From contig CAMKLG010000029.1 in NCBI GenBank assembly GCA_946413585.1, positions 1 through 34,922 on the forward strand: 34,922 bases of DNA, written 5' to 3'. The notes under the pieces were generated by a model. The model worked only from the letters and a program-made list of their open reading frames with translations, ran no database searches and was not told where the DNA came from. A program made the translations under genes and the position numbers. Positions 1 through 34,922 of this stretch are shown here, in pieces; within the stretch, counting starts at the first letter, position 1, and each line of letters starts with the position of its first letter. The stretch is from an uncultured Bacteroidales bacterium. Its GTDB lineage: Bacteria > Bacteroidota > Bacteroidia > Bacteroidales > WCHB1-69.

Positions 1-134
1 GGTTTTAGGTTTATGGTTTTAGGTTTATGGTTTTAGGTTTATGGTTTTAGGTTTATGGTTTTAGGTTTAAGGTTTAGGGTTTATGGTTTATGGTTTAGGG
101 TTTAGGGAGTAGAGAGTAAAGGAGTAGGGAATAG
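1..134. repeat. Heptanucleotide tandem repeat array downstream of mraY
   Basis: The window opens with five copies of a 14-bp unit, GGTTTTAGGTTTAT (1-70, last copy ending AA). Single 7-bp units follow in the same phase: GGTTTAG, GGTTTAT, GGTTTAT, GGTTTAG, GGTTTAG (71-105). The array then drifts into GGAGTAG/AGAGTAA/GGAGTAG/GGAATAG (106-134, one extra base at 120). The period of 7 is kept while the unit changes. It lies between the mraY stop and whatever gene precedes the window edge, and it may extend further left. The same vocabulary recurs at 2903-2965 and 15298-15332. No coding function is visible. Confidence 0.9.
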
Positions 135-146
135 TTGAGTTCGATG

Positions 147-1409
147 TTACCGTATCTTCAGGGTTACCAAGGTTAGTACGGCGAGGAGCATGCTCACGAC
201 GATGAAGCGTTGCACGATTTTCGATTCGTGGAGGCCTTTTTTCTGGTAATGATGGTGAAGAGGGGCCATCAGGAAAATGCGGCGGCCTTCACCGTATTTT
301 TTCTTGGTGTATTTGAAGTAGGAAACTTGCATGATGACGGAAATGGACTGAGCCAAATAGATACCACAGAGAATAGGAATGAGCAATTCTTTGCGGATGA
401 TGATGCACGAGACGGCCACGATGCCGCCGAGGGTGAGGCTGCCGGTGTCGCCCATGAACACCTGCGCGGGATAACAATTCCACCAATAGAAGCCGATGCA
501 GGCTCCAATGACGGCGGACATGAAGATCACTAGTTCCCCGATATTGGGTATGTACATGATGTTCAGGTAGGAAGCGAAGATGACGTTGCCAGACACGTAG
601 GCAAGCAATGCGATACCTACCGCTATGGGTGCTGTGGTGCCCGTGGCCAATCCATCCAATCCGTCGGTGAGATTTGCGCCGTTGGATACCGCCGCGATGA
701 TGAACACAATGATAGGGATGAAAAACAGGAATGACCATTTGCCCGTTTTATCGCCTAACCATCTGGTCAGCGCGGAGTAGTCGAGTTCGTGGTTTTTAAA
801 GAACGGAATGGTCGTTTTGGACGAGTGGTGCGGTTCGTCAAAGAGTCTTGGCGTATGTACATTTTCCTGATTTTCTACTTGTAACAGTTCTGTGGCCGAC
901 ACTTTTGTTATCTCTTGCTTTTGCACGCTCTTTTCACAAATCACGGCGTCGGGATGGAAATACATGACGGAACCGACGACCAAACCCAGCAAGATCTGAC
1001 CAATCAGTTTCTTGCGTGGGGATAGCCCTTCCTTGTTCTTTTTGAACACTTTGATGTAGTCATCGCTTCCTCCTAGTAATCCTAACCATAAAGTGGTGAA
1101 AATCATCAAGATAACGTAAATATTATGCAGCTGACAAAGTAGCAGGACGGGGATCAGTATGGCGGCGATGATGATGATTCCGCCCATTGTTGGGGTGCCG
1201 GCCTTTTCATTTTGTCCAGCCAACCCTAAATCACGTATGCTTTCACCAATTTGTTTCTTTTTCAAGAAATAAATGAACGGTTTTCCGAAGAAAATGGCGA
1301 TGACCAGGGCCAGGACAAATGCGCTGGCGGACCTGAACGAAATATATTGGAAAATTCGTGTTCCAGGGTATCCGATTCGATGTAACCAAGAAAAGAGATA
1401 GTATAGCAT
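147..1409 (-). CDS. mraY: Phospho-N-acetylmuramoyl-pentapeptide-transferase
   Basis: MraY transfers phospho-MurNAc-pentapeptide from UDP to undecaprenyl phosphate in the inner membrane, giving lipid I, the first membrane step of peptidoglycan synthesis. The 420-residue product is polytopic. It shows the paired Asp of the family (GSDDY, D116/D117), the NLTDGLDG motif (246-253), the FMGDTGSL motif (D321) and the APLHHHYQKKG histidine triad (385-387). About 60 extra polar residues around 155-215, between membrane segments, match the longer form usual in Bacteroidetes (about 420 residues, versus about 360 in E. coli). It follows murE by 11 bp and is the last gene of the cluster visible here; murD would be expected beyond the left edge. 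Family identification is secure. Confidence 0.97.
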   Translation of the reverse strand: MLYYLFSWLHRIGYPGTRIFQYISFRSASAFVLALVIAIFFGKPFIYFLKKKQIGESIRDLGLAGQNEKAGTPTMGGIIIIAAILIPVLLLCQLHNIYVILMIFTTLWLGLLGGSDDYIKVFKKNKEGLSPRKKLIGQILLGLVVGSVMYFHPDAVICEKSVQKQEITKVSATELLQVENQENVHTPRLFDEPHHSSKTTIPFFKNHELDYSALTRWLGDKTGKWSFLFFIPIIVFIIAAVSNGANLTDGLDGLATGTTAPIAVGIALLAYVSGNVIFASYLNIMYIPNIGELVIFMSAVIGACIGFYWWNCYPAQVFMGDTGSLTLGGIVAVSCIIIRKELLIPILCGIYLAQSISVIMQVSYFKYTKKKYGEGRRIFLMAPLHHHYQKKGLHESKIVQRFIVVSMLLAVLTLVTLKIR

Positions 1410-1420
1410 AATATTTTGAT

Positions 1421-2890
1421 TTATTGGATATTAAAACATTTCTTTAATTCTTCTGTGTCATCAAAATGATGTTTGACGTGGTTAATTTCCTGATAGGTTT
1501 CGTGGCCTTTGCCTGCCACCAGGAGCACGCCGCCAGTTTGCAGAAACATACAGCCCGTTTTGATGGCCTCATGACGATTCTCGATGACCAGCACATTTTT
1601 GGACTTGCTGGTGGGAACTCCTTGAATCATGTCGTTCAGGATAGCTTGCGGGTCTTCCGTGCGCGGGTTGTCAGAGGTGAGGATTACTTTGGAACTGTAT
1701 TTGCACGCAATAGCCGCCATTTCAGGACGTTTCAGCGCGTCGCGGTCGCCACCGCAGCCCACCACGGTGATGACTTCCGCATCTTTCCCTGAAATGTCCC
1801 GGATGGTTTTCAGCACGTTTTCCAACGCGTCAGGGGTGTGCGCATAATCGACAATCGCGGTGCCGCCGTCTGCATTATGCAGCATCTGGAAACGTCCCGA
1901 AGCACTTTCCAACATGCTCATTTTCATGAGCACTTCGTCCATTTCCATGCCGAGTAGCACAGCTGCTCCGCAGATAGCCAGTAAGTTATAGGCGTTGAAC
2001 TGACCGCAAAGTTTGAAATAGACCTCGCGGTTGTTGATACGCATGTGCAGGCCCGTGAAGGCATTTTCCATCACAATGCCCTTGAAGTCGGCCGCCGTCC
2101 GCAGACTGTAAGTGTGGATGGAAGCTTTTGTGTTCTGCACCATCACGCGACCGTTTTTGTCATCAATATTGGTCAGTGCAAAGGCCGTTTTGGGAAGTTT
2201 GTCGAAGAAAGATTTCTTCGCGGCAATGTAATTGGCGAAGGTTTTGTGGAAGTCCAAATGGTCGTGGGTGATGTTGCTGAATAGGGCTCCGGTGAACTTC
2301 AATCCCGTCACGCGGTGTTGACAAAGAGCGTGCGAACTCACCTCCATGAAGCAGTACTGGCAACCTCTTTCCACCATTCGGGCAAGCAGGCGGTTCAGTT
2401 CCACTGCATCGGGTGTGGTGTGGTTTGTAGGGATCTCTTCGTCATCTATCTTGTTGACTATCGTGGAGATAAGTCCTGTGTGATAGCCTGCGGACATAAA
2501 CAGACGATGCAGCAATGTCACTGTGGTGGTCTTGCCATTTGTGCCAGTGATACCTGTCAATTTCAGCTTGCGGCTCGGATGGTCGTAGAAAGCATCTGCA
2601 AGCATTCCTAATGCGATGGAGCTGTCTGCCACTTTGATGTAGCAAACCTTTTCGTCAAGGGTTTCCGGCAATGTTTCGCAAACCACGACGCGGCATCCCT
2701 GTGTGATGGCGTTGGGAATGTACTTGTGTCCGTCGGTTTGTGTACCGCGCTGTGCCACATAGAGTTGCGAAGATCCTTCTGGCTGAGAGGATACCGCACG
2801 CGAATCGAACAGGATCTCCGTGATGTCTATTTCCGGAGTTCCTGCCAACTCGTAAGAGCGTAAAGCCTTTAGGAGTATATTCAGTTTCAT
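1421..2890 (-). CDS. murE: UDP-N-acetylmuramoyl-tripeptide synthetase (meso-diaminopimelate adding)
   Basis: MurE is a cytoplasmic ATP-dependent Mur ligase that adds the third residue of the peptidoglycan stem peptide to UDP-MurNAc-L-Ala-D-Glu. The 489-residue protein has the Mur N-terminal domain, the ATP loop TGTNGKTTT (115-123), a central domain with the HDHLDFH stretch, and the C-terminal ligase domain. The C-terminal DNPRTEDP motif is the known signature of enzymes that select meso-diaminopimelate rather than lysine. The start ATG lies 140 bp after the ftsI stop; that gap is filled mostly by repeats, so murE may be read through from the upstream cluster. mraY follows after 11 bp. Length and motifs are ordinary for the family. 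Confidence 0.96.
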   Translation of the reverse strand: MKLNILLKALRSYELAGTPEIDITEILFDSRAVSSQPEGSSQLYVAQRGTQTDGHKYIPNAITQGCRVVVCETLPETLDEKVCYIKVADSSIALGMLADAFYDHPSRKLKLTGITGTNGKTTTVTLLHRLFMSAGYHTGLISTIVNKIDDEEIPTNHTTPDAVELNRLLARMVERGCQYCFMEVSSHALCQHRVTGLKFTGALFSNITHDHLDFHKTFANYIAAKKSFFDKLPKTAFALTNIDDKNGRVMVQNTKASIHTYSLRTAADFKGIVMENAFTGLHMRINNREVYFKLCGQFNAYNLLAICGAAVLLGMEMDEVLMKMSMLESASGRFQMLHNADGGTAIVDYAHTPDALENVLKTIRDISGKDAEVITVVGCGGDRDALKRPEMAAIACKYSSKVILTSDNPRTEDPQAILNDMIQGVPTSKSKNVLVIENRHEAIKTGCMFLQTGGVLLVAGKGHETYQEINHVKHHFDDTEELKKCFNIQ

Positions 2891-2902
2891 TGTCTTTTTG
2901 TA

Positions 2903-3019
2903 GGTTTTGGGTTTGAGGTTTATGGTTTAGAGTTTAAGGGAGTAGGGAGTAGGGAATAGGGATTAGTCTATGTCTAAGTTTATGTCTAAGTTCTAAGTCT
3001 AAGTTTAAGTCTATGATCT
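2903..3019. repeat. Heptamer array passing into hexamer array between ftsI and murE
   Basis: From 2903 the sequence runs in 7-bp steps: GGTTTTG, GGTTTGA, GGTTTAT, GGTTTAG, AGTTTAA, GGGAGTA, GGGAGTA, GGGAATA, GGGATTA (to 2965). From 2966 it changes to units of about 6 bp built on GTCTAA/GTCTAT/GTTTAT, with one 7-bp slip, to about 3019. It fills most of the 138-bp gap between two essential genes in the same operon. The first part shares its units with the arrays at 1-134 and 15298-15332. No promoter or coding function is evident inside it. Confidence 0.85.
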
Positions 3020-3030
3020 CAGTTTAAAGT

Positions 3031-5292
3031 TCATTCCAGATAGAGTTTCACGATTCCAGAAGAGTTGTCGAGTACTTGGCTTTTCACGCGGCCGTGTCCG
3101 ATGATGCGGGGGTTGTAGCCGGCGCGGATGAGTTCGGTGACAGCGTCAGAGGCTACCATGCCGCGTACGTCGGGCATTTTTTGGTAGGTGTTCAGAGGTA
3201 ATGTTTTAGACGAGACATGACGGTTTGTATCGGTAGTTTCTACACGCATGTAAGGTATATTTGCTTCGTAAGCTACTGTGTCATAGCCTAATCCGCTCAA
3301 CAGGGTGTTGAAATACTTTTGTTGGATTGGACCCGTTTTTCCAAGCGGCGTGAGCGGGAAGTCTGCAGTGCTTCTTGTGGCGCTGTAGTTGGTGCTGTTC
3401 ATGATGCTGCGGGCGATACGCGCAAAGGCATCTACGGCAACGTCGCTGTGATAAGGCACACCATATATATATATAATGACCGTGTATTGGGGCTTGTCCA
3501 TCGGGAAGTAACCACAGAAGGAGACGGCGTTGATGTCGGTACGATAAGCTCTTGCTTGTTCGTCCCAAATGTCGCGCGTTCCGGTTTTACCAGCGAACAT
3601 GCAGTTTTTGTCACGATAACGTCGCGCTGTCCCGTACGGTCCCCAGACGACCTTTTCGAGGTATTGTTTTGCCCATTTGACGGTGGAGTCGGAGACAAAA
3701 TGCTCTTTCAACACTATCGGTTCGTATGTTTGGATAGTGTCGTAAGTGTCTGTGATATAGCGTACGAACAGAGGTGCCATCATTTTTCCATCATTCGCGA
3801 TGGCGTTGTAGTAGGTCAGTGTGCGCAAGATGGGAATGGTGAAGCCTGCGCCGAAGCAAGTGGCGTAGTAGGTGTTGAAGTCGTTGGTGCCGTCTTTGAT
3901 TTTGGCGGGTAGAATGTCGCCGAGTTGGGTGTGTATCGTATCGAACATGCCCATTTTCTTCAGCTGATTACGGTAGTTGTGGAAGTTCTTGATACCGTAG
4001 GCGCGGAAAATCATGGAGGCAATACCGATATTGGAGGATCTTTGGATGATTTCGCTGGGAGTACCCAAAGTTTCGCCGTGCACCTTGGAATCGCTTTTCG
4101 GGAACGATTTGAAACTTCCGTTCTTCAATGGGTATTTGAAGGTGTGGTTGAACATTGGGTAAATACAAGCGGTATCGTTACCTACTTTTTCCAAATATGC
4201 TAATAATGAGGCGATTTTGAACGTGGAACCAGGCTCTACCTTGGCGTTGAGCGCATATTCCATGCTTTCGTTGTAATAGGAGCCGTCAGAAGCGGCGCGG
4301 CGGAGGTTCGAGATGGCCTTGATTTCACCGGTTTTGGTTTCCATCACGATGGCGCATCCCCATTCAGCGTTCAGTTCGGAAAGCTTTCTCGAAAGTTCGT
4401 TGTGTACTGCATGCTGAATCTCTAACTTAATGGTAGTATGAATGTTATATCCGTCAACAGGATCAAGTCGGTCGCGCAACGGTACCATCGCTTTGTTGAT
4501 TTCGAGGTATTTTTTACTGCCTTGTTCACCGCCCAAAATGTCGTTCATGGTGTGCTCCAAGCCGTACTTACGGTCGTGCGATTCCACGCCGAGTGTCCGT
4601 TTGGCCATTTCCCCGTAGGGGTTGATGCGCACGCTGGTGGATACGAAGTTGAAGTGCGTGTGCAGTTTTTTCCGCACTGTGCCCTCTTTCTTATTGTCAT
4701 ATTGAGAATAGTAAAGGTAAGGGCGGTTCTTGATGTACGACGTGTCAACGCTGGTCACCCACGACCTCTCATCCCAGTCTTTCACAGGAAACAGGCATTT
4801 GTATGTCTTTTCCGCAATATTAGTGGTGAGAAATTGGTAGTAATATGCGGCATTGTATTTTGGGAAGCGGTCTTTGAACTGATAGTAGAAGTCGTCGGCG
4901 AGTTGTTGGAGAATCTCGTCGAATGCTTTGGGATTGCTCTTCAACGTGTCTTTATATTCTTTTGCGAATCCAGAACCGTCGAAGGAGACTTCGAAAACCG
5001 TGTAGTTGGCCACCAGAACACGTCCGTGGTCATCGTAAATTTCACCGCGTACGGGACGTAACATGTTCATCTTCACGAAACAAGTTCTTGTATCGTTGGT
5101 GTCTTTTTTATAGCCGGGAACAGTCGTGTCGATGCATTTTGGAGAAGTTCCCAAGGCTAGGGTACGCTCCACGATGGAGAGGTACAGTATTTTCGCCAGA
5201 CAAGCGATGCCGAACAGTACCATGATCAGGTACACCAGCGTTATGCGCCACTTGGTGGTGGAGGAAATCTCGTTCTTACTACTTGTTTTCAT
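3031..5292 (-). CDS. ftsI: Division transpeptidase, class B penicillin-binding protein with C-terminal PASTA domain
   Basis: FtsI (PBP3) crosslinks septal peptidoglycan as part of the divisome. The 753-residue protein has one N-terminal membrane anchor (about 17-40), then a dimerisation/pedestal domain (LRPVRGEIYDDHGRVLV, 78-94). The transpeptidase domain has all three active-site motifs: SxxK as STFK (356-359), SxN as SSN (419-421) and KTG (569-571). A single PASTA-like module ends the protein (about 707-753). Bacteroidetes FtsI proteins of about 700 residues with this tail are common. Its start overlaps the ftsL-like gene by 14 bp, suggesting translational coupling. A (TA)n run at about 3463-3475 encodes the IYIYG segment and could be a slippage site, but the frame is intact. 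Confidence 0.95.
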   Translation of the reverse strand: MKTSSKNEISSTTKWRITLVYLIMVLFGIACLAKILYLSIVERTLALGTSPKCIDTTVPGYKKDTNDTRTCFVKMNMLRPVRGEIYDDHGRVLVANYTVFEVSFDGSGFAKEYKDTLKSNPKAFDEILQQLADDFYYQFKDRFPKYNAAYYYQFLTTNIAEKTYKCLFPVKDWDERSWVTSVDTSYIKNRPYLYYSQYDNKKEGTVRKKLHTHFNFVSTSVRINPYGEMAKRTLGVESHDRKYGLEHTMNDILGGEQGSKKYLEINKAMVPLRDRLDPVDGYNIHTTIKLEIQHAVHNELSRKLSELNAEWGCAIVMETKTGEIKAISNLRRAASDGSYYNESMEYALNAKVEPGSTFKIASLLAYLEKVGNDTACIYPMFNHTFKYPLKNGSFKSFPKSDSKVHGETLGTPSEIIQRSSNIGIASMIFRAYGIKNFHNYRNQLKKMGMFDTIHTQLGDILPAKIKDGTNDFNTYYATCFGAGFTIPILRTLTYYNAIANDGKMMAPLFVRYITDTYDTIQTYEPIVLKEHFVSDSTVKWAKQYLEKVVWGPYGTARRYRDKNCMFAGKTGTRDIWDEQARAYRTDINAVSFCGYFPMDKPQYTVIIYIYGVPYHSDVAVDAFARIARSIMNSTNYSATRSTADFPLTPLGKTGPIQQKYFNTLLSGLGYDTVAYEANIPYMRVETTDTNRHVSSKTLPLNTYQKMPDVRGMVASDAVTELIRAGYNPRIIGHGRVKSQVLDNSSGIVKLYLE

Positions 5293-5698
5293 GCTTCTTC
5301 TCCTTTCTTCTTTTGAACCAACGACGTTTTTCCACCGGTTTTGGAGTCTCCTTCACCGTGAAACACTGTTTTTCGTCTGTGATAAATCCTTTTTCCTCCA
5401 TCCTTTGAATGAGAATTTTGTTTTTCTCGTATGGGATGAACTGGTTGTTGGCCTTCAGTTTGGTGATTTCGGTTTTGTAAATATTTTCTAATTCGTTGAT
5501 TTTCTTTTGTTTGCCTTTGATTTGTTGTTCGCTGAGCACTAATGCGGAAACCAGAATCAGTACGAAGAAGAAATAGAAATACCAAGGGCGCATCTTCTCT
5601 TTCACGAGGATTTCGCCTCCGAAGATGTTGGAGAAGAACTGGCCGAACTTGGTCTTCTCTTTGGGCTGAGTGCTATTGTATCTAGATGTGGTTTCCAT
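5279..5698 (-). CDS. ftsL: FtsL-like bitopic division protein
   Basis: This is a 139-residue protein with a basic cytoplasmic N-terminus, one membrane segment (about 40-58, WYFYFFFVLILVSALVL) and a following coiled-coil heptad region (about 60-95), ending in a strongly basic tail. That is the FtsL topology; FtsL bridges FtsB/FtsQ and the FtsWI synthase in the divisome. The primary sequence of FtsL is poorly conserved, so the call rests on topology and position: exactly between rsmH and ftsI, overlapping rsmH by 17 bp and ftsI by 14 bp. The N-terminal extension before the membrane segment resembles other Bacteroidetes FtsL-like proteins. Confidence 0.85.
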   Translation of the reverse strand: METTSRYNSTQPKEKTKFGQFFSNIFGGEILVKEKMRPWYFYFFFVLILVSALVLSEQQIKGKQKKINELENIYKTEITKLKANNQFIPYEKNKILIQRMEEKGFITDEKQCFTVKETPKPVEKRRWFKRRKEKKHENK

Positions 5699-6605
5699 GA
5701 TTGACAGGTATTATTTTCTCTGCGACGCGCAGTTTGGCACTGCGGGCGCGGGGGTTAATGTTGATTTCTTCATTGTCAGGCTGTATTGCCTTTCTGGTGA
5801 CAAGTTTGAACGGGGTTTGCGGATTGCCGAAGAAATCCTTCTCCACTTCGCCGTTCAGATTGCCCGCACGCATGAAGTTTTTCACCATGCGGTCTTCCAA
5901 TGAATGGTAGGAAATGATGACCAACCGACCACCAACTTTCAGTGCATCAATGGTTTGTTCCAGAAAAGATTCCAAAACCGACATCTCTTGGTTCACTTCG
6001 ATGCGAATGGCTTGGAAAATTTTGGAAAGTGATTTGTTCTCTTTCCCGCGAATCAAAGCCGGTCTCAGTACTTCCACCAGCTGTTGTGTGGTGGTAATAG
6101 GTTGATCTTCACGGGTTTTGATAATCCTTCTGGCCAAGGCACGACTGTCAGGAAGCTCGCCGTAGCGGTAGAAAATGTCGCTCAAGGCTTTTTCATCGTA
6201 TTGATTGATAATGTCTTGTGCGGAATTCCCTGTTTGACGGTTCATGCGCATGTCCAATACGCCGTCCTCACGGTAGGAGAATCCGCGCTCGGGCGTGTCG
6301 AACTGATGAGAGGAGACGCCGAGGTCCGCCAGTATGCCATCCACAGGATACGCTTGGTGATATTTCAAGAAGCGTCCGAGGTTCTTGAAGTTGGATGGGA
6401 CGAATGTAAATCTTTCGTCTTCAATCAATTGCGATTGTGCGTCGGCATCTTGGTCGAAGGCGATGAGTCGGCCTTGATTCAATTTCTCTAAAATACAGCG
6501 GGAGTGACCGCCACCGCCGTATGTTACATCTACGTATGTGCCATTGGGGTCGTTCACTAAGTAATCTACAGAAAGTTGGCGGAGTACGGGGTTATGATAT
6601 TCCAT
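5682..6605 (-). CDS. rsmH: 16S rRNA (cytosine1402-N4)-methyltransferase
   Basis: RsmH (MraW) methylates N4 of C1402 in the ribosomal P site using S-adenosylmethionine. The 307-residue protein starts MEYHNPVL, typical of the family (YHxPVL). It carries the AdoMet-binding loop DVTYGGGGHS (26-35), the DQDADA strand end, and the DLGVSSxQ[FL] motif (DLGVSSHQFD). The C-terminal SYHSLEDRMVKNF and NPRARSAKLRVAE motifs are also present. The start overlaps the end of mraZ by 14 bp and the end overlaps ftsL by 17 bp, the normal dcw cluster arrangement. Identification is secure. Confidence 0.97.
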   Translation of the reverse strand: MEYHNPVLRQLSVDYLVNDPNGTYVDVTYGGGGHSRCILEKLNQGRLIAFDQDADAQSQLIEDERFTFVPSNFKNLGRFLKYHQAYPVDGILADLGVSSHQFDTPERGFSYREDGVLDMRMNRQTGNSAQDIINQYDEKALSDIFYRYGELPDSRALARRIIKTREDQPITTTQQLVEVLRPALIRGKENKSLSKIFQAIRIEVNQEMSVLESFLEQTIDALKVGGRLVIISYHSLEDRMVKNFMRAGNLNGEVEKDFFGNPQTPFKLVTRKAIQPDNEEININPRARSAKLRVAEKIIPVNHGNHI

Positions 6606-7074
6606 TCGACTCCTCCTTTTCTGACAAATAGTGACCGAGGTGCATATCCTGGTTGAGTTTTTCGAAATCTGCAGGCAGCATATCGAACTTCTCGTGGTAT
6701 TTCTGGCTGTTCCACATTTCGATTTGCCCGTTGTCCATTATCATAACCAACTCTTTGTCAATGGAATACATTTCCAATAAAGACTTGGGTATGACGATAC
6801 GGTTTTGTGCATCGCACTCCAGTGTCGCGGTGTTGCGAAGGAAGGCGTTGCGATACAATTTCACTCGCATCAAGTTGCGATCCAGCGAATCCATGTATTC
6901 CATTTGTTTGCGGTAGGCATCGTCAGACCACAACATGATGTATTCGCCAAAACCGTGGGTGACATAGAATGTCTTTCGCTCATTTTCCGGAAGTTTACGC
7001 AACAGGCCTGTGGGCAGCTTCAACCGTCCACTTTTCTCTATCGAGACTTCCCAATATCCGTAACCTGTTGTCAT
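6592..7074 (-). CDS. mraZ: Transcriptional regulator / dcw leader protein MraZ
   Basis: MraZ is a DNA-binding protein made of two AbrB/SpoVT-like half-domains that represses its own dcw operon in the bacteria where it has been studied. At 160 residues the protein is of normal length. The first half-domain carries the core EKSGRLKLP (about 13-21) and the second DAQNRIVIPKSL (about 90-101), matching the DxxxR-type core of MraZ. It is the first gene of the minus-strand cluster and overlaps rsmH by 14 bp. A perfect Bacteroides -7 element lies 29 bp upstream of the ATG. I could not find a convincing set of TGGG-type MraZ boxes near the promoter. Confidence 0.94.
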   Translation of the reverse strand: MTTGYGYWEVSIEKSGRLKLPTGLLRKLPENERKTFYVTHGFGEYIMLWSDDAYRKQMEYMDSLDRNLMRVKLYRNAFLRNTATLECDAQNRIVIPKSLLEMYSIDKELVMIMDNGQIEMWNSQKYHEKFDMLPADFEKLNQDMHLGHYLSEKEESNGIS

Positions 7075-7102
7075 AAAGTTTCTATGCCATAATTTAGGAC
7101 GA

Positions 7103-7110
7103 CAAAAATA
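7103..7110 (-). promoter_or_regulatory. Predicted -7 promoter element for the dcw cluster
   Basis: The minus strand reads TATTTTTG, a perfect match to the Bacteroides -7 consensus TAnnTTTG, 28 bases before the mraZ ATG. No clear -33 TTTG lies 19-21 bp further upstream. The placement in front of the first gene of the cluster supports it; the call rests on a short motif. Confidence 0.5.
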
Positions 7111-7477
7111 TAATTTTTATAAAATCTATTTCCATAATTCTGTTTTTATTCGTCCATTGTTTCTAAACTGGGTTTCTAATATTCTGAATATCAGTTTGGA
7201 ACGATATGGAAAAAGTTATTAACATTAATAAACATCAACGATAAAATGTTGATAAATTGAGAGTTGTGGATTGTTTGTTGATAATATTGTAATAGATTGT
7301 TTATCAGGATTATAAATTGTATGATGGAAAATGTAGGTCGTGAATGGTCTCCGAATTTGGATTTCTGTGGAGAAAAATGGAAGAATTTGGGGCGCGGTGG
7401 AGCACCGTGGGTTATGTAGGAATGTGTTGAATCTCATCTCTACCATTTCAATTGTCTGTGTGTGTTCGAAATTTATG

Positions 7478-7485
7478 TACATTTG
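7478..7485 (+). promoter_or_regulatory. Predicted -7 promoter element for hflX
   Basis: TACATTTG is a perfect TAnnTTTG match, ending 24 bases before the hflX ATG. A TTG at 7452-7454 is 23 bp upstream, slightly farther than the usual 19-21 bp, so the -33 partner is doubtful. Confidence 0.55.
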
Positions 7486-7509
7486 CCGTCTGAATAGAGA
7501 TTTGTATCA

Positions 7510-8712
7510 ATGGCTAAGCAAAATACAATAGAATACCCTGATAATTACCGCGAAACGGCCGTGCTGATTGCCGTTTCCACCCCTGATGTGTCGGAAGAGA
7601 AGACAATGGAGTACCTTGACGAGCTGGCTTTCTTGGTGGAGACCGCCGGCGGCGTATGCGTCAAGAAGTACATCCAGAATCTTGCGCACCCCGATACGCG
7701 CACCTACTTTGGCTCTGGTAAGATACGCGAGGTGGCTGATTACATTCACGAAAATGACATCGACATGCTGGTGGTGGACGACGAGCTTCCTCCGTCACAA
7801 CAGCGTAATATTGAGGAACTTACAAGATGTAAGGTGATGGATCGCACACACCTTATCTTAGACATATTTGCGAAACACGCGCAGACGGCGCACGCTAAAA
7901 CGCAGGTTGAGCTGGCGCAGTACAAGTACCTGCTCCCGCGCCTGACGGGCATGTGGACACACTTGGAAAAACAACGTGGCGGTATCGGTATGCGTGGTCC
8001 CGGCGAGAAGGAAATTGAAACAGACCGTCGTATTATTCGCGACCGTATCTCGTTGTTAGAGAAACGGTTGAAGGAAATCGACAAGCAAAAGAAAACGCAG
8101 CGTGGACATCGCGAACAGTTCGTCCGTGTGGCACTGGTCGGCTACACCAATGTCGGTAAATCCACCATCATGAACTTGCTGAGCAACTCCGAAGTGCTTG
8201 CAGAAAACAAACTCTTCGCCACGTTGGACACGACCGTCCGCAAGGTGGTGTTCCAAAATCTTCCATTTTTGTTGTCTGACACGGTGGGATTTATCCGCAA
8301 ATTGCCGCACGGACTGGTGGAGTCGTTCAAATCGACCTTGGACGAAATCCGCGAGACGCATCTGTTGTTGCATGTGGTTGATATCAGTCACCCCGACTTC
8401 GAGGAGCAGATTCAGACGGTGCAGAAAACGTTGGACGAAATTGATTGCGGTGGAAAACCTACCGTTATCATTTTCAATAAGATAGACCAATACACTTGGG
8501 TAGAAAAGGACGAGGACGACCTTACGCCAAAAACGAAGGAAAATATCACCTTAGACGAGCTGAAAGCCACCTGGATGGCGAAACTCGGTCCGAAAACGCT
8601 CTTCATATCCGCCAAGACGAAGGAAAATGTCAACGAAATGCGCGATTTCTTGTATGAAGAGATCAAAAAGTTGCATATTCAGATTTATCCGTACAATAAC
8701 TTTTTGTACTAG
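7510..8712 (+). CDS. hflX: Ribosome-associated GTPase HflX
   Basis: HflX is a translational GTPase-family protein that splits stalled or heat-damaged 70S ribosomes. The 400-residue product has the N-terminal glycine-rich HflX domain with the YFGSGKIREV motif (about 66-75). A helical linker follows (RGGIGMRGPGEKEIETDRR). The G domain has G1 GYTNVGKST, G2-region TLDTTVRK, G3 DTVGF and G4 NKID. The ATG at 7510 gives the usual short N-terminal extension and fits the upstream -7 element. It is transcribed divergently from mraZ. Its stop TAG (8710-8712) overlaps the stop of the convergent gene at 8709. Identification is secure. Confidence 0.96.
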   Translation: MAKQNTIEYPDNYRETAVLIAVSTPDVSEEKTMEYLDELAFLVETAGGVCVKKYIQNLAHPDTRTYFGSGKIREVADYIHENDIDMLVVDDELPPSQQRNIEELTRCKVMDRTHLILDIFAKHAQTAHAKTQVELAQYKYLLPRLTGMWTHLEKQRGGIGMRGPGEKEIETDRRIIRDRISLLEKRLKEIDKQKKTQRGHREQFVRVALVGYTNVGKSTIMNLLSNSEVLAENKLFATLDTTVRKVVFQNLPFLLSDTVGFIRKLPHGLVESFKSTLDEIRETHLLLHVVDISHPDFEEQIQTVQKTLDEIDCGGKPTVIIFNKIDQYTWVEKDEDDLTPKTKENITLDELKATWMAKLGPKTLFISAKTKENVNEMRDFLYEEIKKLHIQIYPYNNFLY

Positions 8713-10478
8713 TTTTCGTCTTCTATATAGATTTCTTTTTCTATGATTTCTGCGTCGGGCTGGTAGCGGTCGGTTATCCTCTCGGTGATGATATTGATGG
8801 TGAATTTCATCAGCTCGTAGATGACCCCGTGTTGCAGTCCTGGTTCAGCGTTGAGGTTCATAGTGAAGGAGTTGTTTTCGAGATAACAGGTTATGTTGTT
8901 GACGGGCAATGTGGCTCTATCGCCGAATAATGAACCTATGAAAATATTGGGATATACCCACAGGTAAGCGGGATGGGAGAGTAGTTCTTGCTTGAACGGC
9001 GTGTCCCTCCACTCTTGCGGATGCGACAACTGTTCCATAACGGAGAGGGTTTGGGCGTAGAAAAGCAGCCCGTCCTTGACCAACACGAAAGAGGTGTCAT
9101 ATCCATAACCCCACTCCCAAGTCTCATGATCCATCACTTTTTTCTTGGTGATAAGATGATACACCGTCCAGCCCTCTTTTTGGCTGACTGATAAAAATCT
9201 TCTGTTGGCGATGGAATCTATAGTGCGGTCGAAGGGCTCTAAAGAGTTGATATATTGTGCGAAATCGGTATAATCATCGTCTTTCAACATCTCTTCGGAG
9301 AAACCGGTTTCAATCTGCTTGACCTTCTCTTCTTGATCCTGGTAAAGCGAATCCAAAATGTGGTTGTGGGCGGTGATGTAATTCTCCAGCACGACTTGAA
9401 CAGAATCAGGATTCTCTACGATTGTGCCATACAAGGAAAGATCATTGTAATTCAGTGAAACGAAAAAAGGATTGTTTGTCAAAGATCTAAGAGAAGAGAA
9501 TTCGTTAAGATAAGGGGCGGCTATCTCGCCAGTACCTTCCATGGCGCAAGTCGCTAACAATATGGGATAATCGCCCATGTATGGGAGCAGTCGTTCGAGT
9601 TTTTCAGGGGCATAACGAAATATTTTATTGTTCCATAAATTTTTTCCATCATTACTATAGCGATATTCGCTGATGGAGGTGATACGGTCGTGGTGGACTT
9701 CCGCTTTGGAAAATACCTCTAAATTAAGTTGTTGAAAAGTATTGAGAGCGTCAGCTGGTAACTTGCTTCCTGCAAAAACCATAAAGATTTTAACAAAAGG
9801 ACTGAAGTGGTTGTAGGCCGTATAGCTGTTCATGCCACGGGCGACAATGTTTTTGGCGGTCTCACTGTTGGCAAATTGAGATTTACTCAGCTGTTCCCAT
9901 ATTTGAATTGGCGAGTCAATATGTGGTGCAAAGGAATCAGGATCAGATAAAGAGGATAAAATCTGGGTGTAGTAGTCTGAAAGGTCCGAGAGTGAGACAA
10001 TGCAGGCCACATCCGTTGTGCAAATCACCGCGTAAGGGATTTCGTTTGCTAGATTCAATGTCAAACAACGGATTTTCTGACCGTTAGAGAGTGTGAGCGT
10101 CTCAAATGGGGAGAAGGATTTGTCCAACAAACGTAGCGTTTTCTCGAAATTCTTTTCGTTGTTCAGAGGAATGAAATAATAGCGGGAATTGGCTGCTGCT
10201 ATCGAAGCGGTGAAGTCGATGCCCGTCTTGTTGTCGCGCTTCAACCAGCTTTGAACGAATTTTTTGGAGAATTTCAGGCTGTCGTAAAGCGGTTTTAGCA
10301 CATGGTTATGATGGAGGGCTTCCAACTCTGACACTCGTGCCATCGTGTCGAGGTTGATGATGTATAGAGAATAGCAACTGTCGGGCACATAATTGAGCAC
10401 GCGCTGATGGTAAGGCACCTGCGCAAACACGACCGTTGTTATAAGTGACATGATGACTGTTAATATTTTACGCTTCAT
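8709..10478 (-). CDS. Secreted protein of unknown function (589 residues)
   Basis: I do not recognise a named function. Starting at the ATG at 10478 gives an N-terminal signal peptide (MKRKILTVIMSLITTVVFAQ, cleavage after about residue 19). A start at 10505 would bury it behind nine residues, so I chose the shorter form. The mature part is a large soluble domain with no membrane segments. It begins with a pattern (VPDSCYSLYIINLDTMARVSEL) resembling the start of large Bacteroidetes periplasmic DUF3352/DUF4836-type proteins, but I cannot assign a family with certainty. No lipobox Cys follows the signal. It stands alone, convergent with hflX, with which it shares the CTAG stop overlap. A periplasmic or envelope role is inferred only from the signal peptide. 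Confidence 0.8.
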   Translation of the reverse strand: MKRKILTVIMSLITTVVFAQVPYHQRVLNYVPDSCYSLYIINLDTMARVSELEALHHNHVLKPLYDSLKFSKKFVQSWLKRDNKTGIDFTASIAAANSRYYFIPLNNEKNFEKTLRLLDKSFSPFETLTLSNGQKIRCLTLNLANEIPYAVICTTDVACIVSLSDLSDYYTQILSSLSDPDSFAPHIDSPIQIWEQLSKSQFANSETAKNIVARGMNSYTAYNHFSPFVKIFMVFAGSKLPADALNTFQQLNLEVFSKAEVHHDRITSISEYRYSNDGKNLWNNKIFRYAPEKLERLLPYMGDYPILLATCAMEGTGEIAAPYLNEFSSLRSLTNNPFFVSLNYNDLSLYGTIVENPDSVQVVLENYITAHNHILDSLYQDQEEKVKQIETGFSEEMLKDDDYTDFAQYINSLEPFDRTIDSIANRRFLSVSQKEGWTVYHLITKKKVMDHETWEWGYGYDTSFVLVKDGLLFYAQTLSVMEQLSHPQEWRDTPFKQELLSHPAYLWVYPNIFIGSLFGDRATLPVNNITCYLENNSFTMNLNAEPGLQHGVIYELMKFTINIITERITDRYQPDAEIIEKEIYIEDEN

Positions 10479-10569
10479 ATTGCAAAATTTTAATTTGTTG
10501 AACAAAATACATTTTAACCCCTAAGATGCAAGAAAACCGAAAGGTTGCACTTCGCGAAAAACTTTTTTC

Positions 10570-10611
10570 CATTATGCATTGTGCATTATGCATTATGCAT
10601 TATGCATTATG
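10570..10611. repeat. CATTATG heptamer array overlapping the sbcC stop codon
   Basis: Six 7-bp units run in perfect phase: CATTATG, CATTGTG, then four CATTATG (10570-10611). A degenerate AATTACG follows. Adjacent units create ATGCAT palindromes. The array enters the coding end of sbcC: its TAA stop (10607-10609 on the minus strand) and the last codons (RNS) are formed from repeat-like sequence. This shows that repeat growth can trim or reset the end of a gene. Confidence 0.9.
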
Positions 10612-13600
10612 AATTACGAATTGTCACCTGACTCGTTCCATGGCTTATCGGCTGTACTAAGATTTTCGTTGGAATCTTCTCTGCTAGAATGTCCAAGTGG
10701 CTGATTATTCCGATGTTACAGTGTACGATATGGTGTAGTTGTTGTAGGGTGTTCACCACGCTGTCACAGAGACTGCCGTCGAGTTGGCTGATACCTTCGT
10801 CGATGAAGATGAAGTCGGAGGAGATGCCTTGTAGCGCGAGATTCGACAATCCTAGCGCGAGGGCGATGGAGATGAGGAAGCTTTCGCCGCCGGAGACCAT
10901 CTCCACGGGGCGCGGCGCATCACCTAAGTACTTGTCTTTCACCAAGATCATCAGCTCTTTGTCCGCGCCGGTCAGTTCGTAGCGGTCGGAGAGCATGTTG
11001 AGAAAGTAGTTGGTGTTGTCGAGCAGTTTTTGCAGGATGAAGCTTTGCGCAATTTTGCGGAATTTGTTGCCGGTGCTGTCGCCGAAAACGTTGCAGAGCC
11101 GTTCCCATTGTCGCATCTCCTGTTGCAGAAGTTTCAATTGTTGCAAAGTGTCGGCATATTGTTGCTTGTTTCGGGCGTCTTCTTCCAAAATATGTTGAAT
11201 TTGCCCGATTTTTTGCGACTTTTCGGTCTTTTTTTTGTTATTTTCTGTGATTCTTGTCTCGATTAGTGCGAGATCTTCCCCTTCCGTGAAATCAGGTTTC
11301 GAATCTTGATGCTTTTGTAAGGTTTCCTGCGCTTTTAGGAATTGCCCGTGAGTGTTTTGTACTTGATTCTGTGCAAGAGTCTGTTGCTCACGTAGTTGCG
11401 TGATAGCGTCTATAGAAGTTCTCGCCAATTGGGTTAAGGTATCTTCTTGAATATCTGGATGCTCTGAATAATAGCTTTGCAGGGTGGACTCTTTTTTTGC
11501 AATGTTTGTGTGTAAAATAATCTTATTTTGTGACAAAACCGTGCATTTTGTGACGAAATCTGCCCATTTTTCTGCTAAATGGTCGATGGTTTGAGGTTTT
11601 TCAGCAGGTGCCCAATCGAAAAACGACTGTATTTGTTCTTGGTGGCGTTCGATTTGTTGTTGCTCGTTCTGCAATTTTTCTGCTGATTCTTGCAGTTTTG
11701 TCAATTTTTCCTGCGATTTAGCATATATGTTAGCCTCGTTGGTCAAAATCTGAGCCGTTTGAGTCGGATTCTCAGTCCAGTTGGGATAAGTGACTGACAA
11801 AAAACCAGACATTTCCGTTTGCAACTCCGATTGCTTCTTCTTGTCTTCTTCCCAACGTGCCTGCAGGGCCTTGTTGTCTTGTTGTAATGTGGCTGCTTGT
11901 AGTTCTATTTCATGATGACATTTGTGCAATTCTTCAAGTTGCTTTTTCAGATGGTCGATTGCCACATTCGCTTTTTCGATTTCTTGATTGAGATTACGCG
12001 AGAAGGCGATTTTCTCTTCAATATCTTTCAAAACCTTTTCATTATCAGTAAGTTGTTGGTCGATTTGATCTTGGATGGTTTCGTTGACGATGATTTGCAG
12101 TCGCTGGCATACTTTTTCCAATGCGGCCAAATCGTTCTTCTGTTTAAGAGATTTATTCTGCAAGTCGTTTTTCAATGAATTGACGTTGCCCTCTTCTGTC
12201 TTGACATTAGTAATGGTTGCGTCTAGTTGTTTTCTAGCTAAAATGGTTGCTTTTTTAGCATCATCCAACGCATTTTTAAGTTTGATGACGCTTTCTTCCG
12301 CAGCTTCGTTGGTCAGTAGTTGCACCACTTTTTGGCCGCAAACAGGGCAGATGTCGCCAACTTGAAGGGAGGTACGCACTTGTTTCGCAAAATCGTGCAC
12401 ACTTTTGGCAGCAGAATCATAGATGTGTTGGGCGGTTTCCTGCTCTACTTGCGCTTTGGTGTAATCCTCCTGTTCTCGTTGCATCTGAGTCGTCTGAGAC
12501 TCTAGCAAATGTTGCTTGTCACTGATATTTTTCTTAAGTTCCTTGATTTCATTCTGCTGATTCTTAAGGAGTTGTACAGACTTGTTCGCCTCGTTTAAGT
12601 CGCGGAGACGGTCTTTTTGTTGAGATTGTAACAAAGTGAGTTGAGTTAAATCGAAAGCTTTTGCTTTTTCTTTCAGCTCGTTTAATGAAGTTCCAACCTT
12701 GTCAATTTCAGCTTGTTTTTGGTTGATTTCCGATTGCTTCTGTGTTAAAGTAAGCTCGGAAGCGTTCAGAATCGACAAGTTTTTCTGAAATTTTTCCTTG
12801 TTTAGGACAATGTTCTGTCCAAATTGTGCAAATTGTTTGAGTTTTTCGGAAAGTGATTGCGAATTGGCAAAAGTTTCACGCTTGTAGGCTTGCGAGTCAA
12901 GGCTTTCCTGGAGTTGCCTTTTTGAGGCTTCCGCTTGTGTAAGGGTCTCTTTCAGGGAAAGGTATCCAGAAGTAAGTTGTTGATATTGAAGGTGATATTC
13001 TTTTTCGGTTTGTGTCGTTTCGATGGCGTTTTGACGTAATTTTTGCAATTCGAGTAGGGTGTTCCGCTCGGTTTCTGTCTGTTCCCATTGCGCAATCAGC
13101 TGTCTCGTTTGTTGGTTTTCCTCGGAAAGCAAAGCCGTGTTCGCCGTTTGCCACAATTGTTCGGAATGTTTTACATCTTCTTGAAAAACAGATAGTTGTT
13201 TAATCCATGCGGCTTTCTGGGTTAAGCTCTTTAATGCTTCATCCAATTGTTTGTTTTCGTCTTGGATGATGCCGATTTTCGCTTGATAATTCGTGATTTG
13301 TTCGTCATTCAGCTGGACAATATTCTCGTTTTCGCGGCTCAGATTCTCGCAATCTTTCTTTTTAAGGTTGTACTTTTCGTAAATTTTGCGTCCGAGTTCG
13401 GAGAAAACGCTGGTGTCGGTGAGTTTCTCGAGGATTTCCGCTTTGGCGTTTTGGTCGCTCTTCATGAACTTGGTGAATTCGCCTTGCGCGAGTAGGGTGG
13501 TGCGGCAGAACTGTTCGTAGGTCAGCCCTGTGACGGTAACAATCTGTTGCTCAATCTCTTTTACTTTCGTCCAAACACCGTTTTCGGAAGTTAGCGACCA

Positions 13601-13999
13601 TTCCGTGTTGTTGAGGTTTCCGTTTCTGTTGATGGAGAAAATAGTTTTGGCAGTGTATGTAATACTGTCATTGCCAACGAATTGCAGCAGGCAGACTCCC
13701 TCTTTTTCGCCGCGTTTCAAGTACTGCCTTAGGTCGTTTATGGCGATACCTTTGCTTTTGTCGCTGAAACGCAATTCGGGGTCCGTGTATTGGTTGTCCT
13801 TCTTTTCGGCAATGCTTTGTAGTCGCGGCGTTTTGCAGAATAGTGCGATGCATATTGCGTCAAGGATGGTGCTCTTGCCGGCGCCCGAAGGTCCCCAAAT
13901 CATGAAAATGTGCTGATCTTGCGGCATCAGCTGCTCAAAATCGATGACCGCCTCCGCGATGGAGTTGATGTTTTGTATTTCTAATCTTTTGAATCTCAT
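10607..13999 (-). CDS. sbcC: Exonuclease SbcCD, ATPase subunit SbcC
   Basis: SbcC is the Rad50-like ATPase of the SbcCD nuclease, which opens DNA hairpins and processes double-strand breaks. The 1130-residue protein has Walker A GPSGAGKST near the N-terminus (about 37-45) and long Gln/Lys/Glu-rich coiled coils. A zinc hook CPVC sits at 551-554. A second coiled coil leads to the C-terminal ATPase half with the ABC signature VSGGESF, Walker B FIFIDEGISQLD and an H-loop region (IGIISH). It begins 46 bp after sbcD, so the two form an operon. The C-terminus runs into a heptamer repeat that supplies the stop codon. Identification is secure. Confidence 0.96.
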   Translation of the reverse strand: MRFKRLEIQNINSIAEAVIDFEQLMPQDQHIFMIWGPSGAGKSTILDAICIALFCKTPRLQSIAEKKDNQYTDPELRFSDKSKGIAINDLRQYLKRGEKEGVCLLQFVGNDSITYTAKTIFSINRNGNLNNTEWSLTSENGVWTKVKEIEQQIVTVTGLTYEQFCRTTLLAQGEFTKFMKSDQNAKAEILEKLTDTSVFSELGRKIYEKYNLKKKDCENLSRENENIVQLNDEQITNYQAKIGIIQDENKQLDEALKSLTQKAAWIKQLSVFQEDVKHSEQLWQTANTALLSEENQQTRQLIAQWEQTETERNTLLELQKLRQNAIETTQTEKEYHLQYQQLTSGYLSLKETLTQAEASKRQLQESLDSQAYKRETFANSQSLSEKLKQFAQFGQNIVLNKEKFQKNLSILNASELTLTQKQSEINQKQAEIDKVGTSLNELKEKAKAFDLTQLTLLQSQQKDRLRDLNEANKSVQLLKNQQNEIKELKKNISDKQHLLESQTTQMQREQEDYTKAQVEQETAQHIYDSAAKSVHDFAKQVRTSLQVGDICPVCGQKVVQLLTNEAAEESVIKLKNALDDAKKATILARKQLDATITNVKTEEGNVNSLKNDLQNKSLKQKNDLAALEKVCQRLQIIVNETIQDQIDQQLTDNEKVLKDIEEKIAFSRNLNQEIEKANVAIDHLKKQLEELHKCHHEIELQAATLQQDNKALQARWEEDKKKQSELQTEMSGFLSVTYPNWTENPTQTAQILTNEANIYAKSQEKLTKLQESAEKLQNEQQQIERHQEQIQSFFDWAPAEKPQTIDHLAEKWADFVTKCTVLSQNKIILHTNIAKKESTLQSYYSEHPDIQEDTLTQLARTSIDAITQLREQQTLAQNQVQNTHGQFLKAQETLQKHQDSKPDFTEGEDLALIETRITENNKKKTEKSQKIGQIQHILEEDARNKQQYADTLQQLKLLQQEMRQWERLCNVFGDSTGNKFRKIAQSFILQKLLDNTNYFLNMLSDRYELTGADKELMILVKDKYLGDAPRPVEMVSGGESFLISIALALGLSNLALQGISSDFIFIDEGISQLDGSLCDSVVNTLQQLHHIVHCNIGIISHLDILAEKIPTKILVQPISHGTSQVTIRNS

Positions 14000-14029
14000 T
14001 GTTTGTGAGAAGTTTTAGGTTATACCGTT

Positions 14030-14053
14030 AAAGTCAAAATCAAAGTCAACGTG
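14030..14053. repeat. Short hexamer repeat at the sbcD stop
   Basis: Four 6-bp units, AAAGTC, AAAATC, AAAGTC, AACGTG, lie between sbcD and sbcC and overlap the sbcD stop codon at 14046-14048. It is short and degenerate. It is listed because it repeats the theme of short-period arrays touching gene ends in this window. Confidence 0.45.
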
Positions 14054-15233
14054 ATTGTCCTTCTCTAACTTCTTGAATCACAGAATGTAAAAGTTCTTTT
14101 AGAGTGTCGTCCATTTCCGTGCCGTTGGTGTCGCGGAAATAGCGCTCGGCGATTTCCAAAGGACTCTTTTCCTTGAATTCTGACAAGTTGAAGTCGGGCT
14201 TTTCGATTGAATTACCGCCTTCTATGGCCGGGCGGGTGCACTTGTAGTCGCAATAGAGGAGGTTTTCGCCTTTTGCGAGGATGTTGCGGATGCGGTTTTC
14301 CGTGTCGGAAGGCAATCGTTCCGCCGATAGGATATTTAGCTGCACATAACCCTGACTATCAGGAAGATTATTTTCCAAATAGTTGAGAGCTTCCTCCAAA
14401 GGGATGGGCTTTGACGGTATGACGTAGAATTTCCGTAGCGGTTCCAGCTCGATGGTTTCGATTGTTGGCATATCTCCATGATTTTCAATGCTTACCATCG
14501 TGACGGAATGCGTGAACTGTTCCTTGAAGTTGAGCTGCACAGGGCTACCGCAATAGCGAGCTTTGTCGTTATTTAATGTCTGCGGCGTATGGATATGTCC
14601 TAGTGCGAAGTAGTCGTAATCGTTGTCTATCTCGTTGAGACTCATACTGTTGATGCCGCCCACAATGTCCCGACCGTTGAAGGTGGTGCTTTCGTGAGCG
14701 GTGAAAATGGCATTGCCGATGGTGGTGTGCCCCATCAGTATCACTGGCAGATTTTGGACGTTCTTTTCATGAATCTCATGCAATACGATGTTGTATAAAT
14801 CGTTTTGATAATCAGGGATATATGGTATTGCAGCAATCCAACCCTTGCATGGGATTTCGATGATGTGCTTGTCAATGAGGTATTGGTCGTTGATTCGTTC
14901 CGCCGCCCCGACAAAGTGGGTGTTCACGCGCTTCCACACCCCTGACATGCTCTCAATGCGTGAGCTGCTGTCGTGATTTCCCGCCGTAAGGATAAGCGGC
15001 ATGTTAGGGGCTATATCGCAGATTCTGAGTAGATTATCGTTGAGAAATCGCATAGCGGTATTGCTCGGCGTATTTTTGTCGTAGAGGTCGCCGCTTACGA
15101 TGAGGGCATCCGGCCGTTCTCGTTCGATGATTTTGCCAAGCTGATCCAAGAAATATTGATGCTCTTCCTGCCTGTCGTAGTGAAAGTTGAGCACCTGCCC
15201 GATATGCCAGTCCGATGTGTGGAGAATTTTCAT
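14046..15233 (-). CDS. sbcD: Exonuclease SbcCD, nuclease subunit SbcD
   Basis: SbcD is the Mre11-like Mn2+-dependent metallophosphoesterase that pairs with SbcC. With the start at 15233 the protein has 395 residues and begins MKILHTSDWHIGQ. Metal-ligand motifs appear in order: DWH, GDLYDKNTPS, GNHDSS, GHTTIGN and ALGHIHTPQ. The C-terminal part has the SbcD capping domain. An in-frame ATG at 15254 is less likely to be the start, because a perfect -7 promoter element occupies 15252-15259 and would place transcription initiation downstream of it. sbcC follows after 46 bp. Confidence 0.95.
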   Translation of the reverse strand: MKILHTSDWHIGQVLNFHYDRQEEHQYFLDQLGKIIERERPDALIVSGDLYDKNTPSNTAMRFLNDNLLRICDIAPNMPLILTAGNHDSSSRIESMSGVWKRVNTHFVGAAERINDQYLIDKHIIEIPCKGWIAAIPYIPDYQNDLYNIVLHEIHEKNVQNLPVILMGHTTIGNAIFTAHESTTFNGRDIVGGINSMSLNEIDNDYDYFALGHIHTPQTLNNDKARYCGSPVQLNFKEQFTHSVTMVSIENHGDMPTIETIELEPLRKFYVIPSKPIPLEEALNYLENNLPDSQGYVQLNILSAERLPSDTENRIRNILAKGENLLYCDYKCTRPAIEGGNSIEKPDFNLSEFKEKSPLEIAERYFRDTNGTEMDDTLKELLHSVIQEVREGQSR

Positions 15234-15251
15234 TTCTATAGTTTTGAGCGG

Positions 15252-15259
15252 CAAAGATA
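15252..15259 (-). promoter_or_regulatory. Predicted -7 promoter element for sbcD-sbcC
   Basis: The minus strand reads TATCTTTG, a perfect TAnnTTTG, 18 bases upstream of the ATG at 15233. It overlaps the alternative ATG at 15254 and so argues for the internal start. No obvious -33 element is seen. Confidence 0.5.
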
Positions 15260-15283
15260 GTATTTTTATATTCTAATAATTTG

Positions 15284-15291
15284 TACTTTTG
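15284..15291 (+). promoter_or_regulatory. Predicted -7 promoter element for the C69 dipeptidase operon
   Basis: TACTTTTG perfectly matches TAnnTTTG, 65 bases before the ATG at 15357. The leader between them contains the heptamer array at 15298-15332, so these repeats would be transcribed as 5' UTR. Confidence 0.5.
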
Positions 15292-15297
15292 CGGTTT

Positions 15298-15332
15298 GTT
15301 TTTAGGGAGTAGGGAATAGTGATTAGAGAGTA
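15298..15332. repeat. Heptamer array in the leader of the dipeptidase gene
   Basis: Five 7-bp units follow in phase: TTTTTAG-like, GGAGTAG, GGAATAG, TGATTAG and AGAGTAG. GGAGTAG and GGAATAG are identical to units at 106-134 and the same family as 2938-2965. It lies between the predicted promoter at 15284 and the start codon at 15357. Confidence 0.75.
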
Positions 15333-15356
15333 GCCAACAGTTAACATTCAAAGTAT

Positions 15357-16952
15357 ATGAAAAGATATTTTCTTGTTGTTATAGCATTTTTGTGGGCGGT
15401 GTCCGTTTCGGCGCAAAGTGTTGTCGATTACGAGTCGGACGGAATGGAGTGCACGTCCATTACCGTGGGTAAGAAGGCCTCGGCTGATGGTTCGGTAATG
15501 ACTTCGCACACCGACGACAGTCACCGTTCGCGCACGAACATCTACGTGACTCCCGAGCAGGATTACGAGCGTGGGGCGACGCAGACCCTCTACAAACGCC
15601 AATGGGCGAAGAAGCAGTTGCCTGGGCAGATGCTGCGCTACGACAACATTCCGGTGGGTGAGATTCCGCAGGTGGAGCATACTTACCAGTTCCTCAACAC
15701 TGCATATCCGTGTGTGAATGAGGCGCAATTGGCTATCGGCGAATCGACTTTCGGTGGACGACCGGAACTTAAATCTGACAGTGGACTCATTGATTGTCAG
15801 CGACTTTGCATGTTGTTACTCCAACGTTGCTGTACAGCGCGCGAAGCTATTGAAACGGCTGGCGTGCTGCTGAAAAAATACGGTTGGATTGACGCGGGCG
15901 AGTGCTTGACCATTGCCGACAAGGATGAGGTTTGGCATCTCGAAATTCTCGGGCCAGGCAAAGGAAAAATAGGTGCCGTATGGGCGGCCCAGCGCGTACC
16001 CGACGACCACGTGGCCGTCAATGCCAATGCCTCCACCATCCGCGAAATCAATCTTAAGGACAAAGAATACTTCATGGCTTCAGATAACGTCTTTACTTTA
16101 GCCAAGGAGAACGGCTGGTGGGACGGCAAAGAGACCTTCCGCTTCGCTTACGCTTACGCCCCGCAGACCCGCACCATGCTGGCCTGCCGCCGCCGCGAAT
16201 GGCGAGTCTTCGACCTGCTAGCTCCATCCCTTCATCTTGACCCCAATGCCGAAAACTTCCCCTTTTCCGTGAAACCCGACACCTTGGTGACGTTGGAAAA
16301 GATGATGAGCGTCTTCAAGGATTATTATGAAGGCACTCCTTACGATATGCGTAAAACTCTGACAGTCACCGATAAAGATGGTAAAACCATCATCTCGCCT
16401 ATGGCCAATCCGTTCATGAAACTCGACGAGCTGATGCTGAATCGCATCAACGGCGGCTGGAACGAGCGCGGTGAGCGTAGCATCGCGGTGCATTTCACCG
16501 TCTATGCCACCATCATCCAATGCCGCAGTTGGTTGCCCGATGAGGTTGGCGCATTGTGCTGGTTTGCTCTCGATAATGTCGCATCCTCTATCTATGTGCC
16601 TATTTATGCGAATGTTACTGATCTTCCGTCCACCTACAAAACCGACGGACGCATAACGGGATTCAGCAAAGATGCCGCATGGTGGGCTTTCAACCGCGTG
16701 GGTACGATTGCCGCGCAACGTTGGGGTGACATGCATCCGTTTATTGATCGAGTTTGGGAACCGATGCAAAAAGAGTATATCAAAGAGCATTACGTCATTG
16801 AGCAGCGTGCGATGGAGCTCATCAAACAAGATCGTTATGAAGAGGCCATCCAAGTGCTGACCAACTTCACGGATTTGTGTGGTAATGAAGCGGTTGAGCG
16901 TGCGTGGAAGTTAGGTGATGAGTTGTGGACGAATTTCGATGGAATGTGGTAG
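15357..16952 (+). CDS. Secreted C69-family dipeptidase (PepD/U34-type)
   Basis: This 531-residue protein has an N-terminal signal peptide (about 1-19, ending VSAQ). The family's nucleophile region follows: C32 in ECTSITVGKKASADGSVM, then SHTDDS. In peptidase family C69 (Ntn-hydrolase fold) the Cys becomes the N-terminal nucleophile after processing, and the enzymes release N-terminal residues from short peptides, often dipeptides. The rest shows typical family stretches (IDCQRLCMLLLQRC, WHLEILGPGKGKIGAVWAAQRVPDDHVAVNAN). The signal peptide suggests periplasmic or extracellular peptide scavenging. It heads a three-gene plus-strand run; the thioesterase starts 14 bp downstream. Family call firm, exact specificity unknown. 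Confidence 0.92.
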   Translation: MKRYFLVVIAFLWAVSVSAQSVVDYESDGMECTSITVGKKASADGSVMTSHTDDSHRSRTNIYVTPEQDYERGATQTLYKRQWAKKQLPGQMLRYDNIPVGEIPQVEHTYQFLNTAYPCVNEAQLAIGESTFGGRPELKSDSGLIDCQRLCMLLLQRCCTAREAIETAGVLLKKYGWIDAGECLTIADKDEVWHLEILGPGKGKIGAVWAAQRVPDDHVAVNANASTIREINLKDKEYFMASDNVFTLAKENGWWDGKETFRFAYAYAPQTRTMLACRRREWRVFDLLAPSLHLDPNAENFPFSVKPDTLVTLEKMMSVFKDYYEGTPYDMRKTLTVTDKDGKTIISPMANPFMKLDELMLNRINGGWNERGERSIAVHFTVYATIIQCRSWLPDEVGALCWFALDNVASSIYVPIYANVTDLPSTYKTDGRITGFSKDAAWWAFNRVGTIAAQRWGDMHPFIDRVWEPMQKEYIKEHYVIEQRAMELIKQDRYEEAIQVLTNFTDLCGNEAVERAWKLGDELWTNFDGMW

Positions 16953-16966
16953 AAAATGTGTGAAAA

Positions 16967-17719
16967 ATGAGTGAACCATTGCCTGTTTTGGAAGAAAAAT
17001 TCGTCATCCCGTCCTATTTTGTCGATGATAATGCGCAATTGACGGTCACTTCGCTGTTTCAGCTGATTCAGGAGATGAGCGACCGGCATGCCACTATCTT
17101 AGGGGCTGGATGGAAACAATTGCGTCATAGAGGCTTCTTCTGGGTAATAACCAAGATTAAGCTGATAATCAACAGATTACCTTCATGGCAGGAGCCTGTC
17201 CTGCTGCGCACTTGGGTGAAGAAATCTGAGGCGGCTACTTCGCCCCGCGATTTTGAAATGGAAGATGCAGAGGGCAATATTTTGGTGGCAGCCAGCACAA
17301 TATGGGCTATTTTGGACAAGGAACAGGGCCGTCCGCAGCGCATGGACATGTTCGACGGCTGTTTTATGCCGCAGGAACGCAGTGCCATCGATCGGAAACC
17401 ACCTAAAATCGGCCCCGTTCAGGCCCCAGATGTACTTCCCGAGTCTAAGTCAGTGCTCTATTCGGATATCGATATGAACCATCACGTGAATAATGCGCAT
17501 TATATTCAATGGGCATTTGATTCGGTGAGTGACGCTTTTCGTAAGTCGCACAAAATCAGCAGTGTAGTGGTTAATTTCATTGCACAAGCCAAATTTGGCG
17601 ACAGCTATCGCGTATGCACGGAACATGTTGCCGATGAAACCTATAAGATTGCCGTTTTTTCTGAAGATATGCAAACGGAATTTTGCAGACTTCAGACAGA
17701 GTGGAAAAATGTAAATTAG
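16967..17719 (+). CDS. Acyl-ACP thioesterase (FatA/FatB-type, double hotdog)
   Basis: A 250-residue protein of the acyl-ACP thioesterase family (PF01643), which hydrolyses acyl-acyl carrier protein to free fatty acids. The first hotdog half begins at about residue 10 with the family pattern of a strand followed by LFQLIQEMSDRHA, then WVITKIKLIINRLPSWQE. The second half carries the catalytic segment SDIDMNHHVNNAHY (166-179), where the Asp, Asn171 and His173 correspond to the conserved D-x-N-x-H active site of bacterial and plant enzymes. No signal peptide is seen, so it is cytoplasmic. It lies 14 bp after the dipeptidase gene and 20 bp before a conserved hypothetical gene. Confidence 0.9.
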   Translation: MSEPLPVLEEKFVIPSYFVDDNAQLTVTSLFQLIQEMSDRHATILGAGWKQLRHRGFFWVITKIKLIINRLPSWQEPVLLRTWVKKSEAATSPRDFEMEDAEGNILVAASTIWAILDKEQGRPQRMDMFDGCFMPQERSAIDRKPPKIGPVQAPDVLPESKSVLYSDIDMNHHVNNAHYIQWAFDSVSDAFRKSHKISSVVVNFIAQAKFGDSYRVCTEHVADETYKIAVFSEDMQTEFCRLQTEWKNVN

Positions 17720-17739
17720 AACCTTAGCCTCCGCCCGTT

Positions 17740-18336
17740 ATGTACATGAATGAAGATTTGTTCGTAGATTTCCTCAGTGTCAAGGAGGTACTATGGGTGG
17801 GAATCAACTTTTCTCAAGCCAAGTTCACGCGCAACGGTTTCAATTTCACTCAAGAAATCATGCATCATTATTTCCATGAGTGGAATATGCTGATACTCAA
17901 CGACCAAAAGAAATACGATATCCGTATGAGCTTCCGCAAGCCTGTGATGCAGTATGACCTTTCGGTGGTGACAAAGCTCAATAAATCGCTGAAAGTCAAC
18001 GATGTGCTGACGAAATTCATCGGCATTAAAGATGTGTTCAAGGATGAGCAAATGTGCCAGTATGTTTCTGGATTACAGTTTCCGCAGACCATGAAATATG
18101 CGCTTACCTTTGTGGTGGAATCGTTTGATTATGGGTTAAAAAACGCCGCTATTTGGGTGGTTGTGGTAGAAACGGCAACACACGAGGTCGTGTTGTGCGA
18201 AAAATTCCTGAAGAAGCCCGCAGGCATAGGTACCCGAAACTATTGGGCTAGAACGTTTTACAATGTGTTTTACGACATACAATCCAACTCGTTTATGCGT
18301 TGGGAAAATATGGTGAAAGACAAAATTGGCGGTTAA
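17740..18336 (+). CDS. Conserved hypothetical protein, Bacteroidetes type (198 residues)
   Basis: I do not know the function. The protein is soluble, with no signal or membrane segment. It is rich in aromatic residues, with motifs I associate with a widespread uncharacterised Bacteroidetes family: a VGINFSQAKF stretch near residue 20, HEWNMLILNDQKKYDIR around 46-62, and a C-terminal GIGTRNYWARTFYNV segment. An alternative start two codons in (MNEDLF) is equally possible. It is the last gene of the dipeptidase-thioesterase run, 20 bp after the thioesterase, and converges on queA, whose stop is 17 bp away. Codon use is like its neighbours, so I take it as a real resident gene. Confidence 0.82.
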   Translation: MYMNEDLFVDFLSVKEVLWVGINFSQAKFTRNGFNFTQEIMHHYFHEWNMLILNDQKKYDIRMSFRKPVMQYDLSVVTKLNKSLKVNDVLTKFIGIKDVFKDEQMCQYVSGLQFPQTMKYALTFVVESFDYGLKNAAIWVVVVETATHEVVLCEKFLKKPAGIGTRNYWARTFYNVFYDIQSNSFMRWENMVKDKIGG

Positions 18337-18353
18337 TTTGCCAATAGACAATA

Positions 18354-19577
18354 TTATATATATAAGTTGGAGTCGCCGTAGCTTAAGAAACGGTAGTCGC
18401 TTTCCAATGCGTGCTGGTAAATGCGATGCCAATTGTCTCCTAAGAAATTGGAAATCAACAATAAGAGCGTGCTTTTGGGCTGATGAAAATTGGTGATCAG
18501 TCCGTTTACAATATGCCTTTTGTAGGTAGGCAGGATGATTAGTCGCGTGCTGGCGCGAAGCATGTCTGTATCGTGTTGCTTCAAAAAGTCGAGGATAGCC
18601 GTTAACGACTGATCCACAGTTACTTCGTGAATGTGAGGGTTGTCGTACGTCTCCCATTGTTCCACTAACAGAGGGTTTTCCAATTTGAGGTACAATTTCG
18701 CACCAATAACGAACAATGATTCCAGCGTGCGCGTGACCGTTGTCCCTACAGCAATGAGTTGTTTCTTCTTGTTTTTCAGCAATTTATGGATGAAATCTTC
18801 AGTGATGATGATTTTCTCCTCGTGCATAAAGTGGTCTCCGATAGTTTCGGAAGAGACAGGTTTGAACGTTCCCGCTCCCACGTGTAGCGTAACGTACTCG
18901 GTTTCAATGCCTTTCGTGTTCAGTGTATGCAGCAGTTCGTCAGTGAAGTGGAGCCCGGCGGTGGGGGCAGCTACGGAGCCGTCGTGACGAGCATAGACCG
19001 TTTGGTAACGTTCTGTGTCACTGTCTTCTGCATCGCGGTGAATGTAGGGAGGAAGAGGTACTTTCCCGTAAGCCTCTATCCATTCGGCAAAGGAGATGTC
19101 GGTGTCGGACCACGTGAAGGTTACTTCGAAAGTGCCTTCGATAGCTTCTCCGCGTTCTGCTTTGATGCGGATAACACGCTCGTTGATAGGTACTTCAATT
19201 TCCAAAGGATGCTTCCATTTCCGCGCATTGCCCACCATGCACTTCCAGGTTACGCAACCGCTGAGGGTGAAAGCAACGGCAGGGTCGTTGGTGGGGGAGA
19301 GCGGTTCCAGACAGAAGATTTCGATGGCAGCGCCTGTGGTGTTGTGCACCTGCAACCGCGCATGAATCACCTTCGAATTGTTGAATACCAACCACTGATT
19401 CCCAGTCAGGAAATCGGGTAATTGATGGAAAACAGAGTCGGTGATTTTGCTGCTTTCCTTGTTGAAAATCAATAATTTAGAATTGTCTCGCTGCTCGGCG
19501 GGATAGAAAGCGATACGTGACTCCGGCAAGGGGTAGTCATAATCTTCGATGCGGATATTTCGGTTCAAATCAGTCAT
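18354..19577 (-). CDS. queA: S-adenosylmethionine:tRNA ribosyltransferase-isomerase
   Basis: QueA transfers and rearranges the ribose of S-adenosylmethionine onto 7-aminomethyl-7-deazaguanine at the tRNA wobble position, forming epoxyqueuosine. With the start at 19577 the protein has 407 residues, the usual length for Bacteroidetes QueA. Family motifs include DYDYPLPESRIAFYPAEQRDNSKLL near the N-terminus, VFNNSKVIHARL, the PLPPYIHR segment, YQTVYARHDGSVAAPTAGLHFT, and HVGAGTFKPV. A longer in-frame start at 19688 would run through a promoter element and add 37 residues unlike the family, so I reject it. It is divergent from the envelope operon starting at 19669. Confidence 0.95.
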   Translation of the reverse strand: MTDLNRNIRIEDYDYPLPESRIAFYPAEQRDNSKLLIFNKESSKITDSVFHQLPDFLTGNQWLVFNNSKVIHARLQVHNTTGAAIEIFCLEPLSPTNDPAVAFTLSGCVTWKCMVGNARKWKHPLEIEVPINERVIRIKAERGEAIEGTFEVTFTWSDTDISFAEWIEAYGKVPLPPYIHRDAEDSDTERYQTVYARHDGSVAAPTAGLHFTDELLHTLNTKGIETEYVTLHVGAGTFKPVSSETIGDHFMHEEKIIITEDFIHKLLKNKKKQLIAVGTTVTRTLESLFVIGAKLYLKLENPLLVEQWETYDNPHIHEVTVDQSLTAILDFLKQHDTDMLRASTRLIILPTYKRHIVNGLITNFHQPKSTLLLLISNFLGDNWHRIYQHALESDYRFLSYGDSNLYI

Positions 19578-19582
19578 GGCGG

Positions 19583-19590
19583 CAAAAGTA
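19583..19590 (-). promoter_or_regulatory. Predicted -7 promoter element for queA
   Basis: The minus strand reads TACTTTTG, a perfect TAnnTTTG. Only five bases separate it from the chosen ATG (19577), which would make the message nearly leaderless. Either the mRNA is leaderless or another promoter further upstream is used. Confidence 0.4.
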
Positions 19591-19614
19591 CATTTATTTT
19601 TAACAACTTTTAAC

Positions 19615-19645
19615 TTGACAAACGCTTTTTGGCGTTGTATATTTG
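19615..19645 (+). promoter_or_regulatory. Promoter for the two-gene envelope operon
   Basis: A TTG (19615-19617) is followed by 20 bp and then TATATTTG (19638-19645). This fits the Bacteroides -33/-7 promoter (TTTG, 19-21 bp, TAnnTTTG) apart from the first T of the -33 box. Transcription would begin at about 19650. That excludes the ATGs at 19549 and 19648 as start codons and supports the ATG at 19669. Confidence 0.65.
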
Positions 19646-19668
19646 CCATGAAACAATTTATTGAAATT

Positions 19669-20463
19669 ATGAAAACAAAAATCTTCATAAAGATACTGTT
19701 TTTCAGCTGCTTATATATAGCAGTACCTGCGGAAGGATATTCGCAAGAGGATTTGCTTTGCGCTCATATTGCAGAAAATATGGACAAAAGTCCTTCGTTA
19801 ACTGCATTTTCAAAAACAGGCGTAGGATTTCATGTCCGAAATGACTTCGGAATGAAGGAGATGATGTTTGCGGAGGTTGTCAGCGTATGGCATCGAAAAA
19901 AGAATTTTCTGATGATGTCCGTAAATCATTATGGCTATGTGAATTACGGTGAGATGCAACTTTCGGTTGGCTACGGTCGGAACTTTGGAGACCACTTTGC
20001 CATGACAGCTCGGATTTTCTATCTGATGGCGCATGCCCGAGAGTATCCGAGCAGTCATTCCCTTTGTGTTGATGTGGCAGTGGCGTATAAAGTGACCCCA
20101 AAGCTTTGGTTGGATGCTACGGTGTATAATCCTTTTATGCTGCATTATGGTTTGCTAGGACAGAATGTTATACCGTTGAGGTTCACGGTCGGTTGTACCT
20201 ATATGCCGTTGCAGAAATTCTTGGTGTCACTCACCACGTCGAAGCTGTTTCCGGGAGAGTGGGAAGTTGATGGTCGCTTTATGATTCAGCCGATAGCTCC
20301 ACTTCTGCTCGCCGTCAACTGCTCGAATGCACGTCTTGGTGTTTATATTGGGCTGACATACAAAAAGTTCCTGATTTCTGTAGAAGCGGCATGGCATTAT
20401 AGAATCTCCGTTTCTCCGCAGATGGGAGGATTCTATTTTCCAGAAAGGAGGGTGGGCGCATGA
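19669..20463 (+). CDS. Predicted exported beta-rich protein of unknown function (264 residues)
   Basis: Starting at 19669 the protein begins with a clear signal peptide (MKTKIFIKILFFSCLYIAVP, about 1-25). The mature part is made of alternating polar/aromatic stretches suggesting beta strands (FMLHYGLLGQNVIPLRFTVG, SNARLGVYIGLTYKKFLISVEAAWHY), as in small outer-membrane-type barrels. I do not recognise the family. Two upstream in-frame ATGs are rejected: one lies before the predicted promoter and the other at the predicted transcription start. It ends in an ATGA overlap with the 655-residue gene, so the two are translationally coupled and probably act together in the envelope. Confidence 0.8.
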   Translation: MKTKIFIKILFFSCLYIAVPAEGYSQEDLLCAHIAENMDKSPSLTAFSKTGVGFHVRNDFGMKEMMFAEVVSVWHRKKNFLMMSVNHYGYVNYGEMQLSVGYGRNFGDHFAMTARIFYLMAHAREYPSSHSLCVDVAVAYKVTPKLWLDATVYNPFMLHYGLLGQNVIPLRFTVGCTYMPLQKFLVSLTTSKLFPGEWEVDGRFMIQPIAPLLLAVNCSNARLGVYIGLTYKKFLISVEAAWHYRISVSPQMGGFYFPERRVGA

Positions 20464-22427
20464 AAAGGCTTGAAAATAAAGGATTTGGACTGGAATGGTT
20501 CGTCTTCATTATGGTGATGCTGATTCCGAAGCTGTCCCTTTTTGCGCAGCAAGATAGCCTTTGGGTGTTGGAGACGGTTATCGACAACTATGAGCTCCAG
20601 ATGGAAGATTTGGAGGATATAGAGAATATCTCCGAAGAACTATTGGAACGGATGGAAATGTCTCAAATTGGAGGTCTGTTGAATTTGAATGATTTGAGCT
20701 ACGAACAAGCTGTAAACCAGTTGCAGCTATCTGATTATCAATATTATCAACTCCAATTGTATATTGAGGAGTATGGACAATTGTATAGTATCTATGAGTT
20801 GGATGCGATAGAGGGCTTTATGGAGAAGGATAGACTACGGTTGGCGGTTTTGGCAGTGATCGGGCCGCCGCCAAAGTCCAAGCCGACCTTTAAGGAGTTG
20901 TGGAAAGCGAGCAAGAGCGTGTTGTGGGTGCGATATGGGCAAGTGGTGGAACGGCAGGCGGGCTACGATACGACCCGCGCTAACCATTACGAGGGGTCCC
21001 CTGCGCACGTGCAATTTCGCTACGACTACCATGTGCGCCAACATTTCGGCTTCCGCATTGCCGGAGAGAAAGATGCGGGCGAACCGTTTTTCCGAGGAGA
21101 GCAGAAGTATGGTTTCGACCACTATTCGGGGTCGGTCTATGTGAAGAATCTCAAATGGTTGAAGTGTGCGGTATTGGGCGACTATCGGCTCAACTTTGGT
21201 CAAGGATTGGTGTTGGGATCCTCGATGATGTCGGGGAAAGGAGGCGATGTATCTACGATTCGGCGATTTGCGGAAGGAGTGCGCCCCGTGGCCACCACCA
21301 ACGAGAGCGAGCTTTTTCGAGGAGGAGCGGTCACGCTGGGGAACAGCAAATGGTTGGGTAGCCTTTTTGTTGGAGATGTCACAGAGACCAACTCTAACGC
21401 CTTTGGCGGAGCCGTTTCCTATCGGCGGGCGCATTTTAGCGTCGGACTGCACGCCGTCTGTTTTGGAGATTATGCGGACACGGCACTCGCACGCGAGAAG
21501 TGGCAGGCGCTGTTCTGCCCAAAACACGTGAATGCCGGACTTTCCTACCATGCCGTTTGGCGTAAACAGCTGTTCTTCGGGGAGATGGCGGTCAACGAGC
21601 AAGGCAAGGTGTCTATGTTGCACACGGCGGTTTTCGCGGTGAATCCTGTGTTCCGTTTCGCGACGTTGGTACGGTATTACACCACGGGCTATGAAGCTCC
21701 GATGGGCAGGGCCTTCCGTGTAACTTCTGGAGATTGCGGGGAGTTTGGAACTTACTTGGCGGGGCATCTTGTGCTATCGCGGAAGGTAGAGACGGACTTT
21801 TTTTTCGACTACTATAGGCTGCTGTGGCTGAGCTACCAGACTGATGCGCCGATTCAAGGTGTGGATGGCGGTATGTCGTTGACTTGCCGGTTATCGCGAA
21901 AAAGCACTTTGATGATGCGCTACCAGTGGCGCTCGAAGCCCAAGAATGCGAGTGGAGAGGACTATTTACGACGGTTGGCAGGACTCAACCGCCATCGGAT
22001 ACGACTACAGTGGAGCAATGAACCTTCCCCGTTGTTGAAATTGAAAACGGAGGTCAGTGCGGTATTTGACCATACGGATGGTGCGAAGTGGAAAAAAGGC
22101 ATTCTGATGTATCAGGATGTGGTGCTCCATTTCCGAAAGCCGCAACTTGGTCTGTATCTGCGGGTTGCTTACTTCGATACTGACAGTTACGACGAGCGGC
22201 TGTACGCATACGAGAACGATGTCTATTACGCATTCACGGTTGGTTCCTACTATTACCAAGGGATGCGGGCATACCTGATGTTGCGCTACAAGATACAGAA
22301 TTTCAGTATCTGGCTGCGTGTCTCGCGGACGCACTATCTAAACAAAGAAATCATCAGCAGTGGTTTGACGCAAATCGACAAGCCACACAAAACGGAGGTG
22401 AAAGCGCAGGTGATGTACCGGTTTTGA
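20460..22427 (+). CDS. Helix-hairpin-helix domain protein with beta-rich C-terminal region
   Basis: This 655-residue protein has an N-terminal hydrophobic segment (about 14-28, ending LFAQQ) that looks like a signal peptide. An acidic stretch with repeated ComEA-like helix-hairpin-helix units follows (about 45-125: LLNLNDLSYEQAVNQLQLSDYQYYQL, IYELDAIEGF). The long remainder has alternating aromatic/polar beta strands and ends in VMYRF, a terminal aromatic typical of outer-membrane barrels. Such HhH-plus-barrel proteins recur in Bacteroidetes; their function is not established to my knowledge. The start overlaps the previous stop as ATGA. An AAAGGAGGG run just upstream is an unusually strong Shine-Dalgarno for this phylum, though its G-run sits close to the ATG. 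Confidence 0.85.
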   Translation: MKRLENKGFGLEWFVFIMVMLIPKLSLFAQQDSLWVLETVIDNYELQMEDLEDIENISEELLERMEMSQIGGLLNLNDLSYEQAVNQLQLSDYQYYQLQLYIEEYGQLYSIYELDAIEGFMEKDRLRLAVLAVIGPPPKSKPTFKELWKASKSVLWVRYGQVVERQAGYDTTRANHYEGSPAHVQFRYDYHVRQHFGFRIAGEKDAGEPFFRGEQKYGFDHYSGSVYVKNLKWLKCAVLGDYRLNFGQGLVLGSSMMSGKGGDVSTIRRFAEGVRPVATTNESELFRGGAVTLGNSKWLGSLFVGDVTETNSNAFGGAVSYRRAHFSVGLHAVCFGDYADTALAREKWQALFCPKHVNAGLSYHAVWRKQLFFGEMAVNEQGKVSMLHTAVFAVNPVFRFATLVRYYTTGYEAPMGRAFRVTSGDCGEFGTYLAGHLVLSRKVETDFFFDYYRLLWLSYQTDAPIQGVDGGMSLTCRLSRKSTLMMRYQWRSKPKNASGEDYLRRLAGLNRHRIRLQWSNEPSPLLKLKTEVSAVFDHTDGAKWKKGILMYQDVVLHFRKPQLGLYLRVAYFDTDSYDERLYAYENDVYYAFTVGSYYYQGMRAYLMLRYKIQNFSIWLRVSRTHYLNKEIISSGLTQIDKPHKTEVKAQVMYRF

Positions 22428-22445
22428 AACGACTCTACGGTTTCC

Positions 22446-22470
22446 AGCCCCTGCGCGGCTCGTATTTTTT
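22446..22470 (+). terminator. Weak candidate terminator after the HhH gene
   Basis: AGCC (22446-22449) pairs with GGCT (22457-22460) around a 7-nt loop, followed four bases later by six T (22465-22470). The stem is only 4 bp, so the call is weak. The position just after the HhH stop is right. Confidence 0.3.
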
Positions 22471-22729
22471 GCAGAACTGTTTGTAGCTTTTGGCCTGTGT
22501 GTTGGATGCCGATTTCACTTCTGACATTCATGGATCGGATAAGACGGCGACGGACTGCACCACCAAGCGTGCTGGACGACCGCATCCGTCACCCCACACT
22601 GCGCTCCACTCCGTTGCGCTTGTATGGGGTTATTGGGATTCCGTGCCTCCGGCACGAGTCCGCAACCGGGACTGGCATCCTATTGTCTTCTATTTGTAAA
22701 TCGGAGGAGAAAGACGATGATATGGCCAT

Positions 22730-22796
22730 GATAATGCGATGTTATCGGAAAGGGCAAGAGTTTGCGGTATGACGTGGTGGCCAAACGGAATGGCGG
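22730..22796. repeat. Dispersed 67-bp repeat, copy 1
   Basis: By hand alignment this segment matches 25623-25689 at 62 of 67 positions without gaps. It starts GATAATGCGATG and ends GGCCAAACGGAATGGCGG. The flanks are unrelated, except that copy 2 has an inverted copy of the end sequence on its left. The two copies bracket the pseudogene, the SGNH hydrolase and the DUF4143 ATPase. Confidence 0.85.
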
Positions 22797-22851
22797 AATG
22801 CAGCGAGGATATGACATAACCTTGTTCACATACTCATTATCAAACAACACA

Positions 22852-23352
22852 CTATTGAATCACCATTTTCGAATTATGTGGGAAATTCCCTTCGAGCCCA
22901 TAGCAAGAGTTCACCTTAAATTCTTTGTTGGAATAAATAGTGACATTATAGTAAGTGTGTTCTGTCGATCCCAAATAATGATAATCGATGATCACATCTA
23001 CAGTTCCATTGGATTGTGGTACAGAACGAATGTTGGTGTAATTTAGATCCGGCACATACATTTTAAGACAATACTTGATTGCCTCCACCGCCGTTTGTTC
23101 TCTGGACGTTTTGACGATCTGTTGTTCGTCACCGTCAGTCTTTTTGGAATCCGACGGCTTTGGATGTGTTATGTCGTCATCAGCTGTCTCATACGATGGG
23201 GTCAATCCATTCATTTTTTGCAGGGTGGCCACCTCCTGCTGCAGTTGGTTTATCTGCTTTTACAAATCCTTTTGATTGGAAGAAAAGGAGAAAGTGCAGG
23301 AATTGCCTATAACAGCAATTATTACCGAAAGGAGCAAGATTGATTTTTTCAT
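22852..23352 (-). pseudogene. Putative lipoprotein gene interrupted by one in-frame TAA
   Basis: From the ATG at 23352 the minus strand reads a signal peptide with a lipobox-like end (MKKSILLLSVIIAVIGNSC, Cys19), then SSNQKDL. A TAA follows at codon 31 (23262-23260). Beyond it the same frame continues with a heptad stretch (KQINQLQQEVATLQKM), a polar linker and a C-terminal domain (EAIKYCLKMYVPDLNYTNIRSV...), to TAG at 22852. The full reading would be 166 residues. One change from CAA to TAA would explain the break. A GTG at 23232 could start the remaining 126 residues but would lack the export signal. The function of the C-terminal domain is not recognised. It lies 85 bp after the SGNH hydrolase gene. 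Confidence 0.8.
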
Positions 23353-23383
23353 TGGAAAGAATTTTGGTCAAAAAATGGATGGG

Positions 23384-23391
23384 CAAAAATA
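23384..23391 (-). promoter_or_regulatory. Predicted -7 element for the interrupted lipoprotein gene
   Basis: The minus strand reads TATTTTTG, a perfect TAnnTTTG, 31 bases before the ATG at 23352. It supports that ATG as the original start and the signal-peptide frame as a real gene. Confidence 0.45.
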
Positions 23392-23437
23392 AGAAAATTC
23401 TGGTCAATTAGTTATTCTTTTTTCTCCCAAGACAGGA

Positions 23438-24115
23438 CTATTTCATTGCCTCGCCAATGGCCTTCACTACCAGCTCCTCCATGATGAAATAGGTGTCGGG
23501 GTTGGGGTGACAGCCGTCGTCGCTGAGCTTTTTCGGGAAGGCGTTGTGCTCGTCGGCTAGGGCGGAGTGATAATCCACATAGACGATGTTATTGGCGTCG
23601 GCAAACTTTCGCAGCCGTTCGTTGATCTCGACGATAGTCTGGGCGGCGTCCTTGATGTCGGGGTTCCACACGAAGGAGGCGCAGGGTGGGATAGAGGCGA
23701 TGAGCGGCACGATGTCGTTGGCACGGGCCAGCTGGCACATGGCCACCACGTTTTCGACCACCTTGGTCGGTTCCACCCAATAGGTGTTGTGTGCCACGTC
23801 GTTGGTGCCCGCCATGATGACCACCGCCTTGGGGTGGAGGTTGACGACATCGGCGGTGAAGCGCGCCAGCATCTGCGTCGAGGTCTGTCCGCCGATGCCT
23901 CGGCCGCAATAGTGGTGCTCGCTGAAGAAGTCGGGGTGGTAGTAGGCCCAGTTCTCGGTGATGGAGTTCCCCATGAAGACCACCTCGGGGAAGTCGCCGC
24001 TCTCGGCAATGCGCTCATTGTCAGCCCTGAAGCGGTTGAACCAGAACCAATCCTCCTGTGAAAACCCGAATATTGTCATAGTGGTGAAGAGAATGATGAA
24101 CGTTGTTTTTCTCAT
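23438..24115 (-). CDS. Exported SGNH/GDSL-family hydrolase
   Basis: A 225-residue protein with an N-terminal signal peptide (about 1-19, ending GFSQ) and all SGNH blocks: block I FMGNSIT with nucleophile Ser51, block II GIGGQTS (Gly), block III GTND with Asn105, and block V DGCHPN with Asp200 and His203. These enzymes hydrolyse esters; in Bacteroidetes, close relatives are often acetyl-esterases acting on polysaccharides or other surface glycans, but the substrate cannot be read here. The gene is much richer in G+C than its surroundings (40 of 60 bases in 23641-23700 by hand count). That suggests a different origin. A perfect -7 element lies 16 bases upstream of the ATG. Confidence 0.92.
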   Translation of the reverse strand: MRKTTFIILFTTMTIFGFSQEDWFWFNRFRADNERIAESGDFPEVVFMGNSITENWAYYHPDFFSEHHYCGRGIGGQTSTQMLARFTADVVNLHPKAVVIMAGTNDVAHNTYWVEPTKVVENVVAMCQLARANDIVPLIASIPPCASFVWNPDIKDAAQTIVEINERLRKFADANNIVYVDYHSALADEHNAFPKKLSDDGCHPNPDTYFIMEELVVKAIGEAMK

Positions 24116-24131
24116 AGTGGGAAATTTTCGG

Positions 24132-24139
24132 CAAAGATA
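24132..24139 (-). promoter_or_regulatory. Predicted -7 element for the SGNH hydrolase gene
   Basis: The minus strand reads TATCTTTG, a perfect TAnnTTTG, 16 bases before the ATG at 24115. No clear -33 box is seen. Confidence 0.5.
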
Positions 24140-24185
24140 GGGAAAATTTGGGGATAATGTTCACGGCCGAAGATATGGCTTCACA

Positions 24186-25388
24186 CTATTGTTCTAACAA
24201 CCAATCTAATACGTTTTGCTGCTTAATGCCATTGTGAAAAGTCACAGGCATGGTGTCCAAAGTAAGGATTGTTTTCGGATAATTATCCTTAATGGCTTGT
24301 AATGGCTTCAGTTCCCTTTGGAGCGTGGTGTTGTCAAGCACCGTTGCCGCCACTTGGTAATAAGCGACTTCCTGCATGTTTACCGTAACAAAATCGACTT
24401 CCAAAGCATCTGTCTTTCCCACATACACATGAGGATTGCGCCTCAGCAGCTCTAAATACACCACGTTTTCAAGCACTCGCCCATAATCTGTGTTTTTAGA
24501 ACCGAGAAGTGTATTGCGCAGCGCCACATCCACCAGATAGTATTTCTCCATTGTTTTTAACAGCTGGCGTCCCTTGATGTTGTAACGCTTAGCAGGATAA
24601 AGGATGAAACTTTGGCACAATGCAGACAGATATTTCTCAATGGTTTTCACATCCGCTTTCCGCCCCGAGGAGGTAAGCGTGTCGGCGATTTTTTTCACCG
24701 ACAAGGTGTTCCCTATGTTGTCGGCAAGGAAAGCCATCACATTCTCAAGCATCACGGCGTCACTTATCCTGTTGCGTTGCACCACATCTTTCAGTACGAT
24801 GGTGCTGTATATGCCTCTGAGATAATCATCTGTCAGCTGCTCGTCGCGTTCGAATGCCATCGCATACGGGAAAGAAGAGAAGGCGATGTAATCGGCGTAT
24901 TTCCTTTCCAAATTGTTCGTGTCACCAGTCGCGGAGACATATTCTTTGAACGAAAGCGGCAAAATCTGAATCTCCACATAACGTCCGGAAAGCAGCGTGG
25001 CGATCTCACTTGACAGCAAGTAAGCATTTGATCCCGTGATGTAGAGATCTAAGTTGTCCTTTACGAACAGGGCATCCACCACATCGGCATAATTCTCAAC
25101 GTGTTGGATCTCATCAAGAAAGACATAATGGGGGGCGTCTTTTGAAAGGCGTTGACAGATGTATTTATACAGCGTCTTGGCATCTCTCAACTCCACAAAA
25201 TCGTAATCCTCAAAATTGATGTTGATAATCTGCTCTTTTTGCACTCCAGACCGCATCAATTCCTGTTGGAACAGAGCCATCAGGGTACTTTTTCCACAGC
25301 GTCGCACACCCGTGATAACCTTGATGATTTTCTTGTCTCTCAAGGATTTAAGTCTCTCAATATACCGTTCGCGTTGTATGGTTTCCAT
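24186..25388 (-). CDS. AAA-type ATPase with DUF4143 C-terminal domain
   Basis: This 400-residue protein belongs to the AAA_14/DUF4143 family. Walker A is GVRRCGKST (27-35) and Walker B is YVFLDEIQ (about 88-95). An arginine/sensor region TGSNAYLLSSE follows at about residue 120. The DUF4143 half holds a winged-helix-like segment and the restriction-fold-like stretch NVVYLELLRRNPHVYVG...DALEVDFV. Members are abundant and often multi-copy in Bacteroidetes; their cellular role is poorly defined. It has its own predicted promoter and is separated by 394 bp from the downstream end of the modification operon, so I do not count it as a component. Its codon use and G+C look like the resident genome. 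Confidence 0.92.
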   Translation of the reverse strand: METIQRERYIERLKSLRDKKIIKVITGVRRCGKSTLMALFQQELMRSGVQKEQIININFEDYDFVELRDAKTLYKYICQRLSKDAPHYVFLDEIQHVENYADVVDALFVKDNLDLYITGSNAYLLSSEIATLLSGRYVEIQILPLSFKEYVSATGDTNNLERKYADYIAFSSFPYAMAFERDEQLTDDYLRGIYSTIVLKDVVQRNRISDAVMLENVMAFLADNIGNTLSVKKIADTLTSSGRKADVKTIEKYLSALCQSFILYPAKRYNIKGRQLLKTMEKYYLVDVALRNTLLGSKNTDYGRVLENVVYLELLRRNPHVYVGKTDALEVDFVTVNMQEVAYYQVAATVLDNTTLQRELKPLQAIKDNYPKTILTLDTMPVTFHNGIKQQNVLDWLLEQ

Positions 25389-25415
25389 CTGTTTGCTTTT
25401 CTATTTATCGCACCG

Positions 25416-25423
25416 CAAAAATA
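25416..25423 (-). promoter_or_regulatory. Predicted -7 element for the DUF4143 ATPase gene
   Basis: The minus strand reads TATTTTTG, a perfect TAnnTTTG, 27 bases before the ATG at 25388. A 13-bp run, eight T followed by GGAAT, occurs twice just upstream (within 25427-25439 and 25466-25479). Confidence 0.5.
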
Positions 25424-25589
25424 CGATTTTTTTTGGAATAGAATCCAAGAACAACAAATATTTCATTTTTTTTTGGAATGCTTTCCGATTTTTGTATTTG
25501 TTTGCTGCGAAGGTGTGTGCTTGCTCTCTAAGTAATTCTTTTGTCTAGAAACGCGGTGTTCCATTGATTTGTTCTCTGACAAGACGGAG

Positions 25590-25689
25590 ATTCCGTTTGG
25601 CCGGCAATTGTCCGGCGGTTCCGATAATGCGATGTCATCGGCAAGGGCAAGAGTTTGCGGTATGGTGTGGTGGCGAAACGGAATGGCGG
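25590..25689. repeat. Dispersed repeat, copy 2, with inverted ends
   Basis: Positions 25623-25689 match copy 1 (22730-22796) at 62 of 67 positions. In this copy the left side carries ATTCCGTTTGGCC (25590-25602), the inverse of GGCGAAACGGAAT (25672-25684) at 12 of 13 positions. Just inside the left arm is a smaller palindrome, GCCGG-CAATTGT-CCGGC (about 25600-25616). The structure suggests a roughly 100-bp hairpin-forming or MITE-like element, of which copy 1 is a partial form. Confidence 0.7.
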
Positions 25690-25782
25690 TGAGTTGTTAG
25701 GTGGCGATTGTGCAGATGAACCTATTGCACGCGAGAAATCGGGGGCACGACAGAATCTCGATCTCTTGCGAATTTCAAGAGA

Positions 25783-26370
25783 TCAATCCAATGCTTCCGG
25801 CTCGTCATCCTCTTCACCTGCATCGACAGATGCAGCGAAAGCCATGAAAAGCTCAAGAAAGGCGGTTTCGCGGTAGAAATAGTTGGGATCGTCGGTGAGT
25901 ATGTCCTCCATGAAATGAAAGCCCCAATTGGCATATTCCTCCATGGTTTGCATCAGCATATCAACAGCTTTGCGGGAGGTTATGTCTCCCTTTTCCAAGG
26001 CGATGAAATCAATATCGGTGCGGGCGACCAAAGCCGTGAAGATGTATTCGCGCAGTTTGGGATAAGGTTTGCGCCCTTTGACTTTAACCTTGTCGGCATT
26101 CAAATCACCCCAATATTGTATTTGGTGGCCAAAATCTTTTATCTTTTGGCTGTCTTCTATCAATTTGCGCCGTTGGTTGAAATACAAGCCGATAAAAAAG
26201 GCGATGATATAAATTTCGTAACCTCCACCAAATATTTTGCCTCGATCCTCTCCTAAAGACGTGGCACCTCGCCGATAGTTACAGAAGTTTCCAATGATAC
26301 TGTCTTCGTATCTTTTTTCCCACTTGGGATTACGGGTGATCCAAAGATCATATAATTTTTCTGCTGCCAT
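25783..26370 (-). CDS. Unknown protein in the dndE position of the modification operon (195 residues)
   Basis: I do not recognise the family. The protein is soluble, with a glycine-rich segment RGKIFGGGYEIYIIAFFIGLYFNQRRK (about 43-69), a basic stretch KVKVKGRKPYPKLREYIF, and an acidic tail (GEEDDEPEALD). It starts 6 bp after the DndD-like gene and is the last gene of the operon. In canonical dndBCDE loci this place is taken by dndE, a small DNA-binding protein. This one is longer (195 versus about 115-130) and I cannot show homology. Position and spacing make it a component of the system by inference only. Confidence 0.8.
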   Translation of the reverse strand: MAAEKLYDLWITRNPKWEKRYEDSIIGNFCNYRRGATSLGEDRGKIFGGGYEIYIIAFFIGLYFNQRRKLIEDSQKIKDFGHQIQYWGDLNADKVKVKGRKPYPKLREYIFTALVARTDIDFIALEKGDITSRKAVDMLMQTMEEYANWGFHFMEDILTDDPNYFYRETAFLELFMAFAASVDAGEEDDEPEALD

Positions 26371-26376
26371 GATGAA

Positions 26377-28548
26377 CTATTTTATGCGTTTGATTATGGT
26401 TTGAATGGTTGACAGGTCTTTGTCGTTAAACGGCTCCACCTTCTCGATGCGATAAACAGAACAGGAAAGCTTGTTGATGGTGTCGAAGTCAAGTTGTTTC
26501 TCACCCGTTTGTTTGTCAACGTTGAGCAAATCCTTGGTGACGATAAGGCACTGTTTTTCAATTGTATCAATCACATTGTAGAATGTGTCCTCTTTGAAAC
26601 CGCCGAATGACGATGTTGGGGCATCGAAGATCAGCGGATAGTCCTGCTCGCGTTTCAAGGTCGTGATTTGGGAAATGGCAAACAGCACTGACATGTACAT
26701 GGTGGTTTTCAAGGCTCCGTTCGGATTCTCAATTCTGCCACCATTCATACTGTGAAGTTCAATGCGGGCGGAATTGTCGATAGTCTTACGGATGTGAATG
26801 ACCCCGTAGAAATCGTTTTTGTTCAGCTTAGCCAAATATTGGTTGGCGACCTCTTCCAACATTTGGAGGAAATTTCTGACATTTTGTTCCTTTGCGTTCA
26901 CAAATGCCTTCATAATTCGCTCAAAAGCGGTGTGAACACGCTGATAGACTTTCGTCATCGTACTTTCTGGCTCAAGTTTGGAGAGTCTGTCTTGGAGATT
27001 TGCTTTGTTTTCCTCCTCTATCTTCAATTTTTCATTCAACTCCACAGCACGTTTTTCCGCACGCCCTTTTGCTTCAAAAAAGCCTTTCCAATCTTTAATG
27101 TTCTTGTCCAGAATCTCAGCGCTCAGATTAGACTGCATGAGCAAATCGTTCATTTCATCGGTGAGCTCTTGAATCTGTTTGGTCACATCCGAAAGCTCCG
27201 TTTTGCGTTTTGTGATAAAATCCAAGCGGTCGGCGATAGTTGTTGAAATCCCTGCGATCTCCTGTTCTGTTTCGCCGCTTAACTTGATTTGGCGGGAATG
27301 AAGCTCATTGATGAAAGAATTGGGGAATAACGGCTGCTCTTCTTCCTCTTCGTTCGGCGGAGTTACCACTTGTGCAGAAATATTGGCGAGATATTCGTTC
27401 AGCTTTTGGCACATGAAATGATATGCCTCAGACCCTTTAGGTGCAGGACGACCACAGACTTTACAGATTTCATCATCTATCATTTCCTGCATCGTCTCCT
27501 TGTCCGGCAGGTTCCAAGGAAGAGGCACCGCATCGTTAGCAAGTTTCTGAATTTTGGAGATTGCTTCCCGCTCGCCTGCTTCTTTTGCCCGACGTTCAGT
27601 CTCTTGTTTTTCGAGTCTTCTTTTCTCTTTGCTTAATGCGGAGGCTTTTGCCGAAAACTCTTTTATTATTGGGAGAAAAGACCGGAGAATCCATGATTCA
27701 TCTAACAAATTTGTACTGTAATTACAAGAGGAAAGAGCTGACAACTTTGCTTTTTTCTCTTGCAACTCATGTATTCGGTCTTTTATATCTTGATATCGTT
27801 CTTGAGTCTCTTGATTTTTCTCGATTAATTCAATTTTGTCAGTGAAATCGGAAATAGATATCTCTTTTTCTTTCAATTCTTTCCGAATATCTTGAATTGA
27901 AACAGATACTAAATCAAGTTGTCTGTTGAGTTCTTTTGCTTGATTTGATACACGTTTATCGTTCTGCAATTCTTTGTTTGCTGCATTTGCCGATTTGTGT
28001 TCAAAATTAGATGTCATTTCGACCAGTTCATCGAATTGCTTAATGCCAGAGAAGGTGTCAACCAATGTTTTAAGTGCGGTTTCATTATCAAAAACATTAA
28101 GGTTGTTTTCCCCTTTAAATAGACAATATTTCCGAATAACAGGTTCGAAACATTGGTTTAGCATTACATCACCACGTGTCAACAAACGCTCTGAACCATC
28201 AATGGAATATCCATTAAATTTGAAATCTTTTATTCGGATAAAATCCTCTGAGACTTTTTCAAAAGTAAAAGATTTCTCAATTTCCTTCTCTCCATCATGT
28301 TCAAAAGTGATGTTCACAATAACGTCATCGCTTTGCCCAACTTCTAATTCTGATTTTCTTTTTTCGGAGATGTGGGTCAGTTGTTTGTCCTCACTTGCCG
28401 TTTTAAACAACCATTCCAATGCTTCAAATAATGTTGTTTTTCCATCACCATTATCACCGATAACCAATGTCAACCCTTTGGACAATGTAAGAGTATTATA
28501 GCCGTAGTAACTACGGAAATTTTTGATTTTAATATCCTTGATGATCAT
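26377..28548 (-). CDS. DndD-like SMC/RecF-type ATPase
   Basis: This 723-residue ATPase starts IKDIKIKNFRSYYG and has Walker A GDNGDGKTT (31-39). Long coiled coils follow, with a zinc-hook-like CKVC (362-365) at mid-protein. The C-terminal ATPase half has the Walker B strand YPLIFDAPTSSFGG (about 637-650). The catalytic Glu that normally follows the Walker B Asp is Ala here (FDAP), comparable to the DTP form of DndD. The ABC signature is degenerate (NPNGALKTT in place of SGGE). DndD supplies ATPase activity in DNA phosphorothioation. The start overlaps the 77-residue gene as ATGA. It could instead be a generic AAA_23 defence ATPase; the neighbouring DndC-like and DndB-like genes favour the DndD reading. 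Confidence 0.85.
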   Translation of the reverse strand: MIIKDIKIKNFRSYYGYNTLTLSKGLTLVIGDNGDGKTTLFEALEWLFKTASEDKQLTHISEKRKSELEVGQSDDVIVNITFEHDGEKEIEKSFTFEKVSEDFIRIKDFKFNGYSIDGSERLLTRGDVMLNQCFEPVIRKYCLFKGENNLNVFDNETALKTLVDTFSGIKQFDELVEMTSNFEHKSANAANKELQNDKRVSNQAKELNRQLDLVSVSIQDIRKELKEKEISISDFTDKIELIEKNQETQERYQDIKDRIHELQEKKAKLSALSSCNYSTNLLDESWILRSFLPIIKEFSAKASALSKEKRRLEKQETERRAKEAGEREAISKIQKLANDAVPLPWNLPDKETMQEMIDDEICKVCGRPAPKGSEAYHFMCQKLNEYLANISAQVVTPPNEEEEEQPLFPNSFINELHSRQIKLSGETEQEIAGISTTIADRLDFITKRKTELSDVTKQIQELTDEMNDLLMQSNLSAEILDKNIKDWKGFFEAKGRAEKRAVELNEKLKIEEENKANLQDRLSKLEPESTMTKVYQRVHTAFERIMKAFVNAKEQNVRNFLQMLEEVANQYLAKLNKNDFYGVIHIRKTIDNSARIELHSMNGGRIENPNGALKTTMYMSVLFAISQITTLKREQDYPLIFDAPTSSFGGFKEDTFYNVIDTIEKQCLIVTKDLLNVDKQTGEKQLDFDTINKLSCSVYRIEKVEPFNDKDLSTIQTIIKRIK

Positions 28549-28778
28549 AACTGCCGAATTAATTGGTTACTAACTTCGGTATATATCTCTTTCTCTGACA
28601 CTTTTTCTTCATGCCTTTCGATTATCGTAGCAATTGCCTTGATAATCGGGATGTCAGAATCCATGGCTTCGGCTATGGAATAGTAATCGTCGGGATCAAA
28701 ACCATAAATATCATACAGCTGTTTGTCATTCAATACAGCTTGTAATAATTTATCCTCATTTGTTTGATACATTTGCAT
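28545..28778 (-). CDS. Small acidic protein of unknown function (77 residues)
   Basis: This short soluble protein has 16 Asp/Glu against 7 Lys/Arg and no signal or membrane segment. Its N-terminal half contains a conserved-looking segment LYDIYGFDPDDYYSIAEAM; the C-terminal half is predicted helical (IPIIKAIATIIERHEEKVSEKEIYTEV). It sits between the helicase (2-bp gap) and the DndD-like gene (ATGA overlap). That spacing implies a real, translationally coupled gene. No family is recognised. A role as a small partner of the helicase or the ATPase is inferred from position. Confidence 0.8.
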   Translation of the reverse strand: MQMYQTNEDKLLQAVLNDKQLYDIYGFDPDDYYSIAEAMDSDIPIIKAIATIIERHEEKVSEKEIYTEVSNQLIRQL

Positions 28779-28780
28779 AA

Positions 28781-31051
28781 CTATTTGAAAATTGAAAGAT
28801 TATAATGGTTCAAAATATCAACTAATTCATTGTAAGTGTCATTAAGATTCTCGGAAAGAGAAGCAAAGTCTCTTACTCGGCATAATTCACTTTCTACAAG
28901 ATTCTTCTCCAATGTGTAGCATTCTTCATCAAACACATCGTCAGGAATAACAATGAGATCATGTATAATGGCAAATTGCTTATCTTTGTGTGTGCGTAAG
29001 ACACGTCCACGTCGTTGAATGAACTGACGTGGATTACCAGTACTTGCACAGAAAATAGCCAACTCACTTCGTGGGACATCGACACCTTCATCTAAACACT
29101 TCATAGACGTAAGTACATCAATGCTTCCTTCAGCAAAGCCTTTGAGCATAGCATCTCGATCAGTTGATTCAGAAGTGAACTGGCGAACAATGATGTGAGA
29201 ATCCATATCTCGAACAATGCGCGTAAAATCGTCAATCAGATGTTCTGTCTCTGGGTCAGATGCAATTGTGTCTGTCTTATCGAAAATGTCAGCTTCAAAA
29301 TCATCAGGTTTGTTGCCTTCTGGGACATAAACTAATGTGTATTTCAAACTGTTCTTTTCTGTCATACGTTGCTGAAGTATCTGTTTAAAAACGCCCAACT
29401 TGTTAGCAGCTTTATGAATGATTCGTTTTCGCTTCAACAAAAGCATTTTTAAGATTTCTTGGCTTTCGACATCTTGATACCCTATGACTTTTGCTATTTT
29501 TTTCGAAATATCCACATATTCATCCATTTCATTTTCAGTCAGCCTAACAACATGCGGATAATAGTAATAACGACAGAGAGCACCGTTTTCTATAGCCTCT
29601 GCCATAGAGTATTCGAAGGTGTAATGGTCATCACACCTGAAGAAATCCATCAATTTACGATTGCCACTGTCGTCAAATTGACGTTCCGGCGTGGCAGAAA
29701 GGCCTATTCTCCGTGAATATTTTATTTCAGGCAATCGATTGACCATCAGACCACCACCCATGTTGTGCGCTTCGTCTGCTATAAGCAGTAGCTTGTTTTT
29801 TGGAAATTGGTTTAGTTCTAAGAAAACATTGGAGCGAACAAACGATGCGTAGGTGGATATGATGATATAAGACAATTCTTTGTTGGCATTTGTCATCTCA
29901 AGCAAACGAAGATTAGCTACCGCAGACTTCCAATTACTGTATTTAGAACAAACCTTTATGATATTGTTGAAATTAAACTTCTTGCATTCAAGCTCCCATT
30001 GTTCAACAAGCGTTATAGTTGGAACCAGTATGATAGCTTTATAATACTTCTTTTGGTTATAAATTTCGAGCAAACAATTGAGCGAAGTGATGGTTTTTCC
30101 TGTACCTGTCGCCATCGCAAACAAGCCTTTCTGCTTGTTGTTTTTCCAATTCTCGAACGCTTGTTCCTGATAATCGCGCGGCCCAGATTCGTATGGGAAA
30201 CGGGGTTTGCCGAAGTCGATAGGCTCAACGGCTTTGCCTTGCTTCTTGATTTTCTCTATCTCGATTTCAACTTTGTTTTTGGCTTTCTCCAGTGCATTAA
30301 TCACAGATTTAGGTAACGATTTATCAGCAATATCCTGCTGCACGAACCGATATTCATCTTCCAGTAAATCTTTCAGTTCCTTGTTTTTAAACGATTCGGC
30401 AATATGAGTTTTCACTCTGTCAGTCGGGACAAAAACAACATTCTCATCTTTACCAGTAAACACAAGTTCAAATTCTCCATTGATTTTGTTTATTGTAGCA
30501 GACGCTGGATTGCCATCCCAATCGCAGAAAGCCGTAAGACTTTCGATATTGTCAATCAACGCCGACCGTGAAAAGTTGCAAGAGCCATCGAAGCCGACTT
30601 TATTTACGCCATCGCTGAAAATGCCAGTTTTAGTGTGAGAGATGCCGATGCCTGCTTTTGGCGCAATGATTTTTATCTCAAGTCGATTGTTACGAATGAG
30701 CCACGTAAGACACTCGAAAAAATGTGTGTCACGTTCTGACAACGTGTTTTTCAGTTTTTCAATGTCGGTAATGTCAAAAAACGGAATGGGTGTATTAAGT
30801 TCACCGTTGGCAATAGCAATTCTATCTTGCTCAGTAAGAATGTCGTTTACAATCAGATTCATTCGTCCACCATTATAGAGGAACGAAGCAAAACCATCCG
30901 CCAAAACATTGATGGCAGAAGAAGAGAAGAAGCCTAACATCAAATCAAACTGCGTGGCATTGCACAGGCAGTCAGAGAAGAAACCTATCGGCTCCCACTC
31001 TGTCCGCGATTTGAAATGGCGATGTGCTGGAAATGAGACTTCTTTAAGCAT
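28781..31051 (-). CDS. Superfamily 2 helicase with N-terminal phospholipase D-like nuclease domain
   Basis: A 756-residue fusion. The N-terminal domain has a PLD-like (HKD) active site: HTK (139-141) followed by GFDGSCNFS with Gly156, Ser157 and Asn159. One HKD half-site is visible, so a dimer would be needed for a complete site. The helicase core carries motif I ATGTGKT (314-320), motif II DEAH (426-429), motif III SATP (452-455), and motif VI QRRGRVLR (679-686), followed by a short C-terminal extension. PLD-helicases occur in several restriction and defence loci. Here it is the best candidate for the DNA-degrading effector. It starts 2 bp after the DGQHR gene and is followed after 2 bp by the 77-residue gene. 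Confidence 0.9.
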   Translation of the reverse strand: MLKEVSFPAHRHFKSRTEWEPIGFFSDCLCNATQFDLMLGFFSSSAINVLADGFASFLYNGGRMNLIVNDILTEQDRIAIANGELNTPIPFFDITDIEKLKNTLSERDTHFFECLTWLIRNNRLEIKIIAPKAGIGISHTKTGIFSDGVNKVGFDGSCNFSRSALIDNIESLTAFCDWDGNPASATINKINGEFELVFTGKDENVVFVPTDRVKTHIAESFKNKELKDLLEDEYRFVQQDIADKSLPKSVINALEKAKNKVEIEIEKIKKQGKAVEPIDFGKPRFPYESGPRDYQEQAFENWKNNKQKGLFAMATGTGKTITSLNCLLEIYNQKKYYKAIILVPTITLVEQWELECKKFNFNNIIKVCSKYSNWKSAVANLRLLEMTNANKELSYIIISTYASFVRSNVFLELNQFPKNKLLLIADEAHNMGGGLMVNRLPEIKYSRRIGLSATPERQFDDSGNRKLMDFFRCDDHYTFEYSMAEAIENGALCRYYYYPHVVRLTENEMDEYVDISKKIAKVIGYQDVESQEILKMLLLKRKRIIHKAANKLGVFKQILQQRMTEKNSLKYTLVYVPEGNKPDDFEADIFDKTDTIASDPETEHLIDDFTRIVRDMDSHIIVRQFTSESTDRDAMLKGFAEGSIDVLTSMKCLDEGVDVPRSELAIFCASTGNPRQFIQRRGRVLRTHKDKQFAIIHDLIVIPDDVFDEECYTLEKNLVESELCRVRDFASLSENLNDTYNELVDILNHYNLSIFK

Positions 31052-31053
31052 GT

Positions 31054-32310
31054 TTACAACGATATTTCTGATATTCTTCGTTCTGCTTCAGATAAATCAA
31101 TATTAAATATTGTTGCATACCTTTTTTTCATCTCATCCTTCTCCTTATCTGTCAAAAGATTGCCATCATACATGTTTATTAGTAGATATTTGACCAATGA
31201 TTGATTGCGCATTGCCATTTTTTTTGTCAATGGATTCCATAAAATATAATTCCAAGGTTCATTGGAGACAATTCTTTCCATATGAGCATAGTGATTAAGA
31301 ATGTCCCCATAAGAGACTGCATAATCAATTTGTTTTATTCTTGTTACGCTTTCTACAAAAGGCAGCAATCCAATAGGTCGGAAAAACAAATTCCCACCAT
31401 TGTTATTGGAACGAAATGATTCTGCAGCATTATTACTATTATCGTTTGTATATCTATTGATTTCAGGGAATATACTTCTCATGCAATCCCAGAAACAAAC
31501 CAATTCGGCTGTATATTCTTCAATAATCGCATCTGAAGGCCTATTTCTCAAATAGTCTTTCAATTGAGATTGACTATATTTCTTATGTTCTTTATTGATT
31601 AAATATGCGAGAAATATTTCTTTATTGCAATCATACAATGTCATCAAAGATGTGAAAGATTGTTTATCTTCTTTTGGTATCGACTTCGAATTGCTGACTT
31701 TAATTCTATTCTCCATGAAAAGAGGATAAGTTTCCAACAATTCACGTGTTACGATAGCCACTATATCATCTTCGTCAAGTATAATAATATCTCCTAAACG
31801 CACTGGTTTTACATATCTATTCAATGTGGAAAATATTCTTCTTGAACGTTCCATGCCTTCTGGTGTGTTACTATGCCCAATAAGCATGACATTTATTGTT
31901 TCTGTGGCTATTTCTGGTTTCTGAATAATAGCTGCTTTTATACCTTCAACACGATGTTGACCGTCAACAGGAAAAATTTTTTCCTGACCAGTAAATTCCA
32001 ACAACCCAACATTACTAAACTGCTCATTATTTAACTCATAACGTATTTCTGTCCATTTAGGATCCCCGTCGTAAACAGCCAAAACCAAACTATCAAAAAA
32101 ATGGTCATTTCGATTAACAATATAATCTTTGATTTTTACATAGTTATCGGTCAAAGAACGTTGAAGCACTTCTTTTAGCGAATTTGAAGTGTGTAATTCT
32201 GAATCAACCTTTTTGACCAAATCATGTATTTGTTGAAATGTCAAATTTGCAGAATAATAAATAGTTGTACCTATTTTTCCTCTTATTGCTGGTATTTTTA
32301 TAGCTTCCAT
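31054..32310 (-). CDS. DGQHR-domain protein, DndB family
   Basis: A 418-residue protein with the signature FPVDGQHRVEG (DGQHR at 116-120). Downstream it has the family pattern INVMLIGHSNTPEGMERSRRIFSTLNRYVKPV. DGQHR proteins include DndB, which regulates phosphorothioation genes in dnd loci, and the DpdB protein of the 7-deazaguanine DNA modification system. The fold is ParB/sulfiredoxin-like. This one is somewhat longer than typical DndB (about 360). It begins 2 bp after the GIY-YIG gene and ends 2 bp before the helicase. Its DNA is AT-rich compared with the core genes of the window. Regulatory or modification role inferred from family. Confidence 0.9.
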   Translation of the reverse strand: MEAIKIPAIRGKIGTTIYYSANLTFQQIHDLVKKVDSELHTSNSLKEVLQRSLTDNYVKIKDYIVNRNDHFFDSLVLAVYDGDPKWTEIRYELNNEQFSNVGLLEFTGQEKIFPVDGQHRVEGIKAAIIQKPEIATETINVMLIGHSNTPEGMERSRRIFSTLNRYVKPVRLGDIIILDEDDIVAIVTRELLETYPLFMENRIKVSNSKSIPKEDKQSFTSLMTLYDCNKEIFLAYLINKEHKKYSQSQLKDYLRNRPSDAIIEEYTAELVCFWDCMRSIFPEINRYTNDNSNNAAESFRSNNNGGNLFFRPIGLLPFVESVTRIKQIDYAVSYGDILNHYAHMERIVSNEPWNYILWNPLTKKMAMRNQSLVKYLLINMYDGNLLTDKEKDEMKKRYATIFNIDLSEAERRISEISL

Positions 32311-32312
32311 AA

Positions 32313-32837
32313 TTAAAACGCATTTGTTGTTGCTTGAACTTCTATTTTGTCTGGAATTTCAGAATTAAATGGAGGTCTAATTGCACGAATTAGAGTTGCT
32401 TCATCTCTATCAATTACATCATTATCTGTTTCAGGATAATAGCGATAAAACAAATAATCTTTCCAATATTTTTTCATTCTAACAATTTCTGTTCTTGAAT
32501 TATCAGAATCATACTCTTTAGCACGTTTACGGATGTACCGTTTCCCTTCAGAATAATGACATCTTCCTATATAAACAATATAGTTTTCAAAAAATGAAAG
32601 ATTAATCCCTTTCAGATAAAACATATATACACCTCCTGTATTCGTAGGTAAATTCTTAATATCCTCTGAAATACTTTCTCCCTCATAATACTTTATTTCT
32701 TTTGACCAATTATCTTCATTAATTATTGGATTATCATCATCAATTTTGTTTTCAATCCAATGTTTTGGATTGTGATAATAAATTATATCATATAACTTAT
32801 CCTCGTCGTTCAAATTCAAGAATGCATTTGCTCTCAT
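32313..32837 (-). CDS. GIY-YIG endonuclease-like protein
   Basis: The 174-residue protein carries a GIY-YIG domain. The GIY strand is GGVYMFYL (68-75), the YIG strand is IVYIGRC (87-93), and basic residues follow in YIRKRAKEY (101-109). The catalytic Glu is in DRDEATLIRAIRPPFN (about Glu146), and the closing PPFN (155-158) resembles the E...P.YN end of UvrC-type domains. All active-site features are present, so it is probably an active nuclease. An N-terminal extension of about 65 residues precedes the domain. G+C is low (14 of 60 bases in 32461-32520). It starts 6 bp after the DndC-like gene and ends 2 bp before the DGQHR gene. Confidence 0.85.
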   Translation of the reverse strand: MRANAFLNLNDEDKLYDIIYYHNPKHWIENKIDDDNPIINEDNWSKEIKYYEGESISEDIKNLPTNTGGVYMFYLKGINLSFFENYIVYIGRCHYSEGKRYIRKRAKEYDSDNSRTEIVRMKKYWKDYLFYRYYPETDNDVIDRDEATLIRAIRPPFNSEIPDKIEVQATTNAF

Positions 32838-32843
32838 ATTATT

Positions 32844-33944
32844 CTAAATAAAACAATTAGCACACATAATTTCATCACCTAACACATCCACAAGCGTTGT
32901 CCCTTTGTTTTGCTTGCGGTTCTCCTCTTGACGTTTGATAATATCGAGTTTTATTTGGCGCACACGTTCGGGCTTGCATAATTCAGCCAAACTCTCGTTT
33001 TGATTCCACGTATAGCCATCTTTTTCAAACTCCATAGCCTGCCGATATAAATCAGGGTGTTGCTCGTAGAGCCAAATCCATTCTATCTTCTGTTGGAAGA
33101 AACAGAAGTAGCATCCCGAACGGCTTCGAGAATAGGTTCCAGTTCTTCCGTCAACTTCAAATGGAATCTCTTCATAATATGCTGGAACACCAACGCCACT
33201 CTCGCGAAGCAATCGAAAGATGTCCTCTTTCACAAGCACATCTGTGTTGTCAAGCAGTGGGAAGTTGTCTAGTTTACCTACCGGGTAGTCTGTGGTTTTT
33301 AAGAAAGCAAAGACCACGTGATTAAAAAGCTTTATGTCAAAGTCCAACAAGGCATTCAGCTTTTTAGAAAAGTAAAAATGCTTTGATATTGGCTTCGAGG
33401 CAGTTCCCATAATCTCGTCTTTCATGAAGTTGTCGGGGCAAAACAAATCGTACAATGATACAAACTGCTCCAAGTTGTCATTATGTAACACTTTGTTGAT
33501 CACATCAAGGCTCCAAATGTTTCTTCTGAACGGGAACACCGCCTGAATATTGGGTTTTGAGGAAATGTAGCCATCCCTATCTTCATCTCCACGGATGCCG
33601 ACGTATGAGATAGCCATGTCATCGCCGACATACTTTTCAAATTCTGCCAATTTCATCTTTTGAGTACACCATCGCGCTTGCGGTGATGGAAGAAAACCAC
33701 CCATCGCTTTGAGGAAATGATGGAATGGGGTCGGTTCTGAACTACCTTCAGCTGCTCTTAACCTTACAATCTTTCCTAAATAGGTTTCAAGACGTCTGAT
33801 TAAATCTTCGGTTTCTTCCAACTCACACCCTGTATCTGAATTATAGTATTCAATTTTCAATGTTGGATACTTTTGCTTCAGATATATGGAAAGTGCTGCG
33901 CTGTCTTTTCCACCTGAAATACCTAATATGTGTCTGACATTCAT
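32844..33944 (-). CDS. DndC-like PAPS-reductase-family sulfurtransferase
   Basis: A 366-residue PP-loop ATP pyrophosphatase of the PAPS reductase family. It starts with HILGISGGKDSAAL (SGGKDS at 10-15), followed by YYNSDTGCELEE. Cys residues lie at 93 (RWCTQKMK), 278 and 281 (SGCYFC), and 361 and 364 at the C-terminus (CANC). DndC and SspD use the PP-loop to activate DNA and Cys-held sulfur/Fe-S chemistry to install phosphorothioate; the Cys pattern here would allow similar chemistry, which is an inference. An assimilatory PAPS or APS reductase is unlikely, given the length, the extra C-terminal CxxC and the DndB/DndD-like neighbours. Its start overlaps the TOPRIM-like gene as ATGA. No cysteine desulfurase (DndA) is present in the window. 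Confidence 0.88.
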   Translation of the reverse strand: MNVRHILGISGGKDSAALSIYLKQKYPTLKIEYYNSDTGCELEETEDLIRRLETYLGKIVRLRAAEGSSEPTPFHHFLKAMGGFLPSPQARWCTQKMKLAEFEKYVGDDMAISYVGIRGDEDRDGYISSKPNIQAVFPFRRNIWSLDVINKVLHNDNLEQFVSLYDLFCPDNFMKDEIMGTASKPISKHFYFSKKLNALLDFDIKLFNHVVFAFLKTTDYPVGKLDNFPLLDNTDVLVKEDIFRLLRESGVGVPAYYEEIPFEVDGRTGTYSRSRSGCYFCFFQQKIEWIWLYEQHPDLYRQAMEFEKDGYTWNQNESLAELCKPERVRQIKLDIIKRQEENRKQNKGTTLVDVLGDEIMCANCFI

Positions 33945-34639
33945 ATTTCTACACTTTCGTTGATCGCGTTTTTAATTGTGTCCAATTGCTCCATAAACTT
34001 TTGAAAACCGAAGTTATATTGGGCAATTTGGGGAATCTCCTTCCGTTTCATCTTCTTCAACACTTTCTGATACACGCTCAATGCTTCGGATGAATTCTTG
34101 TCTTTTTGAGGAATCCCTATGCCCTCTTTCTGAAGTTGTTGGTTCAGAATGTAGATACAGTTGGTTGTGGCGCAACGTTTTTTCGTGTCATTTTCATAAT
34201 AAAGCGGCAACAACCAACATTCCGTTTCGTTGAAACAAATGGCAAACAATATTCTGTCGGAATAAGCATCCCACACCTCACTACTGATGTTTTGTTTTAG
34301 GCGGGAGCATACTCTCTTATACAGTTCACTGTCAGAAACTCTTCTATTATGGTCGTCATAGATGTCCACATCGTAATGTTTCTGAGTGCAGGTGTCTGTG
34401 TCGATTTGAATGATAATATAGTCGTTCGTGACCATATTGTCGCTGATTACGTTGTCATTACAATGGTTGAGGACTTGAAGCCATCCTCCGTCGTCATCCT
34501 GCTTTTCTATACCATGAGATATTCTTGTTGGTGGTTGAATACGGTTCACGACCACATCGTCACCCAGATATCGGTTGATGATGTACGTGAGAATCTTCAA
34601 CTCAGACACTCCTTCACAAATCATACCTATTGTAACCAT
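33941..34639 (-). CDS. TOPRIM-like partner of an ABC-type ATPase (232 residues)
   Basis: With the start at 34639 the protein begins MVTIGMICEGVSE. A conserved Glu (E9) follows the first strand, and D80-x-D82 lies in IIIQIDTDTC. An FNETECWLLPLYY segment follows at about 150. This E...DxD layout fits a TOPRIM fold as in OLD nucleases, RloB and the AriB subunit of PARIS, but I assign it by pattern only. The start at 34639 is preferred over one at 34693 because AAAGG lies just upstream and the longer form would overlap the ATPase gene. It lies 11 bp after the ATPase gene and ends in an ATGA overlap with the DndC-like gene, which ties the pair to the modification operon. Confidence 0.75.
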   Translation of the reverse strand: MVTIGMICEGVSELKILTYIINRYLGDDVVVNRIQPPTRISHGIEKQDDDGGWLQVLNHCNDNVISDNMVTNDYIIIQIDTDTCTQKHYDVDIYDDHNRRVSDSELYKRVCSRLKQNISSEVWDAYSDRILFAICFNETECWLLPLYYENDTKKRCATTNCIYILNQQLQKEGIGIPQKDKNSSEALSVYQKVLKKMKRKEIPQIAQYNFGFQKFMEQLDTIKNAINESVEI

Positions 34640-34650
34640 AAGACCTTTGT

Positions 34651-34922
34651 TTAGAAATTGTCCGGAAGTCCTCCAATAAAACCTTTTTGCCATGCCTCAG
34701 AAAGCGGCATTGACATTTCGCCTTTCAGTACCACCCGATTCGTTTTGGTATAACCGTCAATCGAGCGTCGAACCACATGCAAACGGACATCATCATCGTA
34801 CAGATTCATGCCATCAAGTACCGCCGCGTTGTGCGTGGTGGCAATGATCTGCTTGTTATGTTTCTTAGCCAATTCAATAAGGCGGCGCGTCACTTCACGA
34901 CAAAGTTTAGGATTAAAAGCTG
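34651..34922 (-). CDS. ABC-type AAA ATPase, C-terminal part (5' end outside the window)
   Basis: Only the last 90 codons or so are present; the frame is open to the window edge. It begins in the region just after Walker B (AFNPKLCREVTRRL), then IIATTHNAAVLDG, where the His is the H-loop of ABC/RecF-type ATPases (AAA_21/OLD class). A C-terminal beta-rich tail follows (RLHVVRRSIDGYTKTNRVVL...). Such ATPases commonly stand directly before TOPRIM or other nuclease partners in anti-phage loci. Its stop is 11 bp upstream of the TOPRIM-like gene. The Walker A motif, full length and family must be read from sequence beyond this window. Confidence 0.85.
   Translation of the reverse strand, partial: AFNPKLCREVTRRLIELAKKHNKQIIATTHNAAVLDGMNLYDDDVRLHVVRRSIDGYTKTNRVVLKGEMSMPLSEAWQKGFIGGLPDNF

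Follow-up and report, generated by a model that had tools for sequence, protein, structure and literature searches.

The nine genes at the end of the window, the whole 34,922-nucleotide stretch analysed here, probably form the 3′ part of a Bacteroidales operon with the order sspB-sspC-(ATPase-TOPRIM-like)-sspD-(GIY-DGQHR)-pbeA-pbeB-pbeC-pbeD, in which the GIY-DGQHR pair would act as a second effector that depends on DNA phosphorothioation (PT). More tentatively, we propose that GIY-DGQHR may be an undescribed two-gene PT-sensing restriction module, a split counterpart of SspE and DndI with a GIY-YIG nuclease, which can be plugged into ssp or dnd systems of Bacteroidota and Proteobacteria, and that the Bacteroidales sspBCD-pbeABCD operon may have fixed internal ports that exchange such modules around one shared self mark.

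Organization of the Locus

The open reading frame list of the window confirmed the nine tightly packed minus-strand genes at 25783–34922 that the first-pass annotation had reported. The gaps between them range from −4 to +11 bp, provided that the TOPRIM-like gene begins at the internal ATG at 34639, where its profile match begins (an alternative ORF start lies at 34693). The window stops at the end of contig C29 (34922 bases), which cuts the ATPase gene and leaves its last 89 codons, and the assembly is of draft quality (87.8% complete, 5.6% contaminated). Dozens of genomes show the same order of core genes, which excludes a chance arrangement. The earlier reading as a sulfur-based modification-restriction system is likely right, and its statement that the window has no DndFGH or SspE was correct; several gene names and the claim of a self-contained system were revised as described below.

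The Predicted Modification Genes Are of the Ssp Type

The PP-loop ATP pyrophosphatase, a PAPS-reductase-like protein (32844–33944, minus strand), matched the PADLOC model of SspD with 290 bits versus 22 bits for DndC, and reached only 19.6 bits against the NCBIfam DndC equivalog (cut-off 290). We therefore dropped its previous name, DndC-like, in favor of SspD. A search of solved-structure sequences with SspD returned no credible relative.

The comparison covered 81 loci. The 80 that are the best of 194 were picked on SspD; because of this choice, counts from them lean to close relatives, and GIY-selected and Pbe-selected samples were made to offset the bias. The sspB (DUF4007) family is found in 74 and the sspC family in 75 of the 81 loci, and both lie upstream in most; one representative of each family was scored. 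In the source genome, two sspBC pairs, the two copies sharing tracts that appear identical, sit near contig ends on contigs other than that of the window, and on one of these (C90) sspC is followed, at the contig end, by the N-terminus of the window's ATPase family. No cysteine desulfurase (sspA) was found within the window, and two homologues are encoded elsewhere in the source genome (104 and 88 bits). Since sspBC is upstream in relatives and two sspBC pairs lie near the genome's own contig ends, the complete system is very likely sspBCD-pbeABCD, with sspBC presumably joined to the window's contig; with sspB and sspC on other contigs, the locus as assembled is not self-contained. No description of an sspBCD-pbeABCD pairing was found in the portions of the literature covered by our search.

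The Last Four Genes Match the Known PbeABCD Module

The last four genes, which encode proteins of 756, 77, 723 and 195 aa, are PbeABCD in the published order. They thus form an already described restriction module rather than pieces of a reshuffled dndBCDE core. PbeA (28781–31051, minus strand), an HKD/PLD nuclease-like domain fused to an SF2 helicase, scored 1112 bits with the PADLOC PbeA model and 412 bits with TIGR04095 (cut-off 600). Its PLD match in Pfam falls below the cut-off; the PLD motif residues His139 and Lys141 are present in 76/77 aligned rows, the remaining row being gapped, and the Walker A motif and DEAH/DECH box are kept in the alignment, in agreement with the PLD-helicase recognized at first pass. 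The 77-aa protein (28545–28778, minus strand) is assigned to PbeB by its position between pbeA and pbeC; its family occurs in 72/81 loci compared, and no credible match was found in the profile libraries searched. The 723-aa ABC ATPase (26377–28548, minus strand), formerly called DndD-like, has PbeC as its best PADLOC match (75 bits) and carries a CxxC motif (CKVC) in the middle part of its translation, and the name DndD was dropped. The 195-aa protein (25783–26370, minus strand), PbeD, folds like DndE and is a DndE homologue and the partner of PbeC; its profile found no credible relative among solved-structure sequences.

PbeA follows SspD in 76/81 loci compared, and among the other five SspE comes directly after SspD in four, while one ends there. 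The Pbe-selected sample comprises 12 other genomes of the order Bacteroidales with a match of E 1e-60 or better: Ssp genes are near in seven, dndCDE in one, neither SspD nor DndC in one, and three are cut by contig ends. Two Pbe-selected loci, L162 and L163, appear to be the same contigs as L020 and L079. In the portion of Xiong et al. (2019; PMC6459918) considered here, viral DNA was not seen to be cleaved by PbeABCD, and in that of Sun et al. (2020; PMC7464106), which used haloarchaeal queries, pbeA-D are reported in few human-microbiome genera.

Two Slots with Exchangeable Cassettes

The remaining genes occupy two fixed slots in relatives, one before sspD for the ATPase/TOPRIM-like pair and one between sspD and pbeA for GIY-DGQHR, and near-identical operon cores bear different cassettes. 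Slot 2 is empty in 43/76 loci and slot 1 in 61/75, so that the GIY-DGQHR cassette is dispensable and a fixed nine-gene system was rejected. Segatella baroniae B14 (L045), a strain of rumen origin, carries sspBCD-pbeABCD with neither slot filled. The genes of sspBCD-pbeABCD do travel together, whereas neither pair, both of them fixed members in the first-pass annotation, travels with the core; the two are exchangeable cassettes instead. SspE occupies slot 2 in four loci and replaces Pbe in four others; one locus (L068) carries both SspE and GIY-DGQHR, so a strict mutual exclusion was rejected. We counted 21 cassette-label changes on a quick tree built from two core proteins that themselves recombine. 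Homing by the GIY gene was rejected as the driver of exchange, since 25/33 filled slots have no recognized GIY gene.

In slot 1, the AAA_15/AAA_21-type ATPase fragment (34651–34922, minus strand, cut by the contig end) matched PDC-M31A with 76 bits and aligns with the C-termini of seven longer copies in relatives, and its TOPRIM-like partner (33941–34639, minus strand) matched PDC-M31B with 45 bits. A full-length ATPase relative (L036) scored 221 bits with PDC-M31A, and AriA was its second-best PADLOC match. The pair thus appears to fit a PDC-M31 or PARIS-like type, the TOPRIM label having been given by eye. It resembles PARIS (AriA/AriB) and PDC-M31 in combining an ATPase with a TOPRIM-like protein, but scores best as PDC-M31. 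PDC-M31 is a predicted candidate that is not known to have a tested function.

The GIY-DGQHR Pair

The first slot-2 gene (32313–32837, minus strand; GC 0.286) encodes a 174-aa protein with invariant GxY, YxG, Arg105 and Glu146 and a near-invariant Asn158 in an 18-row alignment. Pfam did not recognize the window protein; a relative in L105 exceeded the Pfam GIY-YIG cut-off (26.7 versus 22.6 bits), and the other relatives tested were below it or unmatched. The GIY profile also weakly picks up frames of ~600 aa, of which one that was checked (L120) is UvrC. From these motifs and the weak profile matches, we class the protein as a predicted GIY-YIG-like nuclease, in line with the first-pass annotation.

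The second gene (31054–32310, minus strand; GC 0.322) encodes a DndB-like DGQHR protein of the ParB/Srx superfamily. As first annotated, it belongs to the DGQHR family (PF14072, 110 bits, cut-off 29), while it misses the DndB equivalog TIGR03233 (76 bits, cut-off 328). The DGQHR motif is present in 24/24 rows including the window, and QR and FxxxN in at least 23/24. In profile-profile comparison the protein matched canonical DndB, represented by a two-sequence profile, with an E value of 4e-21, and showed no significant similarity to either SspE or DUF262 (probability about 5%). Neither DUF262 nor HNH domains were matched by Pfam in the pair, and the GIY and DGQHR profiles found no credible relative among solved-structure sequences. 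Both genes are AT-richer than the operon core.

Across the samples drawn, the pair was linked to PT genes. In the GIY-selected sample, each of the eight genomes whose GIY match exceeds 40 bits carries DGQHR immediately downstream, with PT genes nearby, and in plasmid records DGQHR adjoins GIY in 5/5, with PT genes near in the 4/4 opened (the record left unopened is Rhizobium K15/93). GIY matches of about 20–30 bits, many of them in frames of ~600 aa or 270–300 aa, were left out of this tally; in one locus of the 270–300-aa type (L106) the DGQHR, Ssp and Pbe profiles had no match. The genome searches scored some first-look candidates per genome, and may miss distant or unpaired GIY relatives. 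L105 and L158 have sspD-GIY-DGQHR and no Pbe or SspE match within the fetched stretch. L104, L159 and L160 carry the pair within, or immediately behind, a dndCD operon. The Salmonella GIY-DGQHR stretch had no match in the E. coli genomes searched.

Proposed Function and Alternatives

In our model, SspB (nickase), SspC (ATPase) and SspD (ATP pyrophosphatase) would, with a cysteine desulfurase encoded elsewhere, place PT marks on host DNA. PbeC and PbeD would work together like DndD and DndE to scan DNA, and DNA without PT marks would be blocked by PbeA together with PbeB. The DGQHR protein, as a ParB/Srx-type NTPase, would read the PT mark and control the GIY-YIG nuclease, a separate protein. 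In SspE and DndI the NTPase domain controls a fused HNH nuclease in a similar way, so that the pair would be a split analogue of these enzymes. The ATPase-TOPRIM-like pair could serve as an independent PARIS/OLD-like guard. Effector cassettes would be swapped at two set gene borders around a constant PT core, with phage defence as the presumed role of the whole.

GIY-DGQHR might instead be an accessory of modification, with the DGQHR protein acting like DndB to repress or limit PT and the GIY protein nicking DNA for sulfur insertion or repair. The strong profile match to canonical DndB, which is reported as a transcription regulator, agrees with this, as do passages describing DndB as an ATP-dependent negative regulator (PMC10853773) and the three loci with dndCD operons, whose fetched stretches gave no match to a further dndB (L160 ends there). 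Two further loci (L108, L110) already hold a gene annotated as canonical dndB besides the pair, so the DGQHR partner is not simply a dnd regulator; moreover, a nickase role is already reported for SspB, the pair occupies the slot of SspE, and in L107 it adjoins sspFGH, a restriction module, while the 19 kb fetched there gave no match to any modification gene. On balance we consider an accessory role unlikely.

Still less probable is a passenger role, in which GIY-DGQHR and the remaining cassettes would be defence or suicide modules with no relation to the operon beyond its being a convenient home. Such passengers would suit the frequent cassette change (the 21 label changes), the AT-richness of GIY-DGQHR and the proposal, in the part of Rakesh et al. 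considered, that stand-alone URI nucleases near Dnd genes are suicide back-ups, but they would be expected away from PT genes too, and PT genes were near in every genome and opened plasmid record counted above. For the ATPase-TOPRIM-like pair, the passenger reading remains a good one. The earlier proposal of a new sulfur system, made up of homologues of DndC, DndB and DndD with nucleases set between them, draws on the DndD/DndE-like character of PbeC and PbeD and the DndB-like DGQHR protein; it is now very improbable, as the PP-loop enzyme matches SspD rather than DndC, and relatives carry SspB and SspC, the usual partners of SspD, upstream of it. The reading as a second PT-dependent effector of an sspBCD-pbeABCD operon is the one we prefer.

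Relation to Known Systems

Homologues of SspB, SspC and SspD are arranged in the operon as in SspABCD-SspE and SspABCD-SspFGH, but its restriction partner is PbeABCD plus GIY-DGQHR and the window has no sspA. With DndCDEA-PbeABCD it shares the PbeA-B-C-D order and a DndE-like PbeD, whereas its modification module is SspBCD. Like SspE, DndI and GmrSD (ParB/Srx NTPase plus HNH), the cassette couples a DGQ(H/Q)R-motif protein with a nuclease, and like SspE and DndI it is located beside PT genes; here, however, the nuclease is GIY-YIG-like and separate, the motif protein belongs to the DndB branch, and the likeness to SspE and DndI is one of proposed mechanism only. Excerpted accounts describe GmrSD as both split and fused (PMC4619093) and PT sensing in SspE and DndI by a ParB-like NTPase with a DGQQR motif (PMC9646914, PMC11662687). 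The URI (GIY-YIG) nucleases of Rakesh et al. (2024) likewise lie beside PT genes but, in the portion considered, are stand-alone and at operon borders, whereas the nuclease here is paired with DGQHR inside the operon.

In the passages considered, Wang et al. (2021; PMC8092258) report that sspFGH or sspE is missing from 2,211/2,678 sspBCD sets and offer additional restriction partners as one of two explanations, and Xiong et al. (2019) report 320/553 pbeAC without dndCD, 155 of these near methylases. An sspBCD-pbeABCD operon joins these two orphan sets, in which sspBCD lacks a known restriction partner and pbeAC lacks dndCD, and GIY-DGQHR is a further candidate partner. If exchangeable effectors share a single PT mark, this could also help to explain the reported weak co-evolution of DndCD and PbeAC.

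A Probable SspBCD-PbeABCD Operon in Two Copies

Nine tightly packed minus-strand genes occupy 25783-34922. In order of transcription, family scans identify them as the C-terminus of a PDC-M31A ATPase, a PDC-M31B TOPRIM-like protein, SspD, a GIY-YIG-like protein, a DndB/DGQHR protein, PbeA, a 77-aa protein, a PbeC-like ATPase and a 195-aa protein; the profile libraries scanned gave no credible match for the GIY-YIG-like, the 77-aa or the 195-aa protein itself. The first gene is cut because the window is an entire contig (C29, 34922 bases) from a draft assembly with 87.8% completeness and 5.6% contamination. PADLOC scores the PP-loop enzyme as SspD (290 bits) rather than DndC (22 bits).

We compared the operon with 81 loci, namely the best 80 of 194 relatives from a genome-contig scan plus a second copy from the same genome (L085, contig C51). 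Upstream lies a family of ∼1075 aa in 75 of the 81 and one of ∼290 aa in 74; one representative of each was scored, identifying SspC (1208 bits) and SspB (303 bits; DUF4007, 271 bits), the latter described as a nickase in passages of PMC12707154 and PMC7464106. Together with SspD, these proteins make up an SspBCD modification module. The source genome holds two sspB-sspC pairs (C90 and C33), each reaching a contig end or lying no more than 240 bases from one, and on C90 sspC is followed by an N-terminus of the ATPase family to which the truncated first gene belongs. Thus, the genome likely carries two operons broken up by assembly. Two cysteine desulfurase homologues elsewhere in the genome make a sulfur supply for the modification plausible. 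An SspE model gave only partial matches in this genome (best 45 bits). In human-microbiome work, the ssp hits include species of Prevotella and Bacteroides (passages of PMC7464106).

The cores of the two copies are 91–98% identical, compared with 56% for the GIY-YIG-like protein and 64% for the DGQHR protein. Between L085 and 25783-33944 of the window, tracts of 100% DNA identity run from 3′ pbeA to pbeB and from 3′ pbeC to pbeD, with identity down to 53% in the stretches between; the pattern suggests gene conversion or a mixture of strains in the draft assembly. Separately, a methyltransferase and a HIT domain with weak ThsC likeness share one protein directly upstream of sspD in a related locus (L034:9098-9976) that gave no match to the sspC family. 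Downstream of pbeD in the window, separated from it by 394 bp and on the same strand, lies an AAA_14/DUF4143 ATPase (24186-25388; PADLOC PDC-S01, 526 bits) whose family is present in 9 of the 81 loci (best 80 of 194 plus L085).

Association of Ssp and Pbe

PbeA follows SspD in 76 of the 81 loci (best 80 of 194 plus L085). In four of the remaining loci SspD is immediately followed by the SspE family, and the last one stops at a contig border. Because these loci had been chosen on SspD, we took a second sample on PbeA: among 393 genomes from the order, 13, our own included, match it at E 1e-60 or better. Ssp genes lie nearby in 7 of the 12 others (L101, L162-L166, L169), with Ssp and Pbe convergent in L165 and L166. 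One locus has dndCDE (L167), one has neither SspD nor DndC, its PbeA-like gene adjoining a DndD-like ATPase (L170), and in three a contig end truncates the locus (L161, L168, L171). Within this PbeA-selected sample, Pbe is mainly partnered by Ssp.

GIY-DGQHR Travels with Phosphorothioate Genes

We searched overlapping genome samples from the order (393), the phylum (395) and the class (395) with GIY profiles. Matches above 40 bits came from eight genomes besides our own. In all eight the next gene downstream, on the same strand, encodes DGQHR, and phosphorothioate (PT) genes are nearby: five have sspBCD or sspCD (L101, L102, L103, L105, L158) and three have dndCD (L104, L159, L160). The pair runs towards sspBCD in L103, and in L102 it follows pbeABCD, also heading towards sspBCD. 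DndC and DndD of L104 exceed the NCBIfam cut-offs. That locus (L104:5726-12512) reads dndC-dndD-GIY-DGQHR followed by a DndE-HerA fusion (PF08870, 43 bits), with ribosomal protein genes close by.

Among 72,556 plasmid records, searches with the GIY protein of L107 and with that of L109 gave the same 5 hits, each with a DGQHR match beside GIY; gene content was examined in four, the fifth being a near twin. The pair accompanies sspABCD, by annotation, in a Roseobacter litoralis record; sspFGH in two near-identical Rhizobium plasmids, in whose stretch no modification genes were matched; and dndBCDE with a cysteine desulfurase in Rhizobium NXC14. A Salmonella record, found through DGQHR, has the pair and a DndI-like DUF262-DUF1524 gene (Orf5 in PADLOC) beside dndBCDE. 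Canonical dndB is annotated as well in the NXC14 and Salmonella records. The Salmonella Infantis SARB27 stretch with the pair (L110:8188-11887) also contains conjugative-element genes. Thus, in the samples taken, GIY-DGQHR travels with PT genes.

The pair could be an effector of PT-dependent restriction or a DndB-like regulator limiting modification. Across the 18 rows of the GIY alignment, GxY, YxG, R105 and E146 are invariant, while N158 is kept in at least 90%. The DGQHR protein keeps the QR, DGQHR and FxxxN motifs, which a passage of PMC4619093 gives as common to GmrS (DUF262) and the DGQHR domain; in SspE/DndI, according to passages of PMC9646914 and PMC11662687, a DUF262 NTPase domain with DGQQR senses PT and controls a fused HNH nuclease. 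Against the effector reading, profile comparison places the DGQHR protein with canonical DndB (E 4e-21) and found no link to SspE or DUF262. Because of this placement with DndB, an effector is favored over a regulator only moderately.

No description of sspBCD-pbeABCD or of the GIY-DGQHR pair was found in titles and abstract openings of the literature searched, or in passages of PMC6459918, PMC7464106, PMC11931770, PMC11662687, PMC12707154, PMC8053081, PMC8092258, PMC12839542, PMC9646914, PMC9090908 and PMC4619093. PADLOC models already name the Ssp and Pbe components, and its makers probably saw such loci, since their best PbeA model fits the window protein very well. The kind of system is already known; the sspBCD-pbeABCD combination and the GIY-DGQHR module appear to be new relative to the literature searched.

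Exchangeable Cassettes at Two Slots

Cassettes occupy two positions in these loci (best 80 of 194 plus L085). Between sspC and sspD (slot 1), 61 of 75 loci have no cassette; the rest hold PDC-M31 genes (7, one the ATPase alone), YhcG-type nucleases (4) or others (3). Between sspD and pbeA (slot 2), 43 of 76 have none; the rest hold GIY+DGQHR (8), a double-HATPase trio (7), DUF262+kinase (5, one with an extra ORF), SspE (4), the families f37+f31+f38 (3) or other content (6). GIY and DGQHR are never apart, the pair being present in 12 of the 81 loci. It sits in slot 2 in eight of these, downstream of pbeD in three and downstream of SspE in one.

Near-identical cores carry different cassettes. 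L003 and our second copy are 98/97/97/96% identical in SspD/PbeA/PbeC/PbeD, with the HATPase trio in slot 2 of the former and GIY+DGQHR in that of the latter; L035 and L036 (97/95/100/95%) differ in both slots. In both pairs homology switches near the stop codon of sspD and the start of pbeA. A quick tree built from 73 rows, the window among them, requires 21 changes of the slot-2 labels (minimum possible 6, shuffled mean 30.8, 0 of 200 shuffles as low). For the eight GIY+DGQHR rows it requires 6, of which starred branches force 5 (9 of 500 shuffles as low). By these counts, the labels are clustered on the tree, yet often changed. GC content is 0.286 in the GIY gene and 0.322 in the DGQHR gene, versus 0.413 and 0.398 in the adjoining sspD and pbeA. 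The cassette (31054-32837) stands at 0.29–0.32 versus 0.466 for 1-25388 of the window.

The HATPase trio (slot 2 of L003, L008, L011, L020, L025, L070 and L077) comprises a double-HATPase protein, a receiver-like protein (by eye) and a 221-aa unknown, in a slot common to SspE and GIY-DGQHR; of the three, PADLOC matched just the first gene, once and weakly. The f37/f31/f38 cassette (slot 2 of L023, L079, L081 and L169), with no PADLOC matches, encodes an unknown protein of ∼545 aa, an AAA protein with a weak BrxC/D match and a 277-aa protein that is PIN-like by eye. The DUF262 protein and Ser/Thr kinase pair, which carries a DGQQR motif, is another exchangeable cassette, found in slot 2 of L006, L010, L014, L030 and L035 and after pbeD in L037, L056 and L058.
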